This document shows positions 1-64,000 of a DNA stretch of 64,000 nucleotides, in pieces; position 1 is the stretch's first letter, and the number at the start of each line of letters is the position of its first letter. Origin of the DNA: Saccharomycopsis phalli (lineage: Eukaryota > Ascomycota > Saccharomycetes > Ascoideales > Saccharomycopsidaceae). Location of the stretch: positions 558,001 to 622,000 of the forward strand of contig CP073219.1 in NCBI GenBank assembly GCA_020342235.1, read 5' to 3'. The notes below the pieces were generated by a model. That model was given only the letters and a program-made list of their open reading frames with translations. It did not search any database and was not told the DNA's origin. The position numbers were made by a program, and so were the translations under genes.

Positions 1-1
1 C

Positions 2-2179
2 AGAACTTTTTTAGCATGGGTCTATAATGAACCGTTTGTATTAGAGCATGCTAGGCTGAATGTGTCATTCATTACCAAGTTTGCCTTTTTCTTGAACACG
101 CTCAGTCAAATGTTCCCAAATGAAGGACGCTTCTTGCATCGTAATATGCGGTTTCGTTACTTTCATGAGGATGTTGAGTTGAAAGAATTTGTGCCCATTG
201 GAAATTTTTTTAAAGACTTCAGAGACTCTTGGATTAACGAGTCCGAATACAGTAACATTCGGCTAAATGGTGGCCTCGCTATTGACAGTAAGACCAGAGA
301 AGACTTAGAGTGGAGCAATTTGAATATTCTCCGGGATGAGGACTTGTCAAGAATCTACGCTATTGGCTGGTTAGGTAAGAAGATAGTAGTAGACAATGTG
401 GTTGGCATCAAATATAATGCTCACTCCAAGGTTTTTGAATTGTTTGATTTCATCCATGACATCTTTGTTAGCAGGTTTGAAATTTCTCATGATGCTGAGA
501 TAGTTGAATATCACAACCTGGATACTGTTAACAAAATTATAAAGATGAATACCTTTGTTGATGTGGACTTTAAGGAAGAAAAATCAAAAGGCAAAGGGAA
601 GGCACTCAGAAAAGTCAGAGGACTGAGAATGGCAGGCACCTCACCAGAAGCAAAGGGTTTAGCCAAGAGGAAATTAAAGAGAAGAGCTGTTGAACCCAAA
701 TATTCAGCGGATATTCAGACTATTAACAATGGCGGCAAGAATGCTAATCTACCAAAGGAGGAAAATTTTGATTCTGCAAAGGAAGAACTTTGTAATTTTG
801 CAAAGGAAGAAGTTCTCCGTGTTACGAAGGAAGAAGTTCTCCATGTTGCAAAGGAGGAAGATTTCGATATTATGAAGGCAGGAGCTCTTGATGTTGCAAA
901 GGCAGAAGCTTTTGATGTTGCAAAGGAAGAAGTTCTTGATATAGCAAAGGAAGAAGTTCTTGATATAGCAAAGGAATATGTTCTCGATGTTGCAAAGGAA
1001 GATATTTTTGTTGTTGAAATGGAGGACCTGCTCGATTTTACAAAGGAGGAAAGTGACAATGTTGAAATGGAGGAAAGTGACAACGTTGAAAAGGAGGAGC
1101 TTCTAGTTGTTGCAAAGGAACAAGCCGACAATGTTGAAAAGGAGCAACTTCTCTGTGTTACAAAGGAACAAGAGGATACTTTTAAAAAGGAAGAACTTTT
1201 GGATTTTACAGAGAAAGAAGTTGACAATGTTAAAAAGGAAGAACTATTTGATGCTGCGAAGGAGGAGCTTGTTAATATTGAAATGGAAAAACTTCCTGAT
1301 ATTATAAAAGAAGAAGTTGTCAATGTTAAAAAGGAAGAACTTATCTGTGTTACAAAGGAACAAATTGACAGTGTTGACAAGGAGGAAGTTGATAATGTTG
1401 TAAAGGAAGAAGTTCACGATGATATAGAGAATGAACTTCACGATGTTGCAAAGGAAGATGAATGCAATAAACCCGAAGATTATTCATTGCCTCAGGATAT
1501 ATTCATTATAGAAAAATCAGGAGCCCATAAAACCGCACCTAATGGGGTTTCTGAGAAGGGAATTAATCAGAATTCCGATAATTTCATGATAGAAAGTGAA
1601 TCATTGATAGAGAGTGGAAATGGATTGGAGAATGTATCTAAAAGTTTTGCGAAAGAAAAAGAGGAATCTTTGAGTGATGGAGATACGCTATCGATGCACG
1701 ATAAATCCCAACAAGAAAATGGTGAGGACAACTGGGATTACGCCGAAAATGATCAAAGCGAGGACTCTAAATACCACAGCATGGTTAATTCTTTGCTAGA
1801 TGATGACTCGTCTGTATTTACACCAATGAATTTTGATTCTTCCCAGCCCTTGTCCTATCTGTTACCTTCCAGAGGCGTGTCTTTGATCAGTTCAAATAAT
1901 ATTTGGTCAAACACCATCAGTTCAAGTAAACCTGATCTTAGTTCATTAAGTGCGGGTACTGCTATGATGTCTGTTTCCCTGGTTGTCTCTGGTACCGCTA
2001 TTTCATCGGCGAATTCCTCTTTTTCTTCGCAGTCTCTTGCCCAATGTTCTTTTGGACAACCTGGGTTTTCATTTCTGCCAAAGCCGTTACCACCCAAGAG
2101 TACAAGTAAGAAGAAAGTATTCACGTTGGAAGAAATAGAGCTGGATATGCTTAACAAGAGACCCAAAAAGAATCTATAG
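2..2179 (+). CDS. Est1/Ebs1-like protein, C-terminal part (5' end outside window)
   Basis: The frame is open from base 2 with no ATG at its left edge, so the gene starts before the window. The first 140 residues resemble the C-terminal domain of the Est1/Ebs1/SMG7 family, which acts in telomerase recruitment or mRNA decay. I see an FLAWVYNEP start, a FLNTLSQMFP helix and HEDVELKEFVPIGNFF, which matches the family's (L)PED-x-L-x-G-F-x-P-L element. A basic stretch (KSKGKGKALRKVRG) follows. Then comes an unusual array of about 29 octapeptides of the form KEEVLDVA (755-1450), and finally a Ser-rich tail ending in FTLEEIELDMLNKRPKKNL. The family call rests on the first domain only; Est1 and Ebs1 cannot be told apart here. 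The repeat array is not a family feature that I know of. Confidence 0.6.
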   Translation, partial: RTFLAWVYNEPFVLEHARLNVSFITKFAFFLNTLSQMFPNEGRFLHRNMRFRYFHEDVELKEFVPIGNFFKDFRDSWINESEYSNIRLNGGLAIDSKTREDLEWSNLNILRDEDLSRIYAIGWLGKKIVVDNVVGIKYNAHSKVFELFDFIHDIFVSRFEISHDAEIVEYHNLDTVNKIIKMNTFVDVDFKEEKSKGKGKALRKVRGLRMAGTSPEAKGLAKRKLKRRAVEPKYSADIQTINNGGKNANLPKEENFDSAKEELCNFAKEEVLRVTKEEVLHVAKEEDFDIMKAGALDVAKAEAFDVAKEEVLDIAKEEVLDIAKEYVLDVAKEDIFVVEMEDLLDFTKEESDNVEMEESDNVEKEELLVVAKEQADNVEKEQLLCVTKEQEDTFKKEELLDFTEKEVDNVKKEELFDAAKEELVNIEMEKLPDIIKEEVVNVKKEELICVTKEQIDSVDKEEVDNVVKEEVHDDIENELHDVAKEDECNKPEDYSLPQDIFIIEKSGAHKTAPNGVSEKGINQNSDNFMIESESLIESGNGLENVSKSFAKEKEESLSDGDTLSMHDKSQQENGEDNWDYAENDQSEDSKYHSMVNSLLDDDSSVFTPMNFDSSQPLSYLLPSRGVSLISSNNIWSNTISSSKPDLSSLSAGTAMMSVSLVVSGTAISSANSSFSSQSLAQCSFGQPGFSFLPKPLPPKSTSKKKVFTLEEIELDMLNKRPKKNL
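755..1450 (+). repeat. 24-bp coding repeat, about 29 degenerate copies
   Basis: An octapeptide such as KEEVLDIA, KEELLVVA or KEEVDNVV recurs about 29 times in a row in the Est1/Ebs1-like protein. The first two or three positions are nearly always K-E-E or M-E-E. The fourth to eighth positions mix hydrophobic residues with D or N. Copies differ at many sites, though KEEVLDIA occurs twice in a row. The unit is a multiple of three, so length change keeps the frame. Confidence 0.9.
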
Positions 2180-2321
2180 ATTTAAATAGGGCTGCTGTTT
2201 GTCCAAGTGATCTGGATGATACCCCAATGGAAAGCCGCGCTGGAAGTTGAGTGGGTGAGTTTTTACTGCTGTGAACAATTTAGTTTACGGGTGATAGACA
2301 GATGTGTACATGTTTTGTGGA

Positions 2322-2470
2322 TTGTTTAATAATTACCTCGTTAATAATTACCTCGTTAATAATTACCTCGTTGATTGTTTTAATTATAGCCTAGTAGATT
2401 ACGTAATGATTACCTCGCTGATTGTTTAATTATAGCCTAGTAGATTACGTAATAATTACCTCGTTGATAG
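2322..2470. repeat. Nested tandem repeats between the Est1-like gene and MIR1
   Basis: The core TAATAATTACCTCGT (15 bp) occurs about three times head to tail. It is followed by two copies of a longer unit of about 55-60 bp that contains ATTACCTCG, TTGATTGTTT-like sequence and AATTATAGCCTAGTAGATTA. The stretch lies in the 496-bp space between the stop at 2179 and the MIR1 start at 2676. I see no gene in that space. Confidence 0.8.
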
Positions 2471-2479
2471 TTATAGTAA

Positions 2480-2542
2480 CACGTGCTCGTGTGGAAGACG
2501 ACTTTCCCCGATGCAGTGCCTCGCAGAATATCCGACCAATCA
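2480..2542 (+). promoter_or_regulatory. Candidate MIR1 promoter elements: CACGTG and CCAAT boxes
   Basis: A CACGTG E-box at 2480-2485 and ACCAATCA at 2535-2542 lie 190 and 135 bp before the MIR1 ATG. CACGTG is the core bound by Pho4/Cbf1-type factors. CCAATCA fits the HAP complex site of respiratory genes. Both assignments are inferred from motif and position only. Confidence 0.35.
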
Positions 2543-2675
2543 GACGCATAGCAGTTGTGTTTGGACCAGTCACGGGTTCATTTGAAATTTTTCTTTAAAT
2601 CAAGATCATAGGCGTTTCTTCTTTTTCATCAACATCCTGTGTTAGGAATTTACATACAAGAAACTATATCCCAAT

Positions 2676-3593
2676 ATGTCTAATAACGTTCCAGACTTTA
2701 CTGTTTCTGACTACGCCAAGTTTGCTTTGGCTGGTGCTATTGGATGTGGTGTCACCCACGGTGCCATGACTCCTATTGATGTTATCAAGACCAGAATTCA
2801 ATTGGAGCCAACCATTTACAAGTCCATGGGACAGTCTGCTAAGAAGATTGTCGGTGAGGAAGGTGCCGGTGCCTTGTTGACTGGTTTGGGGCCAACTGTT
2901 TTGGGATACTCTATGCAGGGTGCCTTCAAGTTTGGTGGTTACGAGTTGTTCAAGAAGGCGTTCATTGACGTCTTGGGATACGACACTGCTGCTCAATACA
3001 AGAACAGTGTTTACATTGGTTCTTCTGCCATTGCCGAGTTTTTCGCTGACATTGCCTTGTGTCCTTTGGAGGCTACCAGAATCAGATTGGTGTCGCAACC
3101 TACCTTTGCCTCTGGTTTGATTGGTGGATTTGCCAGAATCGCTAGAGAGGAGGGTGTTGGATCTTTCTACAACGGATTCACTCCAATCTTGTTCAAGCAA
3201 ATTCCATACAACATTGCCAAGTTCTTGACCTTTGAGAGAGCCTCCGAGGCTATCTTTGCTGTTGCTCCACCAAAGAACGAATTGTCTTCTGCTACTCTTA
3301 CTGGTATTAACTTGCTTTCTGGTGTTATTGCTGGATGTGCTGCTGCTATTATTTCCCAACCAGCCGACACTTTGTTGTCCAAGGTTAACAAGACCAAGAA
3401 GGCTCCAGGACAATCTACCATTGGTTTGTTGGGTCAATTGGCTGGTGAATTGGGTGTCAAGGGTTCGTTCGCTGGATTGCCAACTCGTTTGGTCATGGTC
3501 GGTACCTTGACCTCGTTGCAGTTCACCATCTACGGCCAATTGAAGTCTGCTCTTAATACTCCACCAGCTGTTGACTTGAGCGCCAAGAACTAA
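2676..3593 (+). CDS. MIR1: Mitochondrial phosphate carrier
   Basis: A protein of 305 aa with the three repeats of the mitochondrial carrier family. The signatures are PIDVIKTR (about residue 33), PLEATRIR (about 130) and PADTLLSK (about 229). The third lacks the usual basic residue after the acidic one, as is normal for phosphate carriers. The overall sequence (for example [15 protein letters not shown] and [13 protein letters not shown]) is that of Mir1/PiC, which imports phosphate with protons across the inner membrane for ATP synthesis. Codon use is strongly biased (TTG, GGT, CCA, AGA) and I found no in-frame CTG, as expected for a highly expressed gene. The antisense strand is largely open only because of this bias. 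The ATG at 2676 has an A-rich leader and gives the normal family length. Confidence 0.95.
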
Positions 3594-3684
3594 GGAGCCG
3601 ATTAGCGACTTACATTACTATCTTGTTCATAGATGTTTAGTGCACCTACCTAATGCCAATATTCTGAATGAACGCAACGTGTGT

Positions 3685-4446
3685 TCATGTGGACTTATCT
3701 ATCATACTAGCCGTACTAGCCCGTTTCTTGGCTATAGCTTGCTTCCGTAGTGCCCTCAAGTCTGGTGGCGGGTCTTCCAAGTTAATTTCCCGTCTCAACT
3801 CCTGTATGTCCTTGTCGAGGATCTTTTCCCAGTATATGTTGATCAACGGCTTGCAGTTGAACCCGTTGGAAAAGCACCACGGGTAGTAAATACTCAATAG
3901 ACGTGCCCGCTGCTTCTTGCTGAGCTTCCACGGGGATATTAGTGCTCCAATTCCCGCAAAAGGAAGTCCAAAGTTGGCAAATTCAAACGCCTTGATTGCA
4001 ATCTCGCCCTCCAAGACAACCGGCAATCCGGCCACGGCATGGTGAAAATCATGACACTCGCGGTATCTTTGGAAGATGTAGGCCAATTCCTCGTCGTCTA
4101 TGAAGTGCACTGGCTCTCTGGTGTCGGGACTCACATCTTCCTTCTCTAGCCACTTGTAGTAGGTGTTCCCGACGGTGTTGTCCGGTAGGCTTTTCAAGTA
4201 ATTCAAATTAAGGCTGTCGGACGTGATCCGCGGTCTCTCGCGAAGGATCTGTCTGCCTGTAGCATCGCTCAACATTTGGTTCCGCACCTTGTTGAGAATC
4301 GGCTCGTATGCGGTTATCTCGCCAATGCCAGTAATATAGTTGTTGTTTTCCGGGTGGAATGTGGCGCCCCAGCCACAGGCCACGGTCATGAGTGCCCTGT
4401 CTATCAATCTTAGGGGAATGTGGGTCGGATAGTTCTTCACCAGCAT
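3685..4446 (-). CDS. COQ4: Coenzyme Q assembly protein Coq4 (start uncertain)
   Basis: The protein matches Coq4 throughout, from YPTHIPLRLIDRALMT to the C terminus. It contains the zinc-ligand motif HDxxH-x11-E as HDFHH...E, plus SPDTREPVHFIDD, CKPLINIYWE and LPPDLR-like PPPDLRALRK. Coq4 works on the matrix side of the inner membrane in the ubiquinone biosynthetic complex. The only ATG in frame before the conserved part is at 4446, which gives 253 aa and no clear mitochondrial presequence. The frame stays open upstream to about position 4565 without an ATG. That extension contains a basic, Ser-containing stretch (VRASGLFPNRGVITLSKK), so the real N terminus may come from a non-ATG start or an unseen upstream exon. 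The gene is divergent from CDD1, with 142 bp between the two ATGs. Confidence 0.9.
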   Translation of the reverse strand: MLVKNYPTHIPLRLIDRALMTVACGWGATFHPENNNYITGIGEITAYEPILNKVRNQMLSDATGRQILRERPRITSDSLNLNYLKSLPDNTVGNTYYKWLEKEDVSPDTREPVHFIDDEELAYIFQRYRECHDFHHAVAGLPVVLEGEIAIKAFEFANFGLPFAGIGALISPWKLSKKQRARLLSIYYPWCFSNGFNCKPLINIYWEKILDKDIQELRREINLEDPPPDLRALRKQAIAKKRASTASMIDKST

Positions 4447-4588
4447 CGTTGGTGGAGTAATTTTCTTGGATAGTGTGATGACGCCCCGGTTTGGAAAAAG
4501 CCCAGACGCACGCACATGTGAGTCGCTATCAGACCGGATCGAGTTTTCTTGCTTGTCTCTTTTCCACTAATATTTTTTGTTTCCTGGA

Positions 4589-5104
4589 ATGTCGTCGGAA
4601 ATCTTGCCAACGGACAAGTCGATTGTCCACTACGATCACCGTGAATTGACCAATGAAGAGTTTGAGCAATTGAAATCGCACACCATCAAAGGTACGTCTG
4701 CCCTCTATGCCATTATCTACTAACCTCCAGCCAAGGAGTTGTCGTACTCTCCGTACTCCAATTTCCGTGTGGGTGCCGCGGTCTTGACCCAGTCCGGGAA
4801 GTTTATCAATGGAGGAAACGTTGAGAACGCAAGCTATGGTGGATGTATCTGTGCGGAAAGAACCGCAATCGTACGAGCAGTTGCCGAAGGATATAGAAGC
4901 TTCCGGGCACTTGGGGTAAGCACCGACTTGAAGGACACAATCGGCAGTCCGTGTGGGATCTGCCGGCAGTTTATTAGAGAGTTTGGCGTGGACATTCCGG
5001 TGTTTTTGTTCAATGACAACGGGTCCAAGTACTTCAAATGCTACGTGCGGGACTTGTTGCCCTTGAGTTTTGGTCCTGCAGACTTGGGAAAACCGGAAAA
5101 TTAA
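4589..5104 (+). CDS. CDD1: Cytidine deaminase, one 39-nt intron
   Basis: The exons are 4589-4691 and 4731-5104, giving 158 aa. The intron 4692-4730 is only 39 nt. It has a GTACGT donor, a perfect TACTAAC branch site (4718-4724) and CCTCCAG at the end. Without splicing the frame stops inside it. Joining gives SHTIKAKELSYSPYSNFRVGAAV, the expected start of the deaminase fold (shown in two parts: SHTIKAKELSY and SPYSNFRVGAAV). Zinc ligands and the catalytic Glu are present in CAERTA (Cys75, Glu77) and PCGIC (Cys109, Cys112). The enzyme deaminates cytidine and deoxycytidine in pyrimidine salvage. About 30 residues precede the core. The gene converges on LIP2, with 66 bp between stops. Confidence 0.93.
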
Positions 5105-5170
5105 TACTAGTGTAATAAAACTCTATTTGATATGTAAGACGCGCGGCCGCTCCCCCTCGGAGAAACCGGC

Positions 5171-6157
5171 CTAGAGCATCTCCACAGTTCCATTGGTTGG
5201 CATCTCCGACTGACTCTCTAGAAAAGAAGCTCCATCGACATCGTAATGCTCCACTTTTGCAAACCCAAAGAGCCTTGCAAACTCCCGGGCAAACGAATAC
5301 CCGGCATCTCGTACACATGTCGCTACACCCAACTTCTCCAAGCTCGTGGTGCTGCTGCCCTCTACCCCACACATGGTGAAATGGTTCAAATATTCCAAGT
5401 CGGTGTTGACATTGATACTCACGCCGTGCGAGGTGATGCCCCGTCTCACGTGCACTCCGATGCTGGCAATCTTGGTGGTTTCGTCTATCCACACCCCAGT
5501 ATTGCTGGTTCTCTTGCCCACGATATTGTACGGAGCAGTAGTGATTCCCTTGAATGCTCGGCCGTCTTTCAAGGTATTGATGATACTTTGCTCAAGGCCA
5601 TTGACATAGCATCTTGCCGTCAACTTGGAGTCCCCTTTGTCGAAATTCTTCAAGTCTAAAATTGGGTAGCTCACCAATTGCCCCGGCCCATGGTACGTGA
5701 TTTGCCCGCCCCTGGAGGCCTGGCAAAAGTACGCGCCCTTGAAATCATAGAGCTCCTTCAATTTACTAACGTCGTGGCGTTTTTCTCGCTTGCCCCCGGT
5801 GTACACGGGCTTGAACTCAAACGTCAATAGCACGGGGTTTGGCCGTAGATCGGCCACGAGCTTATCTAAAAACTGCCGCTCATAGTCGCTGACCAGGGGC
5901 TGGCCGTTTTCGCCGGCCTCATAGTTGCCCGACTCGATCTTTGCCACTTGTCGCTTGACCTTGGCCTCGATTTGCTTAAAGTCCAAGTTCGCCCGGATAA
6001 ACCGCTCTTGAATGGTGAGGCCTAGTTCATATGGAATGAGAGTCGTGAAATGCAAATGACGGAGAGTCTTGGATAATTCCGGCTTGATCCTGATTGATTC
6101 GCATGCCTTGGTCGAATTGTACCGGATAGCCTGCGCCAACCTGTGGAAAATTGCCAT
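5171..6157 (-). CDS. LIP2: Lipoyl(octanoyl) transferase, mitochondrial
   Basis: A protein of 328 aa from the ATG at 6157. The LipB/Lip2 signature RGGQITYHGPGQLVSYPI is present. So are GVWIDETTKIASIGVHV with the catalytic Lys before IASIGVHV, SHGVSINVNTDL, and the catalytic Cys in the family's PCG position, here HFTMCG. The N terminus (MAIFHRLAQAIRYNSTKA) is basic and hydroxylated, as in a mitochondrial presequence. The enzyme moves octanoyl from acyl carrier protein to lipoate-dependent enzymes. An upstream extension of the frame has no ATG and ends at a stop, so 6157 is preferred. It lies 70 bp downstream of ERG12 on the same strand and is probably transcribed separately. Confidence 0.93.
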   Translation of the reverse strand: MAIFHRLAQAIRYNSTKACESIRIKPELSKTLRHLHFTTLIPYELGLTIQERFIRANLDFKQIEAKVKRQVAKIESGNYEAGENGQPLVSDYERQFLDKLVADLRPNPVLLTFEFKPVYTGGKREKRHDVSKLKELYDFKGAYFCQASRGGQITYHGPGQLVSYPILDLKNFDKGDSKLTARCYVNGLEQSIINTLKDGRAFKGITTAPYNIVGKRTSNTGVWIDETTKIASIGVHVRRGITSHGVSINVNTDLEYLNHFTMCGVEGSSTTSLEKLGVATCVRDAGYSFAREFARLFGFAKVEHYDVDGASFLESQSEMPTNGTVEML

Positions 6158-6227
6158 GTACAGCTTTTGCAAATCAAGTTTTTCATGCTACATTTGTCCT
6201 TGTATATTATTTCAAATAATACATAAA

Positions 6228-7621
6228 TTACCAGTACAGCCAGTTTGGCTTATGCATACCCACGGCCTTTTCAATTTCATCCTTCCCATTGAGAGACATT
6301 AAACTTTCCGCAGTGTACGACTCATTCGGCTCGCTAGGAACATACAACGCTACACCCTTTCCGCCCAACGTAGTCTCATAAGTCTCAAACCCTTTGTACT
6401 GAAACTTGTCCTTCAACTCATTTATCTGGGCCTCGCTGACCTCCTCCTTCAATAGCGTAATCGCGCAGCCTCCCCCGCCGGCACCCGTCAATTTGGTATC
6501 GCCAATCTCCAATTCGTCGCAGTACAATTTGACTCTCTCCAATGTTGGGTGCGACACCCCCAAGGCAACCAACAAGCCGTGGTTTATGCGGATCAACTCC
6601 CTGAACCGTTTCTTGGATACCTCGTCGAAGAACGGCCGGATCATTAGTTTGTATGCTTCGTTGGTCAAGTTCTCAATCGCATCAAGCATGGCTCCAGACG
6701 TATTCGGGAAATCCGTGACTAATGTCGACACCTTTCCTACCAAATGAGCAGTTCGTCGCGACTGTCTTGTGTTGGTAAGCAATAGTCTGAACGACGGGAA
6801 GTTTCTCATGGTGGTCCGAAGACTAGGTACAGAACTTTTCATCCGCTGGAACATCACTGCACCTCCATGGCACGCGACCGCATTATCAATACCAGATGGG
6901 TTCCCATGAATACATTTCTCGGCCATGAACGCCCACTCGTCAATGAAGTTGGACTCCTCCGAATCAACAGTGTTTAAATCATCGGACGAAAACCGCGCCT
7001 GCTTGATATGCCCTCCAAGTAAAGACAAGGCAGCAGAAAGACAGACCCCAACCGATGCCGATGAACCCAACCCAGCTCCGATTGGAAGCGTGGATCTCAC
7101 CGTGAACGTATGCCCTGGTATCTCCTTCGAGCACAAGTTCACGTAGAGATAAACAAACGCATACGCAGCACTATAATGAAAGGCACTCTTGACCGATACA
7201 AGCATCGCAGAAAGTGCCGACACAAGTTCCGGAACCAACTCTTCAGTCGACTTGTTGGACACCGTATCGGACTTGGACTGGTATCTCTTTACTGCCTCCC
7301 ATGGGAAGTCAGACACTTTCCACTGTTTGCTGAAGCCAATGTCAGGGAAGTTCAACGTCACAGTGTCTTTTGTAGTAGACTCAGAACTCACTAGAAGATA
7401 TGTTCTTAGAGATAAGGCGGCAGCAATAGCTGGCTATTAATGTTAGCAACAGATATAAAACAGCAGCTACAAAATAGCAGCTACAAAATAGCAGCTACAA
7501 AATAGCAGCTACAACGACTTACCTTTCCATACACTGCAGCGTGTTCGCCAAACAAAATCACCTTACCTGGTGCGGATACCATAAATGGAGTATCAATCTC
7601 CTTTGCTTCTGGTATAGTCAT
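6228..7621 (-). CDS. ERG12: Mevalonate kinase, one intron
   Basis: Exon 1 is 7621-7523 (33 codons) and exon 2 is 7433-6228, giving 434 aa. The 89-nt intron (7522-7434) has GTAAGT, a TGCTAAC branch site and ATTAATAG. Splicing gives FGEHAAVYGK|PAIAAALSLRTYLL, the exact mevalonate kinase N terminus, with VSAPGKVILFGEHA as its first motif. The GHMP ATP-binding motif PIGAGLGSSASVGV lies near residue 150 and KLTGAGGGGCAITL near 347. The enzyme phosphorylates mevalonate in the sterol/isoprenoid pathway. The intron contains four near-perfect 14-bp repeats. The gene is divergent from INO80 across about 790 bp. Confidence 0.96.
7457..7514. repeat. 14-bp tandem repeat inside the ERG12 intron
   Basis: The unit AAAATAGCAGCTAC occurs four times in a row, the first copy slightly different (AAAACAGCAGCTAC). 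It fills most of the space between the donor site and the branch site. The repeat accounts for this intron being about twice as long as the other introns in the window. Confidence 0.9.
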
Positions 7622-8412
7622 TGTTGATTAATTAATAGCTGCAAGAAAGGTACAACAATTATTCACTAGGCTGAAAAAACAAAGGTGTTTAAGCGATTCC
7701 AAGACGACCCCACTAAATGAATGATCTTCTCGTATACAGAAATATTTTTTCGTTTACCGAGATTTAAGTTTTCCAGGTATCTAGTCTCGTGCGATGCTTT
7801 GAAACTGAACAGTTACTGTAAAGGAGGAATAAACATCCAAATAAATATAAATTACAGTGCGATCATCAGATTTCCTTGTTAACAAACTTGCTGGCGCGTG
7901 TGGCAGCAAGTTATGCTTCTGCACTTTGCTCACCAGAAATACATGTATTTACACTAACAATTAAAAAGCGCTTATGAATATTAATGGGAAGGCTCTTGAT
8001 GAGTATAATCGCGGACCAATCTGGAAAGTTCGTGGCTTTGGGCTTCTCTGCTGTGATTGGCTGTATCGCAAAATGAAATGTTATTAGCGGGAATTTTTCA
8101 GATATAACGAAAACACGGCAAGAGGTGCGATCCAATCAAGACAGGATCGGGATACGCAAATTTTATGCCGCAGTAAAGTGTAAACAAATACTGAAAACTT
8201 CAATTAACACCATTGTAGAAAAACGATTGTAGAGGGGAAAAACTATCTAATATAACATTATTAATCTGTAGCTCAAGAAAGGAATTCGCAATAGCTAGGT
8301 TAACGTGAAAAAATAATTACACATACATTGACCACTAAGAAAAAGGAAAAAGCCAACAAAGACAAAGTGGCGAAAAAAAACGATTACACAAGTCAATGGC
8401 GGTGATAGAATC
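7622..8412. other. ERG12-INO80 divergent intergenic region
   Basis: This 791-bp region holds both promoters. CCAAT-like sequences occur near 8015 and 8130, and A-rich tracts lie just before the INO80 ATG. Open stretches such as 7911-8135 on the minus strand have no recognisable protein character. I see no RNA gene. Confidence 0.5.
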
Positions 8413-11400
8413 ATGAGTAATGGTAATATAGAAGACGCAACTAATTATAACACTACCGGCTCTAATCCGGAGCTTGAGCTACTTGCCGGAAACAAGAATT
8501 ATTTTGACCAGGAATTAATTAAGGCCAATGTGGACACTTACAATAGTGAGAAGCAGGTGGTTCTCAATCTGCTTACTTCAAGATTGAGCAACATTGCTTA
8601 TATGGATATCTTGTCTAATAGAGCTAATAACATCAGTATATTAGAGACTGAGAACAGATCTGCCCATGATAAGCTAGGTCAAGACTTTGAAATCGCAAGG
8701 CCCTTAATTCACCAGCAAACAATATCTCAGCTAGATGGCAGGGAAAGTATAATCACAGTGATTCTGGAGAACAACGACCTTGGCGAGGAGTTTTCCAACG
8801 AAGATGATGATCATGGTAGTATCAAAATCGTCAAGACCGAAAATGGTACCCTTCCTGATAGTGCTGGTAACGACACTTATGGGTATTTGCCAGAAATAGA
8901 CGTTAATTCTGATTCTAAAAAATTGAAGAAAAAGAGACCAAATACTGAATTGGACTCCAGTAAGAAGTTGAAGAAGTTGGTCGCCAAGTCTGAAGATGCC
9001 GGTGACCATGAAGAAGATTCTAAAGACGACGGTACTGACGATGAGTCTAAACCAAAACGAAAAAGGGCAAAAAGAAGGGCAAAGGCCGAGGATTCCGACT
9101 TCAATGATGAAGAGCATAAACTTAAAGCCAAATCAAAGGACCCTAAAATGTCCACAAAGGAGATGCGTGCCATTAAACGTCAATATGATAACGTCTATTT
9201 GAACATTTGGAAGGACATGGCAAGAAAGGATGGTCCAAGAATTCACAGATTGATGATGCAGTCTCAACAGGCAAAGTTAATCAACTTGAGAAAAACCGCC
9301 TTGTTAGCCGCTAGAGAATCCTCAAAGTGGAACGTCAGAACTAATAAAAACTTAAAGGACCTTCAAACAAAGGCTAGAAGATCGATGAGAGAAATGTTCA
9401 ACTTTTGGAAGAAGAACGAAAGAGAAGAACGAGATTTAAGAAAGAAGGCAGAAAAAGAAGCTATGGACAGTGCTAAGCGACAGGAAGAAGAGAGAGAGGC
9501 CCAGCGACAATCAAGAAAATTGAATTTCTTGCTTACGCAAACAGAATTGTACTCGCATTTCATTGGTAAGAAGATCAAAACTGACGAAATTGAGGGTGCT
9601 GAGAAGGATGTTAACTTGGCGCAGCAACTTAACGGTCATCTGACTCATCACGATGTAGAGGAGCCAGTAAATGCCACCAAGACTGAGATCGAAAACATTG
9701 ACTTTGACAATGAAGATGAGGAAGCTTTGAAGAGAAAGGCAGCAGAAAATGCACAGAGCGCGGTTCTTGCGGCTAAGGCTAGAGCAGACGAGTTTAACAA
9801 TCAGGATGATGACGAAGAGATGAATTTCCAAAACCCCACCTCCTTGGGTGATATTAATATCGAGCAGCCAAAGTTACTTACATGTACTTTAAAGGAGTAT
9901 CAAGTAAAAGGGTTGAATTGGCTTGCAAACTTGTACGATAAGGGTATTAATGGAATTTTAGCGGATGAAATGGGATTAGGAAAGACAGTTCAAAGTATTT
10001 CTACACTTGCCTACTTAGCTGAAACACACAATATCTGGGGTCCTTTTTTGGTTGTTACTCCTGCCTCTACTTTGCATAACTGGCAGCAGGAATTGACGAA
10101 ATTTGTCCCAAAGATCAAGGTTTTACCATATTGGGGTAACGCCAAGGACAGAAAAGTCTTGAGAAAGTTTTGGGACAGAAAGAATGTGGTGTATAATGAA
10201 GACTCGCCTTTCCATGTGCTTGTCACTTCATATCAGTTGATAGTTGCCGATGCACAGTATTTTCAAAAGATCAAATGGCAGTATATGATCTTAGATGAAG
10301 CCCAAGCTATCAAGTCTTCCCAATCGTCTCGTTGGAAAATTTTACTCGGTTTACAATGTAGAAACAGACTTTTGTTGACCGGTACCCCTATTCAAAACTC
10401 CATGCAAGAATTATGGGCTCTTCTTCACTTTATTATGCCCTCACTTTTTGATAGTCATGATGAATTTAGTGAGTGGTTTTCTAAGGATATTGAGAATCAT
10501 GCTGCGACCAATTCGAAGCTCAACGAGGCACAGTTGAGAAGATTACATATGATTTTGAAGCCGTTTATGTTGAGAAGAATTAAAAAGAATGTTCAGAAAG
10601 AGTTGGGGGATAAGGTTGAAATTGATGTGTTCTGTGACTTGACCCGAAGACAGCAAAGATTGTATCAAATTTTAAAGAGTCAGATTTCTTTGATTGACAT
10701 CCTTGAAAGTGCTAAGAAAGGAAATGGTGACGATAGTAATTTAATGAATTTGGTGATGCAATTCAGAAAGGTCTGTAACCATCCAGACTTGTTCGAAAGG
10801 GCTGATACACTTTCTAGTTTTAACTTTGGTGAGTTTGCAGAGACTACATCATTTTTAAAAGAGTCGGCCGAAAACATTTTGGAGGTTCGATACTCTAACA
10901 AAAACTTGATTAAGGCCACAATTCCTCGTCTTATTTTGGATGAGATCATTCTTCCTAACGAATCCAACACCAATGGATTGGTCAATAAGTTGGTGAATTA
11001 TGCATTGAACATATGGGACGGTGAACACGTTAAGACTTGGTCCAGATTGACAGAGTTGCCTAGTTCGAATGAGTTGCGAAAGGGTATTTTAGAAAGAGCC
11101 ATATCCAAGAAAGAATACTCAGAGTCTAAGCCCGCGGGAGGATTGGTTGACATACAAGCGCATGCTACAATTGATGGTCTCAACGATGGGTTAAAGTCTG
11201 TGAAGACTACATATTACCAAGATTGTTACCTCCAGGTAATGGAGCCTGCGGCTGAGCCTAAAGCCACGGCTCCTATTCCAGATATTTTGTGTTCCAGCAG
11301 TTCATTTGAAAACGAAAAGCAAAGAATCCTTTATAATGAAGAAATTCGCCAAGCCCTTGTGCCAGTTTCTTTGGATCACCAGTATGATTTAATAACACGG

Positions 11401-12024
11401 GGTGTGCCAGTGTCTCAATTTCCAAAAGGTGAAATGATGCCAGAACCTCTTAACAAACGAACGGGGTACTCTAACATCAGATTACCATCTATGAATCGGT
11501 TTATTACTGAGTCTGGTAAGTTATTGAGACTTGACCAGTTGTTGGTTGAACTACAGAATGGTGGGCATAGAGTATTAATATACTTTCAGATGACCAAGAT
11601 GATGGATCTTATGGAAGAATATCTAACCTATCGACAGTATCAATACATTCGGTTAGATGGGTCTTCCAAGCTTGATGATCGTCGTGATTTGGTCCACGAT
11701 TGGCAGACAAAGCCCGAAATATTTATTTTCTTGTTGTCTACAAGAGCTGGAGGGTTGGGTATCAATCTTACTGCTGCTGACACTGTTATATTCTACGACT
11801 CTGATTGGAACCCAACCATTGATTCGCAAGCGATGGATAGAGCACACCGTTTAGGACAAACGAGGCAAGTTACTGTGTATAGATTGGTGGTTAGAGGCAC
11901 TATTGAGGAACGAATGAGAGACCGTGCTAAGCAGAAAGAGCATGTTCAACAGGTGGTTATGGAAGGCAAGGCTAAGCCAGATGAAAAGTCCAAGAAGGAA
12001 GATATGGCACTCTTGCTTTTTTAG
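8413..12024 (+). CDS. INO80: INO80 chromatin remodelling ATPase
   Basis: A Swi2/Snf2 ATPase of 1203 aa. An acidic and Lys-rich N-terminal region (about 150-245) precedes the DBINO domain (about 255-390, [16 protein letters not shown] onwards). The first helicase lobe has [10 protein letters not shown] (near 518), an [10 protein letters not shown] Walker B box (near 627) and [13 protein letters not shown] long family-typical insertion separates it from the second lobe, which has [17 protein letters not shown] (near 1108) and [17 protein letters not shown]. It is the motor of the INO80 complex, which moves nucleosomes and exchanges H2A.Z in transcription, replication and repair. It is somewhat shorter than the S. 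cerevisiae protein, mainly at the N terminus. Few CTG codons occur, mostly in the poorly conserved N terminus. Confidence 0.97.
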
Positions 12025-12824
12025 AGAGATGTCTTAGAATAAGTTTAATAGCATAAATTGAGTGGATGTTTGTAGGTCTACAAATTTCAGAACGTGGATC
12101 CTCGAATTGATTTCGCCTTCCAATGGTTTTGGTAAAGTTAGCTTTGGTTAGGGGGCCTCGCATAATCCCAAACACCCCCTTAAAATGCTACCCTACCGTT
12201 GCCGAACTGAGATACAGGTGTATATAGGAATGTATGAAGATGGAGTCAGCATGTCTTGGACTAAAAAGGAAATAGTGCGGTAATTTATGACGCAACAGAA
12301 AAATGAGGGCGCCCACGTAAAAACAGAGGTGGCGAAAGGAGTGACAATTAATATAATAATATTCTTCTTGTTGGGTTCAACATAACATTTAAATCATGCG
12401 GTGGCTTGTGGCACCAAGCGACGCAATTACATAATCTCACATGGGCATTTCTAGTCTGTTACTGAATGAAACGTGATAAATATCATGTACGCCAGAGACA
12501 TTATTCGATTATGTAAGCGTAACTTACATGCCGCTTGTTTCAAAAATGTTGGTGGGGCCTCACGAATCCCAACCTTACCTCGTGCCACAGGTGTCTGAAA
12601 TACCCTCCCAAATAAGGTTTTAGACTATTTTGCAGTATGCTTACCCTGACCTCGGGAATTGACAGGGACCGAGTTTATTAGAGTGGCTTCTCTATGAGTG
12701 ATGCAATTATCCATCCCTGTGCCTGACAGCCATGTTTAGTACTACAGTAAATAAAAGAGTATCTTGTTTTTATGAAATACAAACGCAATTCAGCTCAATA
12801 CGCAAATAATAACGGCCAAACGGA
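12025..12824. other. INO80 3' side to glycine-zipper gene, no gene seen
   Basis: About 800 bp lie between two converging genes. It contains no open frame with protein character and no tRNA or snoRNA signature that I can recognise. Similar short phrases recur (GGGGCCTC...AATCCCAA near 12152 and 12555), but the similarity is too short to call a repeat. Confidence 0.4.
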
Positions 12825-13163
12825 TTACCATCTTCCGTTGTTGTTGTTGTTGTTATTGTTGTTGTTGTCGTAGTACTCCTCTCTTCTCTCCTCTCTCTTG
12901 TGGTCCTCGTAGTAGTCCTCGGCCTTGTTGGCAGCAATAGCACCAGCAATAGCACCACCGATTTTACCCAAAGTAGAGTGGTTTTGGCCACCCAACTTTC
13001 CACCAGCGAATCCTCCGACTAAACCACCAGCAATGGTAGCACCAATTCCTCTGCTACCCTCGTGGTCGTTCTCCTCTTGGAATTGACCTTGGTTGTTGTT
13101 GTTAGCACCTCTGTTTTGGTAGTCACTTTGGTCACCGGAGCCGTAAAAATCGTTAGCAGACAT
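12825..13163 (-). CDS. Small glycine-zipper, hydrophilin-like protein
   Basis: A protein of 112 aa. A polar N terminus rich in N, Q and G is followed by a glycine-zipper stretch (residues about 40-80: GIGATIAGGLVGGFAGG, then IGGAIAGAIAANKAEDYYEDH). A charged region (KREERREEYY) and a run of ten Asn encoded by a (GTT)n-like microsatellite end the protein. Glycine-zipper 2TM-like proteins of this size in yeasts are often stress-induced. The function here is unknown. A TATA box lies about 50 bp upstream of the ATG (13215-13222). The coding confidence comes from the coherent frame, the clean ATG and the TATA position. Confidence 0.75.
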   Translation of the reverse strand: MSANDFYGSGDQSDYQNRGANNNNQGQFQEENDHEGSRGIGATIAGGLVGGFAGGKLGGQNHSTLGKIGGAIAGAIAANKAEDYYEDHKREERREEYYDNNNNNNNNNNGRW

Positions 13164-13912
13164 TGTAAAGTAAAATGATTATACAAAAAGAAATCCAATT
13201 CCAGATTCCACCTCCTTATATAGTTCTCTTCACCGGGGTAACTCTTTGACCTGGGAACCAGAATTTGGTAAGTGATTCCATGCACATTTGCATATTCGTA
13301 CTTCGGGGCGAAGATTTAGAAACAGTGATGCTAGCAATTCCAGGCGATTCAAGAAGTTTCCGAACTATTCTTAGAAGAAGAAGAGGTCCTGGAGCTGCAC
13401 GTAGCGAGCTATACTCCGATGTATATTTAATAGTGGCTAAGTGGTTATACAGCTTGCCTAGTCCAATTGAGATTCAACACACCCAGACATAAAATGCCGT
13501 TGATGACTGTGATTAAAACACCTCTATACATTAGTAAAAGCAATAACCCGTTGGCCACAATAGACCCTTTGTGACGTGGCCATTCCACCATGTTTAATTT
13601 GATCTCATCACATGAGCAATATATGTGATCATGTACTACACATGCGTAAAATTGTCTACATCAGTCTAAAACATTAAACACCATTGCCTGATTTGTATTT
13701 TTGCCGGATCTACAGGAGAACTTCGATAGAGCCGCAGGCTTAATGCGCACGGTATTGATCCAAGGTATTGTTCTGGCGAATCATTCCTCGGATCAGTTTT
13801 CACCGTGCCTACTTGTTACGTAACCTCATCTCTGATTTCCGGTTGCGTGCCCTGAATGGATGAATGGAATTACCACATCGCTTAGTACTACCATCTAGTT
13901 GCAAAACCAACA
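13164..13912. other. Divergent promoter region of glycine-zipper gene and PRO3
   Basis: A 749-bp region. Apart from the TATA box above, I see only short unsupported open frames (for example 13265-13492 on the plus strand). No RNA gene was recognised. Confidence 0.4.
13215..13222 (-). promoter_or_regulatory. TATA box of the glycine-zipper gene
   Basis: On the minus strand the sequence reads TATATAAG, 52-59 bp before the ATG at 13163. A strong TATA box fits a regulated or stress-induced gene. Confidence 0.55.
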
Positions 13913-14734
13913 ATGTTTGCTACCGACGATTTTACAATCACGTTTTTAGGATGTGGTACTATGGGAACCGCTGTGCTAAATTCCATTTTGGGAGACGAAC
14001 GTGTTCCTAAGAAAATCATCACTATAAACAAAAGTGAAAAGTCGAGAAATGCTCTCAAGCAGAAGTATGGAGACAAGATCATCACTGACCTCTCTACCGA
14101 AGAGGCCATTAAGCAGTCTGATGTCATTGTTGTGGGATTGAAGCCATATGTGACTGGTTCTGTTTTGGACTCCGTCAAGGGCTTGCTAAAAGGCAAGTTT
14201 ATTATTTCATTAGTGGCAGGTTGGACTTTAAAGCAGTTTCTGGTTTACAGTCCTAAAGTTGCCAAAGTAATGACAAACACCCCGGCTAAATTCCGTGTAG
14301 GAATGGCTGGTGTGGCAGTTACACCACAGGTTGAAGAAAACAAAAATCACGAGATGGAATTGATTAACAGATTGTTGTCAGGAATTGGCAAGCTGATTGT
14401 GGTTGCCGAGAGCAAGATGGATATAGTTACTTCGCTTGTTGGCTCTGGTCCAGCGTACGTGCTCCTCATGCTAGAGGCAATGATAGACAGTGGAATCAAG
14501 AGAGGATTAACCTACGAAGACAGTCGAAAATGTGCGGTTCAGGTGATGGCAGGGACTGCTAAGATGATGGAGGTTACTGGGCTGCATCCAGCAGTGTTAA
14601 AGACACAAGTTTGTACACCAGGCGGGTGTACCATTGGAGGATTGGCTGTGATGGAAGAATTAGGATTGCGAACTGCTATTGTACAAGGTGTGGAGGAAGG
14701 AGCTGACATTGCTGGCGATTTAGGTAAAAAATAA
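13913..14734 (+). CDS. PRO3: Pyrroline-5-carboxylate reductase
   Basis: A protein of 273 aa, the normal family size. The Rossmann motif ITFLGCGTMGTAVLNSIL is at residues 9-26 and VIVVGLKPY follows. The C-terminal dimer domain has VTSLVGSGPAYVLLM (near 176) and CTPGGCTIGGLAVMEELGLR. This is the last step of proline synthesis, NAD(P)H-dependent reduction of P5C in the cytosol. Two CTG codons fall at positions that vary in the family, so they do not settle the decoding question. Confidence 0.95.
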   Translation: MFATDDFTITFLGCGTMGTAVLNSILGDERVPKKIITINKSEKSRNALKQKYGDKIITDLSTEEAIKQSDVIVVGLKPYVTGSVLDSVKGLLKGKFIISLVAGWTLKQFLVYSPKVAKVMTNTPAKFRVGMAGVAVTPQVEENKNHEMELINRLLSGIGKLIVVAESKMDIVTSLVGSGPAYVLLMLEAMIDSGIKRGLTYEDSRKCAVQVMAGTAKMMEVTGLHPAVLKTQVCTPGGCTIGGLAVMEELGLRTAIVQGVEEGADIAGDLGKK

Positions 14735-14880
14735 GTCTTGATTGTTTAAGTTGTAATAAGCCAAGCCGTGTAACTACCTGAATTAATCTGACCCCATGTT
14801 TCACGTGATGTAGGTAGGACACCAACAAATAAAAAGAGATCCGATACCCAGGTGTGCTGGTCCGGGTAATACTTTTTCGT

Positions 14881-14887
14881 CCAATCA
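14881..14887 (+). promoter_or_regulatory. CCAATCA box upstream of ATP2
   Basis: CCAATCA lies 110 bp before the ATP2 ATG. The HAP complex binds this motif in promoters of respiratory genes. The assignment is inferred from motif and position. Confidence 0.4.
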
Positions 14888-14939
14888 ACGTGCCGCTTTT
14901 GTCGCTGCATAGTATGAATTTTCTAATTTTTTCCCCTAG

Positions 14940-16508
<1,569 letters not shown>

Positions 16509-17570
16509 GTAGGTAAATAGTCCCCTTGAAGATAAACTGAAAAAGTGAATAATAAATAAATATTCGTAACATTAAACGTTCGGTACTTTTTGACTGATGT
16601 AGCTGCTGTATAATTTTTTTGCGTGATTTTTGCATAATTAGTTCCCAGTCAAACTCGCAATGGCGTATTCAGTTTCTTGCCAAAATCGGCGCTGGTCTGC
16701 TGTTCAAATAATAAAGTGACACAGCTAATAAGTCCTCGGAAACCCCGCGCCAGTTCAAATCGGTACGATTGTTTGATTGCTGCAGTAGTGATTGTAGCGT
16801 AGCTCTTCAAACTTGGGGCCTAATTATTAGATTATCGAGGATGCAAGCTGATGGCATATTGCGTCACTGGTTTTTTATGGCATGGGAAAATAAAGTGTTC
16901 GGATGATTTGATGCACGAGATTGTAACGGAATGCTGCCAAGATATTTTGGAGACATCAAGATTGGAAGCAGCACTCACTCATATACAAGTTGATTACTTG
17001 GCTATGTCAAGTTTACAGCAAAGTTACAAGAAAATTTATACGGGTAAATAATGCAATACGTCACAATAATAATCTTTGGAACAGGCTAATTCAGGTGCTT
17101 CGAGCCAGAGGCAATAGCAAAAAAATAAATCGCTCATACTTAAGAGAAACATCCTAACATTTTTCCTGAACGATGTGGATGCATGTTAGGTCTTTTTTTC
17201 ACGTTTTCCAGCATCGCATATATATATGTCCCAAATGTCGGAGCAGAATCCAGACTCACAATATTCGCACATTGAGAGATAGCCAGAGAAAAATTTTACG
17301 TACACATTTCCCAATGTAGATTGTCTTTGATTTACTAGGCGTATGGCTCCTAATTAAGTCGCCGTATACGGGGTATTTAGAACAAAAGTTTGTGTTTGAC
17401 TTTCTCTGCATCATTTACAGAAGTGTTAGTACGAGTGTTCTGACTGCCTTGCACACTGCCTTCTCCTATCGTAAATTTTCTATTTAAACCCAGTACTACC
17501 CTCTCCGTTAACTTTTACATTAAAAAAAAATTTTTTTAGGGCTATATTAGAAACAATAGTATACAAGTGA
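16509..17570. other. HAK1 upstream region
   Basis: This 1.06-kb region has TATA-like runs (CATATATATATG near 17215) and poly-A/poly-T just before the HAK1 ATG. A 66-codon open frame at 16851-17051 on the plus strand has some protein character. It has no recognised homologue, and I do not call it a gene. Confidence 0.4.
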
Positions 17571-20039
17571 ATGAGCGAATCTTTTGGGGAATCAACTCCT
17601 GTTGAAATCGAGAGTCAAGAAATACCTGAAAAGCGGGGATTGTTGTCTAAAAATTTTAAAACAACTCTCTTCCTCGGTTTCAGTAGTTTGGGTGCCATTT
17701 ATGGTGATATCGGAACATCGCCGTTATATGTTTTAAATAGTATCTTCCCTGATGGACCTCCCTCCAAAAATGATTCCATTGGTGCAATGTCTTGTATCTT
17801 CTGGTTATTCACTATTATTGTTATTTTTAAATATTGCTTGGTTGTTTTATTCTTTGGCCCCAACAATAATGAAGGAGGCCAAATTGCCATTTATGCAAAA
17901 GTTGCGAGTCATCTTTCAATTGGTCCCAAGGGCGTTGCCATGAATAAAAATGATCTTTTAGCTTTTACCAGAAGTGAAACACATGATAGTTCTCATCTCT
18001 TTGAAAATGACGAGAGATCTAAGAAAATTCTGATGTTCAAGATTACTGGCGGACGATTCAACAAAACATTGGTTAACAAAATTCTTCCTGTTCTCATCAT
18101 GGGACTTTGTTTCTTTGGATGTGGCTTGGTCATCAGTGATGGATTATTAACACCTACAACTTCTGTCTTGAGTGCCATTGATGGTATTGCCGTGGCAGTA
18201 CCTTCGTTTGAGAACAAGGTTCTTCCTGTATCCTGCGTGGTGCTTTTTGTCCTCTTTATGATTCAAGGATTTGGATCAGGAAAGATCTCATTGATATTCG
18301 CGCCGATTATCTTTACATGGTTACTTATTCTTTTTTCTACAGGGGTGTTTAACATTATTAAGCATGACCCTGGAGTTTTCAAAGCTTTGAGTCCTGCAGA
18401 GGCTATTTTCTTCTTGAAGAGAAACAGAGGAGTGGACAAGTTTGGTGCCGTGATCTTGTCTATTACTGGAACTGAAGCAATGTTCGCTGACATTGGTCAT
18501 TTTTCCAGGCTCTCCGTTCAACTCACTTTAGGAACGTTTGTCTTCCCTTGCTTGATGATACATTATCTTGGACAAACCGCCTACTTGATAAAACATCCAA
18601 ATGACATCACAAATATATTCTACCTCTCAATCCCAGGCGGAACTAATTCGGCACTCTACTGGATTATATTTGTCCTTGCTACTTTGAGTAGTGTCATTGC
18701 CTCTCAGGCATTAATCTTGGGGGTCTTTTCGATCTTAAGACAGCTCATTTCCCTCGACTGTTTCCCAGGTTTCAAGATCATCCATAAGTCTTCAAGACAT
18801 GTGGGACAGGTTTACATTCCGACAATCAACTATATTCTCATGGTCTTGGTGATTTGCACATGCGTGGGTTTCAAAACATCCAATAATGTTACCGCAGCTT
18901 ATGGTCTTGGTGTGGCAATGGACTTTGTGGTGACAACACTCTTAATCACAATCTGTCTCATATATGTATACAAGGTCAACATATTTGTTGCGTTGTTCAT
19001 TCTCTGTGTGTTTGGGTCGTTGGAAATGTGCTTGGTGGTAGCCGGTATAAAGAAAGTGCCAGCAGGTGCATGGTTTACAGTCATGGTTACCATTTTGATG
19101 TTCCTGTTTTTCTGTTTCTGGAGATGGGGAAGAAGCTTGAAGATCAATCAAGAGTACAAGGACAGAATTAGAATTAAATCTGTTCTCGTTTCAAAGAAGC
19201 AGGGAATCGATAGCGACGGGGAGACTCAACTTAGACTCCTTGACAGAAGCACTATAGTTCTACAAGAGCATTATAATAGTCCGAAAGCTGATAATGAATC
19301 ATCGGAAGAAGAGTATGATAAAGCAAATTTCCTTGACCCTTACTACAATGTTAAATTCGGGACATCACAGTACAACTTGAACCGCTACAAGGGAATCGGT
19401 ATAATGTACACCAACATCACACACACATTGAATTCGGCGAATACTGTCCCTCGATTGTTTGAACAGCTAATCACCTCTTTCCCAAGTCTACCGACGAAAT
19501 TCATTTTCTTGGCTACTAGAGTTACCTCAGAGCCGTATATTGATCCTGCCGATCATATTATGATTGAGCGTATCAAGTCTGTGAATCATGGTGGCTTATA
19601 CCGATGTGTGATCATGTTTGGTTTCATGGATAAAGTGAAGATCACAAATAACACAATAAAACAAATTTTGGAGTCGATTGATGCAGAGGACTGCGATGAA
19701 GAAGTAGACTTGAGAAATACGAGGCATAGTGGAGATACTGCCAAGGGAGAAAAGAATGATACTCTTGACGCTGGTAATAGTAAGGTTATCAGATTGGATA
19801 CTAGAGTACTCCATATAGTCGATAAGAGCGTGATTCATGCAATGAAGTATGATCCTGTCTTATATGAGGACCATAATATCGTTGTTCAAGGATTTGCAAG
19901 AGCGAGGTACTTTGTGAAATCGTTTTTGATTGAGCATGTATTCTCTCCTATTAACGGTGTATTTGGAGGCTTTGAAAAGAACATTGAAGTACAAGACGAT
20001 AAAGAAGTGCTATTTATTGGTAGCAAAATTAGTATCTAA
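17571..20039 (+). CDS. HAK1: High-affinity K+ transporter, HAK/KUP family
   Basis: A protein of 822 aa with about 12 membrane segments and a long cytosolic C terminus (from about residue 520). The family signature GAIYGDIGTSPLYVLN is at residue 41. Other KUP motifs are GLVISDGLLTPTTSVLSAIDG, TGTEAMFADIGHFS and an NNEGG element in the first loop. HAK transporters take up K+ with protons when external K+ is low. They are found in Debaryomyces and Candida relatives but not in S. cerevisiae, which relies on Trk1/Trk2. The gene converges on the cysteine-rich gene that ends at 20115, with 75 bp between stops. Confidence 0.95.
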   Translation: MSESFGESTPVEIESQEIPEKRGLLSKNFKTTLFLGFSSLGAIYGDIGTSPLYVLNSIFPDGPPSKNDSIGAMSCIFWLFTIIVIFKYCLVVLFFGPNNNEGGQIAIYAKVASHLSIGPKGVAMNKNDLLAFTRSETHDSSHLFENDERSKKILMFKITGGRFNKTLVNKILPVLIMGLCFFGCGLVISDGLLTPTTSVLSAIDGIAVAVPSFENKVLPVSCVVLFVLFMIQGFGSGKISLIFAPIIFTWLLILFSTGVFNIIKHDPGVFKALSPAEAIFFLKRNRGVDKFGAVILSITGTEAMFADIGHFSRLSVQLTLGTFVFPCLMIHYLGQTAYLIKHPNDITNIFYLSIPGGTNSALYWIIFVLATLSSVIASQALILGVFSILRQLISLDCFPGFKIIHKSSRHVGQVYIPTINYILMVLVICTCVGFKTSNNVTAAYGLGVAMDFVVTTLLITICLIYVYKVNIFVALFILCVFGSLEMCLVVAGIKKVPAGAWFTVMVTILMFLFFCFWRWGRSLKINQEYKDRIRIKSVLVSKKQGIDSDGETQLRLLDRSTIVLQEHYNSPKADNESSEEEYDKANFLDPYYNVKFGTSQYNLNRYKGIGIMYTNITHTLNSANTVPRLFEQLITSFPSLPTKFIFLATRVTSEPYIDPADHIMIERIKSVNHGGLYRCVIMFGFMDKVKITNNTIKQILESIDAEDCDEEVDLRNTRHSGDTAKGEKNDTLDAGNSKVIRLDTRVLHIVDKSVIHAMKYDPVLYEDHNIVVQGFARARYFVKSFLIEHVFSPINGVFGGFEKNIEVQDDKEVLFIGSKISI

Positions 20040-20114
20040 TTATTTTAATATATTTGACTGCATTCTGCGCTGTATTTTAGCCACAGTAGTTACCTTCTCA
20101 AAGACCAATTTTCT

Positions 20115-20951
20115 CTAATAGTGCTTTGCTTTCCTCAAGTCAGTGCAAAGTTGAGTCTTTATAAGATCGAGTTTTGATTCAATACCAGGAACCTAGAAGT
20201 TAATATTGCAAAAATTTTAATAAGATTTTCATTCTTACATTGTCACACCATTCATCGCAATTTTCTTTGAGGTATTTCCCAAATTGGCATTTGCAGTAAT
20301 CGATAGATTCAAAGTATACGTTCACGCACTCGTCGAAATTTTCCTCGGCAGTTTTGTAACACCACTTAAAATCGCGGTGCTTTGGTTAGATTATATTGCT
20401 GGTAGCCTTTTGATGGAATACTCACACATTCATGGAAAAAAGATTTTGCATGTGGGTTACCCACGGATAATATTTTGATGTCATCAGACTCATCATAATC
20501 CTGAATTGTGTCAGAATTTGTGTCACAAGCTTCAGCCGTCAGCCTGCTGTAGTCAGAAATAAATTCCTGGGGTGTTACTACTTAGAATCTAAAATTGGCA
20601 CCTTATATCTTACCTCAGAATCGATATAATGGATGATGCATTTATTCAATGCGGTTTTGTAAAGTGCACAATTACAGTGAGCTTCACCATGGTGCAACAC
20701 GCAGTTGAGCCATTCTGAATTAGAACTGATGGAATCAAAACAATCGGAAAGAAGTTTTTGCTTGATGTGAGTGATTTCCAAATTACTATAAGCATCCTTA
20801 CATTTTTGGATTGAACAATCGACGTATTATCATTAGACTGAGGTAGCTGATCTGCGACCTTCATGATTTCTTGGGCCAACAACCTTCTTGACACATTTGC
20901 TGTAGTTAAATTAATTGAAATAATTGACAGAAGAAGATGTATAATTTTCAT
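20115..20951 (-). CDS. Cysteine-rich secreted protein A, multi-exon (family not recognised)
   Basis: The frame starts at 20951 with a likely signal peptide (MKIIHLLLSIISINLTTA). Confident exons are ...-20614, 20566-20426, 20379-20239 and 20192-20115. Introns of 47, 46 and 46 nt separate them, with donors GTAAGA, GTGAGT and GTAAGA, branch sites TAGTAAC, TCTAAC and ATTAAC, and all in phase 0. Two copies of a cysteine module are present: WLNCVLHHGEAHCNCALYK and ECVNVYFESIDYCKCQFGKY. The first 338 nt do not stay in one frame. The signal-peptide frame and the first module's frame are offset by one base near 20780-20830. I found no canonical intron there, so this is a sequence error, a real frameshift or a non-standard junction. 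Total length is about 232 aa. It is a paralogue of the gene at 21057-22116. Function is unknown. Confidence 0.65.
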
Positions 20952-21056
20952 TCCGGAAATTTTTTTTTGAGATAAGACAAGCGCTTAAAAAAAAATCAAA
21001 GACTGTGGTACAAGCACGATATGTCATATATGGAAAACCTAGTCATATATTGAAAG

Positions 21057-22116
21057 CTACCAAATCCATTCGCAATCATCGTCATAATCATTATAATAAT
21101 CATTATAATAATCATCACAATGATCATCATAATTATAGCCATTGTTGCAGTCATCATAATCATCGTAAAAATGCCAATGATTATGTCGATGAGGATAATA
21201 ATCTTTTGCACAACCATCACATAAAGAACTAATTAGCTCGTCAAATAGCTCCCATTGCTCCTCTCTATGTCTTAAAAATTTTCCCATCTGTTGGATTAGT
21301 ATGAACACGGCTGGTGTCATTTAATACTTACGCAGTCATCTTTGCACCTTTTCTTGAGCCCTTCGGCGAATGAGCATTTGCACCGTTCAACATCTTTGTT
21401 AACGTCCACGCACCAAAAGAATGTTTTTAGTTGGGACTGAAAGCATTGGGAAAAATGTTTTTTCTATAGATATTAATATTTTATTGAGCAACACATTGCA
21501 ATACTCACACATATCTCGAGCAATCGAAAGCTTGTATCTCCTCCAAGCAATTCAATTATAGGTGACCCCTTGGATGTTTCTTCCCAACTGTGTTCACCAT
21601 TGCACTCAGACTCAATACTAGCCACATCCTCGAAAATTGTATTGGTAACGCCGTAAACCAAGTCGTATCCTTTGGTGTCGTTTGTAAAAACTTGGCCTCC
21701 AAACAATCCAAACATGTCTGAAAGAGAGCTACAGCCATAAGAAGTGTAGCTTTCAGCCAAATACTTTAATGATTTATGCTAATTTATTAATGTGGGTTAC
21801 AAAAGTGATAAAGCTTACCTTGTGACCTTGGTGATTCTCAAACATATCTTTAACCAAAAACGAAATCTTGTGACAAAGATCCATCTTAAAATAGATGAGA
21901 TCTGAAACACTTGCGTGTGGTTGTATAAAGATCGGATAGGCCTAATGTGTCAATATCTATTAGCGGATTGTAACCTGTACTTACTTCCGAGCTATTACTT
22001 AGAGTACTGCTATGACTTAGAGTACTGCTATTACTGTAGTTTCCGATGGCCAAACAAGTTCCTGCCGAATACATCATACAGCCGAATAATAAATTCTGAA
22101 ATAAAATCATTGTCAT
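21057..22116 (-). CDS. Cysteine-rich secreted protein B, five exons (family not recognised)
   Basis: The exons are 22116-21985, 21941-21819, 21778-21509, 21463-21332 and 21287-21057, giving 295 aa. The four introns are 43, 40, 45 and 44 nt, all phase 0. Donors are GTAAGT, GTAAGC, GTGAGT and GTAAGT, and branch-like sites are GCTAAT, CATTAAT, TATTAAT and TACTAAT. A hydrophobic start (MTMILFQNLLFGCMMYSAGT) suggests secretion, and a Ser/Thr/Asn stretch follows. Exon 4 is the cysteine module (FWCVDVNKDVERCKCSFAEG), shared with gene A. Exon 5 ends in a tail rich in Tyr, Asp, His and Asn (for example NDYYNDYYNDYDDDCEWIW). The start codon is the first ATG after an in-frame TTG. It is divergent from TVP38, with 140 bp between starts. 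I do not recognise the family and propose no function beyond a probable secreted or surface location. Confidence 0.75.
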
Positions 22117-22256
22117 CAAATAATATTAGTTTGTGAACAGGTTCCACAAGCGTCATTTCATAGCTATATGTATGTCAAAGATTATGTGCACTGATGGCAT
22201 ATTGAGAATCGTTTGGGATCCAAACGGGATATCTGTCAACCAATATTTTTTTTTTA

Positions 22257-23102
22257 ATGTCAGTAGTTCGACGGACCTACAGAGAATTGACTGAGAAATT
22301 TAATGATGGGTATTATCAATTCTCTTTATGGTTCAGAGCTCAGTCTCGTATAAGACGAGTGGCAATATTAGGGGTGGTTGGGTTGGGTGCCGTTTTTGGG
22401 TTGGGACTTATTTTCTTTCACAAATCTATTCTTGCAAAATTTGTTGAGATTTCGGATGCCATTGAAAACTCACATTCAGGCAAGGCGATTCTTTGGTTTT
22501 TCATATTCATGGTGTCGTTTCCTCCATTGATTGGGTTTTCGGCATTGTGTACCCTAACAGGGATGGTGTATGGCTTGACTTTTCACGGATGGGCTTCTCT
22601 TGCATCTGCCTCGATCCTCGGATCTACTGCTGCTTTTGTATTATTCAAGTATCTACTATCTGAAAGAGCATTGCAGTTGGCTGAGAAATCACAAGGCTTT
22701 TCGGCGATAGCTGCGGTTTTAGGCCGAGACAAGAACAAATTACTTGTGTTGTCCTTGATCAGACTATGCCCTTTGCCATATTCGCTAACTAATGGCTGTT
22801 TGGCCAGTATTCCAGATCTCACTGTGCCCGACTTTTTCTTGGCGTCATTTTTCACGTCTCCAAAGTATCTTATACACATTTATGTGGGATACAAATTAAA
22901 GGATTTGGGTGAGGCAAAAGACACTACCGCAAGAATTATAGATGTCTTGAGTATTTTGGTAACGGCTATTGCGTCTAGCGTTACCACGTGGATAATATAT
23001 TACAAAACGAAGCAGCGATTAGACCTCTTAAATGGTGGTCTATCCGCTTCGGAAGATGAGTTGTATGATAACTTGTTGGACGACGGAAGTATAGAGGTTT
23101 AA
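22257..23102 (+). CDS. TVP38: Golgi membrane protein Tvp38 (VTT/DedA family)
   Basis: A protein of 281 aa with several membrane segments and the VTT (SNARE-associated) domain. The motifs SFPPLIGFSALCTLTGMVYG and RLCPLPYSLTNGCLASIPD mark it as Tvp38-type. S. cerevisiae Tvp38 is a late-Golgi membrane protein found with Tlg2-containing vesicles. DedA relatives are implicated in lipid scrambling. The ATG at 22257 follows a T-rich stretch. The C-terminal tail is acidic. Confidence 0.9.
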   Translation: MSVVRRTYRELTEKFNDGYYQFSLWFRAQSRIRRVAILGVVGLGAVFGLGLIFFHKSILAKFVEISDAIENSHSGKAILWFFIFMVSFPPLIGFSALCTLTGMVYGLTFHGWASLASASILGSTAAFVLFKYLLSERALQLAEKSQGFSAIAAVLGRDKNKLLVLSLIRLCPLPYSLTNGCLASIPDLTVPDFFLASFFTSPKYLIHIYVGYKLKDLGEAKDTTARIIDVLSILVTAIASSVTTWIIYYKTKQRLDLLNGGLSASEDELYDNLLDDGSIEV

Positions 23103-23600
23103 TTTATATACCTGTCTTCATGTTATGGACGGCTCGGTGATAGTCTGGACATATCAAATAGTAAGTTTTTGGAAGAAAATTTACAGTTTTCGAACGTTTT
23201 CGTTCCAAGTATATGTTATTGTGTATAATTATAATGAATCATTCTCGTCATAACCTAATTTATGCAGCCATCGTTACATTTGAGCTAGTAACTACATCGT
23301 GTTTCAAACAAAATTCCCAATGGGGCATATAAATGGCCTTGTACGTGTTCACAAATTTATACAGGTTTCGAAGCACCCCAAAGACAATCCCGCCTTCGTT
23401 TAATTTAAACTTAATTTCCACTGGTCCCAACTGTACAATGGGCTATTCGAATTACCGTAATATGCAATGTTGTTTGAAAGAAGACACGTGATAGACAAGC
23501 ACCAAAATTCTTAACACATTTCAATAGTTGATCCCTGCAAGCGCGAAATTTCAATAGACAACCTTCACGTCCAAACTAGCTGATAGCGTCTCATTTTAGT
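23103..23600. other. TVP38 to coiled-coil gene; unexplained minus-strand open frame
   Basis: The 498-bp gap contains a 61-codon minus-strand frame, 23442-23260, that reads like protein (PIVQLGPVEIKFKLNEG, then GIVFGVLRNLYKFVNTYK). It starts right after a TAG that could be a splice acceptor. I could not find a convincing first exon or a homologue, so it is not called as a gene. Confidence 0.3.
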
Positions 23601-26171
23601 ATGGTTCGGTCTTCGATGGAAATACCGAATCCATTTCATAACACAAATTATGAGCCCATTTTTCTTCTGTCGACTGAACCTGCCACGGTTATAAAGAAAG
23701 ATGAACTCAACAAGAGGTTAAGTGAAATTGAAAAACATATTGAAGAAGTGGAAAGTCTCATAAATGACAGCAGAAGTATTATTGTCGATGGCGATAACAA
23801 GTCCTATAATGAAGAGGCGCGGTACCGGATTGAGAACTTGAAGAGCAGGTTACTGCTGCAGAAGTCCATATCGGATATCAGATCTGAGATTGAAACCGGG
23901 AAATTGCGGCGAAGTACCAGTATGATGAGCGAGAAGCACAGTAGATTCAGCTTGGACCAGGGCGATTTTCAGTTTGGGAATTATGGCTCTAATGTGTCTG
24001 AGAGTGATCTCTACTCTCTTCCAATGTTCACGTATGAGTACACTCGAAAGGACCAGGAATTGAAAAAGAACATCAATGCTCTACGGGATCGGTTAATAAG
24101 GAAAAGAATTTCCGATACCGCATTGCTGATGAAAGCTTATCCTCTAGTTGCAAACAAAGCCAACTTGGGTTCTAGACTGGGTGCAGATCTGGAAATGAGT
24201 GCTAGAAAACGATTAAGTATTATAGAGGACAGTTATGAGAAGTTGACCAGTGGGGATAAGAAGAAGTCGTACGATTTTCATAGCTCCAGTGGCAAGTCTT
24301 CAAAGAGAATTGTACTGCATGGCTATCTACGATATCTGCAGTACACCAACAGACTGTCCAACACCCTTCCGAAAGATGTGGCTCTAGAGAGCGACACTCT
24401 GTCCAACAGAAAAGTACTTCATATAGTCAAGAGTATCGAAAGTATGAATGGTAACTCCAGCGGGTCTATGACTTCACCAGCGTTTGCCAACAGCAAGTTG
24501 GTGGATAAGGACAAGTTGCAAAAGATCACCGAGCTGAGACGCATGTCTGGAAAGAGAGTCGATATTTTGCGTAAGAGATTGACCAGAGAAAGCTTAAAGG
24601 TGGAAAATAACGGTTCCGACTCTATTAACGATGATGATAGAGACAGCTTTACCATGAGTCCTGATGAAATTGAACCTGAAAGACATCCAAATGATGTCAA
24701 GAGCAGAATGTCAGAAGTAAGACGGACATTGGAGAATGGCAAATCGAAACGCAGCTCCTTATTAGGGGCTAAGGATACTGATTTTGTGTCTAAGAGACCT
24801 ATGAGCAGAACTGGCCAGTACTTGAGGCAGTTGGCTGACAAGACGAATGAAGATGACCAAATGGATGATACAAGTGAGACCCAAGACCTTGATTTGAAGC
24901 CGGAAGTATTGAGTAAGGAACATCTGGTTATGCACGAGGAAGATAAAGGAGAAGAAGTAAAGGTGGATGAAACAGGGGAAAGAGAAGAAAAAGAGGTCAG
25001 CAAACAATACCTAATGGATAAGAATGTGTACGTGCCAGAGGAAGAAGCAGCTGAAGATGAAGAAGGAGAAGAAGAAGACAAAGAAAGAGTGACAGGTGAA
25101 GTGGTAGAGGAAGACATTGAAAAAGATGAATATTTTGACAAGGAAGAAGGTAATGAGAGGGACATGGAAATGGACGAAGATGAATACGAGAGAAACACAC
25201 TTGTGAAGAAGGAAGAGCTAAAACAAATGAAAGAGCAAGAATCAAAACCAAGCATGTATGAGAAGGCGTTTACCCCAAAAAACGAGAAAATACCAGCAAT
25301 TCATGCAGAGAATAACGAGCCAACCTATCTTTCAAGTGAGCATTATATCTTAGAAGATCCAATGGTTCCCGAGAAGCCGGCAGATAATATCGAAAAGGGA
25401 GTGGATCAGTTTGTTGATGCCAAATTACCAAAATTACCGGATTTACCAGATTTACCAGATTTACCAAAACAGACACTTAGTGCACCTATAAATGTGGTAA
25501 AAGACAATTCAAGAACAGATGGAACTCCACATTCGCCAGTCGACGAGTATACTTTTACAAAGCCAGATTTGGAGACAATTGCCCAAAATCTTACCTATAG
25601 AAAGTCGGCATTTAATGGTGAATCAAAGAAGATAGATTCAAAACTGCCAAGACCAGCGTCTCGCAGTGTGCATTCTAGCGATATCTTGGAGCTCGATAGT
25701 AAATCTGTGTTAAATAGAAATTTGAGTGTCAAAGGTTACAAGAGCCATGGACAATCACACTCGATTTCAAGTAACATTTCCGTTCAAGAAAATGATAGAA
25801 AAAGTATTCCTTTGGAAACAATCAGAAACTCCAATTCCTTCAGCAGAGACTCTACTTCATTGGGAGAACAAGAAGATTACGTTGCTCCAGATATGTCTAC
25901 GGGGGACAATGAGTCGCAGGATATAGATTACTTTGACAGTCACGGGGCAGTTCTTAGCGATTTGAAGAAAACCAATTTGAGACATAAGCTATCAAAGAGT
26001 CGTTCTTTCAATGTGCTAAAGCAGCCAACCACAGAGTCAAAATTTTCTCGCAGTCCAAGACCAAGGGCTAGTAGTAACCCTGCTGATAACAGCAAAGCTG
26101 ATGCGCTTGCCAAGAAAAAGAAGATCGGATTTTTCAGAAGATTGGTGGGAATTTTTAGAAAGAAAGCATAA
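23601..26171 (+). CDS. Uncharacterised coiled-coil/acidic protein with basic C-terminal tail
   Basis: A protein of 856 aa that I do not recognise. Residues about 35-100 look like a coiled coil (KDELNKRLSEIEKHIEEVES). Residues about 450-540 are very acidic (EEEAAEDEEGEEEDKERV). A short LPDLPDLPDLP repeat sits near residue 612. The C-terminal third is Ser-rich with many RSxS-like stretches. The last 20 residues (KKKKIGFFRRLVGIFRKKA) form a basic amphipathic helix of a kind that often binds membranes. Codon usage and the absence of stops over 2.5 kb make it a certain gene. A cortical or bud-site scaffold is one guess from this architecture, with no homologue to support it. Confidence 0.85.
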   Translation: MVRSSMEIPNPFHNTNYEPIFLLSTEPATVIKKDELNKRLSEIEKHIEEVESLINDSRSIIVDGDNKSYNEEARYRIENLKSRLLLQKSISDIRSEIETGKLRRSTSMMSEKHSRFSLDQGDFQFGNYGSNVSESDLYSLPMFTYEYTRKDQELKKNINALRDRLIRKRISDTALLMKAYPLVANKANLGSRLGADLEMSARKRLSIIEDSYEKLTSGDKKKSYDFHSSSGKSSKRIVLHGYLRYLQYTNRLSNTLPKDVALESDTLSNRKVLHIVKSIESMNGNSSGSMTSPAFANSKLVDKDKLQKITELRRMSGKRVDILRKRLTRESLKVENNGSDSINDDDRDSFTMSPDEIEPERHPNDVKSRMSEVRRTLENGKSKRSSLLGAKDTDFVSKRPMSRTGQYLRQLADKTNEDDQMDDTSETQDLDLKPEVLSKEHLVMHEEDKGEEVKVDETGEREEKEVSKQYLMDKNVYVPEEEAAEDEEGEEEDKERVTGEVVEEDIEKDEYFDKEEGNERDMEMDEDEYERNTLVKKEELKQMKEQESKPSMYEKAFTPKNEKIPAIHAENNEPTYLSSEHYILEDPMVPEKPADNIEKGVDQFVDAKLPKLPDLPDLPDLPKQTLSAPINVVKDNSRTDGTPHSPVDEYTFTKPDLETIAQNLTYRKSAFNGESKKIDSKLPRPASRSVHSSDILELDSKSVLNRNLSVKGYKSHGQSHSISSNISVQENDRKSIPLETIRNSNSFSRDSTSLGEQEDYVAPDMSTGDNESQDIDYFDSHGAVLSDLKKTNLRHKLSKSRSFNVLKQPTTESKFSRSPRPRASSNPADNSKADALAKKKKIGFFRRLVGIFRKKA

Positions 26172-26495
26172 GAGCTGACTGACTGAAGATATATTTACAG
26201 GGACACTGTTGACGGTTGTATTTTATGTTCTCCATGGTTTGTTGATGCTTAGTTTAATTTATTACTGTTGTCTTTTGGCAGCAGTGCCTGTGTTGACAGT
26301 ATTTCTGAGATTTTAATATATTAAATGGTATTTTAGACACACGTTTTTATCCTAGAGAATACACTATTAATTCACTTAAATTGGCAAGCCAAACTGTGTT
26401 TAATGGACCACAGAGTAACCACGTGCCACTGACGCTAGTTTTTCTTCCTGTGAGAATGGGATTTTGGTCAATGTGAGCTTGATGAATCTATCAAA
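26172..26495. other. BOR1 upstream region
   Basis: A 324-bp spacer between two plus-strand genes. A CCACGTG sequence lies near 26420. Nothing else was recognised. Confidence 0.4.
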
Positions 26496-28118
26496 ATGAG
26501 GTTTAAAATCTCACGTTTGCTAAAATTAATAGGAAGAGGGGTTTATTTAGATGTCAAGAATCGCATTCCATTTTATGTTTCTGACTGGACGGACGCTTAT
26601 AATTACCGAGTAATTCCATCGGTGGTGTTTATTTTCTTTACAAACCTACTTCCAGCTCTTGCATTTGCACAAGACATGTTTGATCGAACCAATGACTCTT
26701 ATGGTGTGAATGAGGTGCTACTATCTTCTGCATTGGCAGGAATAGTCTTTGGTATGGTCGCTGGACAGCCCTTGTGCATTGTGGGAGTGACTGGCCCGAT
26801 CTCCATATTCAATTATACCGTTTACAACTTTGTAAAAGATAAGCGTGATTGCAATTACTTTTCGTTCATGTGCTGGATTGGCATTTGGAGTTGCTTGATG
26901 CATATTTTGGTAGCTCTATTTAACGGCAGCGTCCTCACCCGCTATGTCACTAGGTATTCGTGTGATGCATTTGGTCTATTTATAAATTGTATTTATGTCG
27001 AAAAGGGTATACAGATCCTCATTCGACAGTTTGATCGCAATGATAATTATTCTAGCGGATACTTTAGTGTGGTGGTAGCTATGCTCATGGCGATATTTGG
27101 GATTGGCTGTTCTGTATTTGGAACGGAAACCCATTATTTCCATCCGGTGGTACGCAAGGTCTTTGCGGATTACGGCACGCCCTTGTGTGTGGTATTCTTC
27201 ACTGGGTTTATCCATTTCAACAAGGACACAATGGGGAGCATTGACTTGAAGCACATTGCAATTTCCAAAAGTTTTTCCCCGACCGATCTTTCAAGACATG
27301 GTAGCTGGTTTGTTCGCTTCTGGGAAGGCATTTCCATAGGCAATGTCTTTTTGGCAATACCGTTTGCCATTCTTCTCACGCTTTTGTTCTTTTTTGACCA
27401 CAACGTGTCGTCACTCATGGCACAGGACAGCAGGTTCAAACTTCGGAAACCTGCGGCATTCAATTGGGACTTCCTCTTGCTTGGGATCACCACAGGAGTT
27501 ACAGGTTTAATTGGTGTGCCGTTTCCAAACGGGCTTATACCACAGGCGCCACTCCATACCATGTCATTGTGCGTTTATAAACGAACTGCTGTTTACAAAA
27601 GAGACGATGATACCAAGCACAAGTGGGAGTTGCAGCTCCAAGGAGTGGTAGAACAGAGATTGACAAATACGCTTCAGGGATTACTTACGTTAGGAATGAT
27701 GTCACGCCCTTTACTAATAGTCCTAGGGACCATACCTCAGGCGGTGTTTGCCGGTTTATTTTTCATAATGGGATTTACTGGAATTTATTCCAATGAAATC
27801 ATAAACAAAATCCGCCACGTGTGCACCGACCACAGCTTCATTCCAGCAGAGGCAAAATTCAGACAGCTTTCCTCTATCAAATGGTTGTATCTTTTTATAG
27901 TGTTTGAACTAGTAGCCTTTGGGTTTGAATTTGGGATTTGCCAAACAGCTGGAGCAATTGCTTTCCCTGCAGTTTTATGTATATTTGCAGGATTTGCAAT
28001 GCTGTTTCGCAAGATATTTCCCACACAGGACTTGAAGGTACTTGACGAACCGACAGGAAGTGAGGACCTTCTCAAGACGCTAACAATCAGTGTAGACGAT
28101 GAAAAGAGCGATTTATGA
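26496..28118 (+). CDS. BOR1: Borate/anion exporter of the SLC4-like family
   Basis: A protein of 540 aa with about 12-14 membrane segments. The bicarbonate-transporter signature is present: FGMVAGQPLCIVGVTGPI at residue 87 onward, GLIGVPFPNGLIPQAPLHT, and a C-terminal FPTQDLKVLDEPTG that fits the family's conserved L-x-x-L-D end. Fungal Bor1 exports borate at the plasma membrane and affects vacuolar protein handling. Only one in-frame CTG was found (near 27998), at a membrane-edge site where homologues have Leu or Ile. Confidence 0.93.
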   Translation: MRFKISRLLKLIGRGVYLDVKNRIPFYVSDWTDAYNYRVIPSVVFIFFTNLLPALAFAQDMFDRTNDSYGVNEVLLSSALAGIVFGMVAGQPLCIVGVTGPISIFNYTVYNFVKDKRDCNYFSFMCWIGIWSCLMHILVALFNGSVLTRYVTRYSCDAFGLFINCIYVEKGIQILIRQFDRNDNYSSGYFSVVVAMLMAIFGIGCSVFGTETHYFHPVVRKVFADYGTPLCVVFFTGFIHFNKDTMGSIDLKHIAISKSFSPTDLSRHGSWFVRFWEGISIGNVFLAIPFAILLTLLFFFDHNVSSLMAQDSRFKLRKPAAFNWDFLLLGITTGVTGLIGVPFPNGLIPQAPLHTMSLCVYKRTAVYKRDDDTKHKWELQLQGVVEQRLTNTLQGLLTLGMMSRPLLIVLGTIPQAVFAGLFFIMGFTGIYSNEIINKIRHVCTDHSFIPAEAKFRQLSSIKWLYLFIVFELVAFGFEFGICQTAGAIAFPAVLCIFAGFAMLFRKIFPTQDLKVLDEPTGSEDLLKTLTISVDDEKSDL

Positions 28119-29842
28119 CGATATTATTTTGCTGCTAAATTTTCCCGGGAATGCCAAGTGCGAAAAATCTGAGACCACGATTCCGCGTGGTACACGATCA
28201 TCTGCTGTCTTAAATATACAGTGAAAATGTCTCAAGTCGTATACCATCATCAAAATAATTTTTTTTGAACGTATTCTAGGTTGACCAGGCTGCGAAAGTA
28301 CTGGGGATATTCAATGACATTAATGTTAAATCGCGTAACTTATCAAAAGCCTATTCATCACTCAATATGCACATATGCGTGAAGGTACCATAAAGAGAGG
28401 TTTATTATTTACGGCCGGCTATATTATGAGAACGCCAGTGTGCTGCAGCCTTGGGAACGACTATTATAATAATACACTCAAACAATTGCAAAAATTACAC
28501 CATGCAACCACATTCCGTTATTGGGAAATTTAATTGGCTCACCATCTAATCACGTGTCACGCGAGAAAAAGTTTGACTCCTTCTGATTGCTTGACATCTA
28601 GACTTCTCCAGCACAGTACAAGCATTCGAAACAATTCGGGAGGGGGTGGGGGAAAAAAAAGGTAATAACATAGACAGGGACATGCACGTCCAAAGAAACA
28701 TTGCTCAGGAGACCAATACTTGAAATTGATGTAATTATGACTGCCTCTCTGTAACCTTCTTTATTGGTACGATCAGTGGCTAGATGTATTTTTCGGGAAT
28801 TTCACCTTTTGCGTGAATCGGCCCAATCGTCTCGCACAGCGGAATTAATGTAGTGATGGGGCTATCAAGAGTTTCTTTTGAAGCCATGCACGTTGAAGCC
28901 ATGACTATATGGTGACATTAATTTGATATAAGGTTGATAGCCAATAAGATTAGTAGAGACGCGGACTACCATAAATACCAAACAATCCCTTTCGGCACCT
29001 CCTGAATACGTAGCTGTGAAATCAGCCGTCCTACTTTTCAGTCTTATGACCAAAGGATCTACGATATGTAATCCCATCCGGCGTTATACTACATGGGCGG
29101 CTTACAAGAGTGTTTCAAAAGTTTCAAATCAAACCGTGAATATGATAAATTGAATCCAATAATTCGTCTCTCTTATCTAATATAATCTTGTCCATCTTGA
29201 CAATGTAGAGTAAAGCACTGCTATGCAAACATTCAGCCACACGTGATAAGCCCCTCGAAACTTTTTTTTTTAACTCTGTCCACTGCCAATCACACAATGG
29301 CCAGGCATTCTTCGGGGGGCTAATGTGACCTCAAAATAGTATGTAGACGGTACGGGATTCCAATTGCGGTCTCGAGTAGGTGCACCAACTGGAATGATTT
29401 ATACTTTAATTTTTCTTGTAGATTGCTTCTGTTATATTTTACTCTTGATATACTCTGGTGTTTATTGCTTATCATTACACATTGAGTCTTTTTAAAAATC
29501 TTTACCGCGTATATCAACAACCAAGATAGCCTCTGTCCACCTACAAGTTGGTTTGCATAACATTTTTTTTTTTGGCCAGCTCTTGTCTTGACTCAACAAC
29601 TGTTTGGAAAATCTGATTTGTGAGTTGATATTGCACTCCTACTAATAGTACCGAAAGTGCTACTTCTCTATCAAACTATTTGCTATATTTCTTGTGTGAA
29701 ATACACCATCCCGTCTAGTGGTGACTGATCAGATTTTTGCACTGCTTAGGGGGATCATAACTTAAGTGAGAATTTTGCCCAAGACAACATCCAACTACTA
29801 CTCTCTGGCGATTTATATATATTCCTCGGAAGATTTTACAAT
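28119..29842. other. Long BAS1 upstream region, no gene seen
   Basis: The largest gap in the window (1.72 kb). It holds poly-T tracts (28259, 29262, 29562), a G-run AGGGGGTGGGGG near 28641, CACGTGTCACGCG near 28551, and Gcn4/Bas1-type TGACTC sites at about 28574 and 29589. The open frames here (for example 28865-29077 minus) show no protein character. It may be a long regulated promoter or 5' leader, or contain an RNA that I cannot recognise. Confidence 0.45.
29589..29595 (+). promoter_or_regulatory. TGACTCA site upstream of BAS1
   Basis: This perfect Gcn4 consensus lies 248 bp before the BAS1 ATG. The TGACTC core is also the site that Bas1 binds in S. cerevisiae. General amino-acid control or autoregulation is inferred from the motif only. 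Confidence 0.35.
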
Positions 29843-32320
29843 ATGACTGAAACTAATCTTCGTCGAAAAAACAACAAATCAGGGGCAGGCAGAAAGTCCC
29901 CGCGACGACGCATTGATCCGATTGATCCCTTACAAATCACCGAGAATTTGGGCTATCAGACCTTCAGACGAGAGTCCAGAAAACCCTGGCTGATTGAAGA
30001 AGACAATTTACTCGTTAGCTTGGTCGAGAAAGCCTTGGCCGAGTTTGGTGTCTTTATAAATCCCAACAAGCAGGACGGCTCAAAACTGAGCACTGCAGGA
30101 AAATCAAATGGAAATATAATTATATCGAGACAGTTACCTGATAATATTCTAAGCTACAATGATCTTGTGTCGTGGGATCTGATGGCCAAGCTGTTGCCCA
30201 GTAGAAAACCAAAGGATTGCCGCAAAAGATGGTCAAACTCCCTTGACCCGAGCCTCAAAAAGGGAAGATGGACCAAACACGAGGATCTGCTATTGTTGAA
30301 GGCTTACAAAGCACATGGTGCCTCGTGGCAAAAAGTCGCCTTGGATATCCCTGGCAGAACTGATGACCAGTGTGCCAAGCGATATATTGAGGTTCTTGAC
30401 CCCACGATGACAGAAGACAGACTAAGAAAGTGGGACACCAAGGAGGATTTGTTGTTGATCGCTTTAGTCAAGCAGCACGGAACAAGGTGGCGTACAGTGT
30501 CGTTCAGCATGAATAGTCGGCCATCGCTTACTTGTCGAAATCGATGGAGAAAGATTATTACTGATGTTACCAGGGGAAAGTCCAACGAGAAGGTCAAGCG
30601 GGCTGTGGAAGAAATGAAGGCCACATCTAAACTCCAAACCCCATTTACCCCTAGGGATACTACTGGGAAGAAAGGCAAAAGCAAGCACAAGCCCAGTGCC
30701 TCGTATTCCAGTCCGACTCTTAATTTGGAACTTCAGAAGCAGGTTACCCCAGGATTGGGGCATTCTGTGGGGGTTTCAAATGACATTACCGGGACTCCAG
30801 TCACACAGTTATCTAGAAATTTTGAAAAGACGATTCTTGGCGAAGAGCTTCTGCTGATTGAACCAGCTATGCGTCGACACAGTTACAGTTACTCTACTGG
30901 ATCCATGACGAATCTCACTTGTTTGACCAGAAATTCTCTTCATACTGAGGCCGAGAAGGCGTTGGTTGGGTTACAGACAAACGCAAGCGAGGAAGATTCC
31001 AACCCAAGATTGCAAAGCAGCGGCTCTGCCATGTCTGTTCCTTTACAGTCCCCTGTTGTGCTAACCGAAGAGAATATGAATTATGCCATGTGCAATCCGC
31101 CAAATTCATCGGACGTGCCTCTCAATGGCAATTTGTTGGACGTAAACGCAAAATCCAGCTTTGATATTGAGTACAGGCTCCGTGTTCAAGATAAGCAAGG
31201 AAGAGAAGTGCACCTCACGGATATACTAAGCAACCGAACCACGGTTGGTGATTTGCAAGATAATTCTCTCACGTCCAGAACCATGGTAGGAAACTTGGTC
31301 AGCAAGTGCAAGGAGGCAGGATTGAATGTGTCGTTGTTTCAGAATATCAATTACTTTGGAAATCCCGCCGAAGGAGACTTGATGGAGGAGCTGTTGGAGT
31401 CGGCTCAGAAGTACCCGCAATATCAAAATAAACAGTCGCAGTCAGCGCCGTCGTCTTCAGGAATGGGGGTGTCACGACCAGTATCTTCGCACCAGCTTCT
31501 GGATGAGATCGCTGGACTAGACGCGGATGGTGTTAATCTGTTCTATAACAGCATTGTCAATGTACAGAGACGACAAAACCCACAATCGAACGGAGTTTCC
31601 AAACGATCTTCAGTGACGTCCACTCCGTCTATTAATGCGCGTCGCAAGTCCATATCCTCTGTTTCATCTGCAGCTTCTTCGAAATTCAGCCGCTCACCAA
31701 AATCGGGAATCAGCTCGTCGAGATCAAATATCAATTCGGTCAACACCACTCCCTACACCGCTGACAATTCGGCCAACATCCACCGAAGTGCTTTGCTAAA
31801 CAAGAAGGCAGTCTACGACTCAGAGGATTTAGAGGATGGTATTGACTTTTGGGACAACATCAGATACCACAGCAAGCCGCCTGCCGTTAACATGTCACAG
31901 CAGCAAACCAATTCCGCTAATAGCAACATTCCAGTGCACACGCCGGTGATGAACCAGAATGCGTATTACGCCGGAAATCAGGTAGACGACATGCGGTACG
32001 CTCCCCAGAGTGCCCAACCAACCTCTCAGCAGAATGCACCGTTGCTCAATTCTCAAATCGCCCCAAATGCTAGTAGTGGCAAGTCATATGCTGCTAATGA
32101 CGGCCAGTTCACTTTAGCCAACTCCCCATCTTCGTCGCAACGAACGTTACAAACTCTGCATTTGCCTGTTTCTGAGCATCATCCATTGCATTATGAGCAG
32201 ACCAACAGCTCGCTTGCTGATTCAAAATACCCGCTCTTCTTTTACAGTAACGATAACGATTTTGATCCAGAGATTGATGATCACGCTGATTACGATTTCT
32301 TACCTTTTAATCCTTCTTAG
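29843..32320 (+). CDS. BAS1: Myb transcription factor Bas1
   Basis: A protein of 825 aa with three N-terminal Myb repeats. R1 (about 49-130, with an insertion) ends in PSRKPKDCRKRWSNSLDP. R2 (about 138-185) has WTKHED and DIPGRTDDQCAKRYIEVLDP. R3 (about 193-240) has WDTKEDLLLIALVKQHGTRW and RPSLTCRNRWRKIITDV. R2 and R3 match Bas1 very closely. Bas1, with Pho2 in S. cerevisiae, activates adenine and histidine synthesis genes. The C-terminal two thirds are Ser/Asn/Gln-rich and poorly conserved. The residue after the first Trp of R1 is encoded by CTG (29990), where Myb repeats have Ser or Thr. This is the best local evidence that CTG means Ser in this organism. Confidence 0.93.
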   Translation: MTETNLRRKNNKSGAGRKSPRRRIDPIDPLQITENLGYQTFRRESRKPWLIEEDNLLVSLVEKALAEFGVFINPNKQDGSKLSTAGKSNGNIIISRQLPDNILSYNDLVSWDLMAKLLPSRKPKDCRKRWSNSLDPSLKKGRWTKHEDLLLLKAYKAHGASWQKVALDIPGRTDDQCAKRYIEVLDPTMTEDRLRKWDTKEDLLLIALVKQHGTRWRTVSFSMNSRPSLTCRNRWRKIITDVTRGKSNEKVKRAVEEMKATSKLQTPFTPRDTTGKKGKSKHKPSASYSSPTLNLELQKQVTPGLGHSVGVSNDITGTPVTQLSRNFEKTILGEELLLIEPAMRRHSYSYSTGSMTNLTCLTRNSLHTEAEKALVGLQTNASEEDSNPRLQSSGSAMSVPLQSPVVLTEENMNYAMCNPPNSSDVPLNGNLLDVNAKSSFDIEYRLRVQDKQGREVHLTDILSNRTTVGDLQDNSLTSRTMVGNLVSKCKEAGLNVSLFQNINYFGNPAEGDLMEELLESAQKYPQYQNKQSQSAPSSSGMGVSRPVSSHQLLDEIAGLDADGVNLFYNSIVNVQRRQNPQSNGVSKRSSVTSTPSINARRKSISSVSSAASSKFSRSPKSGISSSRSNINSVNTTPYTADNSANIHRSALLNKKAVYDSEDLEDGIDFWDNIRYHSKPPAVNMSQQQTNSANSNIPVHTPVMNQNAYYAGNQVDDMRYAPQSAQPTSQQNAPLLNSQIAPNASSGKSYAANDGQFTLANSPSSSQRTLQTLHLPVSEHHPLHYEQTNSSLADSKYPLFFYSNDNDFDPEIDDHADYDFLPFNPS

Positions 32321-32654
32321 ATACCCAGGCGTTGTGGCGATCCTAGACGTTTCTTTCCATTCTTATGACTACATGTATCATGATGAAGCTTTTTGTTTAC
32401 GGTTTATCGTGTTGTTATTGCTATCAAATATATAGTGCATTATATTTACGAATTCCTCCATTCTATCCTGCGTATACCTCCATTTTATCTTGCATGGCCC
32501 AACAAACGGTTGATCAAGCCTCTTTCAATGTGGAATACAGTTGCTCTCAAAGGTATAGACGATATGCACAAGGCACGCAACCATGTCATCGCAGTATACC
32601 TTAATTTTAATCAGCCATGGCGCTGTAAATATAATATAATCAGGATCAAATATA
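32321..32654. other. BAS1 3' region
   Basis: A 334-bp spacer between two plus-strand genes. Open frames run from the BAS1 end into it but carry no protein signal. A short near-repeat (CCTCCATTCTATCCTGCGTA / CCTCCATTTTATCTTGCATG) occurs at about 32456 and 32480. Confidence 0.4.
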
Positions 32655-33740
32655 ATGATAAAACCACTACCTAGCTCTTCCAATGATATAGCTGGATTAG
32701 CCAAGTACCACGCCAACAAGCACCGTCATTCCCAGTTTAGCACTCAACATTGGCTGACGGACCGCTTCCACATGGGTGGCACTTTGAGGCTCCCAACTGG
32801 CACAAGGAGTCCACATAAGCTACATAGTTTGAAGAATAAGGTCAATAGAAAGTTCCGCGAGGTTATCAAGTCGCTACTCATTCGCAATGGAGTTGATTCA
32901 CTGACAGGTTGCATGTTACCCAGCAGCACAATGGCATCCCACGGCGCAAAACAAGATGTTCACCGGGAGCAGTCGAGGATCATAGATTGTGCCTCGAATA
33001 TTACGTTGGATAAGGATGGGCCATTAAAAGCCGGTGATCTTCCGGTGGATTGCCTGTCATTTGGCGTCGCAAGATGCCCAAAATATAACCTGAATAGCGA
33101 ATTCAGTCTGCACTATAATCAACACATACAGCATCAGTCCATGGTATCCGGGACATCTTCAGAGTTGATTGACGTGACTTCTGACTCGGCTGATGCCTCA
33201 CAGAACCTACTACATGACTGGAACGACGGGAATTTGGACATGTTTAATAGCATCCATCACTTGCCCAAAGATACAGATTACTACCAAGGATATCCAAGAG
33301 ACTTGGATTGCGAGAGCTTTGCTTTGAAAGACCCACATGTCAGCCCATGTGTTAACCAGTCAAATAATTTAAGATCATCGACACTACTAAACAAGAAACG
33401 TTGCGCGGATCTTCTGGATAGCCCTATGAGTGACCATGTGGAGCCGACAAGCCGAGAAATGGGAGACTCGCAACTTTCTCTAGTCCAAGCTACTTCCCGA
33501 GACATGCCTCTAAGGAATCCGTTGAATGACCAGCTAAACGGCCAGTTTACCGCCATTTCACAGGAGTCCATAGAAGAGATTATACACCACATATTCAATA
33601 TGCCGGATAATGCAAACTTGAACGAGTCAGGAAGCCAAATTAGAAGCCCTCCGCAAGACAGGGATGCGAGCGGCCGGGTATCATCCATCTACTTTGAAAT
33701 GACCATTGATATATTGGATACCAGCGATGAGGAAATTTAA
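32655..33740 (+). CDS. Uncharacterised protein, 361 aa
   Basis: I do not recognise this protein. The N terminus is basic (about 40-75, LRLPTGTRSPHKLHSLKNK and KFREVIKSLLIRNG). The middle is polar and low in hydrophobic residues. The C terminus is acidic (MTIDILDTSDEEI). No membrane segment or signal peptide is seen. The length of the frame, a clean ATG and ordinary codon use support a real gene. Its 3' end is 39 bp from a minisatellite. Confidence 0.6.
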   Translation: MIKPLPSSSNDIAGLAKYHANKHRHSQFSTQHWLTDRFHMGGTLRLPTGTRSPHKLHSLKNKVNRKFREVIKSLLIRNGVDSLTGCMLPSSTMASHGAKQDVHREQSRIIDCASNITLDKDGPLKAGDLPVDCLSFGVARCPKYNLNSEFSLHYNQHIQHQSMVSGTSSELIDVTSDSADASQNLLHDWNDGNLDMFNSIHHLPKDTDYYQGYPRDLDCESFALKDPHVSPCVNQSNNLRSSTLLNKKRCADLLDSPMSDHVEPTSREMGDSQLSLVQATSRDMPLRNPLNDQLNGQFTAISQESIEEIIHHIFNMPDNANLNESGSQIRSPPQDRDASGRVSSIYFEMTIDILDTSDEEI

Positions 33741-33776
33741 CCAGGCTACCAAAGTGCCAATTTGTATTCTCATATA

Positions 33777-34010
33777 TACCCTCTGCGATGTTAATCTTCT
33801 TTTCAATCGACATAATACCCTCTGCGATGTTAATCTTCTTTTCAATCGACATAATACCCTCTGCGATGTTAATCTTCTTTTCAATCAACATAATACCCTC
33901 TGCGATGTTAATCTTCTTTTCAATCGACATAATACCCTCTGCGATGTTAATCTTCTTTTCAATCAACATAATACCCTCTGCGATGTTAATCTTCTTTTCT
34001 AATAAACATC
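33777..34010. repeat. 39-bp minisatellite, six copies
   Basis: Copies begin at about 33779, 33818, 33857, 33896, 33935 and 33974, exactly 39 bp apart and nearly identical. The main difference is AATCGACAT versus AATCAACAT. The core is CCCTCTGCGATGTTAATCTT followed by CTTTTCAATC. The unit is 13 codons long and lacks stops, so it is open in more than one frame. On the minus strand it would read EKKINIAEGIMSI. It lies between the converging gene at 32655-33740 and the SAF1-like gene, and no ATG-started gene covers it convincingly. Confidence 0.9.
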
Positions 34011-34027
34011 CCCATCCTGCCAATCAC

Positions 34028-35704
34028 TCAAATCGTATCGTCCACCGGCTCGGCCAATATCGCACCAGAATGCCAACCAGCAGCGGTTATTGCCAATGCG
34101 GTTTTCCCATGCAAATCCACCTTTTTTGGTGCCTTGACCACGTAGTCGGACGAATCGACCGAAAAGTCGTCAAACCGAGAATACTCTTCCAGCGTACCGA
34201 GCCCAAGACTTCCGCACATTTGCGACTCTCTTCCCCAGCTATACAAGTCCCCATTGGAGCACAACGCTAGGAAATGATAGTCGCCAACTGCAACGTTGAT
34301 GACATTGCGATGCTGGAGCTCTGCAAAGATTTCTGGCTTGGAAGCAGCAGTATACTCGTTGGTTTCAAATTCGAAATTTTCCCGGCTGGTGCTTTCCCAA
34401 GAGCCAATCAACACATTGTCTAGGTTGGTGAACGCGGCAAAACGCTTGAAACTCCCAGTGACTCTGACAAATTTGCATTCGACGTTCCCAGTGAGCCTGG
34501 TGTTGTTTTTGAGCTTTGCTAGTGCCAGGTTGAAGGAAATGATGGGGAACGCCTCTTGTAGGACAATCCCGCTGACTTTATCATCGGAATCATAATCCAC
34601 CCGGTATAGCTTTCCTTCTCCAGTACAGTAAATGAGAAACCTGTCTCCAATACAGTAATCGACGACTTTCTGCAAGCCTTCCGATGCCCCTGTGTGGGGG
34701 ATGATTACAAACTTGGCATTGACGGCTTCGTCCAATGCCTGGAGCGACTTTACTGCTTCTCTAGTGTTCCATACCACAATCCCCACCCCGGATATGTAGC
34801 AGGAACTGACACACCATCCTGCCAAGATTCGAGTAATGACGTTCGAGGGGTTTGCAATTATCGATCTGCCTCGTGCCTCGAACTTCAACCGCACACCAAA
34901 GAGCGCATCGTTCTCCCACGACCAGATTTGGTTCTGCGAATCAAGAATGATAAAGTGCGTTCTTCCGCTGCTGATACTAATACACCTCAAGTCCTTGGTA
35001 TTTACCGTCGGGGGCAACGACTTGAAACTGACAAACCGATTACGGCCCACCAATTCCTGTTCTCGTCTGGAGGCAGCAGAGTAAAAGTCCTGATAGCTCA
35101 AGTAGTACCCAGGGCGGATATTAGCAAGTGTGCTACACCATGCCTGTGCCTCAGACATGTTGGAGCTGTGCATAGTGTCGTAGGAACTTACATCGGGAGT
35201 AGCGTCGCGGTCGGTTGGAGCAGGTCCCGGGAATTGCATGCTGTAGCCAATTAGAAGCACGTTACCTTCACCGGTTAAGACGTTAAACGTCGACCCACCT
35301 GCACAAATGTCGATGATGAGAATTCCGTCCGAGGACGTCAAGTGCGGAATTGCAGTCGGCCTGATTACGCTTGTCTTCCAATGTCGTGTTTCGGAATTGC
35401 CCTCTGGGGCATCGGACACCCTGTATCCCAATCTACCTTGGCCGCCCTCTCCCCAGGTATGAAACTGCGAATCTCGACGAGCTTGAAACAACTTTGACCA
35501 ATTGTTGGAATTGATTGCCAAAGGCGTGACCTTGTCGTCGCCAAACTGTTTCTTGAAGAGCAACTGGTAGATGAACGGGCTATTGATGTATGTATGGAGA
35601 CGCCGGCTTGGCACTCGGAGCATGGTAAGGATGTCATGGTGGTCTAGCTGTGGAAGAATATGATACAAGATTATATCTGAGCCCAAGTCCATGAACGAAG
35701 GCAT
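34028..35704 (-). CDS. SAF1: F-box protein with RCC1 repeats (SAF1-like)
   Basis: A protein of 558 aa from the ATG at 35704 (the ten codons upstream lack an ATG). The N terminus is an F-box (MPSFMDLGSDIILYHILPQL, then DHHDILTMLRVPSRRLHTYI). RCC1-type beta-propeller repeats follow, for example FHTWGEGGQGRLGYRV and LYSWGRESQMCGSLGLGT near the end. The combination matches Saf1, an SCF ubiquitin-ligase adaptor which in S. cerevisiae targets Aah1, the adenine deaminase, on entry to quiescence. Orthology is inferred from the domain order. Confidence 0.8.
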   Translation of the reverse strand: MPSFMDLGSDIILYHILPQLDHHDILTMLRVPSRRLHTYINSPFIYQLLFKKQFGDDKVTPLAINSNNWSKLFQARRDSQFHTWGEGGQGRLGYRVSDAPEGNSETRHWKTSVIRPTAIPHLTSSDGILIIDICAGGSTFNVLTGEGNVLLIGYSMQFPGPAPTDRDATPDVSSYDTMHSSNMSEAQAWCSTLANIRPGYYLSYQDFYSAASRREQELVGRNRFVSFKSLPPTVNTKDLRCISISSGRTHFIILDSQNQIWSWENDALFGVRLKFEARGRSIIANPSNVITRILAGWCVSSCYISGVGIVVWNTREAVKSLQALDEAVNAKFVIIPHTGASEGLQKVVDYCIGDRFLIYCTGEGKLYRVDYDSDDKVSGIVLQEAFPIISFNLALAKLKNNTRLTGNVECKFVRVTGSFKRFAAFTNLDNVLIGSWESTSRENFEFETNEYTAASKPEIFAELQHRNVINVAVGDYHFLALCSNGDLYSWGRESQMCGSLGLGTLEEYSRFDDFSVDSSDYVVKAPKKVDLHGKTALAITAAGWHSGAILAEPVDDTI

Positions 35705-36085
35705 TTTGATTCGAGGAGCAACTAATGCATACAAAATGACCCGGCATGTCTAGATGATAGATAGGGGGTATCTCGTGGGTCCATGTGCAAGTCACATGGG
35801 CGGAAACTACATCTGGGGTGTTTACCATCAGAGTGTCTACAGAGTCATGTGGGGTTATCAGTCTGGAAAAGATCATTCACCAGGAGCTGCAAAGTGTAAA
35901 TTGTAAACCACTAAATCTAGTTTGAATGTGCCCACATACTTCTAGTTCAAATGTACCCACATCTACTTATCGAAACTCATATGACGTGATAATCCCCAGC
36001 CAAGAATCGCATATCCCGTGGTAAAATCCAGTGATTTGACCCACCGTAAATGAACATTTCTGCAATCTCCAACCCCATGCAACGT
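35705..36085. other. SAF1-like promoter / syntaxin 3' region
   Basis: A 381-bp spacer with a short direct repeat (ACTTCTAGTTCAAATG-like near 35915-35955: GTGCCCACATACTTCTAGTT and GTACCCACATCTACTTATCG). No gene was seen. Confidence 0.4.
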
Positions 36086-36979
36086 CTATGTCAATGCCAA
36101 GACTATAATCATAAGCACCACAACTATAACAGTGCAAACCAATATTAAACATTTCTTGGTCTTCAAGCTTCGTCTCTGATACCTATCCGCACGAGCCAAC
36201 TCGTTCAGCGCACCATTGGCATGCACACTGTAGTTGTTGATGCTGTTCTCTATATTGTCCACGGCAAACCCCTGGTCACTCACCAACGTATCTAAATCCT
36301 TGAAAATGGAATTAAGCTCCGTTATGGACTCTTCGATATTCTGAATTTCTTCACTTCGCTGGGTAACCAACTGCGTGTGATATGCAAGCTCCTCGTTATT
36401 CACGGGATCCAACTCCTTCACCATGGTTTGCATTTGCTGCCGTCCTTCTATTTCGCCAGCTTCATCCGGCACCGCTTTTGTGCTTTCTTCAGCCGCAAGT
36501 GCCGCCTTGGATTCCTGGCTCTCAATAAATAGTTTGAACGCTTCCTGCGACGCCTGGAACCGCTTTAACGAGTCGGAGATCTCGCGTATGATTTTCTCTC
36601 TCTGGAAATTCTGGTTTTTGGTAATCATAATCTTCCCGTCGCTCACATCTTGCCGTGTTTCTTCCTCATCCCGGTATCTCCTGTAAGCAAAAGCACTGTC
36701 AAACGAGTACTTTGATACCAAAGCCTCCTTTGACGTATTCATCTCCTTGAACACTTCATTCGTATTTGCTATCAACTCCAGTATTCTCTGTTCAAGCGAA
36801 TCAGGGGCCTTCCCCACATGGCTGTTGTGATACCGTGTGTTTAAACTAGTGGTGAACTTCTTGATGTTGTTTACATTATTGGCAATTTTAAATAAATAAC
36901 TGGAAATATTTTCAATTAGAAAATTAAACGACTCCTCCGGACTCTGTGCCTCCAAATCATCTGAAACCATAAACGACAT
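36086..36979 (-). CDS. PEP12: Qa-SNARE (syntaxin) of the PEP12 type
   Basis: A protein of 297 aa from the ATG at 36979; upstream codons have only a GTG. An N-terminal helical region is followed by a SNARE motif at about 205-265 (RSEEIQNIEESITELNSIF, DLDTLVSDQGFAVDNIENSI) with the central Gln of Qa-SNAREs. A single C-terminal membrane anchor (CLILVCTVIVVVLMIIVLAL) ends it. The sequence around the SNARE core is closest to Pep12, the endosomal/prevacuolar syntaxin. Vam3 is the alternative. Confidence 0.75.
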   Translation of the reverse strand: MSFMVSDDLEAQSPEESFNFLIENISSYLFKIANNVNNIKKFTTSLNTRYHNSHVGKAPDSLEQRILELIANTNEVFKEMNTSKEALVSKYSFDSAFAYRRYRDEEETRQDVSDGKIMITKNQNFQREKIIREISDSLKRFQASQEAFKLFIESQESKAALAAEESTKAVPDEAGEIEGRQQMQTMVKELDPVNNEELAYHTQLVTQRSEEIQNIEESITELNSIFKDLDTLVSDQGFAVDNIENSINNYSVHANGALNELARADRYQRRSLKTKKCLILVCTVIVVVLMIIVLALT

Positions 36980-37363
36980 CTTAGTGGCAATGCCACTCAC
37001 AAGCCGGAGCTATCTTCTAGGTGATCTGGTTATGTGCCCGTGGAATGCATCGGATATACAACACCAACGGCTTTTATACTACAATACTATTTTACACTAT
37101 GATACTGGTGTAAATTGGCCGCAAAATATTGATTGGGAATTTTTGTAGCATACTCACCGAGATGCTTTCTCAGGAGGACTTTCCCAGAAGGACTTTCTAT
37201 CTAGGTACATGCAAATATGTATGGTGACTACAGCTTGTCCATCTCAGCATAAGAATTAACGTATTGTCAATATATATTTACTTCTCCTTCTTTACTTCTC
37301 ATTCTTTGCTTCTCCTTTGCTTCTCCTTTGCTTCTCCTTTACTTCTCCTTCTTTGCTTCTACT
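36980..37363. other. Syntaxin promoter and CT-rich tract
   Basis: This 384-bp region holds the syntaxin promoter. At 37279-37400 it also holds a run of imperfect CTTCTCCTTTG/CTTCTCCTTCTTTA units that extends into the 3' end of the next gene. Confidence 0.6.
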
Positions 37364-37400
37364 TTACTTCTCCTTCTTTTGCTTGTTTGCTTCTTTTGCT
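37279..37400. repeat. CT-rich imperfect repeat at the 3' end of the BIG1-like gene
   Basis: Variants of TTTGCTTCTCC and TTTACTTCTCC repeat about ten times. The part from 37364 upward codes for the Lys/Glu-rich C terminus of the BIG1-like protein, and the rest lies beyond its stop codon. Confidence 0.75.
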
Positions 37401-38398
37401 TTGCGTCTTAAGGTCAATAGTCTAATAATCTCGCGTATGACCCATGATATGGTCGACACAACCAAGTACACTACAAAGACAACAATAATCAACCCCAATG
37501 CTATTATGAGTATCTCGTTCTCCAAAAAAAACTCCTTGGTAAGAAGTCTAATCTCATTGTCTTCGTTCCTTTGTTGCTCCAAGAACTTTTCATAGTTGTT
37601 GTTCTTGACAATGTCGTCTCTATTTTTTGCCTTCCCAAAATCTATTTCCTTGCCAATATATTTCTCAGTCAAGCGTTCCTCGGAATTGACTAGTTTGTCG
37701 TAAGGATCGTAGGAGCTCAGCAACATTTTGAAACTCTTCAAAAAGCCCCCGCCATTTGGATGGCCAATGTAGACGTTTTCATCGTGGATGGTGCTATTCA
37801 GAGAACTGAGAATAATAGACCAGTGCGGAGAAGGAATTCTTTGAAACACTTTTTTAACGAAATCATCGTGATATTCTAGATACCGCTGTCTGTGTTCGGG
37901 AGCACACTCAATAGGAAGTGGGGGCAATGTCACATAAAACACTCTTCTTTTTGTATCTGAATAGCGAGGTAATTCCCCAGAGTCATATAACTCTTGCTCG
38001 TCTTTGAAAGTGAACTTGACCAATTCTGCGCCACAATAATTAGATACATAATTGCTAAGTTGCTTGAACGGCACAGAAGACTCAATGAATGGGAACGTTA
38101 CTGCGGTAGAATCAAGATGAAGTCTTCTTCCAATACTCGGAAATATCCTCTGATTGTTGGCCTTGAAGTCATCATTGATCAATCCCGGCTGGTTTATGAT
38201 AATATAAGCGTCTGAGGAACATTGTGAGAGCACAGATCGGACGTGTTGATTTATCTTGGTGATTGGATAAGGATTTGGCTTTGGAGAGTCGATTTTCTTG
38301 ATTAGCCCTTTAACCAACTTAGTTGAAGAAAGAAGTAATGGTGGGTAGGCCTGGATACTTAGTTGGAAGTATATGAATATAAGCGCTATTACTTTCAT
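37364..38398 (-). CDS. BIG1: ER membrane protein of the BIG1 type
   Basis: A protein of 344 aa from the ATG at 38398. It begins with a signal peptide (MKVIALIFIYFQLSIQA) and has a lumenal domain with CSSDAYIIINQPGL, which I associate with Big1. One membrane segment near the C terminus (IALGLIIVVFVVYLVVSTIS) and a basic tail follow. Big1 is an ER protein needed for beta-1,6-glucan synthesis and is related to the V-ATPase accessory protein Ac45/Voa1. Size and topology fit. The family call is from memory of the motif, so moderate confidence. Confidence 0.6.
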   Translation of the reverse strand: MKVIALIFIYFQLSIQAYPPLLLSSTKLVKGLIKKIDSPKPNPYPITKINQHVRSVLSQCSSDAYIIINQPGLINDDFKANNQRIFPSIGRRLHLDSTAVTFPFIESSVPFKQLSNYVSNYCGAELVKFTFKDEQELYDSGELPRYSDTKRRVFYVTLPPLPIECAPEHRQRYLEYHDDFVKKVFQRIPSPHWSIILSSLNSTIHDENVYIGHPNGGGFLKSFKMLLSSYDPYDKLVNSEERLTEKYIGKEIDFGKAKNRDDIVKNNNYEKFLEQQRNEDNEIRLLTKEFFLENEILIIALGLIIVVFVVYLVVSTISWVIREIIRLLTLRRKAKEANKQKKEK

Positions 38399-38854
38399 TT
38401 CATAGTGAGCAAGGTGCTGTGAAAATGTATTGAACCTCACGCAGCCCACAGTCCAAAATCATGGATCTTTGGTGAGTGCCGAGGGTGCGAAATTGGCACT
38501 ACTATACAGGAAATTAAATGACAACGACAAAATTTATCCTGTCTTATATTATTACTATATAGGAACCCGCATTTGGAAATCCAACGGGTCGCTGGTGGTC
38601 CATGTAGTTCAAAGGTGAATGAAATATATCATGTTCCAGATCAAAGCGTTTACAAACAATATCCATACAGTAGCCTAGTATGCGACGGGCTCTCCGACTT
38701 TTATAAAGTGACGCAACTCGCAAATAGGGATTTAGGTCAACATGAGTGCTGTCAGCTCGTTTTAAGAGGGAAGTCCAAGCATTGAATATGATACAAAGAG
38801 CAGATTATACCTGGGAGCGATTATTCAAGCCAACGCCATAAATTATGCTCCTGG
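38399..38854. other. BIG1-like promoter / MATE gene 3' region
   Basis: A 456-bp spacer. Open frames at 38430-38785 on the plus strand carry no recognisable protein. No RNA gene was seen. Confidence 0.4.
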
Positions 38855-40720
38855 TTATAGCTTTATTCTATTTCTTTCCATGCATTTTCGAAGTGCAGCC
38901 TCCCAATCAACAATAATCACGTAGTATGTTTCGCTCAAGCCAATAATCAACAAGCCCAAGCCGATTCCAATCCACAAGCCTTCTAATTCTAACTTGAAGG
39001 GATATGCTAAAATGACCGACAATGGTATGGCAAAAAAGTCGTACACCACGAAGTTGATGAGACCACCAATATATGGAGAACCTTGCGCACGTAATAACGA
39101 GCCTGAAACGGTATTCATCGAATCAAATATCTGGATCACAGCCACATATGGCAAGATACGTATAATCAAGTCGATCACGTCACTGTCGTTAGAGTACAAG
39201 TGTGCGATTCTGCTACGCCCAAAGTATAGAATTGCACAATTGAGAGCACCAGCAACTACACCTGCGACTAATCCGATGTTGGTGCACAACGTCGCAGGCC
39301 CAATACGACGGGCACCGACAAAGTTGGCCACACGTGTGGAGGAAGCAATTCCCACGGCAAAAGGCACAAAGAACGTCAACGAGGCGATTGTCGAGATGGC
39401 CGACTGGGCAGCCAATGCGGTTGTGCCAAACGAGGCAGAAAAGAGAGTGAGTATTTCCCAGCTGAGATTCTCCAAGAAGTTGCAGACGACACCGGCGGAT
39501 CCGAACCGAGCGATTTCCAGCCAGCCTGAAAAGGCCTTCTTGTTGAAGCCAGACCAGCAGGCCTGTCCGTCGATGAACAAGATATAGCAAATGAGCAAGA
39601 TGCACATTGCCCAGAAGTTGATTACGCAGACAATGGGGATCCCAATGTAACCCAACTCGACTGCAAACAAGCGGATCAAGAATATGCTAATCGGGGTGGT
39701 GATGCACAACACCAAGGTCGAGGCATTGTATATGCCCTGGCACTGTAGGAACCGCTTGACGTTTTCAAAAATGATGTATGCCGGTGCTGCAAGAATGAGG
39801 ACCCGCAAAAACGCCGTTGTTGCTTGTACAAGCTCCTCGGTCTCAAGCACGAGCCGGAAAAACAAGTGGGAGTTCCACCACAACACGCCAAACGGTATGA
39901 AGCAGACCATGGAAAATAGAATCGACTGCTGGGTGTACAAGCCGACCTTTTTGATGTTCCCAGAGCCATAGGCCTGCGGGCAGAGGATATCAAGGCTGGT
40001 GGAGATTCCCTCGAAGATGGAGAACGTGACGGTGGACGTCATGGATCCCAACGACACGGCAGACAACATGTTCTTTCCAAACGTCTTGGAGGCGGTGATG
40101 GTGCACACTATGGTGTACGACTGCGACAAGCAAAAGGCAATGATCAACGGCACTACGTTCGATACAAACGTCTTTATCTCGGAAGCGGTGGTGACCTTCT
40201 CGTGCACAAAGTCCTCGTCCGAGTCGTCCATCGGCAAGGACCCAATGCTGCCTTGTGACTGTTTCCTCTTCATGCTGGACCTCGTGTTCTGCCGGTTGAG
40301 CTGCAATATTTTGTCGGCAGTGACATTTGTACTGTCTTGGGTGCTTTCGTATGTAGGCACAAACGGCTGCGGATCCAAGTCGGCAGTCGGCTCCAATTCG
40401 CCGTTGGTGTTGCGGCTCAAGAGCGGCTCGGTCTCATTTGCCTCAATGTCATAGAGATCAGCAGGCAACAGATGCACCGAGGTGACTTCGGAGCTGTTGC
40501 CGTCATCTGGCAGCCGGTCCTCGTCAAAATGGTCGCTGGAGACGAGCGAGAGGAAACTTCGCTGGTCATCATTGCCTCCATACTGAAAGATTGGGGTCTT
40601 GGTGCTTGGCGGAATGAACGTGGTGAGGTAGCGTTTGCGGATCCGGCCGCCAAAATTTATATCGGTATTCAAGCAGTTTGGAATATGTGATAGCTTCTTG
40701 GTGATATAGCTCAGAACCAT
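38855..40720 (-). CDS. MATE family multidrug/toxin extrusion transporter
   Basis: A protein of 621 aa. An N-terminal cytosolic region of about 185 residues, rich in acidic and Ser residues, precedes about 12 membrane segments. MATE hallmarks include SLDILCPQAYGSGN after the second segment, FLRVLILAAPAYIIFE, FLQCQGIYNAS, and LLRAQGSPYIGGLINF in the second half. Fungal relatives are Erc1 and YDR338C of S. cerevisiae, which have similarly long N termini. Substrate and membrane cannot be read from the sequence. MATE transporters usually run on a proton or sodium gradient. Confidence 0.9.
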   Translation of the reverse strand: MVLSYITKKLSHIPNCLNTDINFGGRIRKRYLTTFIPPSTKTPIFQYGGNDDQRSFLSLVSSDHFDEDRLPDDGNSSEVTSVHLLPADLYDIEANETEPLLSRNTNGELEPTADLDPQPFVPTYESTQDSTNVTADKILQLNRQNTRSSMKRKQSQGSIGSLPMDDSDEDFVHEKVTTASEIKTFVSNVVPLIIAFCLSQSYTIVCTITASKTFGKNMLSAVSLGSMTSTVTFSIFEGISTSLDILCPQAYGSGNIKKVGLYTQQSILFSMVCFIPFGVLWWNSHLFFRLVLETEELVQATTAFLRVLILAAPAYIIFENVKRFLQCQGIYNASTLVLCITTPISIFLIRLFAVELGYIGIPIVCVINFWAMCILLICYILFIDGQACWSGFNKKAFSGWLEIARFGSAGVVCNFLENLSWEILTLFSASFGTTALAAQSAISTIASLTFFVPFAVGIASSTRVANFVGARRIGPATLCTNIGLVAGVVAGALNCAILYFGRSRIAHLYSNDSDVIDLIIRILPYVAVIQIFDSMNTVSGSLLRAQGSPYIGGLINFVVYDFFAIPLSVILAYPFKLELEGLWIGIGLGLLIIGLSETYYVIIVDWEAALRKCMERNRIKL

Positions 40721-40904
40721 GGTTTATTAAAATGCGATTGCTCAAGATATCGCCTGGAACAAGCGGGGTTGTATGGTTGCTGCGAGTGAAAAATAAATGA
40801 CAAAACGATGCAAGCCATGTTCTATTTATGCAGCACTTGAAATAATGCACATTGCCTTCAACGTGGACTACAATACAGCTACAAACTTTTGCTCATCATT
40901 TCCT

Positions 40905-41564
40905 TTAATTGCTGGTGTCGCCAAATTCCTTCCGCTGGGGCGAGTCGTTTCGGAGCCGGTTCGATGGCGAATCCCCTCGGTGCCTACTGGTCGGCGAATC
41001 AACCCGGAGCCGACTCGCACCTCGGGAAATCGAGCTCGTGGTAGTTCCAGTGCTATTGGGGCTGTCTATATCAAGCAAGCCGCTGTCGCTGGCATCAAAT
41101 CGGGACTCAATGCCCAACGAATCACTGGAGTCACTGTTACTTCTGCGCAATACTGTCTCCAAAATCGTCCGGTCCCTCCTGAGGTCATTGCCCCAAATAG
41201 TATTGATCCCTGAACTGTATTCGCTCCGACTCCCCTCCTCGTCATGCTCCTCCTCGTCCTTCCCTGCATCGTCCATTGACGAACTATTAACCAAAAACCG
41301 CTTTATATCCAAATCCTTCCAAAACACCTCCTTCGTCCGCCTCTGATTCGCATTGATTGATGACCCGAACGCCGTGCTATCCAAATGGCCATCGGTGGCT
41401 CCATTCTGGCCCAAGCCGTCAGCATCTTCTTTGATGTCGCTCAAGTACTGCTCATTCACGTCGATAGAATCAAACGGCAAGTCATCCTGCTTCCACTCCT
41501 CCATATATATTATATGGTGTGGGTTGTTCATGTATATATACGAATAGTCAGATCCCCGTGACAT
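40905..41564 (-). CDS. Uncharacterised Ser/Asp-rich protein, 219 aa
   Basis: I do not recognise this protein. It is acidic and polar with no membrane segment. The C terminus has a short repeated DSPxSRxR theme (VDSPTSRHRGDSPSNRLRND), which could be a phosphorylation-rich tail. The opposite strand is also open for 145 codons, which lowers certainty, but the minus frame has the better ATG and composition. It is divergent from the fasciclin-domain gene, with 51 bp between ATGs. Confidence 0.5.
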   Translation of the reverse strand: MSRGSDYSYIYMNNPHHIIYMEEWKQDDLPFDSIDVNEQYLSDIKEDADGLGQNGATDGHLDSTAFGSSINANQRRTKEVFWKDLDIKRFLVNSSSMDDAGKDEEEHDEEGSRSEYSSGINTIWGNDLRRDRTILETVLRRSNSDSSDSLGIESRFDASDSGLLDIDSPNSTGTTTSSISRGASRLRVDSPTSRHRGDSPSNRLRNDSPQRKEFGDTSN

Positions 41565-41615
41565 GTTGGCTTTGGTACTCTTGTTGCTGCAAGTTATCTA
41601 TATGGCCGGGTAATC

Positions 41616-42314
41616 ATGGCCATTGGGCAAAAAGGTAAATCAGGGATGGACTGTCATCCAACCATGAGATTATTAGACAGTGTATTTTTTTTCACCCTAT
41701 GCTGCGTGGCAGTATCCAAGAATATATTTGACATCGGCAGCTGGCAAATACCTGATGATGAGCTTTCCAAGATCTCAGACTCTTTGGGTAAACGGGACCT
41801 GCAAGTGTTTGAAGACTTTGCTACGAATTTAGTATCTTTTTCATCGTCCGTTGAAGACAGCAGCATCTCTATATTTTCCTACTATTTGAGAGACAACTAC
41901 GATTTCATCCATTCTGGTGCTGAAAACCTACAGGAGTTGATCATATTTGTTCCTACAGATTCCGCAATAAAGCAACTTGGCGCCAAGCCATGGGAGTTTC
42001 CATTACCTATTGAGAATGGCATATCCGAGAAGAAGGCCGACGAAATCTCCAAGTCTAATATTTTGAGCTTTATTAAGTCGCACCTAATAAATATCACGGA
42101 CGTCAACTTTACGCTTCCTGAGGCCAGGGACTTGGATTTTGATAGCTTGAATGATAAGCGAATCACTATCCGAAACATGGGCAGCGACTTTGTCGTGACC
42201 ACACCGGGTTTAGACAAGTGGCTTACGATAGAAAAGACTCAGGAAAATGAGTACCAAGGGCAAAAAATCACATTTGTTATTATTGATGGAACTTTGGACT
42301 GGCCAAACCACTGA
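41616..42314 (+). CDS. Fasciclin (FAS1) domain protein
   Basis: A protein of 232 aa from the first ATG. The signal peptide more naturally starts at the internal ATG 41664 (MRLLDSVFFFTLCCVAVSKN), so that may be the true start. One FAS1 domain follows, with ELIIFVPTDSAIKQL (H1 box), LSFIKSHLINI and a final KITFVIIDGTLDWP (H2 box). It resembles the vacuolar fasciclin-domain protein YDR262W of S. cerevisiae, whose role is unclear. Confidence 0.75.
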   Translation: MAIGQKGKSGMDCHPTMRLLDSVFFFTLCCVAVSKNIFDIGSWQIPDDELSKISDSLGKRDLQVFEDFATNLVSFSSSVEDSSISIFSYYLRDNYDFIHSGAENLQELIIFVPTDSAIKQLGAKPWEFPLPIENGISEKKADEISKSNILSFIKSHLINITDVNFTLPEARDLDFDSLNDKRITIRNMGSDFVVTTPGLDKWLTIEKTQENEYQGQKITFVIIDGTLDWPNH

Positions 42315-42930
42315 GTGACTGCACAATGCTTCCCAAGGTGTCCAGGGAAACAAATGGCCCGTTTGTATTACTAAAGGACGGCAATGCTCTGTAGCTTGTC
42401 TGGCCGAACCAGGATTGGAATAAATGAGTAAATTAAACTGTAGTGTAGTAGCTGTCTATTACAGACTGTATGTAGTGACTAGGATACGGGTTGGCAAAAT
42501 AGGTGAAATGTTTGTTTGGCTGTTTAAAGTCTGGCTATAGTTGAAAAGATACACACTGTAGAAAGGAAATGGACTTTGGATTGTACCATGGTGACAGAAG
42601 GTTGGATCAAAAAGAAGCTATGAAAGACTGAAATATTTACAGGAAATGGACGTTGGATCGTAACTTGATAACAGAAGCTTGGATCGGAAAGTATTTATGA
42701 AAAGGCAATGAAATCTTAAAAGGAACTGGGCTTGGGACCACTACCTTGGTTACTAGGCTTTGCCAGAAAAAAGGGTAGAGTGAAATTCCACTTTTTACGC
42801 TGAATAAGAGTGTCAGAAGGAATAAGTAAAATTCCACTTTTACACTGAATAAGAGGGCATTCAAGCCAAACACGTAAACTTTTCTATACTAAAAACAATA
42901 TTCTTCAAACAATAAAAAAAAAATAGAAAC
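42315..42930. other. Intergenic region with two pairs of direct repeats
   Basis: This 616-bp stretch between convergent genes has two diverged duplications. One is a pair of about 60 bp starting at 42565 and 42642 (GGAAATGGACTTTGGATTG / GGAAATGGACGTTGGATCG). The other is a pair of about 32 bp at 42779 and 42826 (GTGAAATTCCACTTTTTACG / GTAAAATTCCACTTTTACAC). No protein or known RNA was recognised. Confidence 0.6.
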
Positions 42931-44676
42931 TCAACACCAGAAATTGTAGTATCTCCAGTACCAAGGCTTGGAAGCAATGTAAGCTCTTTCCTCGGCGATT
43001 TCTTGTTTCAACAAGTCCAAGTCGTCGACTCTTCTTCCGGTGTCCAAGTCGATTTGAGTAAGAGGAACAAAGAAGACAAAGTCACGCTTCCAGAGGAGGT
43101 AGAAGAGATAGAATGCAATGACAACGGGCACGGTCAAGTAAGCTTGGAAGAAATCGGTGACGTTTTCGCTGACGCTCTTGACACCGCCAATTGGCCAAGC
43201 GGCGATCCAGAATTGTGCAACCAAGACCAAGCAGTAACCCACGACACCGAAGATGGAACCGTAGATACCAGTTTGCGCGGTGAAGGACAACTCGTCGGTG
43301 GATCTGCCTTGGGCTTTCAACGCAAGTCTGAAGATAACGTGACAAGCACAGGAGGAGCCCCAGGTGAGCACGGAGGACAATCCAGAAAGAGCCAACAACC
43401 AATTGAAGACCTTACCCTGTTCCTTTGAGGCGGCCAAGAAACACAACAAGCCGAAACCCAAGGAGACACCGGTGGCGACGATAGGACGGCCCTTTTTGTC
43501 AATGTAAGCAAAAGCCTTTGGGGCGAAGCCTTGTTCGGCCAAGGAGACCAAAGTTCTGGAGCAACCAAAGGTGGAGGAGTTACCGACGGACAAGACGGCG
43601 ATCAAGATGACGACGTTGAAAAGCGAAGGCAAAGCCTTGATGCCTGCGTTGACAATGGAGATGACAAAAGGCGAGGCTCTGGCGTCGTAAGAACTGGTTC
43701 CGCCGGTCAATCTTGGGTCAGTGAACGGCACAAGCAATCCAACCAAGGTGAGCGACACAATGTAGAAGAGGGTGATTCTCCAAAAGACCTGTTTGGCGGC
43801 CTTTGGCATGGACTTTCTTGGGTTTGTAGTTTCGGCTGCGGCCAAAGCACACAACTCGGTACCAGCAAACGCAAAAGCCGCAGTGACAAACACTGAGCAG
43901 ACACCCTTGAAGCCGTGGTTGAAAGCACCTGGGTTGGACCAGTTCTTTCCGCCAATGTACTCGTGGTTTGGACCACCACCGGCAGCAAGCACGATACCCA
44001 AGATGATGTAGCCAGAGACGGCAATGACCTTGATGATGGAGAAGCAGAACTCTGCTTCACCGTAACCTCTGACACCAAAGATATTGATGATGGTAATAAA
44101 CACCCAGAAGATCGCGACCCACGCCGCGCCGTTTGTATTTGCATCCCAGTATTTGATGACAATCGAGGCAGCAACCAACTCCAAAGGAAGAACCACAAGC
44201 CATTGCATTGCGTAGTTCCATCCCATGGCAAAACCCCAGTTTGGCGAAATGAATTGAGAGTTGTAGACAGCAAAAGCACCAGAGACAGGGAAAGCAACCG
44301 CAAGCTCACCAAGAGCCTGGATTGTCACGAACATAAACGAACCAGTAAGGAAGTAGGCGATCAACACACCGGCAGGGCCACCGGTGGCCAAGGAATTGCC
44401 GGAACCGACAAAGAGACCCGTACCAATAGATCCACCAATGGCGATCATCTGGAGGTGACGGTTCTTCAAGTTCTTTTGAAGAGGCGACTTTGCGGTTCGG
44501 CGCATGATCTTCTCCCGATCACTGAGACCCTCGCTGTCGGCGAAGTGGTCCTCGGCCGGACCAAAAGAGTCAATGAAACGACCCCATGCACCCTTTGGTG
44601 CTTCACCGGCATATGGGGAGGTGATGCCGACGTCGTTTTCTATTTCTGCGTCGGAAGCGGTTTTCTTTTCAGACAT
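42931..44676 (-). CDS. GAP1: General amino-acid permease, GAP1 type
   Basis: A protein of 581 aa with 12 membrane segments and the yeast amino-acid transporter signature. RHLQMIAIGGSIGTGLFVG starts the first segment. GFKGVCSVFVTAAFAFAGTE and AAAETTNPRKSMPKAAKQVF are closest to Gap1. The N terminus is acidic with Lys residues, and the C terminus ends in YWRYYNFWC as in Gap1-like permeases. It imports a wide range of amino acids at the plasma membrane with protons. Strong codon bias (no CTG found) suggests high expression when induced. Several GATAA elements lie 125-185 bp upstream. Confidence 0.85.
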   Translation of the reverse strand: MSEKKTASDAEIENDVGITSPYAGEAPKGAWGRFIDSFGPAEDHFADSEGLSDREKIMRRTAKSPLQKNLKNRHLQMIAIGGSIGTGLFVGSGNSLATGGPAGVLIAYFLTGSFMFVTIQALGELAVAFPVSGAFAVYNSQFISPNWGFAMGWNYAMQWLVVLPLELVAASIVIKYWDANTNGAAWVAIFWVFITIINIFGVRGYGEAEFCFSIIKVIAVSGYIILGIVLAAGGGPNHEYIGGKNWSNPGAFNHGFKGVCSVFVTAAFAFAGTELCALAAAETTNPRKSMPKAAKQVFWRITLFYIVSLTLVGLLVPFTDPRLTGGTSSYDARASPFVISIVNAGIKALPSLFNVVILIAVLSVGNSSTFGCSRTLVSLAEQGFAPKAFAYIDKKGRPIVATGVSLGFGLLCFLAASKEQGKVFNWLLALSGLSSVLTWGSSCACHVIFRLALKAQGRSTDELSFTAQTGIYGSIFGVVGYCLVLVAQFWIAAWPIGGVKSVSENVTDFFQAYLTVPVVIAFYLFYLLWKRDFVFFVPLTQIDLDTGRRVDDLDLLKQEIAEERAYIASKPWYWRYYNFWC

Positions 44677-44799
44677 TTGTGATGATTCGAATCAAATCTA
44701 TGTTTCTCATGGGGAAATTCAGGATTATTTATATGGAGCAAAACGTCCTACGTATTGCCATGCATCTCGAGGCCGGAATCTGCGGCAGCAGGAATAAGT

Positions 44800-44861
44800 T
44801 TATCCCCTATCAGTGATAAGGTAGAACCACCTCTGCGAGATAACGACGGAACATCTGATAA
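44800..44861 (-). promoter_or_regulatory. Cluster of GATA-factor sites upstream of the GAP1-type permease
   Basis: TTATC at 44800-44804, GATAAG at 44815-44820, GATAA at 44839-44843 and GATAA at 44857-44861 lie within about 60 bp, some 125-185 bp before the ATG. Clustered GATAA motifs bind Gln3/Gat1-type factors in nitrogen catabolite repression, which suits a general amino-acid permease. Confidence 0.55.
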
Positions 44862-45922
44862 TGAAAATGACATTGTCTAGATTCACAGTATCCAGCGGAC
44901 ATGTGGCCTGAAATCACCCAATGGCCGCTCGACATTTTTTGCCAATTGTTGAAGCAGAGCACCAAGGATGCTGGACTCTGGCGACGTAATCTAGTTTTGC
45001 GGGGAAAGCAACCGAGCAGCAGTCTGGGTGACATGATATCCTAGTGCAACATACATAGTTGTCAAATCCGCAAGACTGTTTATAGTGCTTATCAAAATTA
45101 GAATTACGTTGAGGACATGCATGTCGAGGTACAAGCCTCCTGGATAAATTGTTTCAAAGCAATTGAGCAATGGCTATCCTCAAACGACCCTGAATAGGGA
45201 GTCTGGCCCACGCTTTACAATGCGAATTGTGTGGTGTGGAGACCGTGTGTGTGTGTTGGTACACGTACTGCTTCCATGCCTCCAAGCGATATTATTCTAT
45301 GATGTAATCTGATCCCCGTAATGGTTACAGTGATTCAATGTAATTCTATACGGCGTTTTCAAGATGAAGCATTTAGGGCACGGCGACAGTTGCATCGGGA
45401 TGCATGCGGCCTTTACCCTCTCTTGATATTCACGCACCATTGTAACTTGACAACAACCCAGAATGAGACTGCCGAATTAGGACAGGTGCGCAGAATATCG
45501 TTGATGATTCTGCTGGCCAAGAAACAAGTTTAGATAACGAAACCGATAAGTATGACGTTATCAGTGCTACGGATAGGCGAATATCAGCGTATATCAAGTC
45601 TGGAAACCCCGTGTGGATGCCGCACTTGGTCACTGTTGTTTGGCCAAGTAGTGCGTACCAACAAAGGCCCAGGCTGAAAGAGGGGCAGAGCATCTAAGCT
45701 CCCTTGATCCTAATTTACCCATTTGCCAAGTTTGATCTTCTTGCCATACTAGTATTATGTTCACAGTCCCCCAAGCCTGTGCCAATGTCTTTATGCAGTT
45801 AGCCCACTGTAGATCCGGACGCACGGCACTGGAAATTCAGGTTGCTACTGTGTCAAAAAAATACAACGATTATATTGCTGATATATTATTATTTTCAATA
45901 TCTATAAGACGTCTCCTGTCTA
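44862..45922. other. Upstream region of the GAP1-type permease / RDI1 3' side
   Basis: About 1.06 kb without a supported gene. It contains a short TGTGTGTGTG run near 45245 and scattered open frames (45321-45533 plus, 45430-45693 minus) with no protein character. It is long enough to contain further regulatory sites. Confidence 0.4.
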
Positions 45923-46513
45923 TTACGACTTGACAATAGAAACTGCCCAGTCCAAGCTCAAATGCACGACTTTATCGTCGTCAACAAACTTACTTGTAGC
46001 CTGGTATGTTCCTCTGGCAATAAAGCCGGAAGGCGCCTCCATATCTGGCAATGTGACCTCATAATAAGGCTTGTCCACCGTGTTTGGCGCGTAACTTCCC
46101 AATGGCTCCTCCAACTTATCGACTCTGATACCAGCCTTTTTAATACCTTGTAAGTATTTTATACCAGTGACAATCTCGTTCTGCACCTTGAACTTGATTC
46201 TCAAGGAATAGTGTGCCTTCTCGGCCACCTTGAACGGGTTCTTTGGTAACTCTGCTCTCTCTTTTTCATTCTCCAAATTCACAACCACTGGATCCTTGCC
46301 TCCCACCAACAAGGCCATCTCCAAAACAACAACCTTTCGCTTGTCACCCGGGTCCACTGGAAGCAATGCAGCGGCGCTGAGACCAAGGGACTCCTTCCAC
46401 TTCTTCAAAGACTCGTCATTCGCGTCCAAAGTCTCATACTCAGCCAAGGTCTTCTTTTGACCGACCACATACCCTGGAGCATCTTCTGGAATTAAATCGT
46501 CGTCGTGGGCCAT
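45923..46513 (-). CDS. RDI1: Rho GDP-dissociation inhibitor
   Basis: A protein of 196 aa from the ATG at 46513. It has the RhoGDI immunoglobulin-like fold sequence: YETLDANDESLKKWKESLGL in the N-terminal arm, YSLRIKFKVQNEIVTGIKYL, then PSGFIARGTYQATSKFVDDD and LSLDWAVSIVKS at the end. It extracts Rho GTPases such as Cdc42 and Rho1 from membranes and keeps them in the cytosol. Length is normal for the family. Confidence 0.95.
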   Translation of the reverse strand: MAHDDDLIPEDAPGYVVGQKKTLAEYETLDANDESLKKWKESLGLSAAALLPVDPGDKRKVVVLEMALLVGGKDPVVVNLENEKERAELPKNPFKVAEKAHYSLRIKFKVQNEIVTGIKYLQGIKKAGIRVDKLEEPLGSYAPNTVDKPYYEVTLPDMEAPSGFIARGTYQATSKFVDDDKVVHLSLDWAVSIVKS

Positions 46514-46870
46514 GATTATCAACTACAGTAGCAGCTCAGCTCTCGTTATTAAAAAAAAATGATGGTAATAATGGTACTGTTGTCCGGTGACTAGTTAATT
46601 TCACAGCAATGGTTGACCTGTCATCTTGTCTACATAGGATCGGTAGGGTAAGTCGCTTGCCAGATCAGCACCTGGCGATGGTCATCAAATTAAAACGGTG
46701 GCATTTACTGCGGCAATTATGTGTCATGGCTTCAATTAAGTATGATAAATTAGTGGTTCTAGCTGATTATAATGGCCAGTCGTCCGGAAAGGCGTCCGTG
46801 GTCGAGTGTCCAAAAATCGCCCGAGACTAGTCTCCAGGCTTACTGTATTGGTGCTAAGCATGCAAAAACT
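46514..46870. other. RDI1 promoter region
   Basis: A 357-bp spacer between two minus-strand genes, starting with an A-tract just upstream of RDI1. No gene was seen. Confidence 0.4.
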
Positions 46871-47962
46871 TTATGCAACATGCTTCATCAAATACTCAAA
46901 TGTACTAAAGAAAATAATACTGTTCAACACCGATCGGCTGATGCTCACACCCAACCCTCTATACATTCGACGGGTAGGCATCGTCAACTTCCGCTTCACA
47001 ACAATCTTCTCCAATCCGCACTGCCTCCGGATAATGTTGGCGACAATGTCTCGCTGCGTCAAGCTTTTCACGGTGTCAATCGGGAAAATTGTGATCCAGC
47101 TCAACACCCCGGCCATTGCTCCGGCCATGGCTATCGACACTGGATCTATTGGAATGCTTGTTCCTCTAATGTGTCCATCAGCATCGCCGGCTCGAGAGCT
47201 CCGGATAAGCAACTTGGAGGTCTCGTAGATTGCAAAGTACAATCCCGAGCTGATCAATTCCCGGATGACATGTAGCTTGAGCCCCGAATAGAGCCCAAAC
47301 ACCCCCTCTGACCTCACAATCTGCCTGGCAACTTGCACCGTCAGCTTTGGTACCGGGGATAGGAGCACGTGGCCGGCACCCTGCTTGGCTTCGAGCATCA
47401 CAATCTGGGAATACAACTTTGTAAACTCAAAAGGACAGGCAAACAACGAGATACATGCCCCGGTGGTGGATCCCGTGATAAATGCCGTAGGGATGTTGAC
47501 GAGCACTTGTAGCCACTTTTTGTGCGCGATTTCCTCGGGGGTCCGCGACTGGTTAAGAACCACCAGGCAGTAGTCAGCAAACTGCGGAAACAACTTTCTT
47601 GTGAGAAGCTCTTGCTGCTCTGCCACCGCTGGCTTGAATAACGTGTAGAGACTCACGCCCATGGACTTGGCTACCGAGGTTGAGAGCAACGGCGCAGTGA
47701 CTCCACGGAAAAACCCTTTGATCCCTTCGTGCTTCATGGTCTTTCGCAAGCAGTCGACCGCACCGTCAAAGTAATGGGTCTGCATCCGGGTCTTGATTGT
47801 GTCTAGAGGAAACCCAACAAAGGTGGATATCAAAGATGCACCGTAGGAAAGCACTGTGGGTCTCCAGGGTTGCAAGGGCTCGGGAAAAGTGATGAATGCA
47901 TTTTGTATGTCTATTTCCCCAGTTATGGGGGGTATTGAAAAAGAATTACTCGTGTTAGTCAT
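46871..47962 (-). CDS. Mitochondrial carrier family protein, substrate unknown
   Basis: A protein of 363 aa with three carrier repeats. The signatures are PLDTIKTRM (about 54), PFEFTKLYSQ (about 185) and PIDTVKSLTQ (about 300). The second and third differ from the canonical PxDxxKxR, which makes substrate prediction unsafe. The N terminus has no presequence, as is usual for carriers. It resembles the poorly characterised YFR045W-type carriers more than the well-known nucleotide or dicarboxylate carriers, but this is only an impression. It is divergent from RSM27, with 122 bp between the starts. Confidence 0.85.
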   Translation of the reverse strand: MTNTSNSFSIPPITGEIDIQNAFITFPEPLQPWRPTVLSYGASLISTFVGFPLDTIKTRMQTHYFDGAVDCLRKTMKHEGIKGFFRGVTAPLLSTSVAKSMGVSLYTLFKPAVAEQQELLTRKLFPQFADYCLVVLNQSRTPEEIAHKKWLQVLVNIPTAFITGSTTGACISLFACPFEFTKLYSQIVMLEAKQGAGHVLLSPVPKLTVQVARQIVRSEGVFGLYSGLKLHVIRELISSGLYFAIYETSKLLIRSSRAGDADGHIRGTSIPIDPVSIAMAGAMAGVLSWITIFPIDTVKSLTQRDIVANIIRRQCGLEKIVVKRKLTMPTRRMYRGLGVSISRSVLNSIIFFSTFEYLMKHVA

Positions 47963-48084
47963 CTAAATCCATGGCAAGATCACCACGACGGTTGACCCGC
48001 CCAGCGATGGTGAAGAGCGGCTGCGTGTTACCCGGACGCGTGTGGTAATTATTTTTCACCACTCTCAAGTCGCCAGACTGCACC

Positions 48085-48399
48085 ATGAATGGGCTCAAGA
48101 CAAAGTTCCAGGCCTTGGCCAAGATCCGGGCGGGGATATTTGGCACGACGTTCAATCCAGAAGGGGTGCGGACCGGGGCCAAGATATTGAGAAAGCGATT
48201 AGTGGGGCCGACTGTGGCCAACTACTACAAGAACGCCGACATTATAAAATTCAAGCACTTGAAGAAGTTGTACCCGCAATTTGACTTTGTGGACGAGGAC
48301 GAGGAGTACAGATTGCAAATGGTTGCTGCGCGTAAGCGACGGGGTAAGGGTCCGCCAGCTAAAAAGCACGAAAAGGCCGAGAAGAAGAAGAAGAAATGA
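48085..48399 (+). CDS. RSM27: Mitochondrial small-subunit ribosomal protein mS33
   Basis: A protein of 104 aa. It matches Rsm27/mS33 along its length: IFGTTFNPEGVRTGAKIL, GPTVANYYKNADIIKFKHLK, LYPQFDFVDEDEEYRLQMV and a basic tail RRGKGPPAKKHEKAEKKKK. It is a component of the mitochondrial 37S ribosomal subunit. Its stop is only 47 bp from the convergent GPI1 stop. Confidence 0.93.
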   Translation: MNGLKTKFQALAKIRAGIFGTTFNPEGVRTGAKILRKRLVGPTVANYYKNADIIKFKHLKKLYPQFDFVDEDEEYRLQMVAARKRRGKGPPAKKHEKAEKKKKK

Positions 48400-48446
48400 T
48401 GCATCGCACTGTATAGTAATACACTTGTAAATACGTCATGTAAGTA

Positions 48447-50504
48447 TCATTGAGGGGTTCTATGCAAATATTTGGCCAACGCCTTTTTGAGCTCGGGTAT
48501 TTCAATTGGTTTTGGTGGAAGCATGGTGTAGAGCGGCTGGTAGAGCTTGTTTCTTGACACGGTGATTGGTATGCCCTGTAGCAATTTCTTCAACGACGAC
48601 GAGCTGAAGTAGCACAGCTCCAACCGCTTCATTAGGATCAAGTACGGGTTGAATATTCTCGATAATGAAATAGGCACATTGAGCAACTGCAAGTAGATGA
48701 TTCGGCCATGGTCAAAAGTGTCGTCCAGGTGAGTAATGTCAGGGTTCCGCACGTCTTCGTTTAGTAGCGCAAACTTGATGCCGCCAGGGACCCTAAAGGG
48801 GTCCTTGAGCCGTAGGAGGAGAATGAATATCGGGAAGTGGTTCAAGCACGAAAGCACAATTTCCAAAGCGATCATGCAGCAGAGCGAGAGCAAGCGGATG
48901 ATGGTAAATGAAAAGTAAAACACCAAGACGGTGGGGAGAATGTATAAAATAGTAGTGAACAATAGCGTACCTAGAAGCTGCTGGTCGAGCGAGTAATCGT
49001 GTGAATCGACACGCTTCTTGAGGATATTGTTCCGCTTGCCATAAAACAAGTTGAACAAGCTGCTCAATATCACAGTCAACCAGTTGAATATCTTGGCACT
49101 GGCAAAGTAAAGGCAGTAGACATGAAGCGTTATAAAGTGAACAAAGTCGCAGATTAGCGAGATGATGAAAGTGGCGCCGAAAATACCTCCAGCAAAGGTA
49201 ATCACCACCAAAATGCTGGGTATTACTATGTTGGTAAACAAGTCTGAGAGAAGCACCTTGGTGCAGAAAAAGTGGATTATCCAGAGGTACAACTCCCCAA
49301 AAAACCGAGCCAACCGAGTGTTCAACTTAAACCCAGCTGGGTTGTTGGTTAGCCAGAGGGTAAGCTTGTGGAACTCGAGAAAGAGCCACTCACGTATCAT
49401 CGTGTAGGTGACAAAATTTTGAATCGTAGTCGAGAATTCATTCACATACTGCCCTATGGTTACTCCAAGAATCATGTCGTTTAGTATTAGCCACAAGGTG
49501 TTGTATAGTCGGATGTAGTCCGAGTAGCTGTTGGTGTGCTTATCTTTGGAGAACAGCGAGAGAACTAGACACAACTGCTGAAGACGCAAGTCAATCTGCT
49601 GCGCAGTCAAACTTATATCCACTAGACTGGCCTTTAGAATTCTAAAGTTTAGCATGACAAGAAAGAACTCGATGATTGTCCGAAGACATAGCACCATATA
49701 TGCCAAAACACGCTTGAATATCGGAATCGGGTAGTCGTTCGAGACACTGGTACTGGACATTGTGGGAAGCGCATATATATAACTTAGAAACAAAATCTTG
49801 GCGTCGTTCAATGTTCTGGACATGCTGAATTGGTACTCCCATGGCTTGATCACCGTCAACTCGGTATCTATCATGCTGTTCAAATTCTGGTACAAGTTTA
49901 GTCGGTCCAAGTAGCAGTTATTTAATGTCTTAATAATGGTGGAAAATGCCTTTTCTTGTTTGGTCAACACTCCCATGCCTCCATGAAGCTTCATCTTCTC
50001 GACAATCAGCGAATGCTCGGGCATTGAATTCTTTCCCACTTCCAATCCAATAGGATCAATAGAGTAAAACTGCATTATTCTCGCATCAGGAACACTGAAT
50101 AATATTATCTTGAGGGTGTGCCTTATGTTGGTGGTGATGGGATACTTGGTTAAGTTGCTGTATATAAGATTCAAGGGCAACTCCGAGAAGCTGCTATTCT
50201 GGTAATTGACAAACCCCAATAGGCTATATACTTTGGATGGCTGCTTTGTGTTCAAGATGATCTTTTTTTTCGTCGCTATCAAAATCTTCTTGTTGATCAA
50301 TTGTGATAGCTTCTTGGCATTAAATGGAATCAATGTCAACACAACATAGTCATTCTGGTTTATCTGTAGTCCTATTATTAAGCAAGGGCGGTTGTATAGA
50401 AATGGCGTTAACAAGTCCTTCGGGTAATAATAGTGTGCAATTTCCATCAGGCAGACACTTTGCACTGAGTATTTGAGTTTATTTTTCAGCCGTCTCTTGA
50501 GCAT
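48447..50504 (-). CDS. GPI1: GPI-GlcNAc transferase subunit Gpi1
   Basis: A protein of 685 aa with several membrane segments in the second half. The Gpi1 domain is recognisable from QIDLRLQQLCLVLSLF, YNTLWLILNDMILGVTIGQY and, near the end, LKDPFRVPGGIKFALL. Gpi1/PIG-Q is part of the ER complex that adds GlcNAc to phosphatidylinositol, the first step of GPI-anchor synthesis. An upstream ATG four bases away is out of frame, so 50504 is preferred. Confidence 0.9.
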   Translation of the reverse strand: MLKRRLKNKLKYSVQSVCLMEIAHYYYPKDLLTPFLYNRPCLIIGLQINQNDYVVLTLIPFNAKKLSQLINKKILIATKKKIILNTKQPSKVYSLLGFVNYQNSSFSELPLNLIYSNLTKYPITTNIRHTLKIILFSVPDARIMQFYSIDPIGLEVGKNSMPEHSLIVEKMKLHGGMGVLTKQEKAFSTIIKTLNNCYLDRLNLYQNLNSMIDTELTVIKPWEYQFSMSRTLNDAKILFLSYIYALPTMSSTSVSNDYPIPIFKRVLAYMVLCLRTIIEFFLVMLNFRILKASLVDISLTAQQIDLRLQQLCLVLSLFSKDKHTNSYSDYIRLYNTLWLILNDMILGVTIGQYVNEFSTTIQNFVTYTMIREWLFLEFHKLTLWLTNNPAGFKLNTRLARFFGELYLWIIHFFCTKVLLSDLFTNIVIPSILVVITFAGGIFGATFIISLICDFVHFITLHVYCLYFASAKIFNWLTVILSSLFNLFYGKRNNILKKRVDSHDYSLDQQLLGTLLFTTILYILPTVLVFYFSFTIIRLLSLCCMIALEIVLSCLNHFPIFILLLRLKDPFRVPGGIKFALLNEDVRNPDITHLDDTFDHGRIIYLQLLNVPISLSRIFNPYLILMKRLELCYFSSSSLKKLLQGIPITVSRNKLYQPLYTMLPPKPIEIPELKKALAKYLHRTPQ

Positions 50505-51446
50505 GCATGTTACCGAGCCAAAGAGTTGCTGTCTAGAAAGCCCAAGACGGTACTTTAATATTATGATAATGGGGATTTAACAAAGATTTTTTTTTTTTAA
50601 TTTAATTGGTGAATAGGATATTAGCAACGAGTTTGGTTGGTTGGGATGGAATAATTGTACTTGCGTCTTTTCAAGTCATCAGAGAAAAAGGCTACCTCTG
50701 TAATATAGTAACTAGCATACGAGTTGGTAAAACAGTTAAATATAATTACATAAAAATTTCAGTATAAATCAAAAATGAAGTTTGTGGCTTAGGTTCCTGG
50801 TGTGCAGGCTGGAATGTTAGAAATGAAATGGAGCATTCTCAGTCATAATAGAAAGGCATGGGGTGAATATCAAAAAGTAAAATAAGTAACTTTGTTACCA
50901 CCTGATTATACTGTAATGACGTTCTACCGCTTATTTGTCAAATATTGCACGTTGATTAAAAACAATGGCAATTGTATACGAAATGGCAAGCCTTTGATGA
51001 AGTCTTTTCCTGTTATCATTTCGCAACTTGCTGTTATTGACATGATAACTAAATAGTTGGTAAGATTGACTGGATTCTATTTAAATATTTCCTATAATAA
51101 AGAGGTCGCAGTGCTTGGGTGTTACTCCATGTTTTTGCTACCAATAGATTTAAGAGATGAGTCGATGAAAACTTAAATCTGGAAAATTATAGATTTGCCA
51201 AAGAATTGCCAAGCATAATCACAGGGATATAAAGACATGAAAATAAAGAGACGGAAAATGAAAACTCCAAGACTCACTATAAAAACTTGTGGAGTTAAAT
51301 ATAGATGCTCAAGCATACGTTAAAAGTAATCAAAAGTGTTCTACAAGAATTATCGGTGCCTTTTCCAATTATAAATTAAGTAAATCAAATGCAATCAAAA
51401 ACACAAGAATACACAACAAACAAATAATGAGTCAGTATATATCTAC
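50505..51446. other. GPI1 promoter / SFL1 3' region
   Basis: A 942-bp AT-rich spacer between two minus-strand genes. A poly-T tract lies at about 50588. No open frame or RNA signature was recognised. Confidence 0.4.
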
Positions 51447-53285
51447 TTAAAACCTTTTCATTCTTTTCGAATCCCGTTCGTCACCACCTTTTGAAACAAG
51501 GTCGAATGAGGCTCTGAAGCTGACCTGACTTGCATCCCTATCACTATTAAGCAAAGAATACACCCCTGAAGGAGTACCTGGCTGCGACCCAGTGGTCTTC
51601 CCTTTTACCACTTGATTTTGCGAGGGCAACTGGAAAGGATTATTGGACAACAGCGACAACGAGTGTGTCAGTGATGTTCTTATGATGGAAGGCGATGCAT
51701 TAATAGTTTGTGAAGGTAGTTGTAAATTTTGCTGCCCAGTAGGCACATATTGTGTTGCACCCACGTGTTTGTTTGGACTTTGAGAAGGCAAGTAGTTTGC
51801 CCCCGGTATTTGTTGTAGCGACAACTTCCGATCATTTATCTGAGAAATGTTGGAGGAAGCACGCATCATTTTTGCGCCAGGTATGTTGAGCAAATCAGGA
51901 ACGGATCGCGGAGCGTTCACAAAAGTAAGAGTCAGTTGAGTTGAGTCGCTTTTTCTCGATCGGTCAAAAAGCACATCGTTCGACGAGTGTCGCTTTTTGT
52001 TCATTTCCTCATAGTCTCTCTTGTCATAGTTATCTACGCCGCAAGGCTGGTAAGGAAAAACAATGTTGCTGTCTGAAGTCCTCACACTCGATATAGAAGA
52101 AAAGTAGCCACTCTGTCGCATATCTGGCGACATCATCTGCTTAGTTTCTGATGAAGGAGAGTTCAATGGTGGTGTCGTTGAGTAGCCCGGTTCAGGAGCC
52201 AAGGGATCACATAAAATGCTCATTGTTCTAGAACGGCTGGAAGAGTTGCTACTGTAAGTATCATACACAAAAGGGTTTGGGAATTTCGTTTGCTGGTATT
52301 TCCCGTTATAGAGCGGAGTCAGCGGCGACGATGGCGGACGTTGCGCAACGTATCGAAAAGGATAGCTCGTGGACGATGTGTTCACTGAAGACACCGAATC
52401 CGAACGGGGCATGGCATCTGGATGCGGAGCAACCATCGAACGATCCTGAGCAACGTTTGTACGGTTTGTAATGCGCTGGATTATCAGGGACCGGAACGAA
52501 TTGAGCTCCATTTCCAAGTTACTGTTTCTGCCGTCATCTTCTTTCTTTGCGACTTTCTGAACAATGTCAAGTAGTCTCACCATGTCAAGATTTGTCCGCT
52601 TCAAGTCATCCATCGCATATTCGTACTTCATAAGTAACCGTTGGTGTTCGTTTCTCATGGACATGAGTGTGCTCGTGTACTCATCATATGACTCATTAAT
52701 TGTCGGCTGGGGCTGTTCTGGTATACTGCTGGCCACGCTATTATTGTCATCCTCTCTCATGTCCTTACTTTCTAGTAACGTTTCATTTTTTCCGAATTTG
52801 AATTCCTTGTTTGGGTTCTTGCTCGACCGACGCTTAATGTTCTTCAAGCCGTTCAAGTCACCTTTTCTGAAGTTCTTTGAGCTGTGAAAGAACTCCCAAC
52901 GCGTAGTACTGACCTCTTCTTTATTCCCGCTCTTCTTCTCCTTCTTGTCCTTGTCACTGTCATTCACCTTGTGGAACCCATACATGTTCAACTGTCGTAC
53001 AAAGGACGCAACGTTGGAATGCTTAAAGTAGGTCAAGAGCACTTTGCAAAACTCCTCGCTGGGCACAAGAAAGAAGGAATTATGGGAATCAGACCACCAT
53101 ATCAAATGGTGTATCGCAGGATCCTCTAACATGTTGTACAACTTGTGAATGAAAATAGTATGACCTTTTTTTGATGGTACAACAATGTCCTTCGTCTCAG
53201 ACTCTTTGGCTTCCTTTTTCTTAATATCCTCAGCCACAATCATTTCCTCGTCCTCCTGATTCTCTGCTTCAATCTTTGGTGACAT
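51447..53285 (-). CDS. SFL1: Heat-shock-factor-type transcription factor, SFL1 family
   Basis: A protein of 612 aa from the ATG at 53285. The frame is open upstream for 40 codons but without an ATG. The HSF DNA-binding domain (about 40-145) has FIHKLYNMLEDPAIHHLIWW, VLLTYFKHSNVASFVRQLNM and YGFHKV, then TTRWEFFHSSKNFRKGDL. The wording LEDP...LIWW and KHSNVASFVRQL is that of Sfl1/Sfl2 rather than Hsf1 or Mga1. A coiled coil follows (about 210-265), then a long Ser/Pro-rich tail. In Candida, Sfl1 and Sfl2 regulate flocculation and filamentation genes; which of the two this is cannot be settled here. Confidence 0.82.
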   Translation of the reverse strand: MSPKIEAENQEDEEMIVAEDIKKKEAKESETKDIVVPSKKGHTIFIHKLYNMLEDPAIHHLIWWSDSHNSFFLVPSEEFCKVLLTYFKHSNVASFVRQLNMYGFHKVNDSDKDKKEKKSGNKEEVSTTRWEFFHSSKNFRKGDLNGLKNIKRRSSKNPNKEFKFGKNETLLESKDMREDDNNSVASSIPEQPQPTINESYDEYTSTLMSMRNEHQRLLMKYEYAMDDLKRTNLDMVRLLDIVQKVAKKEDDGRNSNLEMELNSFRSLIIQRITNRTNVAQDRSMVAPHPDAMPRSDSVSSVNTSSTSYPFRYVAQRPPSSPLTPLYNGKYQQTKFPNPFVYDTYSSNSSSRSRTMSILCDPLAPEPGYSTTPPLNSPSSETKQMMSPDMRQSGYFSSISSVRTSDSNIVFPYQPCGVDNYDKRDYEEMNKKRHSSNDVLFDRSRKSDSTQLTLTFVNAPRSVPDLLNIPGAKMMRASSNISQINDRKLSLQQIPGANYLPSQSPNKHVGATQYVPTGQQNLQLPSQTINASPSIIRTSLTHSLSLLSNNPFQLPSQNQVVKGKTTGSQPGTPSGVYSLLNSDRDASQVSFRASFDLVSKGGDERDSKRMKRF

Positions 53286-53823
53286 GGTTTGTGAATTTTT
53301 ATTGGCCAAGTTGCTTTTCAAGCCAATATCAGTCAGACAATAAATAAGACGTTGAAATCCTAGTAGACCTAAATATAAAAGACAACAGTTTTTGTTGTAT
53401 ATCAAGATATAAAAGTAAACAAAAAAAAAAAGTCTCTGTCAAACCTCTAGAAAAATTAACAAATTTATCTCCAAATGCTTCTATTAACCCTTTTAAGTTC
53501 TGTGTCGTTTTTCAATACTTTCCTTCCATTCTACTTGCATGGCCGGAATTTCAATTTCAAATTTCATGTTCGAGGGACTTCCGGTTTTTGCTCCCTCGGT
53601 TCAATGGGTGTGTACATAAAAAGTTGATTACCGGTTCTAGAAAAATTTTCCAATTTACAAGACTGTCCTTTTAATTACATTAATTACAATTGTTTTTTTA
53701 ATTTACGCGCTCAACATACAACTATTGAAAGTATCTCACGAGTTTCTAGCTAGAAATACGGTCTTAGTCAACATGTAGTATTCACATTTACCGCACTAAT
53801 GTGCTGCAGATGGTTTTTCAAGA
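53286..53823. other. SFL1 upstream region
   Basis: A 538-bp AT-rich region between the SFL1 start and the CIN2 stop, with an A12-like tract near 53420. No gene was seen. Confidence 0.4.
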
Positions 53824-54618
53824 TCACATAAATTTATGGCACTTCAGCTCTATTATGTAGTTAGGATTTACCATGCCCTTATTGGGAAAACTAAAATCAT
53901 CCACCAGAATCATGTGATCCAGAAAGAACACTAGCTCGCTGCTATTTTCGATCACAACACGATTTAATTTAACGTTCGCTTGGAACTTCGCCCGCTTCGT
54001 ATTGTGCACTCTCAACTGGTGGCACTTTAGCTCAAACTTGGAATCCGATATGCCGTCCAAATAGATCGACCCTTCAATGTCTGCATGAACTAGGACAGCC
54101 ATACATTGTTTGAAATGTAACGCACTGGCATGACGATCAGGACCTTGGCGGCTCCCAACAATTATCTTGCTGTTTCTCACATTCTCGAAGTAAACACTTT
54201 CCTCAAGATCTTCTATCCGTATGGATTCGTTGTTTACATCTTTGTACACCCTCCTTGGCGTTTCGTGGGTACTCCGCGGAACCACTACAGGTTCCAGAGG
54301 CAGCACGTGCAGCTTCTTTAACATCCCACGTCGGCTGAAGTTAAATTTACTTTGGAAGGAGGCTAATTTATCATCAAGTAATGCATTGAGTGCCGCAATC
54401 TCCTGACTGTTAATACTGTTTTATCTATACCATCTACTTACATTCGTATAATATTTCAAGTCATGTGCAGGAATACTAGTAATGTCCTTCTGCACAGTCT
54501 CTGAAAGTGTTCTGATGCTCATGCGAACCGTGAGAGCATCCCGCTTAGTAGCTGTCTCAGAAATATCGCGTCGTATTTTGTCTCTTTGCTGTCCAAAGGC
54601 CGTATAAAGTTGTGTCAT
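53824..54618 (-). CDS. CIN2: Tubulin-folding cofactor C homologue, 39-nt intron
   Basis: Exon 1 is 54618-54442 and exon 2 is 54402-53824, giving 251 aa. The 39-nt intron (54441-54403) has GTAAGT, a TATTAAC branch site and AGTCAG at the end. Unspliced, the frame stops after six codons. Exon 2 continues the helix and holds the TBCC/C-CAP beta-helix domain (VYFENVRNSKIIVGSRQG, CMAVLVHADIEGSIYLDG, CHQLRVHNTKRAKFQANV). Cofactor C takes part in tubulin folding and acts as a GAP for the Arl2-like Cin4. S. cerevisiae CIN2 also has an intron. Confidence 0.88.
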
Positions 54619-56018
54619 CACATTTTAAACCCACTAGTTGGCGGTTTAGTTTGGTCGACCGGGAATGTCCCGGGTAACAAAACCGGAATGCGCAATTCCG
54701 GTTTGCAATTATTAGTCCCAATTGCGCAGATTTCTAGATTTTTTTACATGCAGCTGCTGCCCGGAGAAGCCCACACTAGCGATCTGTGGCGATCTGTGAG
54801 ATCTAGTAAAGAACAAAACTAAAACAGTACATTTGAATACTTCTGGTCTCGAGTACCAGAAAGGCATCAGCCCGGTTTGCCCCTCTTCGCTTGCAACCTT
54901 GTTTTTATCCAGTAGATGTATCTTTGGGTCTGGTTTTTGGCTATGCTGATCACTTGTGGCTGGTCATGCCAACTTTAATCAACTGGCCACAATTAAGTTG
55001 TATACTCTGTGAAAAGTGGCAATGACGTGTCAGTGCCACGTCAGTCGTATCAACGCAGCTTAGGATGAATCCACCATAATCACCATTTGCAAATAACAGT
55101 ATTACCGTTGATGTGAACACCGCCAGGGCTTCAAATGTAAGGTTAAAAAAGGCAGGGCTACTAGTGTCTTGTAGTGAAAGATTGCATGTTCATTTTAGCA
55201 ATCTAAAAGTATTTCTGGAACCAGCCAATCATTAGCAGGGTAACTTGAAAGTATAGTCTTCGCAAAAAAGAAACATGGAAAAATAAGCTTCAGATGTCCC
55301 AGACTTGTTCCGTTAACCAGTATCTTTGTGGTATACAGCCGCATGCATACCACGAAAAAGTCTCACGTCTTCATAGTTAACACCTATTATTGACGTCAGC
55401 AATTTGCCTAATTGAGTAATTTTAGCTCCTTTGGCGAGTACTCTACAATGTACTTAGCGACGCACGATGAAGACCAAGGTATTGACCGGGCCGGATAACT
55501 GTATCAATTTTCCTAGACCGTAACTAATTAAACCTACACCCCGGAACCGGAACTCGATATTAGTTCCGGATGTACGGAGAAGAACCTTCTACTTCTTTGC
55601 CAAGCAGAATGCAAGCTAATTTTTAAACGAATAATACGGACCTGCTAAATTATACACATCATATATATACTGTCGTTCTTTGAGAATAGCTCTGCCACAC
55701 CAATGGCGCACGTGCAGTGCCATCCCAATGATCATTACCCGGCGGTGGCCAAAATCCACACCGGATTTTTCTGTATTAACTAACCCGCTTGAATCTACTG
55801 CAATAAAACAACGTCAAACGGTGGAAAAAGATATCGATCAAACTGCAAAGACAAGTCAAAATTTTACATTCGAATAAGGCCCTTTATCTATTTCCTTGCT
55901 TCTTGTGAATAATTTACTTTGCTTGATCAGAACCCATCTTTGTTGTTTCCCATCTTTCTTCCTTCTACTTTTTACCTGTACATATATTTAGTGCCCCTTG
56001 TGGTCTTATAAAGTTACC
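54619..56018. other. CIN2-PUF3 divergent intergenic region
   Basis: About 1.4 kb. It contains several short inverted or repeated phrases, for example GGAACCGGAACTC and ATTAGTTCCGG near 55545-55570, and CCGGAATGCGCAATTCCGG near 54682. It also has TATATATA near 55662. A 65-codon plus-strand frame at 55680-55877 shows no recognisable homology. No tRNA was seen. Confidence 0.4.
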
Positions 56019-58321
56019 ATGTCATCTGTCGGTATGTGTTAACTGGTTATTTTAATTTGGACATTTTACTAATATTAATAGAAGAAACCCCCGTTGGCTC
56101 CGTTGGTTGGGATAAGCAAAAGAATCCTAGCTCCAGATCATCTCCATTTATCGGTGTTTCATCTAATAACCAATACCGATCGGCCTTTGATAAGCAAGAC
56201 GATGCCACTAGCATCGTGTCTTCGTTGTCGTCTGCTAGTAATCATACGTTTGGGAATAATAACGCTACATTTAGTCATCCTATCAGTGATAACTTGAGCG
56301 AGGACAACAACGACATCTTTAGCTCATTTAGAAAGGGAAGTTTCTCAGCCGTCTCACAGCCACTTGGGAGTGGTTACAAAGGCTCTAGACTTCAATCACA
56401 GATTTTTGGAGCCGCTTCGATTAGTGGTGGCTTGGCTACTACAATTGGCACCAACGCAAAAACTGGTACAAATTTCCTTGATAAATTCTCTTCGGTGGTC
56501 GAGGCTACCAAAGAGGTTGAGAACCTAAATAGCTTTAACCGATTATCTATAACCACCACCAAGAGAAATGATTTCTCTCTGAGGCGCCCTAGTTTTCTTA
56601 GTGAGGAAAAATCATCTCCTTTACTAGAGAAGATTAGTTCTCCGGGATCAATACAGGAAAGTTTACACAGTGGTGGCTCTCGTTCAACATTATCAGAGAG
56701 AATTGATAGTTTATACAAATCTCCTAACCATTCTCATAGCAGATTAAGTGGAAGTGACTCAGACAGGGGAAAGGAATTAAATAATAATAACAACAATCCC
56801 GCTGTCTCATCACATGCGAACACCAGTCATTGGAATCCTGCTTCTGCTCCTGCGTTCACTCCTATGTTTAATTCTCAGTCTATGATGTTCCCTACTCAAG
56901 GTTATCCTCCATTTACTTGGAATCAGTTTGCTGTGCCACCTATGATGGGACCTCAACCAAATGCTATGTCTCCAGGAACAAAGGAAACAGAGAAGGATGG
57001 CGATAAAGACTACAGCTCCCCTCCAATCATTAATAACGGTGCACCAATCGTATTCCCTGGGTTTAATCCATATGCAATGGGATTTCCTGCTTTTCAGCCT
57101 CCAAAGTCGCCAAATAATGATACTATTCCTTCTCCAAACAGTGAGACAACTGTCACAAAGGAGCCCGAAGCTAAGAAGCATAACCGTAAAGGCTCAAATT
57201 CACCTCCAACGACCTCGAATCGCAGAAAGACCCATATTTACAGAAGTCCGTTGTTGGAGCAGTTTAGAAATGATAAGTCAACCAAGAAGTATTCTTTAAC
57301 TGATATTTTTGAACATGCGGTTGAGTTTTCCAAAGACCAACATGGGTCTAGATTTATTCAGGGAGAAATTGAGAATGCTTCGGCTGAAGAAAAGGAAGTG
57401 TTTTTCAACCAAATCCGAGATGTATCATCCGAGCTAACCACAGATGTATTTGGAAATTATGTTATCCAAAAGTATTTTGAGTTTGGGACAACTATTCAAA
57501 GAGATATTTTGTTTGATAATATGAGAGGAAAGATATACGAGCTCTCTCTTCAGATGTACGGATGCAGAGTTGTTCAAAGAGCCATTGAAAAAATATCACT
57601 TGAACAAAGATTACATATTATTGACGAGTTGAAAGATCATATTTTGCTCTGTGTCAAAGATCAGAATGCAAATCATGTAATACAAAAGTCGATTGAGACA
57701 ATTCCTTTTGAAAAGATTTCATTTATTCTAATAAGTTTAAAAGACCATATTTATCACTTGTCTACAAACCCTTATGGATGCAGGGTTATTCAGCGTTTAC
57801 TAGAATTTGGCTCTGAACAAGATCAAAAAATAATTTTAGGCGAATTGTCCAAGTACATCTATTATTTGATCCAGGACCAATATGGTAATTATGTAATTCA
57901 ACATATTTTGGAAAATGGAGAGAAAGCTGATCGCCAACAAATATTTAAAATGATCAAGAATAATGTTGTTAGTTTCTCTAAACATAAATACGCGTCTAAT
58001 GTGGTTGAGAAGTCGGTTGTGTTCGGTACTAGCGCAGAAAGACAAGAGATCTTATCGGCTGTATTAAAGTCAAATGATAAGTTGGGAAATGATCCAGTCG
58101 ATGATAATTCTCCGTTGGCCTTGATGATGAAAGATCAATTTGCCAATTATGTTGTTCAGAAATTGGTGGAGATCACTAAAGGTGAGCAAAAGAGAATATT
58201 AATCAAAAAGATCAAACAGTACTTAGGTCAGATCAATCTGGCAAATTCTTATGGGAAGCACTTGGCCTCAATTGAAAAGTTGATTGCTTTGTCAGAAAGC
58301 GCCTCTAAAGAGTTTGATTGA
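56019..58321 (+). CDS. PUF3: Pumilio-family mRNA-binding protein Puf3, one intron
   Basis: Exon 1 is 56019-56031 (ATG plus three codons and one base) and exon 2 is 56082-58321, giving 750 aa. The 50-nt intron has GTATGT, TACTAAT and TTAATAG. The N-terminal half is Ser/Asn-rich and disordered. Eight PUF repeats fill about 405-735. Their base-reading residues are SRFIQ, NYVIQ, CRVVQ, NHVIQ, CRVIQ, NYVIQ, SNVVE and NYVVQ, the same set as in human PUM1. By the PUF code this predicts binding to UGUAUAUA or UGUAAAUA. In S. cerevisiae Puf3 controls mRNAs for mitochondrial proteins. Pumilio members other than Puf3 are less likely given this repeat code. Confidence 0.92.
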
Positions 58322-58458
58322 TGTGTGGTGGTATTTTTTCAACATTATAAATATTATGTAAATAGCTGTATGTAAATAAATTTGAGACCTAAGCAATTTC
58401 AGCTGGTAAACTGAAGATGCTTGCTTACTGAGTTGACATAATTGTTTAGTGTATTTAT

Positions 58459-61400
58459 TTAAGTAACGTAAGATGTAAAGTTAAACATCTCAAATAATCT
58501 GTCAATATTGTCGTCGTCGTCATTTTCATTTAATTCATTACTAGCTGGCCCAAAGTTGAAAAACAGCATCCCAGATTGAACAGGCGTAGCGCTTTTCTTA
58601 CTCAACTCCTTTTCCTTCTCGTCCTGGCATTTCTTCTCTTCGTAGTATTCAACTACCCGCAGCTTTAGCTTCATTATAGCGTCGTATCTGTGTGTCCAGT
58701 TGGTGATATACCTTGAACCTTCATTCCATGTCTCCGAAAATTGATAAGCTATCAATGCTAAATGACGTATGAATACTGGTAAGTTTTTGCTAGAAATAGT
58801 TTTAACTTTGCAGGTTGAGAATAGCTCTGGTAACCCATCCTTGACGTACGTTCTCACCTGGAAGAACACCTCATCCTGTTCATTGTCCTCTTCCAGATCA
58901 TCTTCATCTTCATCTTCATCGTCATATGGGGACTCATAACTACTAGACTTGAGACTGACTGGCGTTATCACAATGTTCACATATGTGAATTCCGAGCTGA
59001 TCAAGTTAAAATCAAATGGTTTACCCGACTCATCAAAGAAAATATTGACATAGTCATTACCCACATGACGTTTCTTCATTAACCAACTGTCACTGCTTTT
59101 AGACGGCATCATAGTAGTAGTATGGAATAATAACTGCGATATCTTGTCATCCCAACAGTATGCATATTCACCATCTATATCATTCTCTCTATCCAAACCA
59201 GCAGTAAAATAAGTTGTGTTGTTTTTTAAGCGAATCAAATCCCCTATATTGTTCAAGAACTTATGATATTCTTTGGAACCTACCGAATTAAGTAGGATCT
59301 CTTTTTCATTCAGTTGACCAGGAGCAATGTAAATTATTCCAGCTTTGAACACTTCAATCAACGGTAAATTGTCAAACAAAACAACAGAACTTTCAAAATT
59401 AGCTTGATCTGGTATTAAAAGAGGAATTCTGGTGGTATCGGTAAAAATATGAGATATTAACTGTAAAAATACAAAGCCAGTGGTGAATAGACTGTCCGAA
59501 CTCTCCTTATTGTAATAGGCAATGTTCTCCCATGGAACCATGGAATTATCAGGCTCAATCTCAAACTTAGTTGTGCCCGTAGGTCTTCTAATGGTGACAA
59601 TAGATCTTCCAGTGAGTTTATCCAGTAAAACACTGATGATACTAATACCATATATCCATCTGGTAATCTGAATGTTGGGGTCTGTATTAGGTCTCTCATG
59701 AATTAATTGAAACCTGAGATCAAGATTAGAATAAGTAAACCGCTGAATGAAATCAATTAAGATAAAACATTTGGAGTCAATTTTTTTTTCATCCACTTGA
59801 TGACTGATATCTAATAAGCATTTAATCAAATATGGTGATAATTGACGCCTATCCTTCAACTTCATTTTTAAAAACCAGCTGCTTATCACATTATAGGACA
59901 ATAAGTTCAAATAACTCGCCATTTTATCCTGCTTGTTATCCTTTGAAGTCTGAATGAATCTAAAAGCCATTCCAAAAATCGGTTTGAAATCTTCTAACTT
60001 TAAATTTGTGATTAATTCAGGAAGATGCGACAACGACAATAAGAACTCTAAAGTATGGGGAGTTGCCTCGATGGCAGAAATATGTTGCTGCAATCGCCAC
60101 AAAATAGATGATAAGAATTTCTTTATCTGTAAAGGTAACTGGTAGCAACAAACCGTCAATGTGTGAATACATAAAATCCCAACAGTAGCAAAATTATCCA
60201 ATCCTAAGACTAATGCATTGACAATTTGATCTCTCTGCTCCTTCGAAGGAAACTTCTTAGAATAAATAGCAAGTCTGACTAGTAATCTAGCACTGGTTTT
60301 CTGTAGGACAATCTTATCAAAAATATTCTGATTGGTGAATTTTGATGAAAGCTGTTCACATGCCTTTCGTCGTAGCAATTCTAGCGAGTTGTCCGAGTTT
60401 TCAAATAAGGGAATATTTGATAGCTGTAGTATGATGGAGTATAGTGTAAAAATAAGAATCTCAGGAACTTTGTTGTGATAGAGAATATGTGTTATAATCA
60501 GGAAAAACTCATTAGGATTGATTTCCGAAACTTCCAGAGTAGAGGATTCATCAGAATCTTCTAAACTTAAACTCTCTAATGTATGCGAATCAGCTGGCTC
60601 TCCTTTATCCCTATCATTAACCTGTATGCGAGGAAGTTCCAACGAATCCTCTAGGGCCTCTTTAACAGGGGAATCAACGGGTGGTGACATTTTTACATTT
60701 CTGGAAGTCAATAAGAACCATTGATCTTCGACGAATTTGAAAATTGAATGTTCTTGCATAGCGGATTTGATTTGATTTATAATGTTATGATGCGTCTTCT
60801 TTGTCTTATTCTCGGTCAATATCTTATATTCTCTGGCAACATTGTCAAAGTAAAAGTACCCCTTGTTGTTGGATCTTAATCTGGTCATGCAGTCTAAAAT
60901 AACGAAAATAATGTAAAACAACTTTAAGCCATCGTCAGAGTTGAAATCACTAATGACGTTCGTAGCATGTCTCAAGATATCTAACAAGGCCTTGTATAGT
61001 ACTTCGGACTTATTATTATTGGATTTGATATCTTGACTAATAGTCGTACGAATAAACATCTTTGAAAGTAGCTTAGTCAACATTAATAAGTTATCCAAAG
61101 GCATATCCAAATCATACAAGATATTTTCTTCCAATAGTTCCTTAAAAAATCTGATTTTCAGATTAATCATAATATGCTCCAAACAGTCAATTAAATAACT
61201 CACCACAATTGCATTCTTTTCTGTTTTAAAATAGCTTGTCTTGTTCTTTTGTCCTATTATACAAATATTTCCTATAGAATTTATTCCAAAGAGAAATATC
61301 GTCAAATGCCATAGCTGATCATTTTGGCCCTTGAAGTCAAAATTTAAATCAATTAATGTTCTTATAGTTTTCAACATTTTCAACTTGATATTATAAAAAC

Positions 61401-63525
61401 CATCAATAACATCTTGGCTCTGGAACAAGCTGTTATTCTTCATCGTAAGTGGGTCAAAGATATTCAAGGACAAATTGTGAAGAAGTGAGAGGTTTTTGAA
61501 TAATAAGTATTCGTTCTGGCATGTCTTCAAAAATGTATTCCAATTGTTGATACTAAGTAATTGAAACTTCCCTACTGTGAACTGGGTTATGTCCACAACA
61601 CTTAGTTTGGATTCAAACTTGGGGTTGGAATTATGTTCCTGTAAGGCATTTATGATACTTTTGTAAATGTTAATAGAATCATAAAATAATAGTTCATTAG
61701 GAAGTAAAAAAATCTTGCTTTCATCATTGTTGTATTTCTTAATTAATTCGTTCACATTTTCGACATACGATTTATTATCCTTGAATAAATTAGGGTATTG
61801 GCTGTAGTTTCCGTTAAACAATAATTGGTAAATACTGTTCAATAAATCAAGAATAGAGCAATTGCAGGTCATTTCTTCGTTATAGATAAGCAAGTCACTA
61901 CTAATATGTTCAAATACTAGTGGAGTTTCCAACAAAAAGTTGAGAAATATTAATATTGTCCTAATATTCAATAAGTTATCTCGCCCAGTATCTTTACTAT
62001 TAACCCTCTGGTTCAAGTTGTTCAATAGTAATTGGAATTTGAACGATGAGTTATCAAAAATAAATTTATCTTCATTGTGTTTAAATATCTCGCTGTGATT
62101 GCGGACAATATAATTCTCAATCAACTTTAAAGCCCCCATCAATATCTGATTTCCAAAATTGGAAGGATCAACCAAATTTCTAACTAAATTTCGAGACTTC
62201 TGAATTAAAGGAAAATATTTCTCGAGAGTGTTCTTTCCTAGAATAGCACTGCTAGAAGCAATAGACCCGGAGTTAGCTATATTAGCACCACTGTTAATGG
62301 TTGTCCCGTCACTTTTGAAATCCTCCGTGCTGTCTCTATCAATACTGAAGATCCTAATATAATAATCCCTATAGCTGATAATCTCTTTATCATCCGTACC
62401 ATTGGCTGAGTAATCAGAGGTATAAATATCCTTACTGAGCAATAGATCATTATAGTCGATTGTTTTAATCAAGTCGCATATCTTGTAGAATGTAATGTGA
62501 TAGCAGCTCTCGTCATTCATTAATGCGACAAAAATATTCTCTATTATTAAGGTGTAAGTATCCTTGGGATAGTAATATAATAATAAAATCAAGACTCTTT
62601 CGAAGCCAAGCAAGGGAATGAATGAGTAACTAAGCAATGTGTTGATGAGGTTGAATATCTGAGAGATTACCCGAGAAATCGTTATGCTATCAATATCATT
62701 AATACTATTGCTGTTATTGTCACTTTTTTCGGTCAGTGGGACAATCAGCGCATTGTTCTCACCACTTTCCAACTCGCCCATTTTGATTCCAATTTTGAAA
62801 ATGATTTTTATACTCAAGAGTATGACTTTGCTATCAAATACATATCCATTATCATGGATAATAATATGAGTCAATTTGTTTATGAATTCAGATAGGACTT
62901 TTAGACTCTGGCTGCTTTGTAAGAGCGCATCACAATTTAGGATATCCAATATAAACTGACCCAAGCAGCGCTTGCATAAAAACTCTATATCACTATTCTC
63001 TTGATCTAGAGCATTATCCTGCTTGGTATATATCATAAGGTTATTAAACTGATCCACAATATTGTTGTCTATCAACAAATAGAAGCACTTCAAGAAGGAC
63101 TCAATGTTAGCATCGATGGTGCTATTACCCACTTTACAAAACATCAAAATATCACAAAAATACCTGGATGAGATACTCAACTGGCTAGTATCATCATATT
63201 GTATGCAAGTATAAAGTAACTCAATCACCTCCTTTCGAAAATTGGTGTAACTGCTGTAATTATTGATGTTCTGATCAATGTCGATTAAGATTTGTCTCAC
63301 CGGTATCCATGTCTCCAAAATAGATGAGATGGACTTGCTCTCAATAGACTTTTTCAACTGTAGTATTATCTCCAATTTCCTATGATTGTCAGCATTTTTC
63401 AACTCTTCAATCAAAAACTCTTGATTCGAGTAACCTCCAACACTCTTTGGGTCGATCGAGATTTTTGCCTTCGACCTTTTGAACAGCTTAGTGAAAGCCT
63501 TGAAAAAGGAATAGTCTTGTGACAT
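58459..63525 (-). CDS. TSC2: Tuberin (Tsc2) homologue, Rheb GTPase-activating protein
   Basis: A protein of 1688 aa. Most of the N terminus is alpha-helical, as in tuberin. The C terminus (about 1390-1580) is a Rap/Rheb GAP domain with FLNNIGDLIRL, YAYCWDDKISQLLFHTTTMM and KKRHVGNDYVNIFFDESG. The Asn in HVGNDYV is the catalytic Asn thumb. A very acidic insertion (DDEDEDEDDLEEDNEQDE) follows the catalytic helix. Tsc2, usually with Tsc1, turns off the GTPase Rheb and so restrains TORC1. S. cerevisiae lacks it, whereas S. pombe and Candida albicans have it. No TSC1 is in the window. Confidence 0.93.
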   Translation of the reverse strand: MSQDYSFFKAFTKLFKRSKAKISIDPKSVGGYSNQEFLIEELKNADNHRKLEIILQLKKSIESKSISSILETWIPVRQILIDIDQNINNYSSYTNFRKEVIELLYTCIQYDDTSQLSISSRYFCDILMFCKVGNSTIDANIESFLKCFYLLIDNNIVDQFNNLMIYTKQDNALDQENSDIEFLCKRCLGQFILDILNCDALLQSSQSLKVLSEFINKLTHIIIHDNGYVFDSKVILLSIKIIFKIGIKMGELESGENNALIVPLTEKSDNNSNSINDIDSITISRVISQIFNLINTLLSYSFIPLLGFERVLILLLYYYPKDTYTLIIENIFVALMNDESCYHITFYKICDLIKTIDYNDLLLSKDIYTSDYSANGTDDKEIISYRDYYIRIFSIDRDSTEDFKSDGTTINSGANIANSGSIASSSAILGKNTLEKYFPLIQKSRNLVRNLVDPSNFGNQILMGALKLIENYIVRNHSEIFKHNEDKFIFDNSSFKFQLLLNNLNQRVNSKDTGRDNLLNIRTILIFLNFLLETPLVFEHISSDLLIYNEEMTCNCSILDLLNSIYQLLFNGNYSQYPNLFKDNKSYVENVNELIKKYNNDESKIFLLPNELLFYDSINIYKSIINALQEHNSNPKFESKLSVVDITQFTVGKFQLLSINNWNTFLKTCQNEYLLFKNLSLLHNLSLNIFDPLTMKNNSLFQSQDVIDGFYNIKLKMLKTIRTLIDLNFDFKGQNDQLWHLTIFLFGINSIGNICIIGQKNKTSYFKTEKNAIVVSYLIDCLEHIMINLKIRFFKELLEENILYDLDMPLDNLLMLTKLLSKMFIRTTISQDIKSNNNKSEVLYKALLDILRHATNVISDFNSDDGLKLFYIIFVILDCMTRLRSNNKGYFYFDNVAREYKILTENKTKKTHHNIINQIKSAMQEHSIFKFVEDQWFLLTSRNVKMSPPVDSPVKEALEDSLELPRIQVNDRDKGEPADSHTLESLSLEDSDESSTLEVSEINPNEFFLIITHILYHNKVPEILIFTLYSIILQLSNIPLFENSDNSLELLRRKACEQLSSKFTNQNIFDKIVLQKTSARLLVRLAIYSKKFPSKEQRDQIVNALVLGLDNFATVGILCIHTLTVCCYQLPLQIKKFLSSILWRLQQHISAIEATPHTLEFLLSLSHLPELITNLKLEDFKPIFGMAFRFIQTSKDNKQDKMASYLNLLSYNVISSWFLKMKLKDRRQLSPYLIKCLLDISHQVDEKKIDSKCFILIDFIQRFTYSNLDLRFQLIHERPNTDPNIQITRWIYGISIISVLLDKLTGRSIVTIRRPTGTTKFEIEPDNSMVPWENIAYYNKESSDSLFTTGFVFLQLISHIFTDTTRIPLLIPDQANFESSVVLFDNLPLIEVFKAGIIYIAPGQLNEKEILLNSVGSKEYHKFLNNIGDLIRLKNNTTYFTAGLDRENDIDGEYAYCWDDKISQLLFHTTTMMPSKSSDSWLMKKRHVGNDYVNIFFDESGKPFDFNLISSEFTYVNIVITPVSLKSSSYESPYDDEDEDEDDLEEDNEQDEVFFQVRTYVKDGLPELFSTCKVKTISSKNLPVFIRHLALIAYQFSETWNEGSRYITNWTHRYDAIMKLKLRVVEYYEEKKCQDEKEKELSKKSATPVQSGMLFFNFGPASNELNENDDDDNIDRLFEMFNFTSYVT

Positions 63526-63919
63526 TATATATTGTAGTTAACTCCGATAATGCTCAGTTATTACAAAGAATTATTGGCGTTCCTTCTTTCCTTCGGGCGT
63601 AGCAGAAAAAGGTAATATTTTTGATTGTGAGCATTGACAGGCATTGAGTGTCACTCCGTTGGAAAAGAGTGCGTCTACAAACAAGCAAAATCTTAGCGCT
63701 ATTCTCTAAAAAGAGGTATATAAAAACTGGATGGTCACGAAAATTGTGGTAAAAGATTTATGGAATTAAGATGGTAATTATTTTTTGATATTGGTTGACG
63801 TTATACAGCAGATTAAATACATGGCACCAGATGTCCCCGGGAGGACTTAAAGAAAGCAAAATATCTGTCATTCATAAAGTGGATGTATATTATACTATTC
63901 AAAATTTTGTTGATTTAAT
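63526..63919. other. TSC2 upstream region
   Basis: A 394-bp region with TATATAAAAA near 63718 on the plus strand. No gene was seen within it. Confidence 0.35.
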
Positions 63920-64000
63920 TTATTTACCAACATTTGCATTGTCAGTTTTATCGTCAAGAAGCATTACATAGGTACTACTTTGTTTCTGCGAGTGGGATAT
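63920..64000 (-). CDS. Possible 3' end of a gene running off the right edge
   Basis: The last 26 codons of a minus-strand frame, ending in TAA at 63922-63920, read like a hydrophilic protein C terminus (SSTYVMLLDDKTDNANVGK). The start lies outside the window. The fragment is too short to assign, and a chance open frame cannot be excluded. Confidence 0.35.
   Translation of the reverse strand: MSHSQKQSSTYVMLLDDKTDNANVGK

Follow-up and report, generated by a model that had tools for sequence, protein, structure and literature searches.

Two adjacent short-intron genes of a probable, undescribed family of secreted eight-cysteine-domain proteins

Two adjacent genes, here called A and B, were analysed in a 64,000-nucleotide stretch of a yeast genome (G000:C8:558001-622000, hereafter the window; the genome comprises 14.15 Mb in eight contigs). 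The pair is, on balance, best explained as functional spliced genes of an undescribed family of secreted proteins carrying an eight-cysteine domain, the core exon of which lies between phase-0 introns. That both are real spliced genes is held with high confidence.

Results

The layout of the pair was in accordance with an earlier note on this DNA, which had described two same-strand genes 105 bp apart, gene B with four introns and gene A with at least three, all of 40-47 nt and in phase 0. Gene B (22116-21057, 295 aa) and gene A (20951-20115, 218 aa) are both encoded on the minus strand, and each consists of five exons and four introns (Table 1); the intron of gene A that the note had missed (20801-20761) flanks a second, weaker copy of the cysteine module. 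The length range and the phase hold for all eight introns. All exon lengths are divisible by three, so that core exons could be duplicated or skipped with the reading frame kept, and retention of any single intron in either gene leads to a stop within 5-52 codons. Intron 2 of gene B has a second possible in-frame acceptor, which would give an intron of 55 nt and a protein of 290 aa.

The pair is flanked by a K+ transporter gene (Pfam K_trans, 17571-20039, plus strand) and a VTT-domain gene (22257-23102, plus strand), the latter being divergent to gene B with the start codons 140 bp apart (22117-22256). The tail of gene B (21057-21287, minus strand) is rich in His, Asp, Tyr and Asn and lies over low-complexity ATTATAATG-like DNA, as if derived from a simple repeat.

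Table 1. Features of genes A and B, with positions counted in the window
Feature	Position	Strand	Length (nt)	Description	Basis
Gene B exon 1	21985..22116	-	132	signal-peptide-like start	gene finder; hydrophobicity maximum N-terminal
Gene B intron 1	21942..21984	-	43	GTAAGT...ACATTAG, phase 0	gene finder
Gene B exon 2	21819..21941	-	123		gene finder
Gene B intron 2	21779..21818	-	40	GTAAGC...AAATTAG, phase 0	gene finder
Gene B exon 3	21509..21778	-	270	first domain cysteine at its end	gene finder; domain alignment
Gene B intron 3	21464..21508	-	45	GTGAGT...CTATAG, phase 0, right after Cys codon	gene finder
Gene B exon 4	21332..21463	-	132	core exon encoding C2-C7 of the eight-cysteine domain	
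Gene B intron 4	21288..21331	-	44	GTAAGT...TACTAATCCAACAG, phase 0	gene finder
Gene B exon 5	21057..21287	-	231	C8 by alignment, His/Asp/Tyr-rich tail, stop at 21057	gene finder
Intergenic gap	20952..21056	-	105	upstream region of gene A	
Gene A exon 1	20802..20951	-	150	signal-peptide-like start	gene finder; hydropathy
Gene A intron 1	20761..20801	-	41	GTAAGG...ACATCAAG, phase 0	gene finder
Gene A exon 2	20614..20760	-	147	first, weaker core-exon copy (C2-C6)	similarity to core of third member
Gene A intron 2	20567..20613	-	47	GTAAGA...CACCCCAG, phase 0	gene finder
Gene A exon 3	20426..20566	-	141	possible C8 of copy 1, linker, C1 of copy 2	
Gene A intron 3	20380..20425	-	46	GTGAGT...CTAACCAAAG, phase 0, right after Cys codon	gene finder; third-member alignment
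Gene A exon 4	20239..20379	-	141	second core exon (C2-C7)	
Gene A intron 4	20193..20238	-	46	GTAAGA...TTAACTTCTAG, phase 0	exon-5 homology; missed by gene finder
Gene A exon 5	20115..20192	-	78	C8, then C-terminus; stop at 20115	

The statistical support for the gene models was assessed using a gene finder based on dynamic programming, which required a GTRAG donor and, with the AG acceptor, a branch-like TNAY, allowed introns of 35-60 nt and charged a penalty of 45 nt per intron. It rebuilt gene B fully and introns 1-3 of gene A; intron 4 of gene A was not recovered. The gene structure goes beyond chance, as none of 1000 dinucleotide shuffles reached the real score of either gene, the best shuffle scoring 390 against 708 for gene B and 447 against 483 for gene A, where the margin is narrow. 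Stricter branch rules left the model of gene B unchanged and turned that of gene A into an intronless ORF of 306 nt, a score that 5 of 200 shuffles and 11 of 1000 also attained; the de novo support for gene A thus depends on the loosest branch rule.

A scan covered 264 contiguous kb in 1618 segments of 1300 nt, with GTATG donors also allowed. For either strand of each segment the top model was reported, provided that it scored 300 points or more and contained two or more introns, and no models but those of A and B had more than two introns. The scan is blind to long introns, and a small spliced gene is masked where its segment also holds a long intronless ORF. The six-cysteine core pattern was matched twice only in the six frames of these 264 kb, both times within the pair, with copy 1 of gene A unmatched. 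A TBCC-domain gene, presumably a CIN2-like tubulin cofactor C (window 54618 to about 53824, minus strand), carries a 39-nt phase-0 intron like those of the pair; a single short intron is therefore ordinary here, and it is the intron density of the pair that is unusual. A protein-kinase-like gene, which we take to resemble CK2 alpha (G000:C8:430919-432060, plus strand), has a short GTAAGT intron in its best model, the second intron of which may be spurious. For comparison, passages of two genome papers give averages of 0.17 introns per gene in S. schoenii (PMC13148404) and 0.25 in S. fibuligera KPH12 (PMC5106798), against four introns within about 1.1 kb or less in each of A and B.

A third gene was found on another chromosome (L012 4350-4694 and 4732-4857; G000:C1 about 1409849-1410356, plus strand); it is made up of two exons and stops about 28 bp short of the likely COX13 start. 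It has one domain and one intron in the model; the downstream module intron is present and the upstream one is absent. The gene was matched in a genome search with gene A, which did not match gene B, and searches with gene B, the third gene and the core of B gave self-matches only. The second domain of gene A used as query finds all three genes (B at E 0.057). A hand-made consensus query, built from the same three genes, found these and nothing further; its own matches are circular and only the absence of others is informative, and a wider family in the genome was accordingly rejected. That A, B and the third gene form one family, which here has at least three genes and four domain copies, can hardly be doubted.

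The earlier note had proposed a cysteine module common to A and B, and comparison with the third member extends it to an eight-cysteine domain, which in three of the four copies follows C-x6/7-C-x10-C-x9/10-C-x-C-x9-C-x3-C-x15/17/22-C. In the three-gene alignment the spacings are 6,10,10,1,9,3,17 in copy 2 of gene A, 6,10,9,1,9,3,22 in gene B, which has one extra cysteine downstream, and 7,10,9,1,9,3,15 in the third gene, counted from the first Cys of an adjacent CC pair. Copy 1 of gene A is without C1 and C7. The core exons (132-147 nt, with phase-0 flanks) encode C2-C7 in copy 2 of A and in B and only C2-C6 in copy 1, and C8 of A and B is encoded by the exon that follows. The introns on both sides of the module stand at the same places in copy 2 of A and in B, the upstream one following a Cys codon with a GTGAGT donor in intron 3 of each gene, as had been noted. 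Alignment with the third member speaks for two splice junctions, one of them that of intron 3 of gene A, at which place the third member is uninterrupted.

The homology of the core holds for copy 2 of A, B and the third gene. Copy 1 of A may be homologous to the other copies, which is weakly supported by its similarity to the core of the third member (10/1000 for the exon alone, 3/1000 for the domain); its similarity to B is weak (80/1000) and that to copy 2 of A is not significant (161/1000). The eighth cysteine of gene B is putative and is placed by alignment; its exon 5 has no significant similarity to exon 5 of A (527/1000) or exon 2 of the third gene (455/1000). No significant similarity was found between exons 1-3 of B and exons 1-3 of A, and the first half of B has no counterpart. 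Homology of these exons was therefore rejected, and equating the five exons of one gene with the five of the other is unjustified.

The hydropathy maximum of all three proteins lies within the N-terminal 21 residues. The members are likely to be secreted, as judged from the hydropathy of the N-termini, and the secreted nature proposed in the earlier note is supported as apparent. The domain is probably a small helical bundle with disulfides, judging by its composition of few Pro and Gly (two to three Pro plus Gly in 75-82 residues) and a high share of DEKRHQN residues (43-44%) in three domains.

Homologues were searched for in 5.8 billion proteins and none was found, either with gene A alone, for which not one of 163 candidates sharing words reached E <=1, or with a profile of all three genes, by which gene B was covered and for which the 3328 candidates all fell short of E <=10. 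As the method detects only annotated proteins that have five-residue words in common with the query, any missed homologues are likely of the unannotated kind. As a control, Cox13, which adjoins the third gene and is of similar length, gave 180 of 231 candidates at E <=1e-10 with many named yeasts among the 120 listed; the collection thus does hold yeast proteins. Pfam and PDB gave no significant match for the family, which is in accordance with the unrecognised family of the earlier note, and a significant match to a known gene, looked for in Pfam, PDB and the protein databases as a sign of decay, did not appear. The candidate DUF6669 was rejected at E 0.073; the genome search for it was silent and so were its controls, hence it is uninformative. 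Rfam gave 0 matches at gathering scores, and viral contigs gave 66 matching stretches, none confirmed. No description of the family was found in the literature searched, the scope of which left out most subscription papers and supplements. These results are consistent with a lineage-specific family.

The host was characterised from its genome. In 12 genes of the window, CTG makes up 3.8 of every 1000 codons and TTG 48.6, and a CUG-Ser code is plausible. Among the 120 listed matches, the Cox13 beside the third gene is 79% identical over 92% to that of Saccharomycopsis crataegensis, the best named match, 65% identical over 73% to Babjeviella inositovora and 49-55% identical to named Candida-, Scheffersomyces- and Metschnikowia-type proteins; the top match overall has 79% identity over 99%. 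On these values an origin in the Candida/Debaryomyces clade was rejected as improbable. For S. schoenii a passage of PMC13148404 gives a GC content of 33.9% and six nuclear chromosomes, against 42% in the window and eight contigs here, and S. schoenii itself was rejected as the host. According to part of PMC6508603, sulfate assimilation is lost in S. schoenii, S. fodiens and S. fermentans; ATP sulfurylase (PF01747) had no match in the present genome, with matches in 5 of 14 control genomes. Despite this silence, an APS-kinase family match over cut-off (27 bits, 298-aa frame) was observed at L025 (G000:C5:1532283-1532711, minus strand), which leans against the assignment. From one protein, Cox13, and one absent family, ATP sulfurylase, the host is probably a predatory yeast of Saccharomycopsis or close to that genus.

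A promoter motif of predation, TTTCAACATGCA, is described for S. schoenii in a portion of PMC11392346. With up to three mismatches it gave 85 matches in the window against 105.7 expected, that is no enrichment, and 22 against 17.1 expected at the locus of the third gene. One three-mismatch match lies upstream of gene B (22196-22207), none in the gap upstream of gene A, and two within 1 kb upstream of the third gene, inside the neighbouring ORF. The link to this motif was rejected as it is not enriched.

Discussion

In the most economical history, the ancestor would have been a secreted protein with one domain, its core exon lying between phase-0 introns. The two-domain form of gene A may have arisen by internal duplication of a domain unit carrying two introns; gene B would share the second domain with its two introns, and the third gene would have one domain with the downstream intron only. 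Such a duplication inside the gene is the simplest account of the four introns of gene A. The observations of the earlier note stand, as does its interpretation of an unrecognised, apparently secreted family, but its proposal that the family keeps introns unusually well is not fully supported, given the single intron of the third member, the dissimilar exons 1-3 of A and B and the simpler account by duplication. Orphan secreted cysteine-rich proteins are common in fungi; to our knowledge, those of budding yeasts are rarely split by several introns. If the present genes are real, duplication of domains is one way in which introns can persist or multiply even where a lineage has few of them, and secreted orphan genes of such shape may be overlooked in annotation. 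An extracellular binding or surface-active role, at the cell envelope or touching other fungi, would be the most likely one, as suggested by the anatomy, presumably secreted and disulfide-stabilised.

That the genes are decaying or spurious, being either the remains of a known gene or a chance assembly of open stretches, would fit the low GC (0.356 in 20001-22000 against 0.42 in the whole window), the unmatched first half of B, the two cysteines absent from copy 1 of A and the model of A, which is not the best under tighter branch rules. Against this stand the shuffle results, the uniform phase of the eight introns, the cysteines aligned across three genes and the lack of a significant match to known genes, and the reading is considered extremely improbable. 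The genes may also be a divergent branch of CFEM, that is secreted or cell-wall haem-binding proteins drifted beyond sequence recognition. The number and order of the cysteines, with C4-x-C5 followed by three more, are the same, the C7-C8 spacing is 15 and 17 in two of three genes against 15 in a CFEM gene of this genome (L019), and two CFEM genes over the Pfam cut-off occur in the genome. Membership was rejected as the HMM, pairwise and profile tests all failed, and a drifted branch is regarded as quite unlikely.

The presumed lifestyle of the host suggests contact with other fungi, to which the predation motif adds no support; that the proteins are used against or on other fungi is possible but doubtful. 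A rival reading, in which they would be fast-evolving secreted effectors of a predatory yeast, directed at prey or competitors and keeping gene structure while losing sequence in the manner of the bicycle genes of aphids (part of PMC9168663), is held to be unlikely. It would be favoured by the likely Saccharomycopsis-like host, the protein database without homologues found, the tandem genes A and B being little alike, and the symmetric exons throughout; it is weakened by the motif TTTCAACATGCA not being enriched, by a statement in a portion of PMC11392346 that killing may be independent of secreted killer toxins, and by the three genes found, which make no expanded family. The full analogy, with a bicycle-like family of secreted disulfide domains evolving rapidly on symmetric phase-0 core exons for prey fungi, appears very unlikely. 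If true, the exon-intron frame would be conserved with the sequence diverging, and the family would be findable across the genus by gene structure only, since gene prediction adjusted to yeasts with few introns would overlook it. The preferred reading is still that of a secreted eight-cysteine-domain family.

Comparison with known systems

The CFEM domain has eight cysteines, arranged as C, C, C, CxC, C, C, C, with a general spacing of C1-x3-C2 and C5-x9-14-C6, and binds haem through a haem-coordinating Asp. By its cysteine order CFEM (PF05730; e.g. PDB 4y7s, Surface antigen protein 2) is the strongest family candidate, three of the four copies having the same order, one of them with an extra adjacent C and another with a further C past the eighth. 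The secreted or surface setting, presumed for the new family, is a further likeness, and the domain could work like a CFEM protein. The differences lie in the C1-C2 spacing of 6, 6 and 7, which is outside the general CFEM spacing and compares with 3 in L019, in the C5-C6 spacing of 9, which is within the general range and compares with 11 in L019, and in the little Pro or Gly of the family domain. The CFEM HMM gave 0 matches up to E 10 with the third gene, copy 2 of A, the B domain and copy 1 of A as queries, a genome-wide CFEM search gave three places, two over cut-off and none of them A, B or the third gene, and similarity beyond the cysteines was not found by HMM, pairwise or profile test. 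The two CFEM domains of the genome recognise each other easily; these matches over the Pfam cut-off lie on G000:C2 (L019 and L020), one being near PDB 4y7s (E 4.4e-35).

In the eight-cysteine motif of plant nsLTPs, a CC pair forms the third and fourth cysteines. The third gene, with C-x7-C-x10-CC-x8-C-x-C-x9-C-x3-C, fits this motif; however, the CC pair occurs in one of the four copies only, the family has an additional downstream cysteine, and lipid-transfer Pfam families gave no match up to E 10. A likeness to twin CX9C or CHCH proteins (PF16860 and relatives) lies in C5-x9-C6, which might make up a helical hairpin with C2-x10-C3, the latter being present in three copies out of four. The family differs in its extra cysteines and in its second pair, which is CX10C in three copies and CX12C in copy 1 of A, and the hydrophobic N-termini would suggest the secretory route, not the mitochondrial intermembrane space. 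Each copy has one CX9C, and the best match, that of copy 1 of A, was at E 0.88 with 10 bits against a cut-off of 26.4. The bicycle genes of aphids belong to an unrelated organism and form a large family, against three genes here; as described in part of PMC9168663, they are sequence-divergent effector genes that are better recognised by gene structure, and it is in this respect that genes A and B may resemble them.
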